From NCBI RefSeq assembly GCF_005144585.1, contig NZ_SSMQ01000020.1, forward strand, positions 1 through 64,000: a DNA stretch of 64,000 bases, written 5' to 3'. The notes beneath the pieces are model-generated. The model saw nothing but the letters and a program-made list of their open reading frames with translations, made no database searches and was not told the DNA's origin. Position numbers and translations under genes: made by a program. Below are positions 1-64,000 of this stretch, in pieces (position 1 is the first letter of the stretch; each line of letters starts with the position of its first letter). This DNA is from Polyangium fumosum (lineage in GTDB: Bacteria; Myxococcota_A; Polyangia; Polyangiales; Polyangiaceae).

Positions 1-1
1 G

Positions 2-712
2 TCGGCGGCCCCCGTCGCGAGCGCGGCGCCGCAGCCAACCGCCGCGGCCACGCCGGCGCCGCCGAGCGTGCCGGACACCGGCGGATGCCCGGCCGGAATG
101 GTCCGCATCAAGGGCGGCTCCTTCAAGCTCGCCGCGATCAAGGCCCAGGTGACCGTGAAGGACTATTGCCTCGACGTGAACCTGGCCACGACGGATCAAT
201 ATGCGGCGTGCGTGCAATCGAAGAAATGCAACGACGGCGCCGTCAAGGTCTGCGATCCCTCGACGTACGGCGCGGAGGGGAAAGGGAACCTGCCGATGAT
301 CTGCATCGACTTCACGCAGGCGACCGACTACTGCAAAGCGCAAAACAAGCGCCTTCCCAGCGGCGAGGAATGGGAGTGGGCGGCGCGCGGCGGCCCGGAA
401 GCATGGACGTACCCCTGGGGGAACGAGCCGCCCGCGGAGCAGCTCTGCTGGTCCGGAAAGACGAAGCGAAACGAACCCTGCCCGATCGGCAGCTTCCCGG
501 CCGGCGCGAACCCGCAAGGGGTGCTGGATCTCGCGGGCAACATCTTTCAATGGACCACGACGGGCAACGACGTCGTGAGCTCGGCCCGCTTCGGGCGTGG
601 CGGGAGCTGGCGCGACAGCGGGGACGAGGTCAAAGCCGGGAAGACGGCCGTCTTCAAGACGACGTACCGCTGCGGCTACCTCGGGGTCCGCTGCGCGATG
701 AGCGCGCCTTGA
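2..712 (+). CDS. FGE/SUMF1-fold protein, 5' end outside window
   Basis: The reading frame is open from the first bases of the window, so the true start lies upstream. The visible part begins with an Ala/Pro-rich linker (about 25 residues) and then a roughly 200-residue formylglycine-generating-enzyme-like (SUMF1) domain. The family hallmarks seen are MVRIKGGSF near its start, RLPSGEEWEWAARGG, YPWGN, DLAGNIFQW, FGRGGSW and the closing GYLGVRC. True sulfatase activators carry a reactive cysteine pair just after the GGS motif; here that stretch reads GGSWRDSGDEVKAG and has no cysteine. A sulfatase-maturation role is therefore unlikely. In myxobacteria such domains are often fused to other modules, commonly kinases, through Pro/Ala linkers, so this may be the C-terminal end of a larger protein. 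The fold is fairly sure; the function is not known. Confidence 0.8.
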   Translation, partial: SAAPVASAAPQPTAAATPAPPSVPDTGGCPAGMVRIKGGSFKLAAIKAQVTVKDYCLDVNLATTDQYAACVQSKKCNDGAVKVCDPSTYGAEGKGNLPMICIDFTQATDYCKAQNKRLPSGEEWEWAARGGPEAWTYPWGNEPPAEQLCWSGKTKRNEPCPIGSFPAGANPQGVLDLAGNIFQWTTTGNDVVSSARFGRGGSWRDSGDEVKAGKTAVFKTTYRCGYLGVRCAMSAP

Positions 713-717
713 GGGCG

Positions 718-1062
718 TAGCGCCGGGGCGCTGCCCCGGACCCCGCGGGGGCTGTCCGCCCCTCGACCCGGACCAGGCACGGCCTGGACCGAAGGTGGAA
801 GAACTGCGCTCCGCGCAGTTCTTCCAACGGGCCCGTGGCAAGACCATGGAGGTGCGTCTTAAGCTGGCGACGTGTGCGTTGCCAGTTGAACCCGCAGCGC
901 TGCTGCCTTGGTTGGCAAGGTCGTTGAGGGTCTTGACTGGCGGCTGTTCGATGAACTGCGCACCGCGCAGTTCATCGACCCCGGGTCCAGCGCCTCGCTG
1001 GTCCGGGTCCAGGGGCGGACAGCCCCGGTGGGGTCTGGGGCAAAGCCCCAGCTCCGCGCCTC
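718..1062. repeat. Palindrome-ended intergenic repeat, full copy A
   Basis: About 345 bp between the FGE-like gene and the SGNH hydrolase gene. The outer blocks (718-790 and about 977-1062) are imperfect inverted copies of each other; both contain GGGGCTGTCCGCCCCT-like and CCGGACCAG-like segments. Just inside each lies a perfect hairpin with a 13-bp stem and 3-nt loop: 797-825 (arm GGAAGAACTGCGC) and 949-977 (arm CGATGAACTGCGC). The roughly 120-bp core is shared with the copy at 59571-59915. There is no transposase, so the element resembles a non-autonomous, MITE-like repeat. Mobility is inferred from structure only. Confidence 0.75.
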
Positions 1063-1078
1063 GCAGGGAACCATCCTC

Positions 1079-1957
1079 TCAAAGCCCCCCATCGCGCTCC
1101 TCGCGCGCGAAACGCCTGAGCTCGCCGAGGACCCATCGCGCGGTCTCCTCGGCGCCCACGCCGTCGAAATGCAGACCATCGGGCCGGATGGGCTGGCCGT
1201 CGCTGTCGATGCGGCACGCGGGGGTCGGGCAGACGTGCCCCATCAAATCGAGCACGGGCCATCTGCGCTTCCGGGCGGCCCGCTCGAGCATCTCGTTGAA
1301 GCAATCGACCCGGGCTGGGACGTCTCCGTGCCGCCAGTCCTTGATGGGATAAGGGACCCGCGTCAGCACGATGCGGCCTGCGTTCGTGCCCATTCCGTCG
1401 GCGAGCTCGAAGATGCGCTTCTCGTAGGAGGCTTGCCAGGCCGGCTCGCAGGCTTTCTCGTTGAAGAAGGCGCCGCCCATGACGACGAGCGTCATGTCGG
1501 GGTGCAGCTCGGCGGCGTCCCGGACCCAGTGCTCCGAGCAGCTCGTCCCCCGCACGGTCTTGCCCTTCTCGATGCGTGTCTTGGCCTCGAAGATGGAACA
1601 ATCGCCGACCCCACGAAGGGCGACGAACGTCCCTGCCTCCTCTTGCCGATAGCGGAGTGCCATGCCGAGGAAGTTCGACACCGAGTCGCCGACGACGAGA
1701 AGGCGCAGCGTGCCCGGCCGGAGTGCCTCCCGGGGCGGGAGCGCGGCCGTCGGCACGGAGAAGGGGGTGGGGTAGGAAAGGGGCGGGGGCGCCGCGACAG
1801 GGGCCGGAGCGGGCGGCGGCGGGGCGGGCGTGAGGGGGGTGGGGGCCGGCGGCTGTCGGAGCAGGAAAAACGCCGCCGCGGCGAGCCCGAGCAAGAGCCC
1901 GAGCATGAGCCATGGTGCTTCGCGCCTGCGCACCGAAGAGGCTCCCCGCTTCGCCAT
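1079..1957 (-). CDS. Membrane-anchored SGNH/GDSL-type hydrolase
   Basis: This 292-residue protein has an N-terminal membrane segment (about 15-33), a Pro/Ala-rich spacer (35-75) and an SGNH hydrolase domain facing outside the cytoplasm. The nucleophile block is VVGDSVSN (Ser92) and the C-terminal DxxH block is PDGLHFDGVGAE. This pattern fits extracytoplasmic SGNH acyl-esterases such as the DUF459/OatA-tail type, which remove or add acyl groups on envelope sugars; the substrate here is unknown. The start is set by a TGATG overlap with the upstream gene's stop codon, which points to translational coupling. It is the last gene of a leftward three-gene operon. The fold call is good; the substrate is open. 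Confidence 0.75.
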   Translation of the reverse strand: MAKRGASSVRRREAPWLMLGLLLGLAAAAFFLLRQPPAPTPLTPAPPPPAPAPVAAPPPLSYPTPFSVPTAALPPREALRPGTLRLLVVGDSVSNFLGMALRYRQEEAGTFVALRGVGDCSIFEAKTRIEKGKTVRGTSCSEHWVRDAAELHPDMTLVVMGGAFFNEKACEPAWQASYEKRIFELADGMGTNAGRIVLTRVPYPIKDWRHGDVPARVDCFNEMLERAARKRRWPVLDLMGHVCPTPACRIDSDGQPIRPDGLHFDGVGAEETARWVLGELRRFAREERDGGL

Positions 1958-2502
1958 CACGGGATGTACGACAGCGGCCCTTCTCGTTCGAGCAGGAAAT
2001 AACTCGGCGTATTCACCCGGGCGAGGCCGAGATCGAGGTACGTCCAGCCGAGCAGGCGCTCCACGCGCCCCTCGTCGAGCGAGACGAGCGGATCGCGCCC
2101 CAGGCGAATCGGATCGAAACGAGGGTTTTCGTGGGCCCGGTTGTAATCGATCACCAGGCCGTGCCGCGCGGCCACGGGTATGTCGTAGGCGCGCCCGTCG
2201 CCTACCTCGTAAAACCCGAAACATCGCGGTTTGCCCTTCGCGTCGCGCATGGGCTCGCGCGGGCCGTCGAGCCCCGCCTGCTGCATGCGGACGTTCCAGC
2301 CGCGCAGCGCGCCCGTCCTCGGATCGCGGTGGAAGGTCTTGCGGAAGGTCAGCCACGTGAGCGCGACGATCGGCGCGGGCAGCCCGAGCGAAACGCCGCG
2401 GTACTCGCTGTCGTCGAGCGCGCTCGGATCGATCGGGTGGCCCCGCTCCAGCAGGGAACGAAGCTCGGCGTGCGAGAGCGTGAGGAAGTCTTTTGTCGTC
2501 AT
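1957..2502 (-). CDS. Conserved hypothetical protein (DUF4334-like pattern)
   Basis: This 181-residue soluble protein has no signal peptide. The order of short motifs (EYRGVSLGLP, a central ALRGWNVR, DYNRAHENPRFDPIRLG, LLGWTYL, and the near-terminal PSYFLLEREG) recalls GXWXG/DUF4334-type lipocalin-like proteins. The resemblance is by eye and weak. The ATG overlaps the preceding stop codon (ATGA), and its own stop overlaps the SGNH gene start, so the three genes are tightly coupled. A binding or processing role beside the SGNH enzyme is conceivable but inferred only from position. Confidence 0.6.
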   Translation of the reverse strand: MTTKDFLTLSHAELRSLLERGHPIDPSALDDSEYRGVSLGLPAPIVALTWLTFRKTFHRDPRTGALRGWNVRMQQAGLDGPREPMRDAKGKPRCFGFYEVGDGRAYDIPVAARHGLVIDYNRAHENPRFDPIRLGRDPLVSLDEGRVERLLGWTYLDLGLARVNTPSYFLLEREGPLSYIP

Positions 2503-3197
2503 GCCATCCCCGCTTCGTATTCGTAGGCGCCGAGATCGATTTCGCCGCGCAGGAGCGCCGGGATCGCCTCGTCCCAGGTGGCGGGCATTCGCGCGCACCA
2601 GCGCAGGTAGCCGGTGAACGAGGTGTCCGGATCGTCGGCCTCGTGCGGCGCGAGGCGCACGCCGTGCGCGAGCGCGTGCTCCACGGCCGCGAGCAGGTTC
2701 TCGTGGTAGCCCTCGAACACCACGAGATCCCGTAGCCATTCGGCGCGCGGATCCTCGCCGTTCACCACGCGCCGCACGCGCTCGCCGAGCTCTTCGAGGG
2801 CGCCGGGGTGGATGCCGAGCAGCTCGAGGTCGTAGGCGAACTGATTCGCGTCGTGGTGCGCGCCGAGCAGGTGGCGCAAGATGCGCTCGCGCGAGCTCGC
2901 GAGGCCGGAGAAATCGAGCGGGGCGATCGCGCGCTCCCGCAGGAGGAACGGGAAGCGGAGCGGGCGGTAGGCGAGCAGGCGCGCGCGGAGCGTGGGGCGG
3001 ACGTGATGCTCGGTGCACGTGCCGATGGTCTCGGGCCGCGTCGCGAGGCGCACCCACATGCGAATCACGCCGAGCGAGATTTGCACGAGGTTCGGTGCGC
3101 GCGGCACGAGGCCGGATTCTTCCACGCGCGCGAGGTTTTCGGCGATGCGCCGCGGGAACAGGAGCAGCGCGCCGGTCCACAACGGGTCGTTTGTCAC
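2499..3197 (-). CDS. Hypothetical protein, first gene of SGNH operon
   Basis: This 232-residue protein belongs to no family I recognise. The GTG start is chosen because AGGGAGG lies 6-7 nt upstream; a longer frame exists but has no support. The protein is mostly helical and rich in His, Arg and Glu. Clusters such as GAHHDANQF and FEGYHENLL, together with EHHVR, could supply metal ligands in a helical bundle, but this is speculation. There is no signal peptide or obvious membrane segment. It overlaps the next gene by 4 nt. Confidence 0.6.
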   Translation of the reverse strand: MTNDPLWTGALLLFPRRIAENLARVEESGLVPRAPNLVQISLGVIRMWVRLATRPETIGTCTEHHVRPTLRARLLAYRPLRFPFLLRERAIAPLDFSGLASSRERILRHLLGAHHDANQFAYDLELLGIHPGALEELGERVRRVVNGEDPRAEWLRDLVVFEGYHENLLAAVEHALAHGVRLAPHEADDPDTSFTGYLRWCARMPATWDEAIPALLRGEIDLGAYEYEAGMA

Positions 3198-3261
3198 GAG
3201 GGCCTCCCTGGTTGCGTGCTTACCACCTTGACGACGCAGAGGACACCGGTATCGTCGCGCC

Positions 3262-4164
3262 GTGCGATCGTCCTGGATGCCATCGAGCGGCTGCGCCCTC
3301 GTGATGTGCGTGCTCGGGTGTGGGGCTTCTTCGCAGCACGCCGCCCCGGCCCCTTCCGCGCCGACGACGTTGTCGAATCGGCCCGATCGTCTGAGCCGCA
3401 TCGAGCGAGGCGTCCCTGGCGCCACGCTCGAGGACGCGCCGATATGCGCGCGGTTCGACGTGAAGGCGAGCATCGAATCGGGGGCGCGCCACATCCGTTA
3501 CGAGCTTCGCGTGCGCCGCGCCGCGGGCGGCGACATCGAGTTCCAGGTGTTCCCTCGGGAGATGGATCCGGCGCCCCACGCGGCGTCCCCGGCGTCGTAC
3601 CCGTCGGAGCTCGCGAAGATCGTCTCGATGCGGGGCACGGCGCGTGAATCGGAAAGCGCGGGGATCCGGGACGTGGTGCTCGTCGCGGAGCCGATGGTCA
3701 CCGAGCTCATGCTGGAGCAGGTCTTCGAAACCGACGCCCCGGACGCGCTCCTGCACCTCGTCGTCCCGGACCTCCCGCGAGCCGGCGAGGGATGGGCGTG
3801 GGAGAAGGACGAACCGAAACAAACGCGCCCGATCTTCATCCAAGGGGAGCGGACGTCGTTGGTCGCGGACAGGCGGCCTGCGCGGACCCTCCAATGGCGT
3901 GGCGTCACCCCAGCGCGAAAGGCCGCGGGAATCGAGGTGAAGATCGACTGGACGTCGCGCGCGCCGCAGCAAACGTGGGCCGGGGCCACGCTCGAAGGGT
4001 GGGACGACGTCGGCACCGATGAAGGTCGTTATGGGGCGGACGGGTTCGTCGAGGAGCTCCGCACGACGTGGTCTTCGACGATCACCTACGCCGTGGCCGG
4101 TCAGCGCAGGGTCGAAAAGGTCAAAGACGAGCGGTCCATCACCCGCATAGGGTCCTGCCTCTGA
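3262..4164 (+). CDS. Lipoprotein of unknown function
   Basis: This 300-residue protein starts at GTG and has a lipoprotein signal with lipobox VLGC at about residue 20, followed by a Ser/Ala/Pro spacer. The body (50-300) is predicted to be beta-rich and contains no motif I recognise. It probably sits in the outer membrane facing the periplasm. It lies back to back with the leftward SGNH operon, with 64 bp between starts, so the two units likely share a divergent promoter region. The ATP-grasp gene follows with only 2 nt between stop and start. Confidence 0.65.
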   Translation: MRSSWMPSSGCALVMCVLGCGASSQHAAPAPSAPTTLSNRPDRLSRIERGVPGATLEDAPICARFDVKASIESGARHIRYELRVRRAAGGDIEFQVFPREMDPAPHAASPASYPSELAKIVSMRGTARESESAGIRDVVLVAEPMVTELMLEQVFETDAPDALLHLVVPDLPRAGEGWAWEKDEPKQTRPIFIQGERTSLVADRRPARTLQWRGVTPARKAAGIEVKIDWTSRAPQQTWAGATLEGWDDVGTDEGRYGADGFVEELRTTWSSTITYAVAGQRRVEKVKDERSITRIGSCL

Positions 4165-4166
4165 TC

Positions 4167-4988
4167 GTGCAGCCGCGTTTCCTCTTCCTCACCGGCGAGC
4201 CTGCCGCCACGCTCCCGCTCTTGAAAGAGCGGCCCGCCTGGGCCCCCGTGCTCTCCGCGATCACCTTCGACGTGATCGCCGGGCGCCTCCACCGCCGGAG
4301 GAGCGCCACCGACGATTTCCGCGGCGTTATTTATTTCGCCGACGTCCGCGACAAGGACGTCGAGCAGCACAACCTGCGTATCCTCGCTGAAAACAACATT
4401 CCCTGCTGGCCCGATCCCGCGGCTTTGCAGGACGCTTCCCAGCGTCACGCGGCGCTCGCCCGCTGCGTCGCCGCGGGGCTCGTCGATCACCCCGTCGTGC
4501 AATCGCGGTTCACCCGCGAGCCGCTCCTGCCCTTTCCCTACGTGCTCAAGATTGGCGAGGAGCATCGAGGGGAAGGAAAGCACCTCATCCGGTCGGCGCG
4601 GGACATCCCGCCGTGGGACGGAATTGCGACGGCGGAGCCGTTTTTCGACGGGGAATCGGTGCGCGTGCTCCTGCTCGGGGATCACGCGTTCGGCGTGCGA
4701 ATCCAGAATGAGAGCACCTGGATCAAGAACGCGCCCGGCGCTTCGTTCGAGGCGTGGGCGCCGGACGAGGCCATCGTCGCGCACGCGCGCCGGGCGGCCC
4801 GGCTCTTCGGGCTCACGGTCGCCGGCGTCGATTACGTGCTCGATCGCGGTGGCCCCCATTTCATTGAGCTGAATCCATTCCCACGCGTCGGCCTCTCCAG
4901 CGAGAGCGCCACTCTCGCGCGAGAGATATTCCGCAACGCGATGGACGCCGTCGAAGCCGCGGCGCGTGCGGCCGGACGGATCGGCTGA
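4167..4988 (+). CDS. ATP-grasp (RimK-like) ligase family protein
   Basis: This 273-residue protein has an ATP-grasp fold. Visible blocks are the N-terminal FLFLTGEPA, the nucleotide-binding PYVLKIGEEHRGEGKHLI, the FFDGESVRVLLLGDH strand pair, and the metal-binding end GVDYVLDRGGPHFIELNPFP. These enzymes join a carboxylate to an amine or thiol through an acyl-phosphate; the RimK branch adds amino acids to proteins or peptides. The substrate cannot be told here. The GTG start lies immediately after the stop of the lipoprotein gene, so the two are co-translated. A longer upstream frame exists but overlaps that gene and is not supported. Confidence 0.75.
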   Translation: MQPRFLFLTGEPAATLPLLKERPAWAPVLSAITFDVIAGRLHRRRSATDDFRGVIYFADVRDKDVEQHNLRILAENNIPCWPDPAALQDASQRHAALARCVAAGLVDHPVVQSRFTREPLLPFPYVLKIGEEHRGEGKHLIRSARDIPPWDGIATAEPFFDGESVRVLLLGDHAFGVRIQNESTWIKNAPGASFEAWAPDEAIVAHARRAARLFGLTVAGVDYVLDRGGPHFIELNPFPRVGLSSESATLAREIFRNAMDAVEAAARAAGRIG

Positions 4989-5012
4989 GACATACAATCG
5001 CGCAACGTCCGC

Positions 5013-5040
5013 TTGCCCTTACTGCATAACGGGCTATGCT
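5013..5040 (+). promoter_or_regulatory. Putative sigma-70-type promoter
   Basis: TTGCCC (5013-5018) and TATGCT (5035-5040) are separated by 16 bp, and lie 20 bp before the start of the glycine-zipper protein. AT content here is higher than in neighbouring DNA. This is a match by eye only. Confidence 0.35.
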
Positions 5041-5059
5041 CCTGTTTAGGGAGGATGCC

Positions 5060-5584
5060 ATGCAACACGTGCTTTTCGCCTTGTTCGATAACGAGAAAGA
5101 CGCCGAGACGTGCATGCAGGTCGTGCGCGCATTGCCCGGGCTTTCCGAGGCGTGCACGGTGCTCTTGCACCACGACAAGGTGAATCGGCACGACGTGCCG
5201 CTCGCCGAGACGAGCGCGCGGGAAGGCGTCACCACAGGCGCGCTCGTCGGCTCGGCAGCCGGCGGCCTCCTCACCGGGCTCGTGCTCGGGCCGCTCGGCT
5301 TCATCGCGGCGGGGCCGCTCGCCGCGGCGCTGTTCGGCATTCTCGGCGGCGGCGCGGCCGGGGCGCTCGGCGGCGGGCTCGTCGGCGCGGGGGAGCCCGA
5401 TCCGGTGCTCAAGGACGTCGAGCGGGAGGTCAAGGCGGGCAAGGTGCTGCTCTCGGTCGAGGTCGAGAACGCGACCCAGGCCGACGACATCGAGCGGATC
5501 TGCCTCGACCACCACGGGCGCATCGCGCGCAAGCCCGTCTTCGGCTTCTGGAGCGACCGGCTGCATCGGCACGACGCGGCCTGA
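5060..5584 (+). CDS. Glycine-zipper membrane protein (YflT/DUF1269-like)
   Basis: This 174-residue protein begins with an alpha/beta segment like the general-stress YflT/DUF1269 group (HVLFALFDNEKDAETCM). It continues with a long Gly/Ala-rich hydrophobic stretch (about 60-115) that has glycine-zipper spacing, and ends in a short soluble domain. Such proteins sit in membranes and are often stress-induced; the exact role is unknown. The internal ATG at 5060 is preferred over one 24 bp upstream because GGGAGG lies just before it. It is a single-gene unit between the ATP-grasp gene and ychF. Confidence 0.65.
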   Translation: MQHVLFALFDNEKDAETCMQVVRALPGLSEACTVLLHHDKVNRHDVPLAETSAREGVTTGALVGSAAGGLLTGLVLGPLGFIAAGPLAAALFGILGGGAAGALGGGLVGAGEPDPVLKDVEREVKAGKVLLSVEVENATQADDIERICLDHHGRIARKPVFGFWSDRLHRHDAA

Positions 5585-5672
5585 AAAGCCGCTCGCTCGC
5601 CGGCTCGGGGGGTGGTGCGTCTGCCTCGGACGTGCTAGGTCGCGCGGCCCTCTTTACCCCCCGAACTGCGCC

Positions 5673-6770
5673 ATGGCCCTGAAAGTCGCGATCGTCGGTC
5701 TGCCGAACGTCGGCAAGTCCACCCTCTTCAACGCCCTGACCCAGACGGCGGCCGCGCAGGCTGCCAACTACCCGTTCTGCACCATCGAGCCGAACGTCGG
5801 TGACGTGGCCGTGCCCGAGCCGCGGCTCGACAAGCTGGCGGCGCTCGCCAGCTCGAAGGAGATCATCCCGGCCCGCATCAACTTCGTCGACGTGGCGGGC
5901 CTCGTGCGCGGCGCGTCCAAGGGCGAGGGCTTGGGCAACCAGTTCCTGGCCAACATCCGCGACTGCGACGCCGTCGCCTTCGTCGCCCGGTGCTTCCAGA
6001 ACGACGACGTCACGCACGTCGAGGGGCGCGTCGACCCGCTCGCCGATCTCGACATCATCGAGACCGAGCTGATGCTGGCGGACATCGACAGCCTGGAGAA
6101 ACGCATCCCCAACCTGGAGAAGCGGATCCGCGGCGGAGACAAGGAGGGCGCGAGCACGCTGCGTCTCCTCAAGCTCGCGCTGGAGCAGCTCCACGCGGGC
6201 CGGCCTGCGTTCACGGCGAAGGTCGAGCCCGACGATCAGAAGGCGTGGCGCATGCTGCAGCTCCTGACCGCGAAGCCCGCGCTGTACGTGTGCAACGTCG
6301 ACGAGGCCGCGGCCGCGGCGGGCAACGCCCTGTCGGCGAAGGTGGCCGAGCGCGCGGCGAAGGACGGCGCGAAGTCCGTGGTGATCTCGGCGCAGATCGA
6401 GGCGGAGGTCGCCCAGCTCGGCGCCGCCGAGCGCGCGGAGTTCCTGGAGACCCTGGGGCTCACGGAGCCCGGCCTGAATCGCCTCATCCGCGAGGCGTAT
6501 GCGCTGCTCGGGCTCCAGACGTATTTCACGGTCGGCCCGAAGGAGGCGCGCGCCTGGACGATCCCGATCGGCGCGACCGCGCCGCAGTCCGCGGGCGAGA
6601 TCCATACGGATTTCGAGAAGGGCTTCATCTGCGCCGAGACCATCGCCTACGACGATTTCGTCAAGTTCGGCGGCGAGGGCGGCGCGGCGCAGGCCGGCAA
6701 GATGCGCAAGGAAGGGAAGGCATACGTCGTCAAGGACGGCGACGTGATGCATTTCCATTTCAACGTCTGA
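5673..6770 (+). CDS. ychF: Redox-regulated ATPase YchF (Obg-family P-loop protein)
   Basis: This 365-residue protein has the usual length for YchF/OLA1. The P-loop is GLPNVGKSTLFNAL (residues 8-21), followed by the Obg-type DVAGLVRGASKGEGLGNQFL switch II. The helical insert lies in the middle and the TGS-like C-terminal domain includes FTVGPKEARAW and HTDFEKGFICAE. The nucleotide-specificity position reads CNVDE rather than NKxD, which is typical of this ATP-preferring branch. YchF binds the ribosome and responds to oxidative stress. The start is the only sensible ATG in frame. Confidence 0.97.
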   Translation: MALKVAIVGLPNVGKSTLFNALTQTAAAQAANYPFCTIEPNVGDVAVPEPRLDKLAALASSKEIIPARINFVDVAGLVRGASKGEGLGNQFLANIRDCDAVAFVARCFQNDDVTHVEGRVDPLADLDIIETELMLADIDSLEKRIPNLEKRIRGGDKEGASTLRLLKLALEQLHAGRPAFTAKVEPDDQKAWRMLQLLTAKPALYVCNVDEAAAAAGNALSAKVAERAAKDGAKSVVISAQIEAEVAQLGAAERAEFLETLGLTEPGLNRLIREAYALLGLQTYFTVGPKEARAWTIPIGATAPQSAGEIHTDFEKGFICAETIAYDDFVKFGGEGGAAQAGKMRKEGKAYVVKDGDVMHFHFNV

Positions 6771-6968
6771 CCCGAGCCGCACCCAAAGCCGCCGCGCGGC
6801 CCGCGCGCGTGGCTGTCCCCCACCTCGTTCGCGCCATGGTGTGACGGGTTCAAAAAAACCGGTTCCCACATGCGCGGCGGTTCGCCAACGTTTGTCCCGG
6901 GGTTTGTCTTTCCGCAGCGTCCATGGTAGGAGGCTCAGCACCCTTACGCGTGAGCAGGGAGAACGACA

Positions 6969-7310
6969 GTGCCCCGAAGAACGGAACCCGATGTCTTTTG
7001 CATGAAGGTCGGCGCGCGCATTCGTGCGCTACGAAAGGAGCGCGGCATGTCCTTGCAGGACCTCGCCGAGGCTTCGGCGACATCAAAAGGCCATCTGTCG
7101 AGCATCGAGCACGGCCTGGCGGCGATCACCATCCAGACCGTCGGGCGGATCGCGCATGCGCTCGGCGTGCCGTCGCTGTGCGTCGTCACCTTTCCGGAGG
7201 ACGGCGAGCTGGATCGGATCGCGGACCTCGCTCGCAAGCTGGACCCGAAGGAACGCCGGACGCTTCGCAAGGAACTGGAAGTGCGCATGAGGCAGAAGCG
7301 CACGACGTGA
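6969..7310 (+). CDS. XRE-family helix-turn-helix regulator
   Basis: This 113-residue protein carries a Cro/C1-type HTH at about 12-70: KVGARIRALRKERGMSLQDL, then SKGHLSSIEHG as the recognition region and TIQTVGRIAHALGV. The remainder is a charged helical tail. The GTG start is supported by AGGGAG about 7 nt upstream; an internal ATG (MKVGARIR, 7002) is the alternative. The target is unknown. The 198 bp upstream are gene-free, so autoregulation there is possible. Confidence 0.8.
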   Translation: MPRRTEPDVFCMKVGARIRALRKERGMSLQDLAEASATSKGHLSSIEHGLAAITIQTVGRIAHALGVPSLCVVTFPEDGELDRIADLARKLDPKERRTLRKELEVRMRQKRTT

Positions 7311-7372
7311 TCTGCCAGTCACGTTCCGGTGCCGCCTTCCTCGTGGGCCGCCAGAACGTCACCGCTGCCTGA

Positions 7373-7478
7373 GATCGAGGACCCACGACCGGCAGAAGAG
7401 GGCGATGGAGGCGAGAGGTGCTTGCCCAGATACACGCGCCCTCATCGCCCACTTCTGCCGGTCGTCGAGTCCTCGGTC
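7373..7478. repeat. Long imperfect inverted repeat between convergent genes
   Basis: The arm at 7373-7408 and the reverse complement of 7442-7478 match over about 36 bp with four mismatches and one gap. The shared core is CGACCGGCAGAAG. About 34 bp separate the arms. It lies in the 275-bp gap between the rightward HTH gene and the leftward lipoprotein gene; that gap holds no other gene. There is no T-run, so it is not a classical terminator. It could form a long stem in RNA or be a decayed repeat. Confidence 0.6.
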
Positions 7479-7564
7479 GTGCAGCACGCGCGCCCGCCGG
7501 AGGCCCGCGTCTCGCCCTTCACCTGCACTACGTGACCGGGGAGGCGATCCGGATCGATGAACGC

Positions 7565-7592
7565 GAAAAAAAGCGGGCGTAGGTCCTACGCG
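7565..7592 (-). terminator. Rho-independent terminator of the lipoprotein operon
   Basis: On the minus strand GCGTAGG-A-CCTACGC is followed by a short spacer and seven T residues. The TAG stop codon of the lipoprotein gene lies inside the stem, so the terminator overlaps the end of the coding region. Confidence 0.7.
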
Positions 7593-8774
7593 GGCGGCAG
7601 GTCGAACGGCGCGAGGCAGCAGAACGTCACGACCTCTGCAGGGTCTTCCGAGGCCGCGCCCGTCGGCTCTCCGCCCGTTGCGAGGGAGAGGCCGGGCACG
7701 TAGGAGAGGTCGGAGATCGCCTTGCTCCCGAGTGCTCCGCCAGGTGGCGAAACGTTCACGCACTGATCCACGAACGACGAGATCGCGTTCTTGTGTGCCT
7801 CGACCGTGCACGCCGCGTCGCCGTACAAGTGCAACTTGCCTTTGCACCCGCTCCCCACAGGCTCCCCGCCGCACGTGCATGCCGTGCAGCCGCGCGTGTC
7901 GACCGGCAACTCCCCGTAGAGATGGATGGGGTTGTAGCGATCGTAGTTCCCAGGGCACTTCTCGTGCTTCCCGCGGAGCGCGACGCACTGGAGAAACGGG
8001 GACGGCAGATCGTACATGCATCGGTGCGTGGACGTCTCGCACGTGCCCTCGCGCTCCTTCGCTTCGCAGGCGAGGCCGATCCACTTCCAGTCGGTCGTGG
8101 TCGTGAAGCTGGCCGGCTTCGTGAGGGATGGGCAGGACTCACTCGTCGGGCCGGGGAGCGGCGAGGCCCCCACCGACTGCGCGCAAGGCTCGCCGCCGCA
8201 GTCCGCTCCCGCCGGCAGGGCGTTCATGCTCGTGCACGAGCCGTCCCAGCCGGCGGGTCCGCCAAAAGGGAGCGCGGAGGCCCCGTCCTCCGCGCACGTG
8301 CCGGCGCGGACTTCGATCGTCTCGGGGAGCTTGGTGCATGACCCCTCCCGCGTCCGGGCACGTGCACGCGCACGCCGCGGGCGGCGCTTCGAGGAACGCA
8401 TAGCGGCGGTACTTTTCGATAAACTCCACGTTGTCGCCGTAGCCGCCCAGCTTGCGTGCCTCGTCGCAGTTCGCGGGCGCGAGCTCACGCGGCCCGAACC
8501 AGAGCAACATCGGCGTGCGTGGCCAGTCGCCGGCCGACGCGCCGCTCGGCTCGGGGACGCAACGGCCGGGGCAGATGGCGGCTTGGGCCCCGTCGGGCTC
8601 GTCGGCGCCGGCCTCCGCGTCGCCTGCGTCGGTGCCGGCGTCCGGGATGCACTCGGGCGCCGGGAAAAACGAGTCGGGATCACACTCGACAGGAACGAAG
8701 GACGGAGGCGCCGTACAGGAGGCGCCGATCACACCGAAGGACAAAACGAACACCAAAAAATACATCTTGTGCAT
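7586..8774 (-). pseudogene. Cys-rich lipoprotein gene with one frameshift
   Basis: The gene starts at 8774 (GGGAG 8 nt upstream), with a lipoprotein signal and lipobox IGASC. An Asp/Ala-rich stretch leads to ACTCPDAGG, after which the frame runs out. The following frame continues naturally as SCTKLPETIEV through a long Cys-rich tail (CTACTCGGEPVGSGC, TFCCLAPFDLPPA). Removing one base from the four-C run at 8342-8345 (GGGG on the coding strand) joins the two halves into about 395 residues. The frameshift may be a homopolymer sequencing error or real decay. The ATG is 2 nt after the upstream stop, so it belongs to the sigma operon. Function unknown; surface lipoprotein by signal. Confidence 0.75.
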
Positions 8775-8776
8775 GT

Positions 8777-10039
8777 TCAAAACTCCCAACCTCCACCGAG
8801 CTGTGCGCCGAACATAACCGGCGGCTGATCCGCGAGGACTGTTGGTCCAACAACCACTTTCACGCCGCTCGACAGTGCGAGAACATCAACTGCCGCCTGG
8901 AGCGCGAAGGACTCCGTCACGCGAACCTTGGCGCCGACGCGGCCCCCCACGCCGGGCTTGACAAACGAATGATTCGCGCGGTTGTAGCCCTGGCCCGTGA
9001 TGTCGACATTGAGCACCCCCAGGTGCCCGAGGGCGCACCCGAAAAACCATTTGTAGTGTCCGCAGACGCTCGCGAGCGCGCCCGCCGTCATCGCGTTGAT
9101 CGGTCTGTCCGCGATGCCTGACGTCAGCCACGCGCCGCGCCCCTCGAGCCCGAGCGACACGTACTCGCTCGGCCGCAAACTCGCCCCCACGACCAACCCC
9201 ACTGCCGGCTTCCATGACGCCACGCCAAACACCACGACCGGCCCCGCGCCGATCGAGCCCCGCATGCCTTTTTTTTCTCCGTCGCCTCGGTTCGTCGCCG
9301 GATTGTCGTCGTCCGCGTACGGGTCCTCCTGCTTCGACAACTTCGTCTCGCCCGCCACCACCGCGGGGGCGACGATCTTCGGCGGCTTCTTCTTCGGCGC
9401 ATACACTGCTGGCTCGGACGGAGGGGGCGCGGGCAGCGGCTTGAGCGTGATCCGCACCGGCCGGTCCTCGCCCTTCAGCGCCGTGAACGTCTCCACGGCT
9501 TCCTTGTATCCATCGAGCTTCGCGCGAACCACGTGCTCGCCCGCGCGGACGAAGAACCACGATGCCGTGTGCCCGCCCGTATCCTTCGGCTCCCCGTCGA
9601 GCGTCACCTGCGCGCCCGCGTGCGACACGATGAGCTCGATCCAGGATCCTTGCGCGCGCGCCACTTCGTGCGCCTTGAAGAATCCTTCACGCTCCTTCGG
9701 CGTCGTCGACGCGCGGTGAATCGCGTCCAGCAGAAGCTCGGGGGCGAGCTCGGGGCGACCGAGCTGCACGAACAGCACTCCGAGCCGCCCGTCGACGAGC
9801 GGATCGGAGCGCACGTCGAGCGCGGCCATGTAGGCCCTCGCCGCCGCGCGGAGATGGCCCGCCGTGCGCTCGTGATCCCCGAGAGATGCGAGCGCACGGA
9901 AGCGCATGTCGTCCGCGCTCTCTTCGCCCTCCTCCGTGGTGTCGATCGGGGACTCTGCCCATGCGGGCGACACGAATCCGCAAAGGAGAACCGAGACGAG
10001 TCCGAGACGGCGCATCCCCGCGAAATAACGCGACCCCAT
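8777..10039 (-). CDS. PEGA-domain outer-membrane protein
   Basis: This 420-residue protein has a signal peptide ending near AWA (residue 28). A helical TPR-like region follows (45-130), then a PEGA-type beta domain at about 137-200 (VTLDGEPKDTGGHTASWFF, EHVVRAKLDGYKE), a Pro/Lys linker, and a glycine-rich C-terminal part (255-420) ending in GGGWEF. That ending fits a small outer-membrane beta-barrel. PEGA domains commonly bind cell-wall or surface structures. The start lies 8 nt after the sigma-factor stop; an internal ATG at 10015 would also give a good signal peptide. It is the intact middle gene of the operon. Confidence 0.75.
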   Translation of the reverse strand: MGSRYFAGMRRLGLVSVLLCGFVSPAWAESPIDTTEEGEESADDMRFRALASLGDHERTAGHLRAAARAYMAALDVRSDPLVDGRLGVLFVQLGRPELAPELLLDAIHRASTTPKEREGFFKAHEVARAQGSWIELIVSHAGAQVTLDGEPKDTGGHTASWFFVRAGEHVVRAKLDGYKEAVETFTALKGEDRPVRITLKPLPAPPPSEPAVYAPKKKPPKIVAPAVVAGETKLSKQEDPYADDDNPATNRGDGEKKGMRGSIGAGPVVVFGVASWKPAVGLVVGASLRPSEYVSLGLEGRGAWLTSGIADRPINAMTAGALASVCGHYKWFFGCALGHLGVLNVDITGQGYNRANHSFVKPGVGGRVGAKVRVTESFALQAAVDVLALSSGVKVVVGPTVLADQPPVMFGAQLGGGWEF

Positions 10040-10047
10040 GGCAGCGT

Positions 10048-10990
10048 CTACCAGGACCAACCCTTCCCACCGACCGGAGAATGCCGTCGCGACGAGGGCT
10101 TCACGACGAACGGATCGGGCGATGGCGCAGTCCTCTGCGCAGGCGTCGTCAGCGGCGGCGACGAAAGCGGCGGCGACGAAAGCGGCGGCGACGAAAGCGG
10201 CGGCGACGAAAGCGGCGGCGACGAAAGCGGCGACGGCGTGGGGGCTGTCGCCGAGCCCGACACCTCCGCCGCCTTTGCCACGCCTGCCGCCGACGCCCCG
10301 ATGACGTGCGTAGCGCCGGTCGCGACGGCAGGCGCTTCCGGCGGCAGGGGCCGGTACAGGGCGAAGAACAGCGACGCGAGGAGCAAGTGCCCGAACGGGT
10401 ACACGTAGTCGACCAGCCTGCGCACGAGGGCACGGCGGCGGAAGAAGGCGAGCGGCACGGCGCCGAGGTACTGCTCCTTCGGACCGAGGGCGCGCTGCAT
10501 GTTCGTGCGCGCCGCGAGGAGCCTCGATTTGACGGTACCGAGCGGGATGTCGAGCAGCTCGGCCGCCTCCGAGCACGAGCACTCGGCGAGGTCGACGAGG
10601 ATGAGCACGGCGAGCTGCTCCGGCGAAAGTGTCATCAACGCCCACAGGAGCGCGCGGCGGGCCTCGAAACGAAAGGTTCCCTCTTCCGGGGACGCGTCAG
10701 GCGTCGCCGTGCGCTCGGCATCCCCGAGGTCCGGACAGAAGTGCTCGCGCTCGCGCCGTGCCCGGCGCTTCTCCTCACTGCGGAGGGTTCTTGGCGATGC
10801 CGAACAAAAAGGGACGCACCCCGTCGGGGTGGGGCGTGTAGTCGGAGAGGGCCGCGAAGGCCCGCAGCATGAGCTCCTGCATCCTGTCGGTCGCGAGGGC
10901 GTCCGACCGACGTTGCAGAAGACCTGCCACCTGGGAACGAAGCGCGACCAGCTCGGTCGTGAGCGGAGAGGGGATCGTAGCGCGCGCCAT
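10048..10990 (-). pseudogene. ECF sigma factor with membrane extension, frameshifted
   Basis: The gene starts at 10990 with a GGGGGA site. Region 2 reads ELMLRAFAALSDYTPHPDG and FLFGIAKN, after which the frame hits a stop. Deleting one base in the three-base run at 10785-10787 gives FGIAKN-LRSEEKRRARRE and an uninterrupted protein of about 314 residues. Region 4 is clear: LSPEQLAVLILVDLAECSCSEAAELLDIPLGTVKSRL. A C-terminal extension adds a membrane segment (FGHLLLASLFFALY) and five SSPPL repeats, which ordinary ECF factors lack; a membrane-tethered sigma factor is inferred. It heads an operon with the PEGA protein and lipoprotein. A sequencing error is as likely as true decay. Confidence 0.75.
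10151..10225. repeat. Five perfect 15-bp tandem repeats
   Basis: Unit AGCGGCGGCGACGAA occurs five times without change and then decays. On the minus strand it encodes the SSPPL repeats in the tail of the sigma factor. The perfect copies suggest recent slippage expansion. Confidence 0.9.
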
Positions 10991-11227
10991 GTTCCCCCTA
11001 CATGATCGGGCGACGCGTTTGGATCGAAGGAATCGGCCGGTGCCTGGCGGTCCTTGTGCATGCAGCCCGCGAACAGGCGCAAGAGACATCTCGACCCTGA
11101 CAGATGCAGTAACGGACCACGCGCGGCATCATGCGCAATCGCTCACGTCCTTGCGGAACGGGCATCGACGCCCCGCGCGTCCATCCCTCGCCGCGCCGAA
11201 CGACCTCTGCGTCCGCAGCCGCCCCCT

Positions 11228-11580
11228 GTTCTGCCGCGGAACATCCTTCCTTTCCGGCGGCCACCCACCCCGATCGCGCCTCACCTGCCTGGGGGCGACG
11301 CGGCCGCCCCCAGTTCCGCCTGCGAACCATGGCTCGACGTTCGGACCGTCTCCCGTTCGCCCTCACGCCCCGTCCCGAGTACGCCGCGCCGGCCGGCCTC
11401 CCGGGCGAAACAATTCCCGGACGCAAATCCCTACCTCTGCTTGTTTCGCGAAACCACGCCCGGCTCCCTCCGCAGCCGCCCCTCCTTCCTCCCTCGAATA
11501 GGCCTCGCTCGCCTCCCCCCCCTGTTCCGCGCCGAAACCGCCCCCGGCCTGCCGCGCCCTTCGTCGTTCCGCAGCCAAAC
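11228..11580. repeat. C-rich gene-free stretch with five short palindromes
   Basis: The 780 bp from 10991 to 11770 hold no gene I can support. Within it the plus strand is strongly C-rich. Five related palindromes of form GTTYCGC...GAAC occur at 11228-11242, 11313-11327, 11443-11454, 11524-11538 and 11566-11580; the last is imperfect. Spacing is irregular (42-130 bp). They may be remnants of a diverged repeat or binding sites. Open frames through here have low-complexity composition and no start signals. Confidence 0.4.
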
Positions 11581-11770
11581 AACCCCCGTCCCCCGCAGCC
11601 CGTCCCCGTTCACGGTCCCCTGGATCCGCGACCGCCAAACGCGTGGCCGGTTCGGCGCGCGCCCATGACGAGAGCACGACGGCCGCAGCTCGTCCCGGCA
11701 CAGCCGCCACGCGCGTCGGTCATGCAAAACCCTGTTGCATCATCCGGAGCGGCTGAGTACGGTGGCCGAG

Positions 11771-12646
11771 ATGAGTGTTCGCGTTCTCAGTTATCGTATC
11801 GCCCTATTCACCCTCCTGCGAGAGCTTCAATACACCCTGGCGCAAGCCCTCCAAGAGCCGTTGGCGGCACCCCATCTGCCGATCTTCCAGGCGCTCCGCG
11901 AGGAGTGGAAGATCATTCTTCTCGAAGAAATCGCGCTCCTCGACCTCTTGTCGCTCGCGCAAGCCGCGGTCGACAGGGCAGACGGGGGGCTCGACACGTT
12001 CGCCGGTCGCGTCTCGCGCACCGTCGACGATCACACGCATGGCAATACACGCAAGCAACTACGGACGGCCCTCTTCAAGAACAAGCCGCTCGGGAAATTC
12101 CGGCGGCCCGTGCTCGGCGGGCAGCTCGCAGCCATGGCCGATTGGAGCGATACCCTCATGAAGTGCGGCGTGCCGGCGCTCATCTCCTTCGCGCCCGAGG
12201 CCGACACGCTCATCGCTGCGGGGCGAAACGCCGAGGAGCTGCGCAAGAAGGCGCAGGGCAAGAACCGCGATTTCCGCGACATCGGCATGCGCAAGCAGTT
12301 CATCGACAAGGTCAATGCAGCCCGCAAGGAGTCCCACGGCGGGCTCGCAAAGCTGCCCTTTCAGGACACCACGCTGCCGCCGGACTTCGCCGACAGCTTC
12401 TTCTATAGCGATCCCCCGCGAGAGGAGGAGGAGACGATCGACGAGGTCAAGACGTCGATCGCCGAGCTCCTGGCCCAGCTCGAAGAGCGTCAGGCCCTCC
12501 TGAAGAAGCTGGAAGAAGAGGCCGAGGCCGAGGCCAAGGCTGCCGCGGAGCAAGCGGCGCAAGCGCAGGCCGCCGAGGACCTGGAGGCGCAGGCGCGCGC
12601 GCTGCTCGCGCAAGCCGCGGCGCTCAAGGCAAAGATCAAGAACTGA
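11771..12646 (+). CDS. Hypothetical helical protein with coiled-coil tail
   Basis: This 291-residue soluble protein has no signal peptide. Residues 1-215 are mixed helical with no motif I recognise. Residues 220-291 form a long Glu/Ala/Lys-rich coiled coil (LEERQALLKKLEEEAEAEA and onward). The start at ATG 11771 is taken as the first ATG in frame; a TTG 36 bp upstream is possible. It stands alone between the C-rich stretch and the Kunitz gene. No function can be inferred. Confidence 0.65.
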   Translation: MSVRVLSYRIALFTLLRELQYTLAQALQEPLAAPHLPIFQALREEWKIILLEEIALLDLLSLAQAAVDRADGGLDTFAGRVSRTVDDHTHGNTRKQLRTALFKNKPLGKFRRPVLGGQLAAMADWSDTLMKCGVPALISFAPEADTLIAAGRNAEELRKKAQGKNRDFRDIGMRKQFIDKVNAARKESHGGLAKLPFQDTTLPPDFADSFFYSDPPREEEETIDEVKTSIAELLAQLEERQALLKKLEEEAEAEAKAAAEQAAQAQAAEDLEAQARALLAQAAALKAKIKN

Positions 12647-12812
12647 CCACTCCCGCGGAGGCTTCTGCTTCGGCCTCCGCCTGTTCCGCCTCTGCTTCCA
12701 CCTATCCAAGCGCACGAGGACGCCCCAGCCAGGGGACACCGTGGACGTGCGCATTATGTTTCGACCGAGCGGGCTCGCCGGCATGGCTCCGCTCGAAATG
12801 GAGAGGTGTACC

Positions 12813-13124
12813 ATGAAGCGTGGACTCGCGTGTGTCTTGGCAGCGATTTCGCTCTTGTTCGTGCTGCCCGCGTCGGCGGCGGAGGACGTGGAGGAAAACA
12901 CTGATCTCGTGGAGGAGCCGCTATCCGCGCAACCGGCGCGGCGGATCTGCAATCAGCCCATCGTGACCGGCCCGTGCCGCGGGGCTTTCCGCCGGTATGC
13001 CTTCAACCCGGCCGTCGGCCGGTGCGTGCGTTTCACTTACGGCGGCTGCCAGGGGAACATGAACAACTTCCAGTCCCTGCGCGCCTGCCAGCGGCTCTGC
13101 TTCCGCGGCCCCTTCCGGCGGTAA
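12813..13124 (+). CDS. Secreted Kunitz/BPTI-type protease inhibitor
   Basis: This 103-residue protein has a signal peptide (1-22, ending PASA), a short acidic propeptide-like stretch, and one Kunitz domain at 46-96. The six cysteines (C46, C55, C71, C79, C92, C96) have exactly the spacing of bovine pancreatic trypsin inhibitor: 8, 15, 7, 12 and 3 residues between. The reactive loop TGPCRGAFRRY puts Arg56 at P1, which predicts inhibition of trypsin-like serine proteases. FTYGGC and the NNF before the fifth cysteine are also conserved. The start is fixed by GAGAGG 6 nt before the ATG. Kunitz domains are mainly animal; bacterial examples are rare. The role could be defence against prey or host proteases, or self-protection. 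Confidence 0.93.
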   Translation: MKRGLACVLAAISLLFVLPASAAEDVEENTDLVEEPLSAQPARRICNQPIVTGPCRGAFRRYAFNPAVGRCVRFTYGGCQGNMNNFQSLRACQRLCFRGPFRR

Positions 13125-13129
13125 TCCCG

Positions 13130-13161
13130 AGGCGCGGGGGGTCTTTCGGACCCCCGCGCCT
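13130..13161. terminator. Strong GC hairpin between convergent genes
   Basis: AGGCGCGGGGG-GTC pairs with GAC-CCCCGCGCCT across a TTTCG loop with one bulged G. It sits between the ends of the Kunitz gene and the leftward propeller lipoprotein gene, and probably serves both directions. Confidence 0.7.
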
Positions 13162-13172
13162 TCGCGTGGGCC

Positions 13173-15581
13173 TTACTTCGGCCCGTCCAGCGTGCAGAAC
13201 CCGTTCAGGCAGATGAGCTCGGGGTCGCAGCAATCGGCCGCCGTCGTGCACTTGTCGCCTTCGTTCGAGCACATGCCGTTCGGAGGCGTGTCGCCGCAGA
13301 CGAGGGCGCCGCTGCCCATCGGATCGGGCGAGCAATAGCCGTTGCAGCATTGATCCCCGGACTCGCAGCCGGCGCCGTCGGCGCGGCAGGGCTCCTGCAC
13401 CCAGAAGCCACGCGCATTGCCGGCGAGCAACTCCTGCGCGGGGAGGTAAAACGCCGGGTGGCTCCCGTCCACGCCCGCCGGCGCGTTGAGATCCACGGCC
13501 GCGACCCAGAGCTTCTTCGGCGTGATGTTCGTGAAGAGGTTCACGCCGCGCGGATCGCTGCAGAACGGCGGGATCGTGGCGACGTTGCCGTACATGCGGC
13601 GGCTCGTGAAGACGACCCAGGCATACCCACCCGACCCGATCGGGTTCACCGTCGGCTCGTAGTTCAAGTTCACATCGTCGCCGTGGTCCGCATTCATGCC
13701 GCCGACCTGCGCGCCGTCACCCGTGCAGGCCATCGCCACGGGTTGCGCGAGCTTCGGCAGGTACACGTTGCCCGCGTCCTTGCCATTGAGCTGGTCGAGC
13801 GGCACGGGCGCGGCGCCGTCTTCGCGGACCATCGCGATGTACGCCTTGGCGCCCTTCCTCGTGCGCAGATCCCCGAGGGTGTTGCCGTCGACGCCCGCCG
13901 CGATCTGCTGGTGATATACGACAGCCTTGCCGTCCGGGAAAAACGCCGCCCAGCCGGGCCGCGTCTCCGCGGGTTGTCCGGCGTTATCCACGACGACCAA
14001 TGGGTTCGAGAAGGCGTTCGTCGCCGGATCGAAATCCATCAAGACGAGCTTCTGCCGCGGGGTCGGGATGGACGCGCTCGTCATCGGATTGAACACGACG
14101 CGCTTGCCGTCCGGCGAGAACGAGGGCGTCCCGACGTCCGTGGCGGTCCCTGTGAGCCCCGTGCTCGGCACGATCGCACCGCTCGCGAGCGAGACGAGCG
14201 TCGCCCCGGTCGTGAGCGCAAGCGCGCCGTCCGGCGTGATGCCCGGGAACGAGCTTCCATTCGGGAGCGATTTCTCCGTCACCATGTTCGGCGCGATATC
14301 GTAGGCCCACCGCGTACCGCCGCCGTTGGCCGTGGCCACGAGGCGCGACCCGTCCGCCGCGACGGAATGGCAGACGCGGCACTCCGCCTCCGAGCCGCTC
14401 TTGCCCGCCGTGAGCTTGGGCGCCGTGTCGCCGACCTTGATCGAGAGCACCGCGCCGCCGAACATGCCGTCGCCGCCGACGGCGCCGCTCAGGTTTTTCG
14501 CGAGTTTCGTCCCATACGAGATGTAATAAATGGCGCCCGAGAGCCGCCCCGGCGCCACGGTCCACGTCTCCGTGATCGGGCCATACGCGACCTCGCCCTT
14601 CGCCACCGTGAGGCGCACGATGAGCTGATCGGGCGTGCCGTCGAGCGTCTTTCCGCCCGCCGTATTCGTGGCCATGGCCCAGACGTCCTGCGGGATCGGG
14701 TGGCGAAGGAACGGGCGCCCCGTCTGCGCGAGGATCTGCGGCTTGCCGAACGTGCCTTTCCACGAGAACGAGCCGCTCGTGGTGGCGAGATCGATCTTGA
14801 TGGCGTCGACGTCACCGAGCGTCGATTCCCACTGGAGCAGCGGCGCCGTCATGCCGCGCGGCCAAACGGTGCGATCATACGGATAGAGGAATTTCAGCCC
14901 CTCGGCCTGCCCATTGCCGCTTGGCATGTCGAGCGCGGCGATCACGACAGGATTGTCGACGCCGACGCCGAGGCCCTCGCCGCCGACCCCCCCGACGCCG
15001 CCGCCCTCCGTGAGCTGCGGGATCGTCGTGGCGATCTGCCCTTGCTGCGCGGGGTTGTTCGGGTCCGCCCCATTTTGCTGTGATGTGAGCTTGACCAGGA
15101 GATTCCGCTCGACGACCTGCCCGTTGAGGCCGGCGCGGACGCGGACGACGCCGCCGGCCGTGCCTTTCGGCGTGAACGTCGCCGTGCTCGCCGGTCCCGA
15201 AGGGACGCTGCCGATCTCGCCGCGATCGACGCTCCAGCCCGCGCTGATGGGGTTTCCGTCGAGGTACGAGGTGTACGTGACCGTCGGGGTATTTTGACCC
15301 GCAACGACCGTGATTTCCTGCGGCGCGCTCGGCAGGACGTCGAAGCCCTGCGTCTGGGTGCCGCCGCTGCCGCCTACGCCCGACGAGGAGCCGACGAAGA
15401 TATCGCCGCCGTCCCCGCCGATGCCGCCGTTCCCCCCGCTGTTCGAGCCGCCCGCGCCGCCCGTGCCGCTCGACGTGGTCCCGGGCAACCCGGTGGAGCC
15501 TCCGCCCCCGCACGCAGCCGCGAGGACCGCGGTGCCGAGGGCCGATACGAGTACAAATCCAAGGCGAGATCGTTGCAACAT
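13173..15581 (-). CDS. Large lipoprotein: beta-propeller, CxxCH motif, Cys-rich tail
   Basis: This 802-residue lipoprotein has lipobox LAAAC and then a long Gly/Ser-rich spacer (about 25-75) typical of myxobacterial lipoproteins. An Ig-like segment follows (about 85-170). The centre and C-terminal half carry TolB/PD40-like beta-propeller repeats (GTPSFSPDGKRVVF, GWAAFFPDGKAVVYH). A CRVCH sequence fits a c-type heme attachment site. The last roughly 70 residues hold two Cys clusters (CESGDQCCNGYC, CTTAADCCDPELICLNGFC). The start is the first ATG before the signal. The sequence suggests a surface-exposed, possibly heme-carrying protein; the ligand and role are unknown. Confidence 0.75.
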   Translation of the reverse strand: MLQRSRLGFVLVSALGTAVLAAACGGGGSTGLPGTTSSGTGGAGGSNSGGNGGIGGDGGDIFVGSSSGVGGSGGTQTQGFDVLPSAPQEITVVAGQNTPTVTYTSYLDGNPISAGWSVDRGEIGSVPSGPASTATFTPKGTAGGVVRVRAGLNGQVVERNLLVKLTSQQNGADPNNPAQQGQIATTIPQLTEGGGVGGVGGEGLGVGVDNPVVIAALDMPSGNGQAEGLKFLYPYDRTVWPRGMTAPLLQWESTLGDVDAIKIDLATTSGSFSWKGTFGKPQILAQTGRPFLRHPIPQDVWAMATNTAGGKTLDGTPDQLIVRLTVAKGEVAYGPITETWTVAPGRLSGAIYYISYGTKLAKNLSGAVGGDGMFGGAVLSIKVGDTAPKLTAGKSGSEAECRVCHSVAADGSRLVATANGGGTRWAYDIAPNMVTEKSLPNGSSFPGITPDGALALTTGATLVSLASGAIVPSTGLTGTATDVGTPSFSPDGKRVVFNPMTSASIPTPRQKLVLMDFDPATNAFSNPLVVVDNAGQPAETRPGWAAFFPDGKAVVYHQQIAAGVDGNTLGDLRTRKGAKAYIAMVREDGAAPVPLDQLNGKDAGNVYLPKLAQPVAMACTGDGAQVGGMNADHGDDVNLNYEPTVNPIGSGGYAWVVFTSRRMYGNVATIPPFCSDPRGVNLFTNITPKKLWVAAVDLNAPAGVDGSHPAFYLPAQELLAGNARGFWVQEPCRADGAGCESGDQCCNGYCSPDPMGSGALVCGDTPPNGMCSNEGDKCTTAADCCDPELICLNGFCTLDGPK

Positions 15582-15824
15582 AAAGGCAATGCTACAGGGG
15601 AGGGGAGCGCGGTCGCAAGGGTGAAGGTCGAGGGCGCGCGCGGCACAGCCGTTGCCAAAGCGCGGCTGTATGAGCCACCAATCCTTCATTCCTTGCCTTC
15701 TCGACCATGATCCTCGTGTCAGGGGGCCAGTTCTCGAGGCGTCGGCGAGGCGTTCCTCGGCCTCACGCCCGGCGAGCGCGCGCGTCGCTCCGCGCAAGGG
15801 AATGGGTGCGTCTCGGCCCGGGCC

Positions 15825-16451
15825 TCAAGGCATGGCAGGGACAACCGCGCAATGCCCCGCCACGCAATCGGCCTTCCATTCCGATGGATGAATCGGAGCG
15901 CATTCCGGGCAGCCCATCTGAGGCGCGCAGACGAGATCGTACATCGCCTGGAGGGAGCTCGACGCGACCGCGACGAGGTCGGGCACACCCCCGGCGCAAG
16001 GCTCGCAGCAGTTCATGCCGAACCGCAATGTGCAATCGGCGGCGGTCGTGCATGCGCTGAATGCATGCGCCGCGACGTCGGCCTCGGCGCAGCTCCCAGC
16101 CTCGCAATATGCAAAGAGGCCGGGGTTCGGCGCGCCCGCGCAGGCGGGGCAGGCCGAGGGCTCGGGGCAAACGAATGTGTTGTATTCGTCGACGCGATCG
16201 ACGTGCACCGGCTCGACGTCCGCGAGCGTGGGCTCGCTGCACGTGCCGCAGCAGCTATTCTTGACGAGCGTACACTGGCCGGGCCCGGCGCATGCGCCGA
16301 AATTGGGAGCGCCGCCCGCGCCGCCGCTCCCCCCGCCGCCGCCCGCGCCGCCGTTTCCGCCCTCGACCTCGCTCCCGCACGCCATCGGCAGCGCGGCCAC
16401 GAGGAAGGCCGAAACCAGAACAATTCCCCAATTCGATCGAGGTCGAAGCAT
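15825..16451 (-). CDS. Cys-rich lipoprotein with Gly linker
   Basis: This 208-residue protein has an N-terminal signal with lipobox LPMAC (C at about 27) and a Gly/Ala-rich linker. Two related Cys-rich halves follow: C-x-L-x-KNSCCGTCSEP...CPACAG and C-TLRFGMNCCEPCAGG...CPECAP. The duplication suggests an internal repeat of a small disulfide- or metal-binding module. It is divergent from the kinase gene at 16609; 157 bp separate the two starts. Function unknown; typical of the numerous lipoproteins in this order. Confidence 0.7.
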   Translation of the reverse strand: MLRPRSNWGIVLVSAFLVAALPMACGSEVEGGNGGAGGGGGSGGAGGAPNFGACAGPGQCTLVKNSCCGTCSEPTLADVEPVHVDRVDEYNTFVCPEPSACPACAGAPNPGLFAYCEAGSCAEADVAAHAFSACTTAADCTLRFGMNCCEPCAGGVPDLVAVASSSLQAMYDLVCAPQMGCPECAPIHPSEWKADCVAGHCAVVPAMP

Positions 16452-16608
16452 GGGGGCCAGCCTACGAACGCGCGCTTGCCCGAGGCAAGGGAGAAGTGCG
16501 CGGGGATGTCCTTCCTGGATCCGTCGGGGGCCCCTGTCGTGGTAGGATGCGGGATCCCGGCGCGCGGGCTCGACCGGCGGCCGAGGAGAGGGTAGTCCTC
16601 GTTCTGGC

Positions 16609-18399
16609 ATGAAGCAGGGGCATCAGCAGCAGCGGTACCGCGTCCTCGATCGGCTCGCGTCCGGCGGCATGGCCGAGGTGTTCCTCGCGGAGAGCGCGGG
16701 GATCGAGGGATTCAAGAAGCGGGTGGCGATCAAGCGCGTCTTGCCCCACCTCTCCGAGAAGAAGCGCTTCATCGCGATGTTCCTCGACGAGGCGCGCCTC
16801 TCGGCGAACCTCACGCATTCGAATGTCGCCCAGGTATTCGACATCGGCGTCGGCGATAACGCGTACTTCATCGTGATGGAGTACGTCGACGGCTCGGACC
16901 TGAAGGCCGTCATCGAATACATCCGCAAGATGAAGCGGCCCTTCCCGGTGGAGGTCGCCGTCTACATCGCCGAGAAGATCTGCGACGGCCTCGCCTACGC
17001 GCACGAGGCGAAAAACCCCGAGGGCCAGCCGCTCCGCATCGTGCACCGCGACGTCTCGCCCGCGAACGTGCTCCTCACGAAATACGGCGAGATCAAGATC
17101 GTCGATTTCGGGCTCGCGAAAGCGACGAGCCAGCTCGAGAAGAGCGAGCCCGGCATCGTGAAAGGAAAGTTCGGCTACCTCTCGCCCGAGGTGACCCAAG
17201 GGCTCGAAGTCGACGTGCGCACGGACGTGTTCGCGGTGGGGATCATCCTGTGGGAGATCCTCGCGCAAAAGCGGTTGTTTCAGGGCGAAAACGATCTGCA
17301 GACCGTGTTGCTGGTCCGCGAGGCCGTCGTGCCGCCGCTCGCGCCGCTCAACAAGGACGTGCCGCCGGAGCTCGAGACGATCATCAACCGCGCGCTCGCC
17401 CGTGAGCCGGAGAAGCGCTACCAGAGCGCGCGTGATCTCGGCCGCGCCCTGAACGGCTTTTTGTTCAAGTTGGGCAAGCCCGTCGGCGCGCACGACGTCG
17501 CCGAGCTCGTGAGCGGGGTCGTGGCGCTGCGGAAAACCACGGCGCAGGAAAAAGACACGACGCTGCACAAGCTGATCGAGGCCGCGCTGCTCGAGTTCAA
17601 CTCGCTGCAAGACGAGCCGCGGCCCGGCGCGCCGCGGGAGAAGTCGAAGCCCGAGATTGCCGCGCCGCCGCCGCCCGAGGAGCGGCCGCGCGGGCGGGTG
17701 TCGCACTTCGAGGACATCGGCAAATGGGCCGAGGAAATGGATCTCGCGCCGCTGAGCAGTGAGGCGCGCTCGGGGCGGTCCGAGCCCGCGCCCGTGAGGA
17801 GCGAGCGCGGCCCGGAGAGCAAGCCAGTCCCGAGCAAGCCAGCCGGGGGCAACGTCGCCGAGAGCAAGCCAGCCGAGGGCAACGTCGCGGAGAACAACGT
17901 CGCCGAGAGCAAGGCGGCCGAGAGCCTTCCCACCGAGAGCCTGCCGGCCGAGACGGTCAAGGCGACGCCGCAGGCAAAGGCCGACGAGAGCGCGCCGATC
18001 GAGAGCCTACCGGCCGAGACGGTCAAGGCGACGCCACAAGCGAAGGCGGACGAGGGCGCGGTCGTCAGCGAGCCGGCCGAGACGGTCAAGGCGACGCCGC
18101 AAGCAAAGGCAGAGGAAGGCGAGGTCGAGAGCGCGCCGGTCGCGACGAGGATGCCGTCGCCCACGAAGGTCAAGGACGCCGCGGGCAAAAGCGGCAAGGC
18201 CGTGAAGGCGGTCGCGAAGGGGAAGAAGCGCGCGGACGCGAAGCTCAGCCAGGAGAGCACGGCCGCGGTCGCGAAGAAAAAGAGCCTCGCGAAGCCCGCC
18301 GAGGCCGCCGGTGGCAGCAACGTGATGTGGCTCTACGTCGCCGCCGCGATCCTGCTGCTCGCGGCCAGCGCGTACTACGGCGGGTTGTTCGGGCCCTGA
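16609..18399 (+). CDS. Ser/Thr protein kinase, C-terminal membrane anchor
   Basis: This 596-residue protein has an N-terminal Hanks-type kinase domain (about 9-275): glycine loop LASGGMAEVFLA, Lys42 in VAIKRV, Glu61, the catalytic HRDVSPANVLL (Asp148), DFGLA (Asp166) and an SPE motif. All residues needed for catalysis are present. Residues 330-570 are a low-complexity linker with three copies of AETVKATPQAKA followed by Lys/Ala-rich sequence. A membrane segment ends the protein (575-592), so the kinase is tethered at its C-terminus, the reverse of the usual PknB layout. No extracellular sensor is present. It overlaps the convergent PDZ gene by 25 bp. Confidence 0.93.
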   Translation: MKQGHQQQRYRVLDRLASGGMAEVFLAESAGIEGFKKRVAIKRVLPHLSEKKRFIAMFLDEARLSANLTHSNVAQVFDIGVGDNAYFIVMEYVDGSDLKAVIEYIRKMKRPFPVEVAVYIAEKICDGLAYAHEAKNPEGQPLRIVHRDVSPANVLLTKYGEIKIVDFGLAKATSQLEKSEPGIVKGKFGYLSPEVTQGLEVDVRTDVFAVGIILWEILAQKRLFQGENDLQTVLLVREAVVPPLAPLNKDVPPELETIINRALAREPEKRYQSARDLGRALNGFLFKLGKPVGAHDVAELVSGVVALRKTTAQEKDTTLHKLIEAALLEFNSLQDEPRPGAPREKSKPEIAAPPPPEERPRGRVSHFEDIGKWAEEMDLAPLSSEARSGRSEPAPVRSERGPESKPVPSKPAGGNVAESKPAEGNVAENNVAESKAAESLPTESLPAETVKATPQAKADESAPIESLPAETVKATPQAKADEGAVVSEPAETVKATPQAKAEEGEVESAPVATRMPSPTKVKDAAGKSGKAVKAVAKGKKRADAKLSQESTAAVAKKKSLAKPAEAAGGSNVMWLYVAAAILLLAASAYYGGLFGP

Positions 18400-19154
18400 G
18401 CGCGCTTGGCCGGGCCGCGGGTCTTCGGCCGCGTGTGGCCCGGAGTCTGGGCGCCTTGCAGGCGGATCGGCGGGACCTCGACGGCCACGCTCATCCGCTG
18501 ATCGCCGCGCCAGACCTCACCCGTGATCACTTTCGCGTCGTGCCGGAGCGCGCCCGCGACCACGCCGACGACAACGCCGACCGAGGTCGCCGGCGCGCCG
18601 CCGATGCGCGTGAGCACATCGCCGTCACGTAGCCCCGCGCCGAAGCCACCGACGCCCTGAAGCGCGAGCCCCGCGGGCCTCGGTCCACGCGCGGGGACGG
18701 GCACGCCCGAGGGGACGACGCCGCTCTGCACCGCCCGCGCAACGATCTCGGCGCGCACATGAATGCCGCCGCGCAGCGCAGGGGATCGCGCGGACGAACC
18801 TCTCCGTGCCGGATCATGTGTCTCGCGCGGCGGCGCGGCGGGCGTTTGCAATACGTCGAGCCCGGGTACGTGCGGGAGGTCGAGGCCGAGATCGAGGGAG
18901 GCGGGGTCGTGCGCGCGGTCGTCGTGTTCGTCGGCGTGTCGCCAGGCGAACGCGCGATCGAGAGCATCGGCGAGCTGCGCGCCGAGGGAAGAGGCGCCGC
19001 GATCGATGAGCGCGCGTGTGGCGAAAGGGAGGGTTACGAGCGGAAGGACGATCAGGAGCGCGGCGAGCAAGCGAACGAGGTTCGTTCGCTGCTCGCCGCG
19101 GACGTGCGAAGAGGAGAGCTGTTCAGCTCTCTTCCTCGTCGTCATCCTCGTCAT
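18375..19154 (-). CDS. Membrane-anchored PDZ-domain protein
   Basis: This 259-residue protein has one N-terminal membrane segment (about 27-45), a variable linker, and a C-terminal PDZ domain (about 145-230: GVGGFGAGLRDGDVLTRIGG). The layout resembles GspC-like or other periplasmic PDZ adaptors, but no GspC neighbours are present. The start overlaps the end of infC by 32 nt (or 23 nt with the second ATG), suggesting coupled expression with initiation factor 3. The call rests on the PDZ pattern. Confidence 0.7.
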   Translation of the reverse strand: MTRMTTRKRAEQLSSSHVRGEQRTNLVRLLAALLIVLPLVTLPFATRALIDRGASSLGAQLADALDRAFAWRHADEHDDRAHDPASLDLGLDLPHVPGLDVLQTPAAPPRETHDPARRGSSARSPALRGGIHVRAEIVARAVQSGVVPSGVPVPARGPRPAGLALQGVGGFGAGLRDGDVLTRIGGAPATSVGVVVGVVAGALRHDAKVITGEVWRGDQRMSVAVEVPPIRLQGAQTPGHTRPKTRGPAKRAQGPNNPP

Positions 19155-19845
19155 CGTCCTCTTCTTCGTCGAGCTGCTCCTCGAGCTTGCGGAGCGCCTC
19201 GTCCTGCTCGTTGAAGGCCGGCGCGGTGCGGCCCTCCTGGATGGCCTTCTGCCGCGCCTTCTCGGCGGCGGCGCGGGCCTGCGCGACCTTCTGCATGACG
19301 GCGGGCTTGGGCGCGATGAGCAGCGTCATCGTGCGTTGCTCCATCGCGGGTCGCACCTCGACGTTCGCGAGCTCCTCGCACTGCTGCACGATCCAGTCGA
19401 GCTGTTCCTGCGCCTTCTCCGGGTGCGTGATCTCGCGGCCGCGGAAGCGCACGGTGAACTTGACCTTGTGACCGGCCTCGATGAAGCGGAGCGCCGCGCG
19501 CGACTTGAACGCGAGGTCGTGATCGTCCGTCTTCGGGCGGAGCTTGATCTCCTTGATCTCGACCACGCTCTGCTTGCGCTTCGCCTCGCGTGCCTTCTTC
19601 TTCTCGTCGTACTTGTACTTGCCGAAGTCGAGGATCTTGCAGACGGGCGGGTCGGCCTTGGGATTGACCTCCACCAGATCGAGGCCTCGCTCCTGGGCGC
19701 GCCGCAGGGCCTCGTGGGTCGGCATGATGCCGAGCATCTCGCCCTCTTCCCCGATGACCCGGATCTCCGGAACCCGGATTCGCTGGTTGATTCGGATCTG
19801 CGGTCCTCGCTGGGCCTGCCGAGGGTCGAAGCGTCGCATGCTCAT
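19123..19845 (-). CDS. infC: Translation initiation factor IF-3 with acidic tail
   Basis: This 240-residue protein has the two IF3 domains. The N-domain carries RINQRIRVPEIRVIGEEGE and GLDLVEVNPKADPPVCKI; the linker is YKYDEKKKAREAKRK; the C-domain carries IKEIKLRPKTDDHDL and GHKVKFTVRFRGRE. IF3 prevents subunit joining and proofreads start-codon choice. The last roughly 55 residues are an Ala/Glu helix ending in a run of Asp/Glu that ordinary IF3 (about 180 residues) lacks. Myxococcus IF3 (Dsg) is known to have such a tail, which matters for development but not for viability. It starts at ATG rather than the AUU common in enterobacteria. Ribosomal protein genes do not follow. Confidence 0.97.
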   Translation of the reverse strand: MSMRRFDPRQAQRGPQIRINQRIRVPEIRVIGEEGEMLGIMPTHEALRRAQERGLDLVEVNPKADPPVCKILDFGKYKYDEKKKAREAKRKQSVVEIKEIKLRPKTDDHDLAFKSRAALRFIEAGHKVKFTVRFRGREITHPEKAQEQLDWIVQQCEELANVEVRPAMEQRTMTLLIAPKPAVMQKVAQARAAAEKARQKAIQEGRTAPAFNEQDEALRKLEEQLDEEEDDDEDDDEEES

Positions 19846-20370
19846 GTGTGGTCTCGCTGTCTCCTTGCTTGTGATCTACTGACAATCCGCGGTCGGCCCC
19901 GTTCGCCCGTCGGGATGACGGGAGCAGGGCCTCCACAATCTCGCCCGGATGGTCCGCGTTATCAACGGGCGCAAGCTGCCTCCGCGCCCGAAGTCACGCC
20001 CGGCGCTCGTTCTCCGCCGGCGGAGGCCGGTCGGGAGGCCGCTCGCGCGGGCTTCCCGAGGACGATGGCCCGGAGACGCTGGGGCGCGGCGGTCCGATGC
20101 CTCACGCCGCGCGTGGTGTTCTCCGGGTGCGTTCCGCGGGCTACGTGTTCTCCACGCGCGGGAACCGCGGGCGTCGCGTGCACGACGGAGACCCCGTGCA
20201 CAATGCGCGCCGCTCGCCCGGCGTGCATCACGCACACCACGTGTGCAGCCGTTCGGACGATCCGGACGTCATCGACGTCCTTGCTGACCCCAAAGGTCCT
20301 CACGAGGACGGGCAGGCGGCATCCGCCATGAGGCGGGAACCTGCAGAAAGGTCCTCGTAACGAAACTTTG
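19846..20370. other. Gene-free leader region upstream of infC
   Basis: No gene is supported in these 525 bp. The part at 20175-20250 has several GTGCAC-like palindromes (for example GTGCAC at 20178 and at 20196, and CACGTG at 20239). A minus-strand frame at 19962-20303 is open but of biased composition. The stretch may hold the infC promoter and leader; no riboswitch or T-box was recognised. Confidence 0.4.
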
Positions 20371-20442
<72 letters not shown>

Positions 20443-20727
20443 GTACTGCTTCCTCCGCCGCCCGCCGATGTGCGGTGCGTCGAGGGAGGCGCATCGGTAC
20501 CAAGCCCCTTCGAGTTGGTCAAGAAAAAAAACGAAACCGGGGGTGCTGAGGAGGGGACCCGGGACGGTCGGGGCCGGGAGGCACGGGAAGGGGGAGACCA
20601 TTTGTTCCAGGGTCTCCGGCCGTTCCTTGCATGAAACCGCGATCGTGGGTATGGACGGCCGCTTTCCGAATGATCGGGGGCTCGCATTCGGGGAGCCAAG
20701 CTTCGTCCCCGTGGAGGTTACCGCCTC

Positions 20728-21156
20728 GTGACCACGCTGTTTTTGTCTCAGCCGACCACCGTCTCTCCGGGCCAAGGCGCCCCGCCCGCGCCCGCCCCTG
20801 CCCAGCCTTCCCAGGGCGCTCCCGCGCAGTCCCCCGAGGGCGGCGGCGGCGGAGGGCAGCCCTTCGGCGGGATGACGATCCTCTTCTTCCTGCTGCCGCT
20901 GCTCTTCGTGTTTCTGATGACGCGGAGCCAGTCGAAGAAGCAGAAGGATCTCGAGGCCGCCTTGAAGCCCGGGGACAAGGTCGTCACCCAGGCAGGGCTC
21001 ATCGGGAAGCTCATCGAGGTCGGCGACAGGACGGTCAAGCTGGAGATCGCGCCCGGCGTGAACGTGCAGGTCCTGAAGGGGGCCATCCAGGGCGTCGACG
21101 GCGAGCCGAAGCCCGCGGCCGAGGCGAAGGACAAGGCGCAGGAAAAGAAAGCGTAG
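20728..21156 (+). CDS. yajC: Preprotein translocase subunit YajC
   Basis: This 142-residue protein has the YajC layout. A Pro/Gln/Gly-rich N-terminal stretch precedes one membrane segment (about 50-65: MTILFFLLPLLFVFLM), then TRSQSKKQKDLEAALKPGDKV and the small beta domain VVTQAGLIGKLIEVGDRTVKLEI. YajC associates with SecDF in the inner membrane. The N-terminal 45-residue low-complexity extension is longer than in E. coli. It starts at GTG and is the first gene of yajC-secD-secF. The 285 bp upstream to the tRNA hold no gene. Confidence 0.95.
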   Translation: MTTLFLSQPTTVSPGQGAPPAPAPAQPSQGAPAQSPEGGGGGGQPFGGMTILFFLLPLLFVFLMTRSQSKKQKDLEAALKPGDKVVTQAGLIGKLIEVGDRTVKLEIAPGVNVQVLKGAIQGVDGEPKPAAEAKDKAQEKKA

Positions 21157-21211
21157 CGCGCGCGCTTCGGCTAAGAAGGGCTCGCGACCGCCCCCCCGAG
21201 TCGACCCTCCC

Positions 21212-23359
21212 ATGATCTACAACATCCTCCAGTACGCATTCGCTGGCCTCGGCGCGCTGTCCCTCGGGCTCGGCGCGTGGCAGAGGTCGAAGCGCGGCGT
21301 CTTCATCATGTCGGCGATCGCCTCGTTCTGCACCGCGATCGCCGCGCACTACCACGTGTTCTGGGCGACCGCGACCTTCGGGCTCTGCGTCCCGTGGGCC
21401 CTGTTCTGCGCGCTGAACACGATCGATCTCTCGTGGCGCGTCAAGGCAGGGTTCGTCCTGTTCCTCGCGCTCGGATCGTGGCTCGCCATCTACCCGACGT
21501 ACTCGGACGAGCGGTACGGCCGCATCGATCGGTCGGGGCTCGGGCCCGAGGAGCGCGCGAAGGTCGAAGAGGACGCGCGCGTGGGCAACCGCGGCGTGCG
21601 CGAGTGGCTGCTCTCGAACATCGAGTTCCGCCTCGTGCGCGGCCTCGATCTGAAGGGCGGTCTGCGGCTCGTCTACACGGTCGACGTCGACGAGGCGATC
21701 AAGGACAAGCGCGATCGGTACTACGACGAGCTGCGCCAGACGCTCGCGCGCTCCTACGGGATCGTCGGGGCGGAGCAGCAGGCGTCGATCGAGGACCTGA
21801 AGAAGCTCACCGGCAAAGCGCGCGTCGAGAAGTCGCGCGACCACGTCGGCACGCTCTTCATCCACTTCGAGGATGCGGCGGACGCGGACAAGGTGAACGA
21901 CGAGTTCATGCGTCCGTTCCAGGAGATGCAGCGGCAGTTCTCGTCGGATCGGAAGCGGGTCACGTTGCGGATCAAGGGCGACGTCGAGAGCCAGATTCGC
22001 GACAAGGCCGTGGCCCAGGCGAAGGAGACGGTGCTCCGCCGCGTCGACAGCATGGGCCTCAAGGAGGCCGGCGTCACCACGCGCGACGAGGACATCATCA
22101 TCGAGATCCCGGGCGACAACGATCAGACGTTCGCCGAGATCCGCGACATCGTCAGCCGTACGGCGCGCCTCGAGTTCAAGCTGCTCGACGACGAGGTGAA
22201 CTACTTCGAGGCCGAGGTCCGCAACCCGAAGAACAAGGAAGTGAAGGGCCTGCGCTTCCAGCAGGAGCAGGTCTCGGTCGGCCCCGGCAAGCAGAAGGTC
22301 AACTACTACGCGGTCCTCGAGCACATGGAGGGCGAGGACATGCGCCAGGCGCTCGAGCGCCTGCGGGAGTGGGCCGCGACGCTCTCGGTGCCGGACGATC
22401 ACGAGATCGGCTTCGGCAAGTACCAGGCCTACAACGAGGAGAAGGACCTCGTCGAGGACGTCGGCTGGAGGACCTACTACCTCTTCAGCAAGGCCGAGAT
22501 CACCGGCGACATGGTGAGCGACGCGCAGGCGATGCCCGATCCGAGTGATCGCGGCCTCGGCGGCTGGCTCGTGCAGATGAAGATGACGAGCGTCGGTGGT
22601 GATCGCTTCGAGGACATCACCGAGAAGAACGTGAAGCGTCGCTTCGCGATCATCCTCGACCAGAAGGTCGAGAGCGCGCCGGTCATCCAGACGAAGATCC
22701 CGGGCGGCGTCGCGACGATCACGATGGGATCGGCGAACGTCGATCAGCAGGTGACCGACGCGCGCAACCTCGAGCTCGTGCTGCGCTCGGGCGCGCTGCC
22801 CGCGCCGATCTCGCCCTCGAACGAGCAGCGCATCGGCCCCTCGCTCGGTCAGGACGCGATCGTGCAGGGCGCGAAGGGCGGCCTCGCCGGCGTCGTCCTC
22901 GTGCTCCTGTTCATGCAGATTTACTACAGCCGCGCGGGCGCGATCGCGAACCTCGCCGTGCTCTTCAACATGGTGCTCCAGGTGGCGATCCTCGCGATGT
23001 TCGGCGCGTCGATGACGCTGCCCGGGATCGCGGGCCTCGTGCTCACCGTCGGCATCGCGGTCGACGCGAACGTGCTCATCAACGAGCGCATCCGCGAGGA
23101 GCTGCGGCAGGGCAAGAGCCCGCGGGCGGCGGTGGACGTGGGCTACGACAAGGCCTTCAGCGCCATCCTCGACGGCCACGTGACCACGCTGATCTCGGGC
23201 CTCATCCTGGCGCAGTACGGCTCGGGTCCCATCAAGGGCTTTGCTGTGACGCTCATCGTGGGCATCGCGGTCAGCCTGTTCACCGGCGTCGTTTGCACCC
23301 GGCTCATGTTCGATTGGGCAGTGCGGGCTCGCAAGGTCAAGAAGCTCTACCTCGGCTGA
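21212..23359 (+). CDS. secD: Protein translocase subunit SecD
   Basis: This 715-residue protein drives late steps of Sec export using the proton gradient. It contains the SecD-specific LDLKGGLRLVYTVDVDEA block, the large periplasmic P1 region, and five C-terminal membrane helices with GITVGIAVDANVLI-type sequence (here LTVGIAVDANVLINERIREEL). The N-terminus is unusual: about 95 residues with several hydrophobic segments precede the P1 region, where most SecD proteins have one helix. The gene follows yajC by 55 bp and precedes secF by 10 bp, so all three form one operon. Confidence 0.97.
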   Translation: MIYNILQYAFAGLGALSLGLGAWQRSKRGVFIMSAIASFCTAIAAHYHVFWATATFGLCVPWALFCALNTIDLSWRVKAGFVLFLALGSWLAIYPTYSDERYGRIDRSGLGPEERAKVEEDARVGNRGVREWLLSNIEFRLVRGLDLKGGLRLVYTVDVDEAIKDKRDRYYDELRQTLARSYGIVGAEQQASIEDLKKLTGKARVEKSRDHVGTLFIHFEDAADADKVNDEFMRPFQEMQRQFSSDRKRVTLRIKGDVESQIRDKAVAQAKETVLRRVDSMGLKEAGVTTRDEDIIIEIPGDNDQTFAEIRDIVSRTARLEFKLLDDEVNYFEAEVRNPKNKEVKGLRFQQEQVSVGPGKQKVNYYAVLEHMEGEDMRQALERLREWAATLSVPDDHEIGFGKYQAYNEEKDLVEDVGWRTYYLFSKAEITGDMVSDAQAMPDPSDRGLGGWLVQMKMTSVGGDRFEDITEKNVKRRFAIILDQKVESAPVIQTKIPGGVATITMGSANVDQQVTDARNLELVLRSGALPAPISPSNEQRIGPSLGQDAIVQGAKGGLAGVVLVLLFMQIYYSRAGAIANLAVLFNMVLQVAILAMFGASMTLPGIAGLVLTVGIAVDANVLINERIREELRQGKSPRAAVDVGYDKAFSAILDGHVTTLISGLILAQYGSGPIKGFAVTLIVGIAVSLFTGVVCTRLMFDWAVRARKVKKLYLG

Positions 23360-23369
23360 GGCGCAGCAC

Positions 23370-24626
23370 ATGGAATTCATCAAGCCTGGGCGACAGTTCG
23401 ATTTCATGGGCAAGCGCTGGCTCTTCATCGGCCTCAGCGCGCTGCTCCTGCTCGCCTCGATCGTCACGTTCTTCAAGCCGGGCCCCCACCTCGGCACGGA
23501 TTTCAAGGGCGGCACGGAGCTCGAGGTCGCCTTCCTCAAGGCGACGGAGGCGGGCGACGTTCGCGCGGCCGTCGAGTCACTCGGCTTCGAGGCGCCGGAC
23601 GTCATCCGCGTGAAGGACAGCGGGGCCGAGGACACGCACCGCTACCTGATCCGCGTGCAAGAGGTCAGCGCCCTCGGCGAGGACCAGAAAGAGGCGATCC
23701 GGCAGAAGCTCTGCTCCCTGCCCGAGGGCACGGCGCCGAGCGCGGACTTCGAGGCGCGCTGCCCTGCGAACGTGCGCGCCAGCGAGGTCAAGTTCAGCCC
23801 CGGCGGCGACAAGGTCACGATGCGCTACGAGGTCGAGCCCGACCTCGCGGCCATCCGCGCCCAGCTCACGGGCATCCCGGGCGTGGAGCTGCGCACGGGC
23901 GAGAACAACCCCGTCGTGGTGAGCGCGCGTGACCACAAGGTCGAGGCGCAGCTCAAGTCGCGCGGCGATCAGCTCCTCGACGGCCTGCGCAACAAGCTCG
24001 GCGCCGACCGCGTGCCCGAGCGCGCGCTGCGCGTCGAGTGGATCGGCCCCAAGGCGGGCGCGCAGCTCCGCGACGCGGCCATCAAGAGCATCGCGATCGC
24101 GATCGTGTTCATCATGGCCTACATCGCGTTCCGGTTCGATCTCCGGTTCGCGCCCGGCGGCATCCTCGCGCTCGTCCACGACGTCGGCATCGCGCTCGGG
24201 GCCATGATCATCACGCACCGCGAGATCACGCTCTCCACGGTCGCCGCGATGCTGACCATCGTCGGGTACTCGATCACGGACACGGTCGTCGTCTACGACC
24301 GTATCCGCGAGAACCTGACGAAGCACCGGAACATGTCGTTCTCGTCGATCATCAACCTGTCGATCTCCGAGATGCTCGGCCGGACGATCATCACCTCCGG
24401 CGTGACGTCGCTCTCGATGGTGTGCTTCCTCGTGTGGGGCACCGGCGTCATCAAGGATTTCGCCTTCGCCCTGCTCATCGGCATCCTGGTCGGCACGTAC
24501 TCGTCGATCTACGTCGCCGCGCCGTTCACCGAGTGGATCGACCGCAGGTTCTTCGGCGGCCAGGCGACGGCGCAGAAGAAGGTCACCCGCACGAAGGCCG
24601 TCAAGCGCGCCGACGCAGTGGTCTAG
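23370..24626 (+). CDS. secF: Protein translocase subunit SecF
   Basis: This 418-residue protein has SecF features: the first helix (KRWLFIGLSALLLLASIV), GTDFKGGTELEV, and C-terminal helices with VGYSITDTVVVYDRIREN. The periplasmic loop (about 50-230) is about 90 residues longer than in E. coli SecF (323 residues) and contains two cysteines (LCSLPEG, ARCPANV) that could form a disulfide. The protein ends in a short Lys-rich cytoplasmic tail. The operon is closed by the terminator just downstream. Confidence 0.97.
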   Translation: MEFIKPGRQFDFMGKRWLFIGLSALLLLASIVTFFKPGPHLGTDFKGGTELEVAFLKATEAGDVRAAVESLGFEAPDVIRVKDSGAEDTHRYLIRVQEVSALGEDQKEAIRQKLCSLPEGTAPSADFEARCPANVRASEVKFSPGGDKVTMRYEVEPDLAAIRAQLTGIPGVELRTGENNPVVVSARDHKVEAQLKSRGDQLLDGLRNKLGADRVPERALRVEWIGPKAGAQLRDAAIKSIAIAIVFIMAYIAFRFDLRFAPGGILALVHDVGIALGAMIITHREITLSTVAAMLTIVGYSITDTVVVYDRIRENLTKHRNMSFSSIINLSISEMLGRTIITSGVTSLSMVCFLVWGTGVIKDFAFALLIGILVGTYSSIYVAAPFTEWIDRRFFGGQATAQKKVTRTKAVKRADAVV

Positions 24627-24650
24627 ACCTCGCTCTTCCCCGCCAAGCAA

Positions 24651-24692
24651 GACGCCCCGCGGTGTGCTTCACCGCGGGGCGTTTCGTTTTTC
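24651..24692 (+). terminator. Rho-independent terminator after secF
   Basis: ACGCCCCGCGGTG, loop TGCT, then CACCGCGGGGCGT and TTCGTTTTT. It separates the sec operon from recJ. Confidence 0.9.
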
Positions 24693-24733
24693 CAGGAACC
24701 AGCCGCGCCAAACGCAGAGGTTTTCCGACCGGC

Positions 24734-26548
24734 ATGGACTCTGGACGGGGGCTGCGCTACGCGTGGATCTCACGGATGCTGAGCGACGCCGCGTGGACAC
24801 AGGCGACGGATTCCCAGGCGCGTGGCCTCCTCCTTCCGGTCGCCGCGGCAAACTTGGCGCGCGAAGACGCGATCCGTGATCCGGGCGAGGCCTCTGTCGA
24901 GGCGCTGGAGCTCTCGCGGGCGCTCGGGCTCTCGATCACGGTCGCCGACGCCTTGTTCCGCGCGGGGCGCCGCGCCGACCCCGAGACGCGTCTTTTCCTC
25001 GATCCGCGCCTCGCCCACCTCACGCCGCCCGACGCGATGGCGGATCGCGAGCTCAGCGCCGATCGCCTCGCGCGAGCGATCCGCGCCCGCGAGAAAGTCG
25101 CCGTCTTCGGCGACTACGACTGCGACGGGATCACGTCGTGCGCGATCGTGACCGAGGTGCTCCGCGCGCTCGGCGGTGACGTCGTGCCGCTGCTCGCGAC
25201 GCGCAAGGACGGGAGCTACGGCTTCAACGCGAAGGCGCTCGAGCGCGTGCGGCAGACGGGCGCGACGCTGCTCGTCACGTGCGACTGCGGATCGAGTGAT
25301 CACGAGCGGCTCGCAACGGCGCGGAGCTACGGCATCGAGACGCTCGTGATCGATCATCACCTCGTGCCCGCGGAGCCCTTGCCTGCGCTCGCGTTCTTGA
25401 ACCCGCATCGGCCCGAGTGCGGCTTTCCATTCAAGGGGCTCGCGTCGTGCGGGCTCGCGCTCTCGCTCGGCGCGGCGGTGCGGCGGGCGCTCGGCGCGAA
25501 CCTCGACATGCGGCAGTGGCTCGATCTCGTGGCGATCGGGACCGTGGCCGACGTGGCGCCGCTCGTCGGCGACAACCGCGCGCTCGTGCGGGCCGGGCTC
25601 GCGGTGCTCGGCCAAGGCGCGCGGCCGGGCCTGCGGGCCTTGGCCGAGCTCGCGCGGCTGGATCTCGGCCAAGGCGTGAGCGCGGACGACATCGCGTTCC
25701 GCGTCGCGCCGCGCCTCAACGCGCCGGGCAGGCTCGACGATCCGGATCTCTCGCTCGCGCTCCTGCTCGAACGCGACAGCACGCGCGCGGCCGGGATCGC
25801 GGCGATGATCGAGCAGCTCACGGCGCAGCGGCGCGCGATCCAGGAGGAGATGATCGGGCAGGCCCTGCGCGAGATCGAGGCGAACGGCTGGGCGAAGGAG
25901 CCGGCCATTTTGCTCGCGCGCCAGGGGTGGCACCCGGGGATCGTGGGGATCGTGGCGGGGCGTGTGGCGTCGAAGTTCGGAAAGCCTACGATCGTCGTGG
26001 CACTCGACGGCGCGGCGGGGCGCGGATCGGTGCGCGGGCCGGCGGGGTTTCCGCTCCACGACGCGCTCGTGCTCTCGCGTGCTGGGCTCGTCGGGTTCGG
26101 CGGGCATCAGGCTGCGGCGGGCGTCGAGGTGCGGGCGGATCGGGTCGAGGCGCTGCGCGTGCTCTGGTGCGACGCGGCGGTCGCGCTTGGCGCGCTGAAC
26201 CTGGGCCCGCTCGAAGGGGAAGCGGACGTGCGCCTCGACGACCGCGACGAGCCAGCCGTGGTGGCGCGAGATTTCGAGCGGCTGGAGCCTTGCGGGCAGG
26301 GCAACCGGGCGCCGCGGGTGCTCGTGCGTGGGGCGCCCGTGCGCGTGTCGCGCGTGATCAAGGGCCACCTCAAGCTGGAGATCTCGCTCAGGCGGCACGT
26401 GATCGGCGCGTTCGGGTACGAGCTCGGGGCCCTTTCGAGTGGCCTGTCGGGCGGGCGCGTGGACATCGTGGGCCGGCTCCGGCGCGACACGTTCCGGGGT
26501 GGCAGCGCGGTCGAGATCCGCATCGATCGCGTGGAGCGAACGAGCTAA
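24734..26548 (+). CDS. recJ: Single-stranded-DNA exonuclease RecJ
   Basis: This 604-residue protein of the DHH phosphoesterase family degrades single-stranded DNA 5' to 3' in recombination and repair. Visible motifs are FGDYDCDGITS (residues 125-135; the usual DYDVDG with Cys), VTCDCGSSDHE, VIDHH (DHH at 207-209), the VAIGTVADVAPLVGDNR block, and the DHHA1 region with GWHPGIVGIVAGR and GFGGHQAAAGVEV. A C-terminal OB-like domain follows. The start at ATG 24734 gives a typical RecJ N-terminus. A frame extending back over secF is not used. mlaF follows with 11 bp between. Confidence 0.97.
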   Translation: MDSGRGLRYAWISRMLSDAAWTQATDSQARGLLLPVAAANLAREDAIRDPGEASVEALELSRALGLSITVADALFRAGRRADPETRLFLDPRLAHLTPPDAMADRELSADRLARAIRAREKVAVFGDYDCDGITSCAIVTEVLRALGGDVVPLLATRKDGSYGFNAKALERVRQTGATLLVTCDCGSSDHERLATARSYGIETLVIDHHLVPAEPLPALAFLNPHRPECGFPFKGLASCGLALSLGAAVRRALGANLDMRQWLDLVAIGTVADVAPLVGDNRALVRAGLAVLGQGARPGLRALAELARLDLGQGVSADDIAFRVAPRLNAPGRLDDPDLSLALLLERDSTRAAGIAAMIEQLTAQRRAIQEEMIGQALREIEANGWAKEPAILLARQGWHPGIVGIVAGRVASKFGKPTIVVALDGAAGRGSVRGPAGFPLHDALVLSRAGLVGFGGHQAAAGVEVRADRVEALRVLWCDAAVALGALNLGPLEGEADVRLDDRDEPAVVARDFERLEPCGQGNRAPRVLVRGAPVRVSRVIKGHLKLEISLRRHVIGAFGYELGALSSGLSGGRVDIVGRLRRDTFRGGSAVEIRIDRVERTS

Positions 26549-26559
26549 GAAGGATGACC

Positions 26560-27339
26560 GTGAGCGAGCCGATCATCCGGTTCCGCGATGTGCGCAAGGC
26601 GTTCGGCCCGAAGGTCATCTACCGGGGCTTGAACCTCGAGGTGTTTCCCGGCGAGACGCTCACCGTCATCGGCGGCTCGGGCGTGGGCAAGAGCGTGATG
26701 CTGAAGCTCTTGATCCGCCTGCTCGAAGCCGATGGCGGCGCGATCACGTTCCACGGCGAGGACATCACGCAGATGAAGGAGGCGAAGGCGCGCCTCATTC
26801 GCCGTCGGATCGCGATGCTCTTCCAGGGCGCCGCGCTCTTCGACTCGATCTCGGTGGGCGAGAACGTCGCGTATGGGCTGCACGAGCACTACCGCGACGA
26901 GATGACCGAGACGCAGATCGCCGAGCGCGTCGACTGGGCGCTCTCGCTCGTGGGGCTGCCGGGCATCGAGGCGATGCGCCCCTCGGATCTCTCGGGTGGC
27001 ATGAAGAAGCGCGTCGGGCTCGCGCGGGCGATCGCGGTGCAGCCCGAGGTTTTGCTCTACGACGAACCGACGACCGGGCTCGATCCGATCAACACCGAGC
27101 GCATCAACCACCTGATCCGTGGGCTCAAGAAGGCGCTCGACGTGACGAGCATCGTGGTCACGCACGACATGAAGAGCGCGTTCACGATTTCCGACCGCAT
27201 GGCCATGGTGCAGGCGGGCGAGATCATCCTCTCGGGGCGGGTCGACGAGTTCCAGCAGTCCAGCGATCCGCGCGTGAAGAACTTCATCAACGGCATCGCC
27301 CCGGTCAACGAGGACGTCGAGACGCTCCTCCGTGCGTGA
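26560..27339 (+). CDS. mlaF: ABC transporter ATPase of MlaF type (lipid transport)
   Basis: This 259-residue ATPase has Walker A GGSGVGKS, Q-loop LFQGAALFDS, signature LSGGMKKRVGLARAIA, Walker B VLLYDEPTTGLDP and the switch THDM. LFQ-GALFDS and GGMKKR are typical of the Mla/MCE-associated ATPases that power phospholipid traffic across the periplasm. GTG 26560 is preferred because AAGAAGG ends 6 nt before it and directly abuts the ATG at 26554. The MCE protein follows after 90 bp. The permease (MlaE) that should partner it is not in the window. Confidence 0.88.
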   Translation: MSEPIIRFRDVRKAFGPKVIYRGLNLEVFPGETLTVIGGSGVGKSVMLKLLIRLLEADGGAITFHGEDITQMKEAKARLIRRRIAMLFQGAALFDSISVGENVAYGLHEHYRDEMTETQIAERVDWALSLVGLPGIEAMRPSDLSGGMKKRVGLARAIAVQPEVLLYDEPTTGLDPINTERINHLIRGLKKALDVTSIVVTHDMKSAFTISDRMAMVQAGEIILSGRVDEFQQSSDPRVKNFINGIAPVNEDVETLLRA

Positions 27340-27385
27340 CGAGCGGGGCTTCTTCGCGCAATATGCGGGGGGTGTGGGTGTGCAG

Positions 27386-27400
27386 CTTGGCGATGCCAAG
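27386..27400 (+). promoter_or_regulatory. Small hairpin between mlaF and mlaD
   Basis: CTTGGC-GAT-GCCAAG, flanked by GGGGG and CCCCC tracts that could extend the pairing. There is no T-run. It may modulate read-through or RNA stability between the two genes; function unknown. Confidence 0.35.
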
Positions 27401-27429
27401 CGTAGCCCCCACCGCCGAACAGGGTGCAG

Positions 27430-28554
27430 ATGAACAGGTCGCGCGACGTCAAGGTCGGGCTCTTCGTGCTGGCGGGGCTGCTCTTCTCCGCGCTGGTGAT
27501 CTTCTTGATCGGCGATGAGCGGCGCTTCTTCAGCTCGTCGGTGAAGTTCACGACGACGTTCTCGGACGTGCAGGGCCTCAAGCCCGGCGCGCCGGTGCGC
27601 ATGGGCGGCATCGACATCGGCAACGTCAAGAAGGTCGGCTACCGGCCGGGCCAGGCGGAGGCCCTCGTGTACGTCGAGCTCGACGTCGTGAAGGCCGAGG
27701 CCGAGCGCATCCGCAAGGACAGCATCGCGCGTGTCGCTGCGAAGGGCCTGCTCGGCGACAAGATGATCGAGATCTCGAAGGGCAAATCGCCGGAGGCTGT
27801 CCCGCCCGGCGGCGAGATCCTGAGCGAGGAGCCCACGGATCTGATGGGCATCGCGCAGGGCATGACGTCGAAGGCCGACGCGGCGCTCGGCAACATCTCG
27901 AAGATGAGCGAGAGCCTCGCGGACGAACGCTTGCACCAGGATCTGCGCGGCAGCGTGTCGTCGATGAACAAGCTGCTCAAGGACGTGGCCGAGGGCGATG
28001 GCTACCCGAGGAAGTTCCTGACGGACAAAGAGGAAGCCGAGCGCATCTCGCGCACGCTGCAGAACATCGATCGGGCGAGCGCGGAGCTCGCGCTCACGCT
28101 GGCCGAGGTGCGCGGCGTGGTGACGCGCGTGAAGGCGGGGCCCGGCTTCGCGCACGACATCATCTACGGCGACGGCCCGCAGAAGGAGATCGCGCAGTTC
28201 GGCGCGGCGGCGGGCGAGGTCGCGTCCACGCTCAAGGGCATCCGCGAGAGCGACAGCTTCGCGCACGACGTGCTCTACGGCGGCAAGGGCAACGGCGCCG
28301 AGGCCCTGGCGAACGTCACGGCGATGACCGCGGATCTGCGGGCGATCGTCGCCGACATGCGCAAGGGCAAGGGGACCGTGGGCGCGCTGCTCGTGGATCC
28401 CTCGATTTACGAGGACGTCAAAGCGATCGTCGGCAACGTGAGCCGCAACGACATCCTTCGCGCGCTCGTGCGTTACTCGATCAAGCACGACGAGAAGAAG
28501 CCGGGTGTCGACGTGGCGCCGGGCAAAGACGAGTCGGCGGCGCAGATCAAGTAA
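27430..28554 (+). CDS. mlaD: MCE/MlaD-family lipid-binding protein
   Basis: This 374-residue protein has an N-terminal membrane anchor (about 6-30: VKVGLFVLAGLLFSALVIF) and one MCE domain (about 35-120) with KFTTTFSDVQGLKPGAPVR and VDVVKAEAERIRKDSIARV. A long helical C-terminus follows, with repeats around FAHDIIYG and FAHDVLYG. MlaD-type proteins form hexameric rings that pass lipids between membranes. The ATG at 27430 has AGGG 5 nt before it. It ends 9 bp before the convergent MocR gene. Confidence 0.9.
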   Translation: MNRSRDVKVGLFVLAGLLFSALVIFLIGDERRFFSSSVKFTTTFSDVQGLKPGAPVRMGGIDIGNVKKVGYRPGQAEALVYVELDVVKAEAERIRKDSIARVAAKGLLGDKMIEISKGKSPEAVPPGGEILSEEPTDLMGIAQGMTSKADAALGNISKMSESLADERLHQDLRGSVSSMNKLLKDVAEGDGYPRKFLTDKEEAERISRTLQNIDRASAELALTLAEVRGVVTRVKAGPGFAHDIIYGDGPQKEIAQFGAAAGEVASTLKGIRESDSFAHDVLYGGKGNGAEALANVTAMTADLRAIVADMRKGKGTVGALLVDPSIYEDVKAIVGNVSRNDILRALVRYSIKHDEKKPGVDVAPGKDESAAQIK

Positions 28555-28563
28555 CGAAGCACT

Positions 28564-30054
28564 TCATGAAGCAGCCCGCGTGGCGCCCTTCGTGGGCAGC
28601 GCCGCGCGGAGGCGCGTGATGCCCTCGTGGATCTCGCGCTCGTCGAGCGCAGCGAATCCAGCCCGGAAGAAGGGGCGCGAGCGGCCGTCGAAGGCGAAGC
28701 GACGCGCAGGGTGGATGACGACGCCACGAGCGAGGGCGCGCTCGGCCCAGGCGTCGACGTCGATCCCCGGCGCGACACGGACCCACATGGCCATGCCGCC
28801 TGGCGGCGGGGCGAGCTCGACCGCGTCGCCGAGGCTGCTCCGCAGCGCCTCCGTGAGGACGTCGCGCCGCGCCTGGTAGATGCGGCGCATGCGGCGCGTG
28901 TGGCGTTGCACCTCGCCGTCTTCGAGCAGCTCGGCCACGGCGCGTTCGAGCGCGAGATCTCCCTGCCGATCGACGAACGTGCGGATCGCAGCGAGGCGCT
29001 CCACGAGCGGCGCGGGCGCGACGACGAAGCCGATGCGCAGGCCCGGCGCGAGAATTTTCGAGAGCGTGCCGATGTAGACGACGACGCCCGCGCGATCGGC
29101 GCTCGCGAGCGGCAAGACCGGGCGGCCGTCGTAGTGGAACTCGTGATCGTAGTCGTCTTCGAGGATCGCCATGCGGTGCGCGCGCGCGAGATCGAGCAGG
29201 CGGATGCGGCGCGCCGGCGAGAGCAAGGCCGTCGATGGGTACTGGTGATGCGGCGTGACGTAGACGGCGCGCACGGGCTCGCGCGCGACGAGCGCCGCGA
29301 GCGCGTCGATCGAGAGCCCCTCCGCGTCGACGGGGAGCGGGACGAGGCGCGCGCCCGTCTGCGCGAGCGCTTCCCACGCGGGGCGATATCCGAGCGCCTC
29401 CACCGCGACCACGTCCCCGGGCCCGAGCAGCGCGCGCGCGCAGAGATCGAGCGCCATCTGGCTGCCACGCGTGACGAGCACGTCCCCTGCCGACGCGCCG
29501 AGCCCTCGCACGGATGCGAGCATGTCCGCGAGCGCCGCGCGGAGCCGATCGTCCCCGCGCGCGTCGCCGTACTCGAAGAGACGTCGCGCTGAGCCACGCA
29601 GCACACGCCGGTACGCGCGCGCGAGGATCTCCGTGGGCAAGAGCCGTAGATCCGGCATGCCCCCGGAGAACACGATCGCGCCGGGCGGTGCCTCGGTCCC
29701 CCAGCCACCGGCAGAGACACGCGCCGGGAGATCAAAGCCCGCGCGCGCTGCGATCGTGCCGAGCGTGGTGGGCGAGGCGCGACGCCGTGGGACGTCGGGC
29801 ATCGTGGTGGAGACGTACGTCATCGTCGCGCTGCGGGTCTCGACCCAGCCTTGCGCGGCGAGCTCGCGGTACGCCGCGACCACGGTGTTGCGATGGACGC
29901 CGAGGGAGCGCGCGAGCGCGCGGCTCCCCGGGAGCGCAGCGCCGGGCCGGAGCCTCCCGCGGCGGATGTCCTCGATCAGGGCGCGCGTGATCTGCACGAA
30001 GATCGGGACGTCGGGGGAGGGATCCAGGGCGAGCTCGAAGGGATGTTCGCGCAC
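28564..30054 (-). CDS. MocR/PdxR-family regulator (GntR HTH plus aminotransferase fold)
   Basis: This 496-residue protein has an N-terminal GntR-type winged helix (about 15-85: ITRALIEDIRRGRLRPGA, SRALARSLGVHRNTVVAAY) and a C-terminal fold-type I aminotransferase-like domain with the PLP lysine in YIGTLSKILAPGLRIG and Asp in ILEDDYDHEF. MocR proteins use PLP or amino compounds as effectors and often control divergent vitamin B6 or amino-acid genes. The start is GTG. The divergent gene encodes a flavin-barrel/GNAT fusion, and an aminotransferase follows it, which fits B6-linked control. Confidence 0.92.
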   Translation of the reverse strand: MREHPFELALDPSPDVPIFVQITRALIEDIRRGRLRPGAALPGSRALARSLGVHRNTVVAAYRELAAQGWVETRSATMTYVSTTMPDVPRRRASPTTLGTIAARAGFDLPARVSAGGWGTEAPPGAIVFSGGMPDLRLLPTEILARAYRRVLRGSARRLFEYGDARGDDRLRAALADMLASVRGLGASAGDVLVTRGSQMALDLCARALLGPGDVVAVEALGYRPAWEALAQTGARLVPLPVDAEGLSIDALAALVAREPVRAVYVTPHHQYPSTALLSPARRIRLLDLARAHRMAILEDDYDHEFHYDGRPVLPLASADRAGVVVYIGTLSKILAPGLRIGFVVAPAPLVERLAAIRTFVDRQGDLALERAVAELLEDGEVQRHTRRMRRIYQARRDVLTEALRSSLGDAVELAPPPGGMAMWVRVAPGIDVDAWAERALARGVVIHPARRFAFDGRSRPFFRAGFAALDEREIHEGITRLRAALPTKGATRAAS

Positions 30055-30058
30055 CCGG

Positions 30059-30103
30059 CTGGTCTACCCGATTTCTCGGAACTGGTCCTTCTCGGGGTAC
30101 CAG
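30059..30103. promoter_or_regulatory. Putative MocR operator in the divergent gap
   Basis: CTGGTC occurs at 30059 and again at 30082, a 23-bp direct repeat of about two helical turns. ACCAG at 30099-30103 is the inverted half-site. Direct repeats are what MocR dimers are known to bind. This assignment is by eye. Confidence 0.35.
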
Positions 30104-30123
30104 CTCCGGATCACCTTCCGGCG

Positions 30124-31230
30124 ATGCGTAGGGAGATCTTCCGGATGGATCGCGCGAGCGCGGCTGCGCTGCTCGCGCGCGCGCCCGTGGTGCACCTCGC
30201 CGCGACGACGCCCGAGGGCGAGCCCGTGCTGCGCGTGGTGCATGGCGTCGTCGTGGGCGATCACCTGCTCTTTCACGGCGCGCCCGTGGGCGAGAAGATG
30301 GACGTCGTCGGCAGGCGCGCCGTGATCTCGGCCGAGGAGGTCGTCGCCTCGATCCCGAGCTACTTCGTCGATCCGGATCGCGCGTGCCCGGCCACCACGC
30401 TCTACCGCAGCGCGCAGGTGCACGGCACGATCGAGCGCATCGAGGCGCCGCACCGGAAGGCCGAGATGCTCGCGGCGCTCATGAAGAAGTACCAGCCCGA
30501 GGGTGGGTACGTGCCGATCGACGCCGAGCATCCGCTCTACAAGAAGGCCGTCGTGGGCGTGCTCGTGCTTGGCGTCTCGCTCGAACGACTCGATGGGAAA
30601 GCGAAGCTCGGGCAGAACCGCACGCCCGCGGAGGTCGGTCGTCTCCTCGATCTGCTCTGGGCGCGGGGCGCGCCGGGGGACGCCGCGGCGATCGAGCTCG
30701 TGCGCGCGTCGAACCCGTCTGCGGCGCTGCCGTCGTTCCTCGAAGGTCCCGCGGACGCGACGCTCGTGTGTGCGATGGGGGAAGCGGACGCCGACGCGGC
30801 GACGGCCCTCCTGAACGGTACGTACTGGTGCAAGGGCACGACGGCCGAGCACATTCGCAGGAGCTTGCTGGGGTCGTCGGCCTGGGTCGGCGCGCGGGAT
30901 CGCTCAGGGGCGCTCGTGGGAACGGCGCGGGCGATCGCGGACGGCGCGCGGCACGCCTGGATGTACGACGTGATCGTCCACGATGCGTGGCGAGGTCGCG
31001 GGCTCGGCCGCGCGCTGATGCGGCTGCTCCTGGATCACCCAGCGGTGCGCAGCGCGGAGACGGTGCTCTTGCGCACGCGGGATGCCATGGGGTTCTATGA
31101 GCCGTTTGGCTTCCGGACGCGGTCCGTGCAGCGGACGGAGGGGCCGGAGATCCACGAGATGATCCTCGTGCGAACGGGAGCGAGGGGAGAGCCCGTCTGT
31201 CCGCTTGCGTCGGCAAGGAAAGGCACGTAG
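30124..31230 (+). CDS. Flavin split-barrel (PNPOx-like) and GNAT fusion protein
   Basis: This 368-residue two-domain protein has an N-terminal pyridoxamine-phosphate-oxidase-like split barrel (about 5-150) with VHLAATTPEGEPVLRVVHGV, LLFHGAPVGEKMDVV and LYRSAQVHGTIE, ending in GQNR. This is the NimA/FMN-binding type rather than true PdxH. A GNAT acetyltransferase domain fills 200-355, with the acetyl-CoA loop HDAWRGRGLGRALM and FYEPFGFR. The combination suggests coupled flavin-dependent redox and acetyl transfer on a small amine, but the substrate is unknown. The start may instead be the ATG at 30145, which has AGGGAG upstream. It is divergent from the MocR gene. Confidence 0.83.
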   Translation: MRREIFRMDRASAAALLARAPVVHLAATTPEGEPVLRVVHGVVVGDHLLFHGAPVGEKMDVVGRRAVISAEEVVASIPSYFVDPDRACPATTLYRSAQVHGTIERIEAPHRKAEMLAALMKKYQPEGGYVPIDAEHPLYKKAVVGVLVLGVSLERLDGKAKLGQNRTPAEVGRLLDLLWARGAPGDAAAIELVRASNPSAALPSFLEGPADATLVCAMGEADADAATALLNGTYWCKGTTAEHIRRSLLGSSAWVGARDRSGALVGTARAIADGARHAWMYDVIVHDAWRGRGLGRALMRLLLDHPAVRSAETVLLRTRDAMGFYEPFGFRTRSVQRTEGPEIHEMILVRTGARGEPVCPLASARKGT

Positions 31231-31254
31231 TTCAGGTGAGAAGGGTCCCCAGAG

Positions 31255-32463
31255 ATGCCTCGAAAGCTCGCTGATCGTCTCTCCGCCGTGGCCCCGAGCG
31301 CCACACTCGCGATGGCCGCTCAGGCCGCTCGCTTGCGCAGCCAGGGTCACAAGGTCTACCCCTTCAGCGTCGGGGAGCCGGACTTCGAACCGCCGCGCCA
31401 CGTGCTCGACGCCGCGCAGGCCGCCATCGACAAGGGCGTCTCGCACTACACGGCCGTCACCGGCACGCCCGAGCTCAAGGCCGCCATCTGCGCGGCCACC
31501 GAGCGCGACCGCGGCTACCGCCCCGCGCCGAACGAGATCACGGTGTCGTGCGGCGCGAAGCACGCGCTCTTCAACGTGGCCCTCGGCCTCTACGAGCCCG
31601 GCGACGAGGTCGTGATCCCCGCGCCGTACTGGGTGAGCTACCCCGAGCAGGTCCGCATCGTCGGCGCCACGCCCGTGATCGTCGAGACGCGCGAGGACCA
31701 GGGCTTCCGCATGGATGCCGCGTCGCTCGAGCGCGCGATCACCGAGCGCACGAAGGCCATCATCCTCTGCACGCCCTCGAACCCCACGGGCTCGGCGTAC
31801 GCGGAGTCGGATCTGCGCGCCCTGCTCGACGTCGTACGCCGCCACGACCTATGGCTCGTCGTCGACGAGATCTACGCCGACCTCACCTACGACGGCTTCC
31901 GCCACGTGTCGGTGCCTGCGATCGCGGAGGATCTACGGAGCCGTACGATCGTTATCTCCGGCGTGAGCAAGACGTACGCGATGACGGGATGGCGCATCGG
32001 CTGGAGCATCACGCCGCCCGAGCTCTCGAAGGTGCTCGACGTCGTGCAGAGCCAGAGCACGACGAACGCGGCCGCTGTCGCGCAGGTCGCGGCCACGGCG
32101 GCGCTCTCGGGCCCGCAGGATGCGGTGCGCGACATGCGGGATGCCTTCGCGAAGCGCCGTGATCGGATGGTCGAGGGCTTGCGCAGCATCCCCGGCGTGC
32201 GCTGTCGGATGCCCGAAGGGGCCTTTTACACGTTCGCCGACGTCCGGGGCCTTTACGGCATCCCGTACAAGAGCGGCACGATCCAGACCGACCTCGACGT
32301 CGCGATGTGGCTGCTCGAAGAGGCGCACGTCGCGAGCGTGGCGGGTACGCCCTTCGGCGCCCCGGGGTACGTGCGGTTCTCGTACGCCTGCTCGGAGAGC
32401 GACATCGACGGGGGGATCGAGGCCATTCGCGCGGCTGTCACGGCTGCGCGGGGCGGGGGTTGA
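31255..32463 (+). CDS. Class I aminotransferase (aspartate aminotransferase Ib type)
   Basis: This 402-residue PLP enzyme has SVGEPDFEPPRHV, HYTAVTGTPELK, PAPYWVSYPEQV, CTPSNPTGSAY, VDEIYADLTYDG, the PLP lysine in ISGVSKTYAMTGWRIGW, and FSYACSESDIDGG. These match the thermophilic-type aspartate/prephenate aminotransferases. It transfers amino groups between aspartate (or a related acid) and 2-oxoglutarate. It lies 24 bp after the fusion gene and probably shares its mRNA. The start has no strong competitor. Confidence 0.93.
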   Translation: MPRKLADRLSAVAPSATLAMAAQAARLRSQGHKVYPFSVGEPDFEPPRHVLDAAQAAIDKGVSHYTAVTGTPELKAAICAATERDRGYRPAPNEITVSCGAKHALFNVALGLYEPGDEVVIPAPYWVSYPEQVRIVGATPVIVETREDQGFRMDAASLERAITERTKAIILCTPSNPTGSAYAESDLRALLDVVRRHDLWLVVDEIYADLTYDGFRHVSVPAIAEDLRSRTIVISGVSKTYAMTGWRIGWSITPPELSKVLDVVQSQSTTNAAAVAQVAATAALSGPQDAVRDMRDAFAKRRDRMVEGLRSIPGVRCRMPEGAFYTFADVRGLYGIPYKSGTIQTDLDVAMWLLEEAHVASVAGTPFGAPGYVRFSYACSESDIDGGIEAIRAAVTAARGGG

Positions 32464-32581
32464 AACTTCCGAACGTCCCGATCATCAAAACACTTGTCGG
32501 ACGACATGGCTTGCGCTAGTCATGTCGCCGTCGTCGAGCCGCGGCGCAAGGCGTGACCCACGCCCCGCCAAACTCTCGAAT

Positions 32582-32653
32582 GGGCGCATAACTCAGCGGT
32601 AGAGTGCATCCTTCACACGGATGAAGTCACAGGTTCAAATCCTGTTGCGCCCA
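32582..32653 (+). tRNA. tRNA-Val (anticodon CAC)
   Basis: This 72-nt cloverleaf has acceptor GGGCGCA/TGCGCCC, D-loop ACTCAGCGGTAGAGT, anticodon stem CATCC with loop TTCACAC (anticodon CAC), and T-arm ACAGGTTCAAATCCTGT. CCA is not encoded. It reads GUG. Confidence 0.95.
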
Positions 32654-32720
32654 CCCCGCACCCGACCTCGTTGACCTTGCTCCTCCTGGAGCCCTCGCGA
32701 GGCACGAACCAACGCTCCCT

Positions 32721-32827
32721 TGCATCGACCGCATCGCGGTCGATGCACCAAAGGTCCAGGGCTGGCCCTGGTCCGGGTCGAGGGGCGGACAGCCCCTCGT
32801 GGGGTCCGGGGTAAAACCCCGGCGCTC
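32721..32827. repeat. Half copy (C) of the intergenic repeat
   Basis: The stem TGCATCGACCGC/GCGGTCGATGCA (32721-32747, loop ATC) is followed by a block (32753-32825) that matches the right end of the full copies at 718-1062 and 59571-59915, including CCGGGTC, GGGGCGGACAGCCCC, GGGTCCGGGGT and ACCCCGGCGCT. Only one arm is present, and its inner hairpin has a different sequence. It lies 67 bp after tRNA-Val(CAC). Confidence 0.7.
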
Positions 32828-32849
32828 ACGCTGCAAAGCGAGCCTCCGC

Positions 32850-33854
32850 TCAGTTGCCCGAAGCGCTCGCCTGCTCCACGCGCTTCGTGATCGCATCGAT
32901 CGTCGCGCGAAGCTCCTTGCGATCGCCGAGGCATGCGAAGCAGTCGGTCTGGCGGTGCCAACTGCAGCCCTTCGTCGCCAGGAGCGGCTTCAGGTGCCCG
33001 AGTGCACGCTCGTCGCCTTCCTTGGCTGCGCGCGTGAAGAGCTTCTTGCGATCACAACCCGTCGCTGCGCGAAGATCGTTTGCGATGAGCAGCCCGGGCC
33101 CGGCGATCTCTTTGACCTTGGGATCCGCGAGCAACCTCGTCGCGCGTTCCTTCGGAAACTTGCCGAGACCCGACGCGCTGAGGAGCTCGTAGAGCAGCTC
33201 GGGGCCACGCGCGCCCATCTCCGTCCCCATGATGTCGAGCGCCGTCGCCGCGACGTCCACCGGCCCGTTCGCCACGATCAAGAGTGCCTGCTTGACGTCT
33301 GGATCGCGCGCCATGTCCGGCGCGACGGCGAGGAGCTTGCGCACGGTCGTCATCGCCTTGGCGTAGTTCGCCTTCTCGCGCGTGTACGCACTGACCAGCG
33401 CCTTGAGCACCGCAGGATCCTCGGCATACCGCTCTGCGAGCGTCGCGAGCGCAGCCGGGCCCTTCTCCCGCGCTGCGCTGAGCTCCTCCGCCGATGCGTG
33501 ATTGTTTGTCGCCGGCGTTGGCTCCTTCGTCGCGACCGGCGTCGACGCTGCGATCACGGGCGCTGCGTCCTGCGCCGAACCTGCGTCATGCACCTCCGCC
33601 ACGGACGAACTCTGCTCCAGCGCGTCGATCGGCCCCGTGCCGCGCAACATGACCGCGAGCACGACGATCCCCACGACGCACACGAGCCCCACGCCTGCGA
33701 GGATGACCGCTTGTACACCTCGGCTGCGCCTCGGTGGTGCAGGCCGCGCGCGCGGCGCCTGTCCGGGCAATGCCGGCGCATACAACGTGGCTGCCTCGGC
33801 GATCACGCCGCGCTCTGCGCCCTGCCTGGAACCCGACGACCCAGCGCCGCTCAT
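32850..33854 (-). CDS. Hypothetical single-pass membrane protein
   Basis: This 334-residue protein has a Pro/Arg-rich cytoplasmic N-terminus, one membrane segment (about 48-70: AVILAGVGLVCVVGIVVLAVML-like), an Ala/Thr/Pro linker, and a helical C-terminal domain (125-334) with several short repeats and four cysteines near the end (GCDRKK, GCSWHRQTDCFACLG). The layout resembles the post-kinase segment of myxobacterial membrane proteins but no kinase is present. Function unknown. Confidence 0.6.
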   Translation of the reverse strand: MSGAGSSGSRQGAERGVIAEAATLYAPALPGQAPRARPAPPRRSRGVQAVILAGVGLVCVVGIVVLAVMLRGTGPIDALEQSSSVAEVHDAGSAQDAAPVIAASTPVATKEPTPATNNHASAEELSAAREKGPAALATLAERYAEDPAVLKALVSAYTREKANYAKAMTTVRKLLAVAPDMARDPDVKQALLIVANGPVDVAATALDIMGTEMGARGPELLYELLSASGLGKFPKERATRLLADPKVKEIAGPGLLIANDLRAATGCDRKKLFTRAAKEGDERALGHLKPLLATKGCSWHRQTDCFACLGDRKELRATIDAITKRVEQASASGN

Positions 33855-34044
33855 TCAGGTCCGCATGATACGGGCGAGATGCGGCGCGCACCAAGCAGCT
33901 CGATGCGGCGCTAACGGATGGACACGATGCGTCCGCCCGCGCTGCGAAGCGCGAGCGGGCACGGGGGCGCGAGGAGGAATCGGAAGGGGAAGGGGAGGGA
34001 GCGCGTGAACCGCGGGCGGCCGGTTCGCAGCCGCCCCACGGGGA

Positions 34045-35649
34045 TCACTCGTAGTCGTCGCCGCCCGAGGGAGGCTTGGGCGCCGGCGGCGGCGGCTTCG
34101 GCTTCTCGGTCTCGGCCGGTGCTGCCGTGGGCTTGGGCTCGGCCTTGGGTTCCGCCTTGGGCTCGGCCTTGGGCTCGGTCTTCGTCTCCGTCTTCGGGGG
34201 CTCCGCGGCGGGCGCCGCCGACGCGGGAGGCGCCGCTGCGCTCGCCGTCGTGGAGGGCGCTGCGTTCGCCGAGGACGAAGGCTCCGGCGCTGCCGACGCC
34301 GAGGCCGCGGGCACGACCTCCGGGGTCGGCGCGGTCGTCGGCGTGGCCTTGACCTCGGGCTTGACCGTCGGCTGGACCTGCGGGGTGGGCGGGGGCGGCG
34401 TCTCGTTCTTGCTCTGGCCGAGCGCGAGGAAGAGGCCACCGCCGATCGCCGCCGCGATGAGCAGGATCGTGAGGATCCGGCCGCCGCCGCCGCTGCTCTC
34501 CTCGACGGGCTCGGGGGGCGGAGGTGCCGCCTTCGCCGCGGCCGCCTTGGGCTTGGTGCCGCCGCTCTTGCCTTCCCCGGCCTTCGCCTTCGTGCCGCGG
34601 ACGTCGACGGTCTTCGCCTCGCGGCGATCGTCGCCTTCGCTCTTCTTCGTGCTCGATGCGGCCTTCGTCTCGGACTTCTTCGAGACCGGCTTCTCGGAGT
34701 CGGCCTTCTTCTCCTCGGCCTCGGCCTCGGGCTCCTCGGCCTTCGCTTCGGCCTTGGGCTCCTCGGCCTTCTCTTCAGCCTTGGGCTCCTCGGCCTTCGC
34801 TTCGGCCTTGGGCTCCTCGGCCTTGGGCTCCTCGGCCTTCGCTTCGGCCTTGGGCTCTTCGGCCTTCGCTTCGGCCTTGGGCTCCTCGGCCTTTTTCTCC
34901 TCGGCCTTGGGCTCGGCCTTCTTTTCCTCGGCCTTCGGGGCTTCCTTGGCGAGCTCGATCTTGCCGCCGCTCACGTCGTCGAGCGAACTGCCCGTGCCCG
35001 CGAGCGCTTGCTTCAGGAGCTCCGCGGCCTGGCGCATCACGGTGCGCTCCTCCGGCGGCGGCATGTCCTGCTCGGGATTGGTGGACGGGAAGAATCCTCC
35101 GCCGCCGCTCGACTCGCTCTTCTTCTCCTCGCCCGTCGTCGGCTTGCCTGCGGCCTTCGCCGCGGCGCCGACGGCGCCGAGCCCGAGCATCGTCGACGCG
35201 CGCGGACCGGTCTTCGACGCGGCCGCTGCGGGCGCAGGCGTCGCGGCTCCGTCCCCGTCGTCGCTCGTGCCTTCGGGTTTGCCCGCGTCGTAGGCGTTCG
35301 GGCCACCCTTCTGGTTGTCGACGAGGCGCTGGATCATCGCCTTCGAGTCGTCGTCGATCTTGATGAACTTCACGCCCATGCCGGCGGGCGACCCATCGGT
35401 CGACTGATCCGAATCGCGCTTCCAGACGACGCGGCCCACGCCGCTCAGCACGGACTTCTCCTCCTGGATGCGGATCTCGAACTTGAGCAGCGTCCCCGGG
35501 GGGAAGGGCGACGGCGTCTTGATGAAGATGCCGCCCTTGCTCACGTCATGTGAATGGTTCTCGATGAACTCGTCGACGGTGGCGCTCTTGTAGCGCACGG
35601 TCATCGAGAGCACCTTCGCCCGCGGGTCCTTACGAGTGTCCTCAGCCAT
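34045..35649 (-). CDS. PilZ-domain protein with Lys/Glu/Ala repeats and membrane segment
   Basis: This 534-residue protein has an N-terminal PilZ domain (about 5-115): RKDPRAKVLSMTVRYKSAT, HDVSKGGIFIKTPSPFPPGT and GVGRVVWKRDSD. This is the myxobacterial TIGR02266 type; the canonical RxxxR and D/NxSxxG motifs are partly kept (DVSKGG). A low-complexity stretch (about 230-330) carries many near-identical EEPKAEAKA units. A membrane helix follows (about 395-415), then a Pro/Ala/Lys tail. PilZ domains often bind cyclic di-GMP; binding here is not certain. It is divergent from a second PilZ gene. Confidence 0.85.
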   Translation of the reverse strand: MAEDTRKDPRAKVLSMTVRYKSATVDEFIENHSHDVSKGGIFIKTPSPFPPGTLLKFEIRIQEEKSVLSGVGRVVWKRDSDQSTDGSPAGMGVKFIKIDDDSKAMIQRLVDNQKGGPNAYDAGKPEGTSDDGDGAATPAPAAAASKTGPRASTMLGLGAVGAAAKAAGKPTTGEEKKSESSGGGGFFPSTNPEQDMPPPEERTVMRQAAELLKQALAGTGSSLDDVSGGKIELAKEAPKAEEKKAEPKAEEKKAEEPKAEAKAEEPKAEAKAEEPKAEEPKAEAKAEEPKAEEKAEEPKAEAKAEEPEAEAEEKKADSEKPVSKKSETKAASSTKKSEGDDRREAKTVDVRGTKAKAGEGKSGGTKPKAAAAKAAPPPPEPVEESSGGGGRILTILLIAAAIGGGLFLALGQSKNETPPPPTPQVQPTVKPEVKATPTTAPTPEVVPAASASAAPEPSSSANAAPSTTASAAAPPASAAPAAEPPKTETKTEPKAEPKAEPKAEPKPTAAPAETEKPKPPPPAPKPPSGGDDYE

Positions 35650-35892
35650 CAGGGTAGAGCTCCCATCTCGATCAACGAAGGGTCGCTCCGGGTCGCCCCG
35701 GCGCGAGCAGCGGCGCGGATGTTACCTTGAGGTCGCACACAAACCCAACTACGTTGTAACGGCCTCCGGCCGGAAAAAGTTTTCCGTGCCTCGATTGCAC
35801 CGAGGCGTCCGCACGCTTGGGCTCGCTCGCCGATCCAGCGGATCGAGCGGCCCGCGCATGTGTCGCCTCTACGATAGAGATATCATTTCTGC
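35650..35892. promoter_or_regulatory. Divergent intergenic region between two PilZ genes
   Basis: This 243-bp gap is probably where both PilZ genes are promoted. It contains a palindrome GGAAAA-A-GTTTTCC (about 35773-35787) and an AT-rich stretch with TACGATAGAGATATCA just before the rightward start. No clean -35/-10 pair was found. Confidence 0.35.
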
Positions 35893-36249
35893 ATGTCCGT
35901 TCGGGACCACTTCCGCGCGCACGGACGAAAGCGCATGGAGCTCGAGGCCACCCTCCTCGACCAGGAGGGCCGCGCCCGCGGTGTCACCATCCGCGACCTC
36001 GGCCTCGGCGGCGCCGGGATCGAGGTCCTCGAACGTGACATCTCTGCAGAGGCAGGAAACGAGCTGACCCCCGATAGTTCCGTCACGCTGGAGGTGACGA
36101 CGCCGTCGTTGTGGGATCCGCTCCGCTTGAACGGCACCGTCGCCTGGATCCGCCGCGGCACGCCCGGCGGACGGCGCACCCGCGTTGGCATCCGCTTCGA
36201 GCACCACGACGCAGCCACGCTGCTGTCGTTGTTCCAGATCCTCTCGTAG
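35893..36249 (+). CDS. Single-domain PilZ protein
   Basis: This 118-residue protein is almost entirely a PilZ domain. RKRMELEATLLD takes the place of the first Arg cluster, TIRDLGLGGAGIEVL is the D-x-G-x-x-G segment, and VAWIRRGTPGGRRTRVGIRF closes the barrel. RxxxR is only partly matched (GRKRME), so cyclic di-GMP binding is uncertain. The protein is stand-alone and may act as an adaptor. It is divergent from the long PilZ protein. Confidence 0.85.
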   Translation: MSVRDHFRAHGRKRMELEATLLDQEGRARGVTIRDLGLGGAGIEVLERDISAEAGNELTPDSSVTLEVTTPSLWDPLRLNGTVAWIRRGTPGGRRTRVGIRFEHHDAATLLSLFQILS

Positions 36250-36295
36250 CCACGCGCGCACGCTTCCCGTCGAGCGTCGCGAGATCGTTTCGATT

Positions 36296-36847
36296 TCAGG
36301 AGAGCAGCGGCGCGCGGTGCCCTTCCTGGTTGTAACGGACGGCGTAGAGGCCGCCGAAGAGCGCGGACACGCCGATCGCGAACACCCAGAACAGAGGCGC
36401 GAAGATCAAGAGCGGGGCGAGCAACTTCCCGAACACGATCACGAGCAGCGACGCGGGCAGCACCACGCGCAGCGGAGCGGCGTAGGCGAGCCCGAGCCCC
36501 GGGACGAGCGCGCCGAGCACGACCGCGAGCGTCACGCTCTTCTGCGGGGTCATGCGCAGGCTCGGCCGCGTGTACGTCACAGGCGTGATGCTGTCGATCG
36601 GCTTCGGCCTCGCGGCGCGTCGGCGCGCGAGCGGCAACGACGTGGAGAGCCCGCGGACGCGGTAGACGACAAAGCCTTCGTTCTCGTCGACCTCGAGATC
36701 GAGCAGCCCCTCACGAGCCATCCTGTCGAGACCCTGCTGCACGCGCGCGGGCGGCGTCCGCAGGTGCGCAACTACGTTGGCCACCGTGAGCGGAACGCCG
36801 CGGCTGCCGAGCTCGATCACCTCGATCTGGAAACTCTCGTAGCTCAC
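36296..36847 (-). CDS. Winged-helix plus membrane-domain protein
   Basis: This 183-residue protein has an N-terminal segment (1-70) that looks like a winged helix (VPLTVANVVAHLRTPPARVQ, RMAREGLLDLEVDENEGFV). A basic linker follows, then a C-terminal region (105-180) with two or three hydrophobic helices (SVTLAVVLGALVPGLGLAYA, VVLPASLLVIVFGKLLAPLL). The combination suggests a membrane-linked regulator or a small membrane protein with a regulatory N-terminus. It is not assigned to a family. Confidence 0.65.
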   Translation of the reverse strand: MSYESFQIEVIELGSRGVPLTVANVVAHLRTPPARVQQGLDRMAREGLLDLEVDENEGFVVYRVRGLSTSLPLARRRAARPKPIDSITPVTYTRPSLRMTPQKSVTLAVVLGALVPGLGLAYAAPLRVVLPASLLVIVFGKLLAPLLIFAPLFWVFAIGVSALFGGLYAVRYNQEGHRAPLLS

Positions 36848-37013
36848 CTACGATCTTCTAGCGCTCGCCGGCGGAAGGCGCAGCGCACCGAAGTTCGTTG
36901 GTGCACGGACGAATTTTTGTGGAGGAGTTCGGTTGCGTGTCGAACGACACGAACATTCGGGGCGTTGGGGGCGAGAGCTACGCGAGCGCAGCGACGCCCC
37001 CAAGCACGAACGA

Positions 37014-38768
37014 CTAGAACGCGAAGACGGGGCCGACGGACGGCGCGAGGACCACGGCGAACGTGGTCAGCATGAACATCGCCTTGATCTCGGCGGTCAC
37101 GCCGAAGTTCGGCGTGAAGGCGTAGGTCGCGCCGGCGCCGAGAGAGACGAAGTTGAGGCCCGAGATCTGGTAGGCGTCGAGGTCGCGGCTGACCGCCGGC
37201 GTGCTGCCGGGGCAGGAGTCGTCGGACGGATCGATCGGGTCCTCGCCGCTCTTCAGCAGCTTGTCGCAGACGGTGACGGGCACGGCCGCCGAGACCTTCG
37301 CGATGCCCACGCCGAGGAAGCCGAACGGACGGATCTGACCCTGCTCGAACTGGCTGCCCATGAACGAGTACCAGGCGCGCAGCTCGCCGTGGATGGGCGG
37401 GAAGTTGACCATCTCGGGGTGCAGCGCGTTCGGCGGCGCCTGATCCGACGAGGGGTGCCCGCCGAACGCGATGCCGAAGCGCAGGCCCGCGCCGAACGTG
37501 CCCGAGCCGATCTTGGCGAGCTCGCGATCGTACGAGGCGAAGACGCGGCCGCCGGCCGGCGCGAAGCCGCCCTGGATGCCGTTCGTGCCCTGCGCGGAGA
37601 TGGGATCGCCGAAGAAGCGATCGGTGCCGCCGGGGTAGAAGCAGTAGTACGTGTCGTTGTCGCCGGAGCAGACGTTCTCGGCGCTGTTGATCAGCATCAG
37701 GTCGAGCTGGCCGCCGAGCCCGATGATGTTCTTCTTGCCCTTGCCGGCAGGCTCGGGGCCGGTGTCACCACCCTCGCGCTTGCCCTCTTCGCACTGGCCG
37801 TTCTGGCAGATGAGCCCGGCCTGGCACTCTTGATCGGCCTCGCAGGTCGCGCCCCAGCCCTTCTCGCCGCGCTTCTCTTGGTCGTCTTTTTTCTCGCAAC
37901 CCGGCAGGCCCGGCGGGCAGTCTTCCTTCGCCGAGCACTTCTTCGGGGGCTTCTTGCCCGGCAGCGAGGGCTCGTCGCCTTCGAGATCACGCTTGATCGG
38001 GACGCGGTACGGATCCTTCTGCGAGCCCGCCTTGAGCTGCTCGCCGCTGTCGTCCGTGACCACGATGTAGTACTTGATGTCGCCCGTCGTGGTGACGTCC
38101 GCGCACGGGATCTCCGCGCCCCAGCCCTTGCCGACGCGCTGCATCTCGAGCGAGGTCCACTTCGAGGCGCCGAAGGGCTTGTACCGGAGCGTCGCCTTCG
38201 CGACCGTGACGTCCTCGCCGATCTCGATGAACACGGGCACCGGCGTGTTGACCGCCTGCTCCGGGATCGGCGTGTGCTCGAGGTCGCCGCCGGGCTTGTC
38301 GCTTTCGTCGCCCTCCTCGCTGCTCGGCGGGGGCTTCGACGGGGGAGGCTTGCTCGGCTTCGCCTGCTTCTTGGCCTCCTCGAAGGCCTTCGTGAGCTCG
38401 GGCGTGGTGAGCGACTCGATCAGCGAGGCGGAAGGATCGGCCTTGAGGGCCTCGATGAACTCTTCCTTGGCCTTGTCGAGCTTGCTCGAGCCGCCGTAGA
38501 CGGTGCCGAGCGCGACGTGGAGCTTGCCCAGAACCTTTGGGCTGCAACCATCGTCGCCGCACTTCTTCAGCGCGTCCTTGAGCTTTTTCTCGGCCTTGTC
38601 GAACTCGACGGCGAGGTAATCCTCGTCCATCGCCTGGTCGTGGAGCTTGAGGGCCTCTTTGTCCTTCTCGCCTGCCGCGAAGGCCGTATCCGAGTAGCTA
38701 CAGAGGCCACCCATGATGACGGCGGAAAGCGCAAAGGCAGCGAACGACCCAAACGGACGAAGATACAC
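37014..38768 (-). CDS. Outer-membrane protein: TPR-like N-terminus, Cys-rich insert, barrel
   Basis: This 584-residue protein has a signal peptide, a TPR-like helical part (about 35-130: KLHVALGTVYGGSSKLDKAK), a Pro/Ser/Lys linker, a beta domain (about 155-260), a Cys-rich insert (about 275-325: CSAKEDCPPGLPGCEKK, CEADQECQAGLICQNGQC) and a glycine/aromatic C-terminal half ending in VGPVFAF, typical of an outer-membrane barrel. It is the last gene of the envelope operon with the OmpA/TSP3 and DUF4398 genes, 54 bp after the OmpA gene. The role is unknown. Confidence 0.72.
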   Translation of the reverse strand: MYLRPFGSFAAFALSAVIMGGLCSYSDTAFAAGEKDKEALKLHDQAMDEDYLAVEFDKAEKKLKDALKKCGDDGCSPKVLGKLHVALGTVYGGSSKLDKAKEEFIEALKADPSASLIESLTTPELTKAFEEAKKQAKPSKPPPSKPPPSSEEGDESDKPGGDLEHTPIPEQAVNTPVPVFIEIGEDVTVAKATLRYKPFGASKWTSLEMQRVGKGWGAEIPCADVTTTGDIKYYIVVTDDSGEQLKAGSQKDPYRVPIKRDLEGDEPSLPGKKPPKKCSAKEDCPPGLPGCEKKDDQEKRGEKGWGATCEADQECQAGLICQNGQCEEGKREGGDTGPEPAGKGKKNIIGLGGQLDLMLINSAENVCSGDNDTYYCFYPGGTDRFFGDPISAQGTNGIQGGFAPAGGRVFASYDRELAKIGSGTFGAGLRFGIAFGGHPSSDQAPPNALHPEMVNFPPIHGELRAWYSFMGSQFEQGQIRPFGFLGVGIAKVSAAVPVTVCDKLLKSGEDPIDPSDDSCPGSTPAVSRDLDAYQISGLNFVSLGAGATYAFTPNFGVTAEIKAMFMLTTFAVVLAPSVGPVFAF

Positions 38769-38822
38769 GGCGGTCTGTCCTCCGGGAGGAGCGATGGGGG
38801 AGGGCTGGTCGGTACCGAGGTT

Positions 38823-40034
38823 TTACTTCTGACCTTCGGTCCGGACAAATTGCACGCGTCGATTGAGCGCGCGATTTTGATCGGTCGTGTTCGGAACGAG
38901 GGGGATCTCCATACCGTAGCCGTGCGATGTGAGCCGGCTCGGCTCGACGCCCTTCGCGACGAGGTACTTCAAAACGGCCGCAGCGCGGCGATCCGAGAGC
39001 TTCTTGTTATACGCGGCCGCACCCTTGTTGTCCGTGTGGCCCTGGATCTCGATCTTGATCTTCGGGTTGTCCTGAAGAACTTGTGCCACCGCGTCGAGGA
39101 TCGCGTAGCTGTCGGGCTTGATCTTGTCCTTGTCGAACTCGAAGTGGATCTGCTGGGTGATCTTGATCTCCTTCTCCGTCACGATGACGAGAGAAGGCTT
39201 CTTCGGGCACCCAGGCTTGTCGCCGCCCACCACGCCGGGCTCGTTCGGGCACTGATCCTCGAGGTCCGGGACCGTGTCCTTGTCGTTGTCCGGCTCAGGG
39301 CAGCCGTCGACGTCCTCGTACCCGTCCGGATCCTCGGGCTCGTTCGCGCAGCTCTTGCCCGTCGAGGGATCCTTGTCCGCGTCGTCGAGGATTCCGTCGA
39401 GATCGTTGTCGATCTCCGGGCAACCGTCGTCGTCCAGGTAGCCGTCCTTGTCCTCCGGCACGAGGACGCAGCTATCCTTCGAGTTCGGCAAGCCGTCGCC
39501 GTCCGTGTCCGGATCGTCGGGGCAGCCGTCCTCGTCCTGGAAGCCGTTCCACGTCTCGGCCTCGCACGGGCACTTCGTGTCCTGCGGATCGAGATACCCG
39601 TCGCCGTCGCAGTCGCCGGGAGGCGGCGGGGGCGGAGGCGGCGGAGGCGGCGCCTCTTCCTCGACGAAGCCACGCTCGGCGCACTTCTGCGGCGGCGAGA
39701 GATCATAAGCCGCGTGCGCGTTCGCGCGCGCGATGTCGAGGTGCGCCTTCGCCTTGAAGAGGAAGCCTTGATCGAGCTCCGTCTCCGCGAACGTAAGGTG
39801 GCTCTTCGCCGTCGCGAGCTCGCGCGGCGCGCAGCGGATCGCGCCGTTGCGCTCGGCCTGCCCCGCGACCTTCGTGAGGCCCTCGATGTCGCCGCGCATG
39901 ACGGAGACCTGCGAGCACGAGGCCTGACCGATCGCCATGACGACGAGCGCCGGGAGCGCCCAGCGCCCGTACGAACGATCCGCCGGACGACGCGCCGGCT
40001 TCTGCATCTTGGTAGCGCCGCGCGTGCTCTTCAT
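38823..40034 (-). CDS. OmpA-family lipoprotein with TSP3-type calcium repeats
   Basis: This 403-residue protein has lipobox QASC (C near 40). A DUF4398-like helical segment (about 50-120) matches the upstream gene product in type. A poly-Pro stretch leads to thrombospondin type 3 repeats (about 140-275) with many D-x-D-x-DG motifs (GDCDGDGYLDPQD, DPDTDGDGLPNSKD) that bind calcium. The C-terminal OmpA domain (about 285-395) has FEFDKDKIKPDSY, IEIQGHTDNKGAAAYN and LSDRRAAAV, which anchor peptidoglycan. The ATG overlaps the previous stop (ATGA). Confidence 0.88.
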   Translation of the reverse strand: MKSTRGATKMQKPARRPADRSYGRWALPALVVMAIGQASCSQVSVMRGDIEGLTKVAGQAERNGAIRCAPRELATAKSHLTFAETELDQGFLFKAKAHLDIARANAHAAYDLSPPQKCAERGFVEEEAPPPPPPPPPPPGDCDGDGYLDPQDTKCPCEAETWNGFQDEDGCPDDPDTDGDGLPNSKDSCVLVPEDKDGYLDDDGCPEIDNDLDGILDDADKDPSTGKSCANEPEDPDGYEDVDGCPEPDNDKDTVPDLEDQCPNEPGVVGGDKPGCPKKPSLVIVTEKEIKITQQIHFEFDKDKIKPDSYAILDAVAQVLQDNPKIKIEIQGHTDNKGAAAYNKKLSDRRAAAVLKYLVAKGVEPSRLTSHGYGMEIPLVPNTTDQNRALNRRVQFVRTEGQK

Positions 40035-40459
40035 CGGCCCGATCCCTCGTGCGCCTGCTTCGCGAGAACGATGGCCTTCTCGGCGTACTCTTCGGCCGTG
40101 CTCGCGAACTTGATCGCGTCGCCGTAGTCGGCCGTCGAAGCCTCTTCCATGGCCTTGTGAAGGTGCTCCTTCGCCGTCCAGAACTCGTAGGGCGCGTAGC
40201 GCTCGGCGCCGAGCGCCTCCGCCGTCTCGAGCTTCGAGGAAGCGCTGCTCGACGTGATCGCGTAGATCGAGCCGCCACAGCCGGTCGCGCCGATGAGGGA
40301 GAAGATCCCCATCGCTGCCAGCACCCAAGCTCCACGCTTGGGGCTCCGGGTCGCCTCCTGGCGCCCTCCGCCCCAAACCCCGATTCGGAACCGCCGCACG
40401 TGCGCCTTCACGATCGCGTTCTTTCTGGAGCGACGACGGAACCGATCCGTCGCTCCCAT
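40031..40459 (-). CDS. DUF4398-type lipoprotein
   Basis: This is a roughly 142-residue small lipoprotein with lipobox LIGATGC. The body (75-142) is a single helical DUF4398-like domain (EFWTAKEHLHKAMEEA, ASTAEEYAEKAIVLAKQA). Several in-frame starts are possible (40480 TTG, 40459 ATG, and later GTG codons nearer the signal); the basic N-terminal stretch may not be translated. The first gene of the envelope operon, it is coupled by a 4-bp overlap to the OmpA gene, whose product has the same domain. Confidence 0.72.
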   Translation of the reverse strand: MGATDRFRRRSRKNAIVKAHVRRFRIGVWGGGRQEATRSPKRGAWVLAAMGIFSLIGATGCGGSIYAITSSSASSKLETAEALGAERYAPYEFWTAKEHLHKAMEEASTADYGDAIKFASTAEEYAEKAIVLAKQAHEGSGR

Positions 40460-40528
40460 CCGTGCCCCGGACGCTATCAAGCGTGCGCGCCGCGCGTCAA
40501 TGCCAGTGTGCGAGCGCGCGGGACGCGG

Positions 40529-41191
40529 TCAAAGTCGGCGGAAGACGGAGACCACGACGCCGAGCAACATCGTCGGCTTGAAGTCCGAGGCCCGCACGAG
40601 GATCGGGGCCATCTTCGCGTTCGCCGGCTGGAACCGGACGTAGTCCTTCTCGGGGAAGTAGTACTTGACCGTCGCCTCGTCCCCGATGAGCGCCACCACG
40701 ATCTCGCCACGCTGCGCGGTAGGCTGGCGTCGCACGAAGATGTAGTCGCCGTTCAGGATGCCGGCCTCGATCATCGAGTCGCCCGTGACCTTCAAGCCGA
40801 AGATCTCGCGGCCGCCACGGACGAGCATCCGATCGATGCGGACCGTGTCGATGACGTGCTCCTCGGCGAGCAGCGGCAGGCCCGCGGCGATCCGGCCGAC
40901 CACCGGGACCTCGAGCAGGTCGTCCTCGGGCGCCTCGGGCATTGAGAGCGGCTCGTCCGCCCGTACGTTGGCGGCGGACATGTCCTTCGGCCGCAAGGCG
41001 CGGCTCTTCATGTCCTCCCGCGTCAAGTACCCCTTCCGCTCGAGCGCGCGCAGATGGTCGTTCACCCCGTTCGTGGAGCGAATCCCCATGTGTGCGCCGA
41101 TCTCCCGCAACGTGGGCGGGTAGCCCCGCTCGTGGATGGATTGGCGGATGTAATGCAGAACCTGCTGTTGGCGCTCGGTGAGCCCTTGCAT
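40529..41191 (-). CDS. lexA: LexA repressor of the SOS response
   Basis: This 220-residue protein has a winged-helix DNA-binding domain (TERQQQVLHYIRQSIHERGY, PTLREIGAHMGI) and a C-terminal self-cleavage domain. The cleavage bond lies in GRIAAGLP (Ala103-Gly104), Ser139 is in GDSMIEAG, and Lys176 is in ATVKYYF. LexA represses DNA-damage genes until RecA stimulates autocleavage. A sigma-70-like promoter and a half LexA box lie directly upstream, which fits autoregulation. The ATG at 41191 gives the typical N-terminus; a longer frame is not needed. Confidence 0.97.
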   Translation of the reverse strand: MQGLTERQQQVLHYIRQSIHERGYPPTLREIGAHMGIRSTNGVNDHLRALERKGYLTREDMKSRALRPKDMSAANVRADEPLSMPEAPEDDLLEVPVVGRIAAGLPLLAEEHVIDTVRIDRMLVRGGREIFGLKVTGDSMIEAGILNGDYIFVRRQPTAQRGEIVVALIGDEATVKYYFPEKDYVRFQPANAKMAPILVRASDFKPTMLLGVVVSVFRRL

Positions 41192-41201
41192 CGCAGCGCC
41201 T

Positions 41202-41230
41202 ACCCTACTGAACGGGCGGTGGGGTGTCAA
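41202..41230 (-). promoter_or_regulatory. lexA promoter with overlapping half LexA box
   Basis: On the minus strand TTGACA (41230-41225), a 17-bp spacer and TAGGGT (41207-41202) form a very good sigma-70 promoter. GTTCAG (41213-41208), the conserved right half of the Myxococcus LexA box, abuts the -10. The left half matches poorly. Transcription would begin only a few nt before the ATG, so the mRNA is nearly leaderless. Confidence 0.65.
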
Positions 41231-41298
41231 AATTCCTGCTTTGTTTCTTACGGGAGAGATTCGGCGGCGCGCGCGTGAGGCTGGATCCGCCGGGCTCG

Positions 41299-42417
41299 CT
41301 AGGTCGCGGGGCCGCGGCGGACGGCGCGCCCTTCGATCATGGCGCGCAGCTCCTCCATGTCACCGGCGTGCGCGAGCGCGTCTTCGAGCGAGATCAGGCG
41401 GCGCTGGTAGAGCCCGTGGAGGCACTGGTTCATCGTCTGCATGCCGCTGCCCGCCTGGCCGACCTGCATCTGCGAGTAGATCTGGTGGAGCTTGTCCTCG
41501 CGGATGAGGTTCCGGATGGCCGCGTTCGGCACCATGACCTCGAGCGCGAGCGTGCGGCCTCCGCCGATCTTGGGGACGAGCTGCTGCGTCATGACGGCCG
41601 CGAGCGTGAAGCTGAGCTGCGCGCGGACCTGCGACTGCTGATGCGCGGGGAAGACGTCGATGATGCGGTTGATCGAGGAGACCGCGCTGTTCGTGTGCAG
41701 CGTGGCGAAGACGAGGTGGCCCGTCTCGGCGATCGTGAGCGCCGCCTCGATGGTCTCGAGATCACGCATCTCGCCGACGAGCACGACGTCCGGATCCTGG
41801 CGGAGGATGTACTTGAGCGCGTCCTTGAACGACGCCGTGTCGGCGCCGACCTCGCGCTGGTTCACGACCGAGAGCTTGTGGTTGTGGATGTACTCGATCG
41901 GGTCTTCGACCGTGATGATGTGCAGGCGCTGCTCGGAGTTCACCTTGTCGATGATGCTCGCGAGCGTGGTGCTCTTGCCGGAGCCTGTCGGTCCGGTGAC
42001 GAGCACGAGGCCGCGCGGTTTGTTGGCGATCTCGGCGGCCACGGGCGGCAAGCCGAGATCGTCGAAGCTCAGGATCTTGAAGGGGATCTGGCGGAACGCG
42101 CCCGCGACGGCGCCGCGCTGCATGAAGATGTTCGCGCGGAAGCGGGAGATGCTCGACAGGCCGAACGAGAGGTCGAGCTCGTTCTTCTTTTCGAAGACGA
42201 GCTTCTGATCTTCGCTGAGGACCGAGTAGCAGAGCTCCTTCGTGTCTTCGTCGTTCAGCGGCGGGAGCTTGAGCGGGACGACCGAGCCGTCGATGCGCAG
42301 GAGCGGAGGCGAGTTCCGCGTGATGTGCATGTCGCTCGCCCCCTTGTCGACCATGACCTTGAGGAGCTGCTGGATCGTGTAACGGAGGGGCTCGCGCCCC
42401 GGCGTCTCCGCGGTCAT
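41299..42417 (-). CDS. pilT: Type IV pilus retraction ATPase PilT
   Basis: This 372-residue hexameric ATPase retracts type IV pili for twitching or social gliding. Walker A is GPTGSGKST (142-150); the Asp box, VVLVGEMRD and the His box HLVFATLHTN follow. The C-terminal AIRNLIRE motif, specific to PilT and needed for retraction, is present. The start lies 2 nt after the pilB stop. pilC, often third in this cluster, is not here; the next gene is lexA. Confidence 0.96.
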   Translation of the reverse strand: MTAETPGREPLRYTIQQLLKVMVDKGASDMHITRNSPPLLRIDGSVVPLKLPPLNDEDTKELCYSVLSEDQKLVFEKKNELDLSFGLSSISRFRANIFMQRGAVAGAFRQIPFKILSFDDLGLPPVAAEIANKPRGLVLVTGPTGSGKSTTLASIIDKVNSEQRLHIITVEDPIEYIHNHKLSVVNQREVGADTASFKDALKYILRQDPDVVLVGEMRDLETIEAALTIAETGHLVFATLHTNSAVSSINRIIDVFPAHQQSQVRAQLSFTLAAVMTQQLVPKIGGGRTLALEVMVPNAAIRNLIREDKLHQIYSQMQVGQAGSGMQTMNQCLHGLYQRRLISLEDALAHAGDMEELRAMIEGRAVRRGPAT

Positions 42418-42419
42418 CG

Positions 42420-44132
<1,713 letters not shown>

Positions 44133-44240
44133 CGAGCCTCCGATGGTCCGCGGAGGGAAGGGGAGAGTCAACAGCCGGGCACGGCGGGCCTCGCGAGAGC
44201 CCTCGCGCAAGCCTTCCGAGCCGCGCTACCATGCCGCGCA

Positions 44241-45464
44241 GTGGGTCTCTTCGATCGCTTCCTGCGCTGGGGCGAGGGCCGACGAGCAAAAGACGCGCGC
44301 GCCCGGGAGCTCGCCGGTGATCTTGCTTCCGCGGCCACGCTGTACGTCGAGGCCGAGATGCCGGACGAAGCGGCGCGCGTGCTCTTGCTCCGCGCCGACG
44401 CCGAAGGCTCGGCCGAGCAACGGATCGCGTTCTGCGACGTCGCCGCGCGCACCGCGAAGAGCGAGGAGATCCAGAAACGCGCGCTCGGTCGCAAGGCGTT
44501 GCTGACGCTCGACGTGATCCGCGCCCGCGGCGGGGCTTCGTTGAAGAGCGAGCTCGGGCGCGTCGCCCGCGAGCTCGAAGGCGCAGGGCAGCTCGAACGC
44601 GCGGCCGAGCTCTACGCGGAGCTTGGCGACGCCGAGGCGGAGATCCGGGTGCTCACGGAGATGGGCGCGATCGAGAAGCTCGAAGAGCGCCTGAAGGCCT
44701 CGCATGCAGAGTCGCGCAAGGTCCGCGAGGTGACGGACGTGCGCAGGCGCGTGGCCGATCTCGACCGGACCGCGGAGCGTCGCGCCGCATTGGACGTCGC
44801 GCGGGCCGCGCTCGCGGAGCGAGACGACGACGTCGTGGCCGACGCCGCCCGTGCGATCCGAGCGCGCCTCGCGACAGGGCCGCTCGTTGATCTGGAGATC
44901 GGCGGGAAGCGCTTCCATGCGGCGCTCGGTGAGGAGGTGACGATCGGCCGCGGGGAAGCGACGATCCTCGTGGGCGCGCGGGCCGTGAGCCGCACGCACC
45001 TGCGCATCCGCCGGGAGGGGAATGCGATCTTCGTGGAGGATCTCGACACGCGGAACGGGACGATGCTCGCGGGCGCGCGGATCCAGGGCGTGATCCCGGT
45101 GGGTGAGGGGATTCGCCTGGAGCTCGGCGGCGAGGTGCCGTGCGGGATCGAGCGGCCGACGGCGTCGCTCGAGCGGGAGCTCGTGCCGGATGGCGTGGTC
45201 GTGACGATCGCGGGGACACGTTTCCTCGCGCCGCTCGGCCCGCTCGTGGTGGGCGCGCTGCACGTCGATCGGGTTGCACACGGCGACAACGGATTCGTGG
45301 TGCTGCGGACGCCGAGTGGTGCGCCGCGGCCGATCCTGGGCGAGTTCGAACTCGCCGCCGAGGTGGAGCTTTGCGTCGGCGACGAGATCCGCGCGCGTCG
45401 CGGCGGGCCCGTGGTGTTGCGCGTGGCCACGGCGAGCCGCGAAGGAAGCGGGAGCGGCGCGTGA
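44241..45464 (+). CDS. FHA-domain protein with helical N-terminus
   Basis: This 407-residue soluble protein has helical repeats in residues 1-210 that look TPR-like (AGDLASAATLYVEAEMPDEA, ERAAELYAELGDAEAEIR). Residues about 215-300 form an FHA domain with the phosphothreonine-binding set IGRG (Arg237), SRTH (250-253) and the Asn-Gly of DLDTRNGT. The C-terminal part has a second, weaker beta domain. FHA domains bind phosphorylated kinase targets, so a link to the overlapping kinase gene is strongly suggested. The GTG start lies 108 bp from the divergent pilB start. The next gene overlaps by 4 nt (GTGA). Confidence 0.85.
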   Translation: MGLFDRFLRWGEGRRAKDARARELAGDLASAATLYVEAEMPDEAARVLLLRADAEGSAEQRIAFCDVAARTAKSEEIQKRALGRKALLTLDVIRARGGASLKSELGRVARELEGAGQLERAAELYAELGDAEAEIRVLTEMGAIEKLEERLKASHAESRKVREVTDVRRRVADLDRTAERRAALDVARAALAERDDDVVADAARAIRARLATGPLVDLEIGGKRFHAALGEEVTIGRGEATILVGARAVSRTHLRIRREGNAIFVEDLDTRNGTMLAGARIQGVIPVGEGIRLELGGEVPCGIERPTASLERELVPDGVVVTIAGTRFLAPLGPLVVGALHVDRVAHGDNGFVVLRTPSGAPRPILGEFELAAEVELCVGDEIRARRGGPVVLRVATASREGSGSGA

Positions 45465-46762
45465 GTTTGTGGCGGAAGATCAGGGGGCGGCTCTTCGGCG
45501 AGAGCGACGAGGCCACGAGCGAGGAGGCCCTTCGCGGAGCGGACGATCGCGCGACGGCTGCGCGTGCAGAGCCGCGCCGCGAGCCTGCGCGCGCCGACGT
45601 CGACGAAGCGTCTGCCGAGCTCGCGCAGCTCGCGCGTGTGGGCGCGCCGGATGGTCCGAGCGAGGAGCAAGCGATCCTGCTCCTGCGCAAGGCGCGCGGG
45701 ACGGTGCGCGAGGCCGAAGCCGCGGCGCGTGTGCTCGAAGCCGCGGAGGACTACGCGGTGCCGGAGGCCGTGCGGCTCGCATGCGCGGACATCCTCGCGG
45801 CGCGCGGCGACGAGAAGGGCGCGCTCGATGCGCTGGCGAACGCGTCGAGCACGCCAGCGCTCTTGCTCGCGGCGGATCTCAACGCCTCGCTCGGCCAGCT
45901 TCCGCGCGCGCTCGGGACGATCGAGCGGGTGCTCGCGCGGAACATCGACACGCCGGGCGCGCGGGAGCGGCACACGCGATGGCGCGCGGCGCTCGGTGCA
46001 GCGCCTGGACCCGCGCGGCGGCTCGACGAGGCCACGGTGGTGACGGACGCCGGCGCGCGCGCGCCGTTCCGGCTCTTGCGTGAAGTCGCGCGCGGCGGCG
46101 CCGGGACCGTCTACGAGGCCGAGGACGAGCTGCTCGGCCGGCGCCTCGCGTTCAAGGTCTACCATCGACGTGGTCGCGACCGAGAGCACCTCGAACGGGA
46201 GGCGCGGCTCGCCGATCGGATGCGTGGGCCCGGCGTGATCCGCGTGCTCGACGCGGACCCAGACGAAGGATGGCTCGCGCTCGAGTGGATCCCGCGGGGA
46301 TCGGTGCGCGACGTGCTCGCCCGGGGCGATCTCGCGGCGCTCGTCCCTATCGATCGCTGGGCGCTCCCGCTCGCTCGGGCGCTCGCGCGGCTCCACGCAG
46401 GAGGGTTCGTCCACGCGGATGTCAAGCCGGCGAACGTGCTCCTCCGGGACACCGGTGAGCCCTTGCTCGGCGACTTCGGCATCGCGCGGCCGCTCGGCGC
46501 CCGCGGGGAAGGGGGCAGCGCCGGATACGTCTCGCCCGAACGCATCGCCGGCCGGTCGAGCGACCCGCGCGACGACGTGTACGGCTACGGCCGCGTGCTC
46601 GAAGACGTGCTTCACAGGCTCGGGGAGCGGGGGATCGCCATGGAAGAGGCCGCGCGGTGGCGCGCGATCGCCGACGTGTGCATCGGCCCGGACGATCGGC
46701 GCCCGGCGAACGGCGCCGAGCTGGTCGGGCGTCTGCCCACGGCGCGGGCGAAGGTCTCGTGA
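45461..46762 (+). CDS. Ser/Thr kinase with helical N-terminus, non-RD type
   Basis: In this 433-residue protein, residues 1-190 are helical and TPR-like. The kinase domain (about 200-430) has a glycine loop EVARGGAGTVYEA, Lys232 in LAFKVYH, catalytic loop FVHADVKPANVLL (Asp320) and GDFGIA (Asp338). The residue before the catalytic Asp is Ala, not Arg, so it belongs to the non-RD group that is usually not switched on by activation-loop phosphorylation. SPERIAG and DVYGYGRVLEDVL follow. There is no membrane segment. It overlaps the FHA gene by 4 nt. Confidence 0.9.
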   Translation: MSLWRKIRGRLFGESDEATSEEALRGADDRATAARAEPRREPARADVDEASAELAQLARVGAPDGPSEEQAILLLRKARGTVREAEAAARVLEAAEDYAVPEAVRLACADILAARGDEKGALDALANASSTPALLLAADLNASLGQLPRALGTIERVLARNIDTPGARERHTRWRAALGAAPGPARRLDEATVVTDAGARAPFRLLREVARGGAGTVYEAEDELLGRRLAFKVYHRRGRDREHLEREARLADRMRGPGVIRVLDADPDEGWLALEWIPRGSVRDVLARGDLAALVPIDRWALPLARALARLHAGGFVHADVKPANVLLRDTGEPLLGDFGIARPLGARGEGGSAGYVSPERIAGRSSDPRDDVYGYGRVLEDVLHRLGERGIAMEEAARWRAIADVCIGPDDRRPANGAELVGRLPTARAKVS

Positions 46763-46895
46763 GCCTCCCGCGCCCTTGCAGCCCAGGACACTGGAACCGG
46801 TGGACCACCAAGGCCTGTCGTTCGCTGCGCTCACCACGCCCGAGGCCTGGTAGATTCCCTGCTTCGATGAAGGCCCGCGGCCCGGGAGCAGCCTG

Positions 46896-49800
46896 ATGCG
46901 CTTGGCGATCGTCGCGACGCCCTCGCTCCTCTCCGACATGCGCGCTCCGCCGGGCGCGCTCGACGGCGACATCCTGCGCTCGCGTCTCCCCCTGGACGAC
47001 ACGGCGTTCGAGGTCGTGGACATCGATCCCCACGTGGATCTCGCCGAGCAGCTCGACACGCTCTTCGAGCAGCGCAAGCCGGGGCCGGAGGACGAGCTCC
47101 TCTTCTACGTGTCGAGCCCCGTCGCGGTCTCGGTCGACGGCGAGTTCTTCCTATGCCTCGATCCCGAGAACCCGCAGACCGGCGACGCGCTCGCGGACGT
47201 GGTCGCCGTCTTTCAGGATCACGTGTCGGGTCCCGTGCTCTTCGTGCTCGAGTGCCGCCACGCGCCTGCGCCCGCCGATCCGTTCCGCAGCGCGACCGTC
47301 GTCGCCGCCGCGAAAGACGCCGTGAACCCGCAGCGCAGCGGGATCGAGTTGCTCATCGCGGCGCGGCCCTCGGCGCCCGGCGTCGAGGATCGACCGTCGC
47401 CGTTCACGCGCGCGCTCATCAACGCGTTCGACGACGCGGACGCGGAGACGGGCCTGCTCGCGCGGATGCTCTACGAGCGCATCAAGGAAGGGCTCGTCGG
47501 CGTGGTGCCGTGTTTCGCGCACGCGCGCGGCTGGACGCCGTTCGCGTTGATCCCGGTGCCCGTCGGCTCGACGATCTGGAAGGACGCGGGCGTGCCTGCG
47601 CTGGCAGACGCGCCCTCGACGCTCGACGCGGAGGCGCTGGCGCGCGGCGAGCGGCTCGAAGAGGTGACGCTCGAATCGGAGGCGGCCGAGGCGCTGCTCG
47701 GATCCCTCGGCAAGCCGCACGCGCGCTCGGTGCGCGTGGAGGCCGTCGAGCCGCCGCCGCTGCGGGAGGGCTCGCCGGAGAACATGCCGCAGAGCGTGGA
47801 CGTCGTGCTCGACGACGCCGCGTTCGGCGAGCGCGGTCCCGTGACGACGTTGCGCTCGCGCATCCTGCCGAGCTCGACGGCGCCCGAGCCCGCGCCCGAG
47901 ATCACGCAGGAGAGCACAACCGAGCCCGAACCCGAGCCCGCGCCTTCGATCGCACCCGAGCCTGCGCGGATCCTGCAGGCGAGTGAGCCTTCTGCGGCTT
48001 ACGTGGCGACGACGTTGCCCGAGGATCGATCGTTCACGCGCCCCGAAGCGTCGGTCCCTCGCGTGATCATCCAGGAGCCGGTGCCTCCATCGGTCGCGCC
48101 AGCGACGACGCCGAGCCCGCAAGCCGAAGAAGTCTCGCCTGCGCCCGCGCCGCGCATCACCGTCGTGCCGGAGATCCCCGAGCCCGCGGCGACCACGGTC
48201 GCGTCGCCGCGTGTGTCCTCGCCGCCGCCCGTGCCGACCACGTCGCCGAACGCGTCGCCTGCGCCCGAGACGCCGCCGGCGGTGGAGACGTCGCCCGCGG
48301 TGCACCATCGCGACGTGGGCGATGCGATGCTCGCCGCCAAGGATCACGAGGGCGCGCTCGGCGAGTATCGCAAGGCGCTCGGCCACCTCGCGCCCGGCGA
48401 CACGGAGGAGCGCGCCGAGCTCTACGTTCGCCTCGCGACCGCGAAGTGGGGGCAGGAGAAACGCAAGGAGGCGATCTCGAACCTCGACAAGGCGCTCACG
48501 CTCCGCCCCGAGTACCGCCCTGCGCTCGAAGCCCTCATCGTGCTCAACGTGACGGAGCGTGATTTCCGCGCCGTACACGCCGCCGAGGAGCGACTGCTCG
48601 CGACCCTCACGAGCGAGACGGAGCGCTTCGAGCACCTCATGGAGTTCGGCGATCGCTGGGAGAGCATCGGCTCCGATCCGGGCCGCGCGCGCGCCTCGTT
48701 CGAGCGGGCCCGCGACATTCGCCCCGAGGATCTCCTGGTCCTCGGGAAGCTGCGCCGCCTCTACGAGCACGCGAGCGAGATCGACAAGGTGATCGAGAGC
48801 CGCCGCCGCATCGCGGAGCTCACGCCGGTCCCGCGCGACCGCGCCGCGAGCTACCTGGAGCTCGCGACCTACTGCCAGGAGATCGAACGCGAGGAGCTCG
48901 CGATCGAGATGCTGGAGCTCGCGATCGACAGCGACTCCAGCATGATCGAACCGCTCGACACCCTCGCGCGCATCCTCTCGGAGCGGCAGGAGTGGAGCCA
49001 GCTCGAAGCGATCTACCGCCGCGCGCTTGCCCGCCTCGATCGGCTCCCCCAAGGCGAGCCGCGTCGCCGCGCGGCGTGGGAGATCGGGCGGCGCCTCGGT
49101 CTCCTCTTCCGAGATCACCTGGAGGATCCGCTCGTGGCGCTCGCTTACTTCGAGCGCTCGGTCGACGAGCGCCCCGAGGATCTCGGCGGCCACCTCGTCG
49201 TCGCGGATCTCGCACGCACGATCGGCCGGCATGAGCGCGCGCTCGTACACCTGCGCGACGCGGCGAAGCTCGATCCGCAGCGCGCCCAGTCGTACCACGA
49301 CATCTTCGACGTCGCGCAGAAGCTCCGCCAGCCGGACGTGGCGTACACCGCCTCCGTGGTCACCGCGCACCTCGGCGTCGTCGAGTCGCGCGAGAAGTTC
49401 CTCTACGACGAGCACAAGCCGAACGGCGTGCCGCGTTTCCTGAGCGCGATGCCCACCGAAGGCTGGGATCTTTTGCGAGACGAGCGGAGAGACACGCTCA
49501 CCGAAGGCGTGCTCGAAGCGATCGCGGGCGCCGCGATCGCCGCGCGGCTCGAACAACTCGAGAGCGATGGGCGGCTCCCGGCGCTGGATGCGTCGCAGAA
49601 GCAGGACCTCCAGCGCAGCACGATCTCGATCGTGCGCTCGTTCGCCTGGGGCAGCCATTTCCTCGGCGTGACGCCGCCCGACGTGTACGTGCGCGAGGAC
49701 GCCGGCGTGAGCCTCGTGGCCATCCCCGCGACGGACGCCACGGTCCTCGCGGGCCAGCACGCGCTGCGCGGCCGCACGCTCGCGGAGCTCGCGTTCCTCG

Positions 49801-50258
49801 TGGGCCGGCACCTCACGTACCACGTGGGCCATCACCGGCTCCTGCTCTTCTACCCCTCGCTCGAAGAGCTCAGCGCGTGTTTCGTCAGCGCCATCGCGAT
49901 CGCCCTGCCGGACGAGCCGATCCCCGCGAAGATCCGCGACGTGGTGCTCGCATTCAAGCCGCTCTTCGAAGCGCACCTCGACGACGAACAACGCAAGGCG
50001 CTGGAGGAAGCCGTCTCCGCGTTCGCCGCGGCAAACGTTCGTCCGGACCTACCCCGCTGGGCCGCGGCCGTGGAGCGATGCGCGACGCGCGCGGGTTACC
50101 TCCTCTGCGGCAGCCTCGACGTGGTCGCGACGCTCCTCCGCGCCGAGCCGCGTGGCGCGCTCGACGCGGAGACGAAGATCGCTGATCTGCTCGGATTCAC
50201 GGTCTCCGAGGCACACAGCACGTTGCGCGAGTCGATGGGGATCTCGGTGCAGCCTTGA
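46896..50258 (+). CDS. Large protein: degenerate caspase-like domain, Pro linker, TPR array
   Basis: This 1120-residue protein has an N-terminal region (about 1-200) that follows the caspase/C14 pattern: LLFYVSSPVAV where active members have FYFSGHG, VLFVLECRHAP at the catalytic Cys strand (Cys120), SGIELLIAARPSAP, and PFTRALINAF. The catalytic His is lost, so it is probably inactive. A Pro/Glu/Thr-rich linker (about 300-460) leads to TPR repeats (about 465-830: AMLAAKDHEGALGEYRKALG and others) and a C-terminal alpha-helical domain (about 840-1120) with LAELAFLVGRHLTYH. There is no signal peptide. It follows the FHA and kinase genes in the same direction after 133 bp. Confidence 0.75.
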   Translation: MRLAIVATPSLLSDMRAPPGALDGDILRSRLPLDDTAFEVVDIDPHVDLAEQLDTLFEQRKPGPEDELLFYVSSPVAVSVDGEFFLCLDPENPQTGDALADVVAVFQDHVSGPVLFVLECRHAPAPADPFRSATVVAAAKDAVNPQRSGIELLIAARPSAPGVEDRPSPFTRALINAFDDADAETGLLARMLYERIKEGLVGVVPCFAHARGWTPFALIPVPVGSTIWKDAGVPALADAPSTLDAEALARGERLEEVTLESEAAEALLGSLGKPHARSVRVEAVEPPPLREGSPENMPQSVDVVLDDAAFGERGPVTTLRSRILPSSTAPEPAPEITQESTTEPEPEPAPSIAPEPARILQASEPSAAYVATTLPEDRSFTRPEASVPRVIIQEPVPPSVAPATTPSPQAEEVSPAPAPRITVVPEIPEPAATTVASPRVSSPPPVPTTSPNASPAPETPPAVETSPAVHHRDVGDAMLAAKDHEGALGEYRKALGHLAPGDTEERAELYVRLATAKWGQEKRKEAISNLDKALTLRPEYRPALEALIVLNVTERDFRAVHAAEERLLATLTSETERFEHLMEFGDRWESIGSDPGRARASFERARDIRPEDLLVLGKLRRLYEHASEIDKVIESRRRIAELTPVPRDRAASYLELATYCQEIEREELAIEMLELAIDSDSSMIEPLDTLARILSERQEWSQLEAIYRRALARLDRLPQGEPRRRAAWEIGRRLGLLFRDHLEDPLVALAYFERSVDERPEDLGGHLVVADLARTIGRHERALVHLRDAAKLDPQRAQSYHDIFDVAQKLRQPDVAYTASVVTAHLGVVESREKFLYDEHKPNGVPRFLSAMPTEGWDLLRDERRDTLTEGVLEAIAGAAIAARLEQLESDGRLPALDASQKQDLQRSTISIVRSFAWGSHFLGVTPPDVYVREDAGVSLVAIPATDATVLAGQHALRGRTLAELAFLVGRHLTYHVGHHRLLLFYPSLEELSACFVSAIAIALPDEPIPAKIRDVVLAFKPLFEAHLDDEQRKALEEAVSAFAAANVRPDLPRWAAAVERCATRAGYLLCGSLDVVATLLRAEPRGALDAETKIADLLGFTVSEAHSTLRESMGISVQP

Positions 50259-50260
50259 GG

Positions 50261-50296
50261 GACGCGGGGGCGCGCGGTGCGCCCCCTGCTCGCGTC
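50261..50296. terminator. Hairpin between convergent genes
   Basis: GACGCG and GGGGCGC pair with GCGCCCC and CGCGTC around a GCGGT loop, with one internal bulge. It sits between the TPR protein end and the M3 peptidase end and reaches the latter's stop codon. Confidence 0.55.
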
Positions 50297-52430
50297 ACTC
50301 CTTGCCCTTGAGGTACGTGAAGTACGCGTCGTGGCTGGGAGCGCGGCCGAGGAAGCGCGAGATCATCGTCCGCTCGTCTTCACCGCCGCCCTTCGCCAGC
50401 ACCTCGGTCCGCCAGGCGTCGGCCGTCGTCGTGTTGAGCAGGCCCTCCTTGCGGAAGCGCGTCAGCACGTCGCGCGAGAGGCTCAGCGCCCACTGGTAGC
50501 CGTAGTAGCCGGCGTCGTAGCCGATCAGGTGCCCGAAGCTCGACTGGAAGTGCGTCCCCTTCACGTAGGGGAACACGTCCACCTTGCCCTGCACCTCCTC
50601 CACCACCTTCGTCGTGTCGAACGGCGCCTTGCGAGCGTGGAGCTCTTGATCCAGCGAGGCGAGGAAGAGCTGCCGCTGCGTCCCGAGCGCGAGCCCGAAC
50701 GTGCGCGCCTTCGTCATCGACGTGAAGAGCGCGTCCGGGATCTTCTCGCCCGTCTTGTAGTGCCGCGCGAACGTGTCGAGCACGTCGCGCGACCACGCCC
50801 ACTCCTCGAACATCTGCGACGGCGCCTCCACGAAGTCGCGCACCGCGTTCGAGCCCGAGTACGACGCGAGCTCCGAGCGCGTGAGGAGCTGATGCAGCAC
50901 GTGGCCGAACTCGTGGAAGAACGTCGTCACCTCCTCGTGCGACATCAGGCCCGGCTGGCTGCCCTCCGACTTCGGGAAGTTGCACACGAGCGCCGCCATC
51001 GGCTGCTGCCACGTCCCGTCGGGCAGGCGCTTCGCCGTGCGCACGCCGAACATCGCCGCGTGCTTGTACTTGTCGGCGCGCGCGTAGAGGTCGAGATAGA
51101 ACTTCCCGATCTTCTCGCCCTTCGACCACACCTCGTACGCCGTCACGTCCGGGTGCCACGCCGCGGCCGGCACCTCGCGGTACTCGAGCCCGTACATCTT
51201 CGCGGTGGTGTCCATCAGACCCTTCTTCACCGCGCCGATCTCGAAGTACTCGGCGAGCGCTTGCGAGTCGAAGTTGTACTTGGCCTTCCGGACCTTGTCC
51301 TCGAGGTAGTACCGATCCGCCGGATAGAGCACGTCCGTCTTCTTTCCGCCGAGCCGCACGTGCTCCTTGCGCAGCTCCTCGAGCTCGACCTTCACCGGAT
51401 CCTTCAGCGCGGCCGAGAGGTTGTCGAGGAACTCGCGCACGTTCTTCCGGCTCTTCGCCATGCGCGGCTCGATCGCGTAGTCCGCCCAGGTCTCGTAGCC
51501 GAGCAGCTTCGCCTTCTCGGTCCGCAGCGCGAGCAGCTCCTCCAGGAGCCGCACGTTCTGCTTGCCGCCGCGGTTCGTGAACTTCACGTAGAGCTCGAGC
51601 GCGAGCTTGCGGTTCTTCGCGTACGTGATGAACGGGAAGTAGTCCGGGTAGTCCGTCGAGATGCGGACCTTCTTCTTGTCGTTCGGCTTGTGGCTCGCGA
51701 CGTACTCCTTGGGCAGCCCTTCGAGCTCCTTCTCGTCGACCTCGATCCACTCCGTCGAAGCGCCGATGTTCGACATGAACGCCTGGCCCTTCTTCGTGAT
51801 CTCCGCGTTGAGCTCGCGCAGCCGCGCCTGCTTGTCCGCAGAGAGCTCGAGCCCGTTGCGCCGGAAATCGCGCAGCACATCCGCCAGCAGCCGCGCCCGC
51901 TCGCCTTCGAGCTTCTCGCCCTTCTTCGCGTAGGCCTGGATCACCGCGGCCACGTCCGCGTCGAGCCAGAGCGACGTCTGGAAGGCGTCCGTCTTCGGCT
52001 CACAGGCCTTCGCTGCCTCGCGCACGGCCGCGTCCGGGTGCGCGACGCCCATCAGGTACGGGAACTCTCCGGCGCTCGCGACCTCGAGGACGACGTCGTC
52101 GAAGCGACCCACCGTCGACGCGAACGTGAGCTTGTCCGCGGGTGCGCCCTTCAGCGCCTTGATGTCCTCGGCGAGGCCCTTCGCCTTCGCGAGGTGCTCA
52201 TCACAGAGCTTGCGCGCGCCGTCCGGCGTCATGCCGAGCGCCACGGGATCAAACGCGGGCTTGGCCGCGGGCGCAGGCGGCGGATCCGCAGGCTTTTCCG
52301 TTGTCGTGGCGCCGCTCGTCTTCGGGGTGTCCGCGTCCGCGGTCGGGGGCGTCACGGGCTCGGGGGTGGATCCACCACAGGCGAGGAGGGCGAGGGCGAG
52401 CGAGACCAGGGCGAAGCTCGGGGTGCGCAT
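50295..52430 (-). CDS. M3-family metallopeptidase, lipoprotein
   Basis: This 711-residue protein has lipobox LLAC (C at 18), a Pro/Thr-rich spacer (20-58) and a full M3 (thimet oligopeptidase/Dcp-like) domain. The zinc motif HEFGH lies at 506-510 and the third ligand Glu535 in VEAPSQM. It probably cleaves short peptides on the periplasmic face of an envelope membrane. M3 peptidases are usually cytoplasmic and lack a lipobox, so the lipoprotein form is noteworthy. The ATG at 52430 is chosen because the signal begins there. It is divergent from a small lipoprotein. Confidence 0.93.
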   Translation of the reverse strand: MRTPSFALVSLALALLACGGSTPEPVTPPTADADTPKTSGATTTEKPADPPPAPAAKPAFDPVALGMTPDGARKLCDEHLAKAKGLAEDIKALKGAPADKLTFASTVGRFDDVVLEVASAGEFPYLMGVAHPDAAVREAAKACEPKTDAFQTSLWLDADVAAVIQAYAKKGEKLEGERARLLADVLRDFRRNGLELSADKQARLRELNAEITKKGQAFMSNIGASTEWIEVDEKELEGLPKEYVASHKPNDKKKVRISTDYPDYFPFITYAKNRKLALELYVKFTNRGGKQNVRLLEELLALRTEKAKLLGYETWADYAIEPRMAKSRKNVREFLDNLSAALKDPVKVELEELRKEHVRLGGKKTDVLYPADRYYLEDKVRKAKYNFDSQALAEYFEIGAVKKGLMDTTAKMYGLEYREVPAAAWHPDVTAYEVWSKGEKIGKFYLDLYARADKYKHAAMFGVRTAKRLPDGTWQQPMAALVCNFPKSEGSQPGLMSHEEVTTFFHEFGHVLHQLLTRSELASYSGSNAVRDFVEAPSQMFEEWAWSRDVLDTFARHYKTGEKIPDALFTSMTKARTFGLALGTQRQLFLASLDQELHARKAPFDTTKVVEEVQGKVDVFPYVKGTHFQSSFGHLIGYDAGYYGYQWALSLSRDVLTRFRKEGLLNTTTADAWRTEVLAKGGGEDERTMISRFLGRAPSHDAYFTYLKGKE

Positions 52431-52491
52431 CGGAGCGCCCGTATACCACTCGGCGCGCTCTGCCAAAACCCGCCTGCGTTATCCTCGACGC

Positions 52492-52788
52492 ATGCGCCCT
52501 TCGACGCTCTTCGCCCTTCTCCTGACCTTCGTGATCTGCGCCTGCGGCGATCGTTCCCCCGAGGACAGTTGCGCCGTGGTTTGCCAGAAAAATGCGCTCT
52601 GCCAGCCCGGCGCGAGTGCGTCGCTCTGCACGTCGACTTGCCTCGAGCTCGCGGCCGACGACGCGGCCTACGCCGCGTCCCTCTCCGACCAGGCCGACTG
52701 TTACGAGGAGCAAGCCGAGTACTACGAGGAGGAGAAGGGCGTGTGCGTCGCCCTCGAGGGCGGCGCTTGTCGGGCCACGCCGGAGTGA
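52492..52788 (+). CDS. Small Cys-rich lipoprotein
   Basis: This 98-residue protein has lipobox ICAC (C at 18). The mature part has eight cysteines in C-x3-C, C-x-C-like clusters (SCAVVCQKNALC, CTSTCLELA, DCYEE, GVCVALEGGAC), suggesting a disulfide-bonded fold. It has no motif I recognise. It is divergent from the M3 peptidase gene and faces the P5C dehydrogenase gene. Confidence 0.65.
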   Translation: MRPSTLFALLLTFVICACGDRSPEDSCAVVCQKNALCQPGASASLCTSTCLELAADDAAYAASLSDQADCYEEQAEYYEEEKGVCVALEGGACRATPE

Positions 52789-52804
52789 CGCAGAGGCGCC
52801 CGCG

Positions 52805-54436
52805 TCAAGGCTCGGACTGGAACGGGTAGGGCACGGCGCGCGGCGGCTCGAAGCTCTCTTTGATCACGCGCGGCGACGTCCAGCGCAGCAGGTTCAGCAC
52901 GCTGCCCGCCTTGTCGTTCGTCCCCGAGGCGCGCCCGCCGCCGAACGGCTGCTGCCCGACCACGGCGCCCGTGGGTTTGTCGTTCACGTAGAAGTTCCCC
53001 GCCGCGTGGCGCAGCGCGGTGCTGGCCTTCTCGATGAACGCCCGATCACGAGCGAACACTGCGCCCGTCAACGCGTACGGGCTCGTCTCGTCGCAGAGCG
53101 CGAGCGCCTCGTCTTCCTTGCCGTTCTCGTAAGGCCACACCGTCAGCACGGGGCCGAAGAGCTCGGTCTCCATCAGCGTATGCTTCGGATCGTCGGTCTC
53201 CATCACCGTCGGCTCGATGAAGAAGCCCTCCGTGTCGCTCCACTCGCCGCCGCAGATGAGCCGCGCGTGCCCGCCGCGACGCGCCTCTTCCACGGCGCTC
53301 GTGATCCGCGCGTAGGCGCGACCGTCGATCACCGCGCCCATGAAGTTGCGGAAGTCCGCCACGTCGCCGACGCGGATCATCCGCGTGAGCTCCACGATCC
53401 GTTCCTTCAGCGCCGGCCACATCGACTTCGGCACGTACGCGCGGGACGCAGCCGAGCACTTTTGTCCCTGGTACTCGAACGCGCCGCGCACGAGCGCGAC
53501 CGCGAGCGCCGTCGGATCCGCGCTCGCGTGGGCGAAGACAAAATCTTTCCCGCCCGTCTCGCCCACGAGCCGCGGGTACGTCCGGTACCGATCGATGTTC
53601 TCGCCGACCTTGCGCCACATCCAGCGGAACACCGGCGTCGAGCCCGTGAAGTGCACACCTGCGAGGCTCGGGTGCTCCAGGGCCGCCGTCGCCATCTCCG
53701 CCGGATCGCCCATCACGAGGTTGATCACGCCGTCGGGCAGCCCCGCCTCGCGCAAGAGCGTCATGATCCAGTGCGCGGAGAGCAGCGCGTTCGCCGACGG
53801 CTTCCACACGACCGTGTTGCCCATGATCGCGGGCGCCGCAGGCAGGTTCGCCGCGATGGCCGTGAAGTTGAACGGCGTCGCCGCGAAGACGAACCCTTCG
53901 AGCGGACGCGGCTCCATCACGTTCCACGTCCCGGGCGAGCTCTGCGGCTGCTCCGTCGCGATCTGCCGCGCGTAGGCCACGTTGAAGCGCAAGAAATCGA
54001 TGAGCTCGCAGGCCGCGTCGATCTCGGCCTGATGCGCCGTCTTGCTCTGCCCGAGCATCGTCGCCGCGTTGAGCAACGGCCGGTACCGCGTCGCGAGCAG
54101 CTCCGCCGCGCGCAGGAACACCGCTGCGCGCGCCGTCCACGGCATCTCGCCCCACATCTTCGACGCGGCGAGCGCGGCGTCGATCGCGTCGGCCATGTCC
54201 GTGCGATTTCCGTCGTGCGCACGCGCGAGGAGCAGGCTCCGCTTGTGCGGCGCGCGCACCTCGGTGAGGCGGCCCGAGAACACGTTGTTTGCGCCGATCA
54301 CCATCGGGATCTCGATCGTCTCGCCGGACATGCGCGCGAGTGCGGCCTTGAGCTCCGCGCGTTCGGTCGTCCCGGGCGCGTAGGAACGCACCGGTTCGTT
54401 GACGGGATGGGGCGTGTTCACGATCGCGGCCTGCAT
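52805..54436 (-). CDS. pruA: 1-pyrroline-5-carboxylate dehydrogenase
   Basis: This 543-residue aldehyde dehydrogenase family member oxidises P5C/glutamate semialdehyde to glutamate in proline breakdown, using NAD. Sequence marks are ATPFNFTAIAANLPAAPA, WKPSANALLSAHWI, FTGSTPVFRW, Glu293 in GETGGKDF and Cys327 in GQKCSAASR. The length and the C-terminal NFYVNDKPTGAVVGQQPFGGG segment match the stand-alone eukaryotic-type P5CDH group. No proline dehydrogenase gene is adjacent. The start at 54436 matches the usual N-terminus. Confidence 0.95.
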   Translation of the reverse strand: MQAAIVNTPHPVNEPVRSYAPGTTERAELKAALARMSGETIEIPMVIGANNVFSGRLTEVRAPHKRSLLLARAHDGNRTDMADAIDAALAASKMWGEMPWTARAAVFLRAAELLATRYRPLLNAATMLGQSKTAHQAEIDAACELIDFLRFNVAYARQIATEQPQSSPGTWNVMEPRPLEGFVFAATPFNFTAIAANLPAAPAIMGNTVVWKPSANALLSAHWIMTLLREAGLPDGVINLVMGDPAEMATAALEHPSLAGVHFTGSTPVFRWMWRKVGENIDRYRTYPRLVGETGGKDFVFAHASADPTALAVALVRGAFEYQGQKCSAASRAYVPKSMWPALKERIVELTRMIRVGDVADFRNFMGAVIDGRAYARITSAVEEARRGGHARLICGGEWSDTEGFFIEPTVMETDDPKHTLMETELFGPVLTVWPYENGKEDEALALCDETSPYALTGAVFARDRAFIEKASTALRHAAGNFYVNDKPTGAVVGQQPFGGGRASGTNDKAGSVLNLLRWTSPRVIKESFEPPRAVPYPFQSEP

Positions 54437-54528
54437 GGCGCGCGAGTCTACCACCGCGATCCGCGGGGGCGCTCCCGCGCCGTGCACAGGGCCGTGCCGT
54501 CTTCCCAGGGCTCGCTATTCTCCCGTGG

Positions 54529-55533
54529 ATGCAGATCCACCGGACTCCGCCCGAAGCGATCCTCGACCCGACCACCCAGCGGCCCCGGTTCGGCACGTAC
54601 GAAGGGGGTCTGCCGCCCGTCGCCTTCGGGGCCGCGGCGAAGAACCCGCTCACCCGCGTGCGCCGCGAAAAGCGCTGGTTTTACGTGGCGATCGCCTCCG
54701 ACGAGCTCATCTGCGCCGTCGCGATCATCCGCCTCGGCTACGCCGCCAACGCCTTTGCCTTCGTCGTCGATCGACGCGAGGGCCGCGCCCTGGTCGACGA
54801 GACCACGAAGGGCCCGCCTTTCAGCGCCTTCATCGGCGACAGCGGCGGCGAAGGCTGCCTCGCCTCCTACCACCTCGGCGCCAATCACCTCTCCGTCTCG
54901 CGACCGGTCGGACAGAGCGATTACGCCATTGACGTACGCATGCAGGGCCTCGAACTTCAGGCGCGGCTCGGCACCTCGAAGGCGCCGCCTGCGCTGGGGG
55001 TGGTCGCAGCGCTCCGGGAGGGCCTCTTCTCGACGACGGAGAAACGCGCGCTCCTCTCGGTGAACGGCTCGCTCGTCGCGGCGGGCCGCAAGTTCTCGCT
55101 CGACGGAGCGCTCGCCGGGTACGACTTCACGGCGGGCCTGCTCGAACGGCACACCGCGTGGCGATGGGGTTTTGGTCTCGGTCGCACCGCCGAGGGCAAA
55201 CCCATCGCGTTGAACCTCACCGAGGGGTTCGTCGGGGATCGCGAGTGCGTCGCGTGGATCGACGGCGAGGTCGTGCCCCTCTCGGGTGTTCGTTTTTCGT
55301 TTGACCGCGAACGACCTCTGTCGAGCTGGCAGGTCCGCGCGCCCGACGAGCGCGTCGATCTCACCTTCACGCCGAGCGGCCTCCACACCGAGCGCCACGA
55401 CCTCGGGATCGTCCGCTCGCGTTTCCTTCAGCTCGCGGGCGAGTTTTCGGGGCGGATCCTCGTGCCGGGGCGCGAGCCGATCACCCTCGATCGGCTCGCC
55501 GGGGTCACTGAGGATCAGGACACGTACTGGTGA
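54529..55533 (+). CDS. DUF2804-family protein
   Basis: This 334-residue soluble protein has features of DUF2804: RVRREKRWFYVAIASDELICA near the start, a central FDFTAGLLERHTAWRWG-like stretch (here YDFTAGLLERHTAWRW), NLTEGFVGDRECVAWIDGE, and the C-terminal DRERPLSSWQVRA. The fold is probably a beta-sandwich lipocalin-like one; no activity is known. It is divergent from the P5CDH gene. The start is the first ATG in frame. Confidence 0.8.
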   Translation: MQIHRTPPEAILDPTTQRPRFGTYEGGLPPVAFGAAAKNPLTRVRREKRWFYVAIASDELICAVAIIRLGYAANAFAFVVDRREGRALVDETTKGPPFSAFIGDSGGEGCLASYHLGANHLSVSRPVGQSDYAIDVRMQGLELQARLGTSKAPPALGVVAALREGLFSTTEKRALLSVNGSLVAAGRKFSLDGALAGYDFTAGLLERHTAWRWGFGLGRTAEGKPIALNLTEGFVGDRECVAWIDGEVVPLSGVRFSFDRERPLSSWQVRAPDERVDLTFTPSGLHTERHDLGIVRSRFLQLAGEFSGRILVPGREPITLDRLAGVTEDQDTYW

Positions 55534-55566
55534 GGGGAGGGGAGCGGGGCGTGGGCGTGATCGAGG

Positions 55567-57531
55567 TCAGGAGACCGTCACGCCCTTGTCTTGGATGAGC
55601 TTGAAGAAGCCGGCCTCGTCGAGGAGCACGGTCCCGTACTTCTTCGCCTTCTGCGCCTTGCTCGACGTCGAGTCCGCCTCGGCGCTCACGAGGTAGTTGA
55701 GCTCCTTCGTCACGCCCGAGAGCACGCGCCCGCCGTTCGCCTCCACGAGGTTCGTCATCTCGCCGCGCGGACGGCTCAGCGCGCCCGTGAAGCAGAACGA
55801 CATCCCCGCGAGCGGCCCTTCCTGCTCCTGCGTCACGGGCACGATGCCCTGCGCGATCAGCCGCTCGATCTCGGCTTTGCGGCCCTGCAGCCCGCGCACG
55901 ATCATGCCGGCCTTGATCGGGCCGAGCCCCGAGATCCCCGCGAGCTCCTGCTCCGTCGCCGCGAGCAATTTTTCGATCGTCGTGTAGCCCGACGCCACGA
56001 GCAGCCGCGCGGTTTGGATCGCAAATCCCTCGATGCCGAGCGCCGCCAGGAACACGGGAAGCGTCAGCGGCAGCCGGCTCGTGAGCTCGTCGAGCACCTT
56101 CTTCGCGATCTTGTCGCCGCGCCGTTCGAGGTCGGCGATCTGCTTCGGCTTCAGCTTGTAGAGATCGCCCGGCTCCTTCACGAGCTTCGCCTCGACGAGC
56201 TGCTCGATCAGCTTGTCGCCCCACTCGAGCGCGCCGATCGCGTCGATCCAGTTGTGGATCCGGCCCTCGACGAGCGCCGGGCACGCCTGGTTGCGGCAGA
56301 GCAGGTACTCGCCGCTCGTCACGAGCTCGGCCGAACAGCGGCGGCAGCGCGTCGGCGGCTGCTCCGTCTTGCCGCCCTTCTCGACCACCTCTTCGACGTA
56401 CGGGATCACGTCGTTCCGGCGCGAGACCAGGACCTCGTCGCCCACGCCGATCCCGAGCGCGCGCACGTTGCCTACGTTGTGCAGGCTCGCGCGCTGCACC
56501 GTCGCGCCCGCGAGCTCCACCGGCTCCACGATCGCCACCGGCGTCACGCGCCCGCTCGGGCCCGTGTCCCAGAGGATCTCCACCACCTTCGACACCTTCG
56601 CTTGCGACGCGAACTTGAACGCGGTCGCGCCGCGGGGCCTCCGGTTCACCTCGCCGAGCAAGGTCTGCGCGGCCGTCGAGTTCGCGCGCACCACGAGCCC
56701 GTCGATCTCGTAGTCGAGCCCCGCGCGGATCTCCGACGCGTACTTCCGGTAGATCCCGAGCACGTCCTTCAGCGTGCCCTTCGCGGTCCAGGGCGTGCCG
56801 AAGCCCTGCTTGCGCAGGAACGTGATCTTCTGCTCCTCGGTCGTGACGTCGAGGTGATCGGCGAGGTCGTAGAACAGCACCGTCAGGTGCTCGCAGCCCT
56901 GGCCGTCGAAGCGCTTCGACGTCCCGGCGGCGGCGTTGCGCGGGTTCGCCACGCCCGGGAACGACTTCTTCATGTCCGACAGCTTGAGGATGATCTCGCC
57001 GCGCACGCTGAGCGTGAGTTTTTCCTTCAGCTTCTGCGGCACGCCGCGCATGCGGGCCACGTTCGGCGAGATACGCTCGCCCATGATCCCATCGCCGCGC
57101 GTGATCGCGTCGGCGTACTTGCCGTCGCGGTAGATCACCTCGATCGAGATCCCGTCGAGCTTCTCCGCGACGAAGAGATCGTCCGAGATCGCCTTGCCGC
57201 CTTCCTTCACGACGAGCTCGTCGCAGCGCGCGGCCCAGGCTTCGAGTTCGGCCTCGTTCACGACCTTGTTCAGCGAGCCCATGGGGATCTCGTGCCGAGC
57301 TTTTTCCCACTCGGTCACGGCCACCGGCGTGCCGACGCGCGCCAGCACCGGGTGCGTCGGATCGAGATCCCGCAGCTCGTCTTCGAGCGCGTCGTAGGCG
57401 GCGTCCGAGATGTCGGGTTTGCCGGCGTAGTAGCTCGCGCGGTAGCGCTCGATGCGCTCGGCGAGCTCGTCGATCCGCGCTCGCACGGCCGGATCCGGCT
57501 GTTTGTCCCAGCCGTGGTGCAGGTGCGTCAT
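55567..57531 (-). CDS. ligA: NAD-dependent DNA ligase LigA
   Basis: This 654-residue ligase seals nicks in replication and repair. Domains are in the usual order: Ia, adenylation with KLDG (Lys124), OB-fold, a C4 zinc finger (CRRC...CRNQAC), HhH repeats (LAGISGLGPIKAG) and a C-terminal BRCT (GMSFCFTGALSRPRGEM). ATG 57531 is preferred over a TTG 18 bp upstream because AGGGAGG lies 8 nt before it. It follows the Nudix gene by 31 bp and probably shares its mRNA. Confidence 0.97.
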   Translation of the reverse strand: MTHLHHGWDKQPDPAVRARIDELAERIERYRASYYAGKPDISDAAYDALEDELRDLDPTHPVLARVGTPVAVTEWEKARHEIPMGSLNKVVNEAELEAWAARCDELVVKEGGKAISDDLFVAEKLDGISIEVIYRDGKYADAITRGDGIMGERISPNVARMRGVPQKLKEKLTLSVRGEIILKLSDMKKSFPGVANPRNAAAGTSKRFDGQGCEHLTVLFYDLADHLDVTTEEQKITFLRKQGFGTPWTAKGTLKDVLGIYRKYASEIRAGLDYEIDGLVVRANSTAAQTLLGEVNRRPRGATAFKFASQAKVSKVVEILWDTGPSGRVTPVAIVEPVELAGATVQRASLHNVGNVRALGIGVGDEVLVSRRNDVIPYVEEVVEKGGKTEQPPTRCRRCSAELVTSGEYLLCRNQACPALVEGRIHNWIDAIGALEWGDKLIEQLVEAKLVKEPGDLYKLKPKQIADLERRGDKIAKKVLDELTSRLPLTLPVFLAALGIEGFAIQTARLLVASGYTTIEKLLAATEQELAGISGLGPIKAGMIVRGLQGRKAEIERLIAQGIVPVTQEQEGPLAGMSFCFTGALSRPRGEMTNLVEANGGRVLSGVTKELNYLVSAEADSTSSKAQKAKKYGTVLLDEAGFFKLIQDKGVTVS

Positions 57532-57562
57532 CCTCGTGTCCTCCCTCAAGTCGCCTCGAACG

Positions 57563-58063
57563 TCACTCGAACACCACCTCGCCGCGTCGCGCGGCGGCGA
57601 GCATGTCGTCCATCCCCATCGCCAGCGGCGCGGGCAGATCCTCGTCGCGGAAGAGCCGCGCCTCGCGGATCTCCAGCCGGTTCTTCGGCGGCCGGCTCGG
57701 CTCGGCCACGCGCGCGGTCACCACGATCGTCACCGCGTGAAACCGGATGTCGCGATCCGGCCGCGAGAACACGCCCACGATCGGGCCAATCGTCACGTCG
57801 TCGACCCCGGCCTCTTCGTCGAGCTCGCGCACGACCGTCGTCCGCAAGGTCTCGCCCCACTCGACCGTGCCGCCGGGCAGCGCCCAGGTCCCCGTATCGG
57901 CGCGGCGGATGAGCAGCCACCTCCCGTCATCCGTCCGGGCAGCCACGGCGACGCCGACCACGGGCCTTTTGAGGAGGTGCCGCACGATCTCTTGCGCCAC
58001 GCCGAGAATTGACCGCGGCAGGTACGAGAGGGGCCCCATGCGGCGCGCAGAATAGCGGCCCAT
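57563..58063 (-). CDS. Nudix hydrolase
   Basis: This 166-residue protein has a complete Nudix box, GGTVEWGETLRTTVVRELDE followed by EAGV, that binds the metal and cleaves nucleoside-diphosphate-linked compounds. The N-terminal VVGVAVAARTDDGRWLLIRR and ALPGG are typical. The substrate cannot be told. An internal ATG (58039) is also possible. It is upstream of ligA on the same strand and divergent from the nitrilase-family gene. Confidence 0.9.
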   Translation of the reverse strand: MGRYSARRMGPLSYLPRSILGVAQEIVRHLLKRPVVGVAVAARTDDGRWLLIRRADTGTWALPGGTVEWGETLRTTVVRELDEEAGVDDVTIGPIVGVFSRPDRDIRFHAVTIVVTARVAEPSRPPKNRLEIREARLFRDEDLPAPLAMGMDDMLAAARRGEVVFE

Positions 58064-58160
58064 CCGAGGTCGGGAAGGGGCATGCGTGGGCCCTGGTCGA
58101 TTTCAGTGGACGAACCTCATGTTCGACACGCTACGCCCTGCGCGAGGTAGGCTTCCCCGC

Positions 58161-59006
58161 ATGCGTGAGCCTCTTGTTGCCGCGGCCGTGCAGATGAACA
58201 GCCAGGCGGACCTCGCCGAGAACCTCGGCCGGGCCGGGCGCCTCGTGGCCGAAGCTGCCTCACGCGGCGCGAAGGTCGTGGTCTTGCCCGAGAACTTCGC
58301 GTTCATGGGCGGGGATGACGACGAGCGGCTGCGCGTCGCCGAGGATCTCGACGCCAAGGACGGCGGCCGGATCCGCGCATTCCTCGCGGAAAACGCCACG
58401 AAACACGGCGTCTGGATGCTCGCGGGCGGCCTCCCCGAGCGCTCGTCCGATCCGAAGCGCGTCCACAACACCTTCGCCGCAGTCGCGCCCTCGGGCGAGA
58501 TCGTGGCGCGGTACCGCAAGATCCACATGTTCGACGTCGAGGTCGGCGATGGCCAGCGCTACCGCGAGTCGGCCTCGTGCATGCCGGGCGACGAGCCCAT
58601 CGTCGTCGACGTCGCGGGCACGCGGATCGGCCTCTCGATCTGTTACGACCTGCGCTTCCCCGAGCTGTACCGCGAGCTCGTCGCGCGCGGCGCCGAGGTG
58701 CTCGTCGTGCCAGCGGCGTTCACGCTCGCGACGGGGAAGGATCACTGGCACGTGCTCCTGCGCGCGCGGGCGATCGAGGCGCAGTGTTACGTGATCGCGG
58801 CGGCGCAATGGGGGAGCCATCCGAAGGGGCGCAAGACGTACGGGAAGTCGTGCATCGTGGACCCTTGGGGGGAGGTCGTGGCGCAGGCTTCGGAGGGGGA
58901 GGGGATCGTCGTCGGCACGCTCGATCCGGCGTACCTCGCGCACGTCCGGGCGAGCTTGCCGTCGCTCCAGCACCAGCGGATCGGGGTCTGTTCCCGGCGG
59001 GCTTGA
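58161..59006 (+). CDS. Nitrilase-family amidase (Nit1/Nit2 type)
   Basis: This 281-residue protein has the Glu-Lys-Cys triad: Glu44 in LPENF, Lys120 in RYRKIHMFD and Cys161 in SICYDLRFPELYR. The DVEVGDGQRYRES block and the PAAFTLATGKDHWHVLLRAR stretch match the Nit1/Nit2 group, which hydrolyses deaminated glutathione or omega-amides in metabolite repair. The start at ATG 58161 gives a standard N-terminus. The next gene begins 2 bp after its stop. Confidence 0.92.
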   Translation: MREPLVAAAVQMNSQADLAENLGRAGRLVAEAASRGAKVVVLPENFAFMGGDDDERLRVAEDLDAKDGGRIRAFLAENATKHGVWMLAGGLPERSSDPKRVHNTFAAVAPSGEIVARYRKIHMFDVEVGDGQRYRESASCMPGDEPIVVDVAGTRIGLSICYDLRFPELYRELVARGAEVLVVPAAFTLATGKDHWHVLLRARAIEAQCYVIAAAQWGSHPKGRKTYGKSCIVDPWGEVVAQASEGEGIVVGTLDPAYLAHVRASLPSLQHQRIGVCSRRA

Positions 59007-59007
59007 G

Positions 59008-59511
59008 GTGACTCCCAAAGTCGGCGTACCTTCCTGGATCGTGGGACGTTTTCGCCTTGGGATCATGTTCGTGCCGCTCCTCGTGGGCTGCGCAGGGGGC
59101 AGTGGGCAGGCCGTGGAAGGGCCAGCGACGGGCGCGGCGATCGAGGCGGACAAACCCGCCGAGCCCGAGCTCGTGGGCGTGAAGAAGAAGCTTCAGGGGA
59201 CGTGGGAGATCGTGCGGTACACGTCGGATCACCCGATCCCGAACGAGGCGATGCCGCTCATGGCGGACCTGTTCGAGTCGCTGCGCATCGGGTTCGACAA
59301 GGATGCGCAGAGCGTGCGGACCTCGAAGACGCCCGACGAAAGCGCGCCGTATCAGGTGGATGGCGAGTCCGGCGACGCCTTCACGCTTCGAGCGAGCGGA
59401 GGCATGTTCGACGGCGCGAAATGCCGGTTTCTCGGCGCGGACGAGTGGGAAGTCACAGATCGCGGCAAGACCTGGCCCGGCGTCAGCGTCCTCCGTCGCG
59501 CAGCCCGCTGA
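59008..59511 (+). CDS. Small lipoprotein of unknown function
   Basis: This 167-residue protein has lipobox LVGC (C at 28). The mature part has a short spacer, then a beta-rich domain (55-165) with LQGTWEIVRYTSDHPIPNEA, GMFDGAKCRFLGADEWEVTD. LQGTW at the start of a small beta domain recalls lipocalin-like lipoproteins. The GTG at 59008 is followed by a long n-region; a GTG at 59041 gives a shorter signal. It overlaps nothing and ends just before the repeat at 59571. Confidence 0.65.
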   Translation: MTPKVGVPSWIVGRFRLGIMFVPLLVGCAGGSGQAVEGPATGAAIEADKPAEPELVGVKKKLQGTWEIVRYTSDHPIPNEAMPLMADLFESLRIGFDKDAQSVRTSKTPDESAPYQVDGESGDAFTLRASGGMFDGAKCRFLGADEWEVTDRGKTWPGVSVLRRAAR

Positions 59512-59570
59512 GGCCGCGACACGCGCTCCGCAGAGCGGATCCAGAGCCGCGTCTCGTCGTCCGCGCACGC

Positions 59571-59915
59571 CCTGCGCGGGGCTCTGCCCCGCACCCCGGA
59601 AGGGGGCTGTCCGCCCCCTTCACCCCGGACCAGGCACGGCCTGGACCGAGGTTGGAAGAACTGCGCTCCGCGCAGTTCTTCCAACGGGCCCGTGGAAAGA
59701 CCATGAAGGTGCGTCTCGATCTGGCGACGGGGCCGTTGCCGGTTGAGCCGTCAGCGCTGCCGTCTCGATGGGCAAGGTCGCCTGTGGTCTTGACCCTGGC
59801 TGTTCGATGAGCTGCGCGGAGCGCAGTTCATCGACCCTGTGTCCAGCGCTTGCGCTGGTTCGGGTCCAGGGGTGAACAACCCCTGGTCGGGTCCGGGGTG
59901 AAACCCCGGCGCTAC
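59571..59915. repeat. Palindrome-ended intergenic repeat, full copy B
   Basis: It fills most of the 457 bp between the lipoprotein and AraC genes. It has the same order of parts as the copy at 718-1062: outer inverted blocks (59574-59650 and 59833-59915), hairpin 59654-59682 (identical to 797-825 over all 29 nt) and a second hairpin 59805-59833. The core is about 80 percent identical by eye. It lies in the same orientation. No transposase and no clear target duplication were seen. Confidence 0.75.
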
Positions 59916-59968
59916 GTTGTACTGGGAGGAGGGGGGCCGGGGGAAAACCCGGGTCGAGCCGACTTGGC

Positions 59969-60412
59969 TCAGCGCTTCGACAGCAGGGCACGCAGCTCGG
60001 CGGGCCTGCGGAAGCCGATGCGGCGGGCGACGTCGCCTTCGCTCATGCCTTCGGTGAGCAGCTCGCGGGCTTTTTGGGCGCGCACCTCATCGTAGAAGAC
60101 GTGAGGGGAGCGACCGAAGGCGGCGCGGAACTGCCGGGCGAAGTGGAACTCGGACAGGTCGAGGTCGAGGGCGACCTCGTACGAGCGGATTCGTTGACCG
60201 GCTTCTGCGGCGGCCCGAATGCGCTCGCGGGCAACGCGCATGCGCTCGGGCGTGCTCTTCGGGATGATTTGTGAAGGCTGCGGAGCGGGGATCTTCGGCA
60301 GCGTTTGGGTGATGGGGGCCTGGCGAACCGCAAATGGCGGCATATGCGAGGCCGAGGGCATACGGGCGGCGGAGGGTGCGTCCAGCATCGTCAAAGAAAG
60401 CGCATCGCTCAC
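59969..60412 (-). CDS. AraC-type helix-turn-helix protein
   Basis: This 147-residue protein ends in an AraC-type DNA-binding domain (about 60-147): RERIRAAAEAGQRIRSYEVA, LDLDLSEFHFARQFRAAFGR, SPHVFYDEVRAQKARELLTE and GDVARRIGFRRPAELRALL. There is no effector-binding domain; the N-terminus is a Pro/Ser-rich linker of about 55 residues. GTG 60412 is fixed by AGGAGAGG 5 nt upstream. The minimal form may work with a partner or respond to nothing but its own level. Target unknown. Confidence 0.85.
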   Translation of the reverse strand: MSDALSLTMLDAPSAARMPSASHMPPFAVRQAPITQTLPKIPAPQPSQIIPKSTPERMRVARERIRAAAEAGQRIRSYEVALDLDLSEFHFARQFRAAFGRSPHVFYDEVRAQKARELLTEGMSEGDVARRIGFRRPAELRALLSKR

Positions 60413-60931
60413 GGGAACCTCTCCTTGCCACGGGGACTCTCGCCGCTGCATGCGGCGCCGTGACGGCAACTCGACGTTCTGCCTTTGCAACCCTCGGGCC
60501 GAAGGTCGTCAGGGGGGGTATCTGGTATCTGAATTTACCATACAGGCATACCAATCTCGGATGCGCATAACGACACATGTGGGACTGGACGCGTGTTTTC
60601 GTGGTGACCTGAAACGCAAATGTGCCGGGATTTTGCGCAGATCTGGCGGATTTTTGGCGGCGTGACCGGGACTGCCGAGCATCGTTCCGACCCTTGCGGG
60701 TCTTGGCGCTCGGGCCTAACCCTGCGTATGAGCGGGGGGATCTCGTGTTGCGCCGAGTCTGCTCAACTCGCGCAGGTTCGGCTCCGGATGACCGTCGCTG
60801 CGGTTCGACGGTGGGGCGAGGATTGCGCAAGTGACGCGCGCGCGTGATCCCGGACGCACGGGGGGGTGCGTGGGGACGAACCGCGGAGATGTGGGGGGAG
60901 GGGGGCGGGCAGGGGCGGGGAAGCCCCGGGA
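60413..60931. other. Gene-free region upstream of the AraC-type gene
   Basis: These 519 bp hold no supported gene. An AT-richer patch (60511-60560) stands out. The parE end lies at its right edge, with a CGGGG-AAG-CCCCG hairpin at 60916-60930 that may be a weak terminator. Confidence 0.4.
60517..60553. promoter_or_regulatory. Cluster of GGTAT/ATACC half-sites
   Basis: GGTATCT occurs twice in tandem (60517, 60524), followed by the reverse forms TTACCATAC (about 60535) and ATACC (60548). They lie in an AT-rich patch about 105-140 bp before the AraC-type start. A regulator site is plausible; no protein is assigned. Confidence 0.35.
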
Positions 60932-62866
60932 TCAGACGTCGATTTCGGCGCTCTGGGCTCGGTCCATGATGAACCGGAAGCGGGCCGAGGCGTCTTTGCC
61001 CATGAGCTCGTTCAGGATGCGATCGGTCTCGAGCTCGCCTTCGATGATCACGCGCAGGGCGCGGCGGCGGCGCGGGTCGAGCGTCGTGGATTTGAGGTCC
61101 TCGGCGGGCATCTCGCCGAGGCCCTTGAAGCGGGAGATCTCCGCTTTGTGGCCCTTGGGCAGCTTGACGAGGATGCGGTCACGCTCCTTCTCGTCGAGGG
61201 CCCAGTGCGTCTCCTTGCCCGCGTCGATCCGGAAGAGCGGAGGTTGCGCGAGGTAGACGTGGCCGCCGCGGATGAGGCCTGGCAGGTGGCGGTAGAAGAA
61301 CGTCAGGAGCAGCGTGGCGATGTGCTGGCCGTCGCTGTCGGCGTCCATCAGCAGGAAGATTCGGCCGTAACGGAGCTTCGAGGCGTCGAAGTCCTTGCCG
61401 AAGCCGCAGCCGAGCGCGCTGACGATGTCCTGAAGCTCCTTGTTCGAGAGCACCTTCGACGTCGAGGCTTGCTCGGCGTTCAGCACCTTGCCGCGCAGGG
61501 GCAGGATCGCCTGTGTGCGCCGGTCGCGGCCCTGCTTGGCGGAGCCGCCTGCGCTGTCGCCCTCGACGATGAAGAGCTCGCTCTCGTTCGGGTCGGTGGA
61601 GCTGCAGTCGGCGAGCTTGCCGGGCAGGTTCAGGCGGTGCGAGACGGCCGTCTTGCGGACGACCTGCTGCGTCGCCTCGCGGCGGGCTTCGCGAGCGCGG
61701 GCGGCCAGGATCGAGCGCATCACGATCGCCTCGCCGGCCGTGCCGTTCTCGAGCAGCCATTGCTCGAGCGCGGGGCGCACGATGCCTTCGACGGCGGGGC
61801 CGGCCTCGGCGTTGTTCAGCCGATCCTTCGTTTGCCCCTGGAACTGCGGCTCCTGGATGTAGATCGACAGGAGGCCGACGATGCCCTCGCGGATGTCCTC
61901 GGCCGTGAGCGTAACGCCCTTCGGCTGGATCTTCTTCGCCTCGATGAAGGCGCGTACGGCCTTCACGATTGCGGTGTTGAAGCCGCTCTCGTGCGAGCCG
62001 CCCGAGTGCGTCGGGATGCCGTTCACATAGGAGCGCACCGACTCTTCGGGCGACTCGGTCCAGAGCAGCGCGGCTTCGAGCCGGATGTCGCCGTCCTTCG
62101 CGACGTGAAACATCGACGCGTGCACCGCGGGCTTGCCCCGCTGCGTGACGAGCTTCGGCAGGTAGTCGACGATCCCGTTCGGGTGCACGAGCTCGACGGT
62201 CTCGCCCGTCGCCTGATCCTTGAAGACGATGAGCAAGCCGCCGTGCAGGTAGGCCTTCGCTTCGAGGCGCTCGCGGACGGTGTCCGCGTCGAACGATGCT
62301 TTGTCCCCAAAGATTTCGGGGTCGGGGCGGAAGTGCAGGACGGTCCCGTGCTTGCGGGTCGCGGCGCCGCGCTTGAGCTTGCCCGTCGGGATGCCTCGGC
62401 TGAAGGCCTGCATGTGCTCGAAGCCGTCGCGGAGGACCTTCACGTTGAGCTCGACGGAGAGCGCGTTCACCACGCTCGAACCCACGCCGTGCAGGCCGCC
62501 GGAGACCTTGTAGTTCGAGCTCGCGAACTTGCCGCCGGCGTGCAGCGTGCAGAGGATGAGCTCGAGCGCAGGGCGGTTGTACTTCGGGTGGACGTCGATC
62601 GGGAAGCCGCGGCCGTCATCGCCGATCGTCGCGCCGCGCCGATCGGCGTCGAGCGTCACCTCGATGCGCTTGGCGTGGCCGTTGATCGCCTCGTCGACCG
62701 CGTTGTCGACGATCTCCCAGAGCAGGTGGTGGTAGCCGCGCGTGTCGGTCCCGCCGATGTACATCGCGGGGCGCTTGCGCACCGGTTCGAGGCCTTCGAG
62801 GACCTCGATGTCCTTCGCGGTGTAGCGCGATCCGGAGGCGGGCTGCGGGGGAGCGGTCGTTGCCAT
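60932..62866 (-). CDS. parE: DNA topoisomerase IV subunit B (ParE/GyrB family)
   Basis: This 644-residue type IIA topoisomerase B subunit has an ATP-binding GHKL domain ([36 protein letters not shown]), a transducer, and a TOPRIM domain ([27 protein letters not shown]). It lacks the roughly 170-residue insert of E. coli GyrB. Because it sits directly after an A-subunit gene (3-nt gap) and is of ParE length, topoisomerase IV is the better call; GyrB cannot be excluded from sequence alone. The motifs needed for activity are present. Confidence 0.85.
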
Positions 62867-62869
62867 GGA

Positions 62870-64000
62870 TCAGCTCTCCTCCTCGGGTTTGCCGAGGACG
62901 GGCGTCGCGACGGGGGGCGGGACGAGCCGGACGATGCGGTCCTTCTTTGCAGGGAAGCACTGGCGGCCGAACTCGCCGCGCGCTCCGCGCATCTTCTCCG
63001 CGTTCTCACGGAGGAGCTTGCCTTTCTCGTTCTCGACCTCGATGAGATCGTCGAGCGACGCGCCGACCAAGCGTTCGCCCTCGTCGAGCTTCATCACGGT
63101 CGAGCCCTTGCCCGCGCCGGAGAGGACGCCGATCTCCTCGACGGGCACGCCGAGCGCGAAGCCGTTCGCCGCGATGAGCGCGACGAGGCCTTGGGAGGGG
63201 GGCAGCAGGACCGCGAGCACCTCGTCGTTCTCGCCGAGCTTCGCGAACTTGCGGCCGGCGCGCGTGCTCGGCTCACGGTGCTGCCGGAGCGAGAAGCGGA
63301 AGCCGAGGCCGCCGCGGGTGAGCGCGAGCGCGAAGGGCGGCTCGGGTTCGACGGCCCCTTCCGTCGGGGCGCGGAGCTCCTCGCCGAGGGCGCGCGGATC
63401 GAGCGACATCATCGCCACCATTCGCTCGCCGTCCGCCATCTTGAAGAGCTTCTGGACCGGATCGCCGTAGCCCGTCGAGGGCGGGATGTCGTGGATGCGG
63501 CAGACGTAGCAGACGCCGAGGGTCGAGAAGAACGCGACGGCCGAGCGCGTCGAGCCTGCGACCGCGGCGAGCACGGAGTCTCCCTCGCGGAGCCGCGTCT
63601 GCGCAGGATCCTTGAGCTCGCGCTGCCGTTTGACCCAGCCCTGCGCGGAGAGGATCACGTTCGCATCTTCCGCGACGATGAAGTCCTCGGCCTGGAACTC
63701 CGGCTCGTCGACCGCGCCCATGATCTTCGTGCGGCGGCGATCGCCGTACTTCTCCTTCATCTGCGCGAGCTCGTCGCGCACGAGGTCCCAGCGCCGCGTG
63801 TCGCTCTTGAGCAGCGCGTCGAGGCGCTTTGCCTCGGCGCGTTTGTCCGCGAGCTCCTTGCGCACGACCTGGATTTCCAGCCGCGCGAGCCGGTAGAGGC
63901 GGAGCTCCAGGATCGCGTCCGTCTGCTCCTCCGAGAGGTTGAAGCGCTTGATCAGCTTGCCCGCGGCGTCCGCCTTGCCGTCGCTCTTGCGGATGATCGC
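62870..64000 (-). CDS. parC: Topoisomerase IV subunit A (ParC/GyrA family), 3' part
   Basis: The frame runs to the window edge, so only the last 376 residues are seen. The first part covers the end of the breakage-reunion domain and coiled coil (KLIKRFNLSEEQTDAILELR, IQVVRKELADKRAEAKRL). The rest is a beta-pinwheel-like C-terminal domain. No GyrA-box (QRRGGRG) was found in the visible part, in line with ParC and relaxing or decatenating activity. The parE gene follows after 3 nt, so the A subunit comes first in this operon. Confidence 0.85.
   Translation of the reverse strand, partial: AIIRKSDGKADAAGKLIKRFNLSEEQTDAILELRLYRLARLEIQVVRKELADKRAEAKRLDALLKSDTRRWDLVRDELAQMKEKYGDRRRTKIMGAVDEPEFQAEDFIVAEDANVILSAQGWVKRQRELKDPAQTRLREGDSVLAAVAGSTRSAVAFFSTLGVCYVCRIHDIPPSTGYGDPVQKLFKMADGERMVAMMSLDPRALGEELRAPTEGAVEPEPPFALALTRGGLGFRFSLRQHREPSTRAGRKFAKLGENDEVLAVLLPPSQGLVALIAANGFALGVPVEEIGVLSGAGKGSTVMKLDEGERLVGASLDDLIEVENEKGKLLRENAEKMRGARGEFGRQCFPAKKDRIVRLVPPPVATPVLGKPEEES

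Follow-up and report, generated by a model that had tools for sequence, protein, structure and literature searches.

A high-copy palindromic repeat at gene 3' ends in Polyangium, probably of the REP/BIME kind

Polyangium genomes carry a long compound palindromic repeat that lies directly behind stop codons and is present at some sites in one genome and absent from the same sites in another. We consider that this is probably a palindromic repeat of the REP/BIME kind, non-autonomous and present in high copy number, made of units in which an outer block is joined to a long hairpin. The best reading is a new REP/BIME-like family that is compound, unusually long, untagged and RAYT-less. The analysis started from a window, the whole 64-kb stretch of Polyangium fumosum DNA under study, and was extended to the rest of that genome (G000; 12.98 Mb, 201 contigs) and to five Polyangium congeners (G148, G149, G150, G151 and G152).

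Results

Architecture of the repeat

An earlier note on this DNA, made from the sequence alone, had reported two full copies with the order outer block, hairpin, core, hairpin and inverted outer block, together with one half copy. Both full copies are real, and their arms and perfect hairpins could be placed in the window as listed here, the limits of copy 1 (about 714-1060) being set by conservation across copies.

714..1060, + strand: copy 1, whole element, ~345 nt, in a convergent gap between reading frames that end at 712 (+) and 1079 (-)
723..790, + strand: left outer block of copy 1, with H3 (723-739), H2 (748-762) and H1 (770-790)
796..826, + strand: long perfect hairpin A of copy 1, with a 14-bp stem and a 3-nt loop
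827..947, + strand: variable core of copy 1; median pairwise identity among copies 0.73
948..978, + strand: long perfect hairpin B of copy 1
984..1051, + strand: right outer block of copy 1, inverted, with H1' (984-1004), H2' (1012-1026) and H3' (1035-1051)
32722..32831, - strand: solo unit (the 'half'), with the hairpin GCATCGACCGC-NNN-GCGGTCGATGC (32722-32746) and the outer block H1-H2-H3 (32754-32831)
about 59571..59920, + strand: copy 2, whole element, in a convergent gap between reading frames that end at 59511 (+) and 59969 (-)
59651..59685, + strand: perfect hairpin A of copy 2

The full element has eight local hairpins and follows the order H3, H2, H1, hairpin A, variable core, hairpin B, H1', H2', H3'. 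The outer blocks had been described as inverted copies of each other, and the inverted arms of copy 1 (714-845 and 929-1060, 132 nt each) are indeed 77% complementary; copy 2 matches copy 1 at 84% identity over 328 nt. Both copies had also been placed in gaps beside gene ends, and in both cases the gap is a convergent one.

The sequence of the half copy is likewise real, but it is a smaller unit in its own right rather than merely a broken copy: its outer block is that of the full element but stands beside another long perfect hairpin, the exact motif of which matches 5-44 times per genus genome (control 0). The family is built from a unit that joins three short hairpins, the outer block, to one long perfect hairpin, and the full element consists of two such units, inverted, flanking a variable core. 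There are also composites, 17 copies of 391-434 nt to which one more block and a third long hairpin, of the GCATCGACTGCGC type, are added (e.g. L107:6005-6407 and L128:1370-1803), of which 16 come from Polyangium sp. 6x1 and one from y55x31, shares that reflect the collection of these loci by the hairpin A pattern and are not genome-wide counts. A single block in another genus of the taxonomic family (L036:161-270) keeps the H3-H2-H1-long-hairpin order with a different sequence.

Copy number and taxonomic distribution

The exact core motif of the long hairpin, GAACTGCGCNNNGCGCAGTTC, of which a full element can hold up to two, was counted 248 times in the genome of the window and 177, 183, 431, 480 and 37 times in the five congeners (the first three counts belonging to G148, G149 and G150, respectively), and its reversed control not once in any of the six. 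When the whole genome of the window was searched with copy 1, there were 353 first-look candidates; the 40 that were scored were all full or near-full, and were 84-91% identical to copy 1, besides copy 1 itself (100%). In addition, 20 stretches of 20 kb, set at fixed positions on contigs already known to bear copies, contained five element places. The dispersed family suspected in the earlier note therefore amounts to dozens to hundreds of copies per Polyangium genome.

Within the genomes searched, the family is confined to the genus Polyangium. With three candidates scored per genome, a search of 183 genomes of the order gave full-length matches in six, all of them Polyangium, and the other 177 gave eight matches of 33-55 nt only, in seven genomes. 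A covariance model of the outer block returned the same six genomes and one weak single match in another genus, the block at L036:161-270, in a search with strict filters and 24 candidates scored per genome that weaker relatives may escape. For the exact hairpin pattern in named genomes, all the matches listed came from Polyangium sp. 15x6, 6x1 or y55x31. A search of the 64-kb window against Rfam 15 at gathering score gave only two tRNAs, the repeat matching no RNA family, and no description of a Polyangium hairpin repeat was found in the open-licence literature with the terms searched. The statement that no named family matches thus holds for the sequence, but the kind is a known one, that of the REP/BIME palindromes described at 3' gene ends (PMC3733652).

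Position relative to genes

We classified the neighbours of 120 copies (136 full copies minus eight without flanks and minus duplicates), using gene calls from a codon-usage score trained on the window rather than an annotation pipeline: 76 copies were convergent, 30 tandem, four divergent and 10 unclear. The background, 253 neighbour pairs in the 20 stretches of 20 kb, divides into 43 convergent, 168 tandem and 42 divergent. The distance from stop codon to element has a median of 12 nt (middle half 4-20 nt; 191 gene 3' sides), and in tandem gaps the element lies 11 nt from the stop side and 75 nt from the start side. Convergent gaps free of the element are also short (median 10 nt, n=46), so that tight spacing alone is no proof of function.

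On the chromosome of G148, where the origin was placed by dnaA (11.65 Mb), the GC skew of 20 stretches being too noisy, all 59 strict full copies lie within 2.3-10.0 Mb (Rayleigh p ~2e-14). The stretches of ~3.9 and 1.65 Mb that flank dnaA have none of them; a lone hairpin motif stands at 1.31 Mb. Of these elements 34 are in plus and 25 in minus orientation, with no rule seen.

Presence and absence at shared sites

A synteny block round the window was compared across five genus genomes. For 13 of its element sites both sides could be located in one or more of the other genomes, further copies of the block being omitted, and 11 of these sites have an occupied allele in one genome and an empty one in another. 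The polymorphic sites comprise four full elements, one of which is partial in one genome, and seven solo units. The site of copy 2 is occupied in all five block genomes and in the sixth genus genome, and the remaining site is occupied in three genomes and unresolved in one. Where the window has copy 1, G149 has an empty site, G148 two copies, and G151 one copy in opposite orientation. Outside the block, a clean empty site for a full copy on contig C7 of G000 was seen in Polyangium sp. 6x1 (L028 / L133), the one clean case among three candidates. The repeat had been called mobile-looking, a description with which this presence/absence between relatives agrees. The pattern probably includes gain, and loss could account for part of it. 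At the site of the window's half, G150 carries a tandem expansion of hairpin-plus-spacer units (G150:C77:43022-43360).

Conservation of the local hairpins and the case for a structured RNA

Compared with dinucleotide shuffles, the folding of the two window copies has z values of -14.5 and -8.95, and for each copy none of 100 shuffles was as good. Across 50 diverse copies, 96.4% of the cells of the local hairpins are standard pairs, and both partners have changed in 27 of 67 local pairs; such cells number 122, compared with 25 in shuffles, and none of 500 shuffles reached the observed count. They are not independent events, since copies share changes through descent. In slid versions of the local hairpins, pairing drops to 31-47%. 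Between the two long arms, examined in 50 diverse copies, the covariation of pairs stays at the level of shuffles, and an arm-to-arm cruciform was rejected as a conserved structure on this ground, though single sequences fold in that way. Since the local stems covary and the arm-to-arm pairing does not exceed shuffles, the conserved objects are the eight local hairpins, not one giant cruciform.

The long hairpins are nearly perfect. The 57 copies obtained without the hairpin pattern should have 114 long hairpins and do have 111, the threshold for a hairpin being 9 or more of 13 pairs formed round GCGC-NNN-GCGC, and nine of 1221 inner pairs are non-Watson-Crick; in all 120 copies the latter number is 11 of 2596. 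The variable cores differ between copies by a median of 27%, and the proposal that structure is kept while the core diverges is supported by covarying local stems and near-perfect hairpins alike. Pair changes on one side are absent from helices 1, 2, 4, 8 and 9, and some occur in helices 3, 5 and 6. The three-base loops of the 120 copies (including those of 796-826 and 948-978) are drawn from a small set, with GAT/ATC, TCC/GGA and GGT/ACC predominating. Loop inversion is unneeded as an explanation of the reverse-complement triplets, since these mostly separate by hairpin A versus hairpin B.

The earlier note had offered a structured RNA as an alternative to a mobile element. As a bidirectional terminator or an mRNA 3' stabiliser, the repeat would be selected on the RNA of both convergent genes, a possibility that we regard as real though rather unlikely. 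It would suit elements that stand directly behind stop codons, with convergent neighbours for 76 of the 110 classified copies, and that have a stable fold and covarying stems. Set against it are the empty alleles found in a congener at 11 of 13 mappable sites, the element-free convergent gaps that are themselves tight, the helices that have no one-sided changes (1, 2, 4, 8 and 9, with some in 3, 5 and 6), and the 11 non-Watson-Crick cells of all copies, of which five are G-T. Furthermore, neither window copy contains a T-tailed intrinsic terminator (a hairpin followed by a T-run), although other terminator types would still be compatible. Covariation of the stems, as predicted for an RNA, is there, but with half-changed pairs rare and most mappable sites having an empty allele, the data fit DNA palindromes at least as well. 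Copying between stem arms by template switch can yield both-sided stem changes without selection (described in PMC8794818 and PMC8604942).

Inheritance and exchange at shared sites

Copies at the same site are in some cases flipped, diverged or fitted with other hairpins. Copy 2 is 79.7% identical to its counterpart in G148, where the flanks are 96% identical, and its site has a different hairpin A in each of the six genomes. Among 13 other same-site pairs, five are in opposite orientation and the loops of most differ as whole triplets. In a set of 13 same-site pairs the mean identity is 0.826, with seven above and six below the all-pair mean of their genomes (0.805-0.841). In two of 17 comparisons the same-site counterpart outscored all other copies of the second genome; four of the 17 share copy 2, the score counts gaps, and the copy sets are partial and in part biased, most G000 copies having been fetched by similarity to copy 1 and most G150 and G151 copies by exact hairpin A. 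Of the five shared sites compared between G000 and G148, the closest pair of genomes, four are 97.7, 94.7, about 90 and 87.7% identical, against 90-97% for the flanks, so that plain inheritance suffices there.

Together these comparisons suggest inheritance over short times and, over longer times, exchange between copies, which we infer to be the cause of the differences at shared sites. A second insertion at the same site may be an alternative to rewriting, the two being indistinguishable from these data. We dropped one further candidate sign of concerted evolution, the genome-specific length classes (medians 348/349 versus 316/319), because most G000 copies had been fetched with a 345-nt query and G000 stretches chosen by position include several copies of 300-322 nt.

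Exchange could be carried further, to a hairpin array that renews itself. Breaks or replication stalls provoked by the long perfect palindromes would be repaired from other family members, with the inverted outer blocks as points of contact that permit both orientations, and copies at fixed sites would in this way be rewritten, flipped and given new hairpins. The population would then persist and evolve without a dedicated transposase, and the same process at gene-end palindromes would seed new sites. We hold this to be unlikely, the more so as plain inheritance seems to explain four of the five sites that the two closest genomes have in common.

Junctions, split elements and the search for a mobilising enzyme

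The mobile form named in the earlier note was a MITE, in the classical sense an element with terminal inverted repeats that depends for its movement on a transposase encoded by a different element. The repeat is like a MITE in being short, non-coding and polymorphic among relatives at shared sites, with inverted terminal blocks of ~130 nt. It differs in that no target-site duplication, or any other direct repeat at the ends, exceeded control in 118 copies and 2592 frames (best z 3.2), and in that no parent transposon was found; junctions at empty sites are ragged, and several carry extra bases. Nor did the loci examined contain a transposase bounded by element ends or an autonomous partner (three opened of the nine distinct arrangements, or 11 rows, of split elements). 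In the strict sense the MITE claim is thus not supported, and we judge this explanation quite improbable.

In one split arrangement a gene lies between two half elements, and presumably encodes a protein with a HAD-like motif. At L123:4635-5637 the core is replaced by 733 nt with a 137-aa reading frame that has no Pfam match, possibly a captured gene. In L210:12325-13823 (G148:C1 ~8.042 Mb) a Tn5-like IS (Pfam Tnp_DNA_bind, DDE_Tnp_1 and Dimer_Tnp_Tn5) sits in hairpin H1, with GGCACGGCC on both sides; REPs are described as IS targets in PMC1525189.

Mobilisation by a RAYT, a Y1 tyrosine transposase, as for REP and REPIN elements, would agree with the palindromic units, inverted pairs and 3'-end location, which are those described for REPs (PMC3733652). 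However, matches to PF01797 (Y1) occur in three of the six genus genomes, and G148, G149 and G150 have none despite their 177, 183 and 431 motif copies. The one match in the genome of the window, which we take to be a short IS200-like frame and which is the one of the four matches with its locus inspected, lies in a 3.4-kb locus free of the element. Neither GTAG nor CGTC stands directly at the hairpin foot in any of 239 ends (CGTC is one base away in two); within 10 nt of the foot, CGTC occurs in 43 and GTAG in 21. A RAYT partner is unsupported by these results, and we give the RAYT-driven explanation little credence.

Finally, two similar copies within one 64-kb window of a 201-contig draft could recall a recent segmental duplication or an assembly artefact, the former named as a possible cause in the earlier note, but the chance of either is negligible and both were rejected, since the flanks of aligned copies are unrelated and copies occur in six genomes, one of which has a 13.24-Mb single-contig chromosome.

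Discussion

A covariance search of the genome and its relatives had been proposed for this repeat, and many copies, stem covariation and empty sites in congeners were all found. The probable REP/BIME-kind identity rests on a comparison with the GTAG and CGTC super-families (PMC3733652), with which the Polyangium repeat shares high-copy dispersed extragenic palindromes, inverted pairs and mosaics, and a preference for 3' gene ends and convergent gaps. REPs are described there as lying mostly between convergent and unidirectional genes, with most of the convergent ones less than 20 bp from both 3' ends in two diagrammed genomes. However, a REP unit is one hairpin of 20-40 nt (PMC3733652), whereas the Polyangium unit has four hairpins and about 110 nt, and forms 300-430-nt compounds with a variable core. 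As the GTAG/CGTC tag at the hairpin foot and the RAYT link are both missing, we call the family REP-like rather than a member of the REPs.

REPINs, two inverted REP units acting as one, are tied to RAYTs and are much shorter than the Polyangium element. They too form repeat populations inside one genome, but for the Polyangium repeat no RAYT link was found. The maintenance of hairpins by template switch (as described in PMC8794818 and PMC8604942) likewise gives both-sided stem changes and perfect hairpins without long-lived intermediates; unlike there, loops and stems of the Polyangium repeat also change as whole units between shared sites, where loop triplets often differ entirely.

Under the REP/BIME-like reading that we prefer, copies would come and go at gene 3' ends, mostly in tight convergent gaps, where an insert may do least harm and where a string of hairpins could also end or protect both transcripts, a putative effect that we regard as plausible. 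At the DNA level, copying between stem arms would keep the stems free of mismatches, and exchange between copies may contribute to this at some sites. The outer blocks would supply the homology for such exchange, and their inverted layout would make rewriting possible in both orientations of a copy.

The spread of palindromes that lack a transposase of their own, as in the CGTC super-family, is left open in PMC3733652, the main text of which contains no occurrence of Sorangium, Haliangium, Deltaproteobacteria or Myxococc-. Our analysis brings a compound REP/BIME-like repeat to Polyangium, for which we found no earlier report in the literature searched. The six related genomes, whose shared sites carry filled, empty, flipped or changed alleles, provide a natural test set for whether palindromes spread and renew themselves by recombination and replication errors alone.
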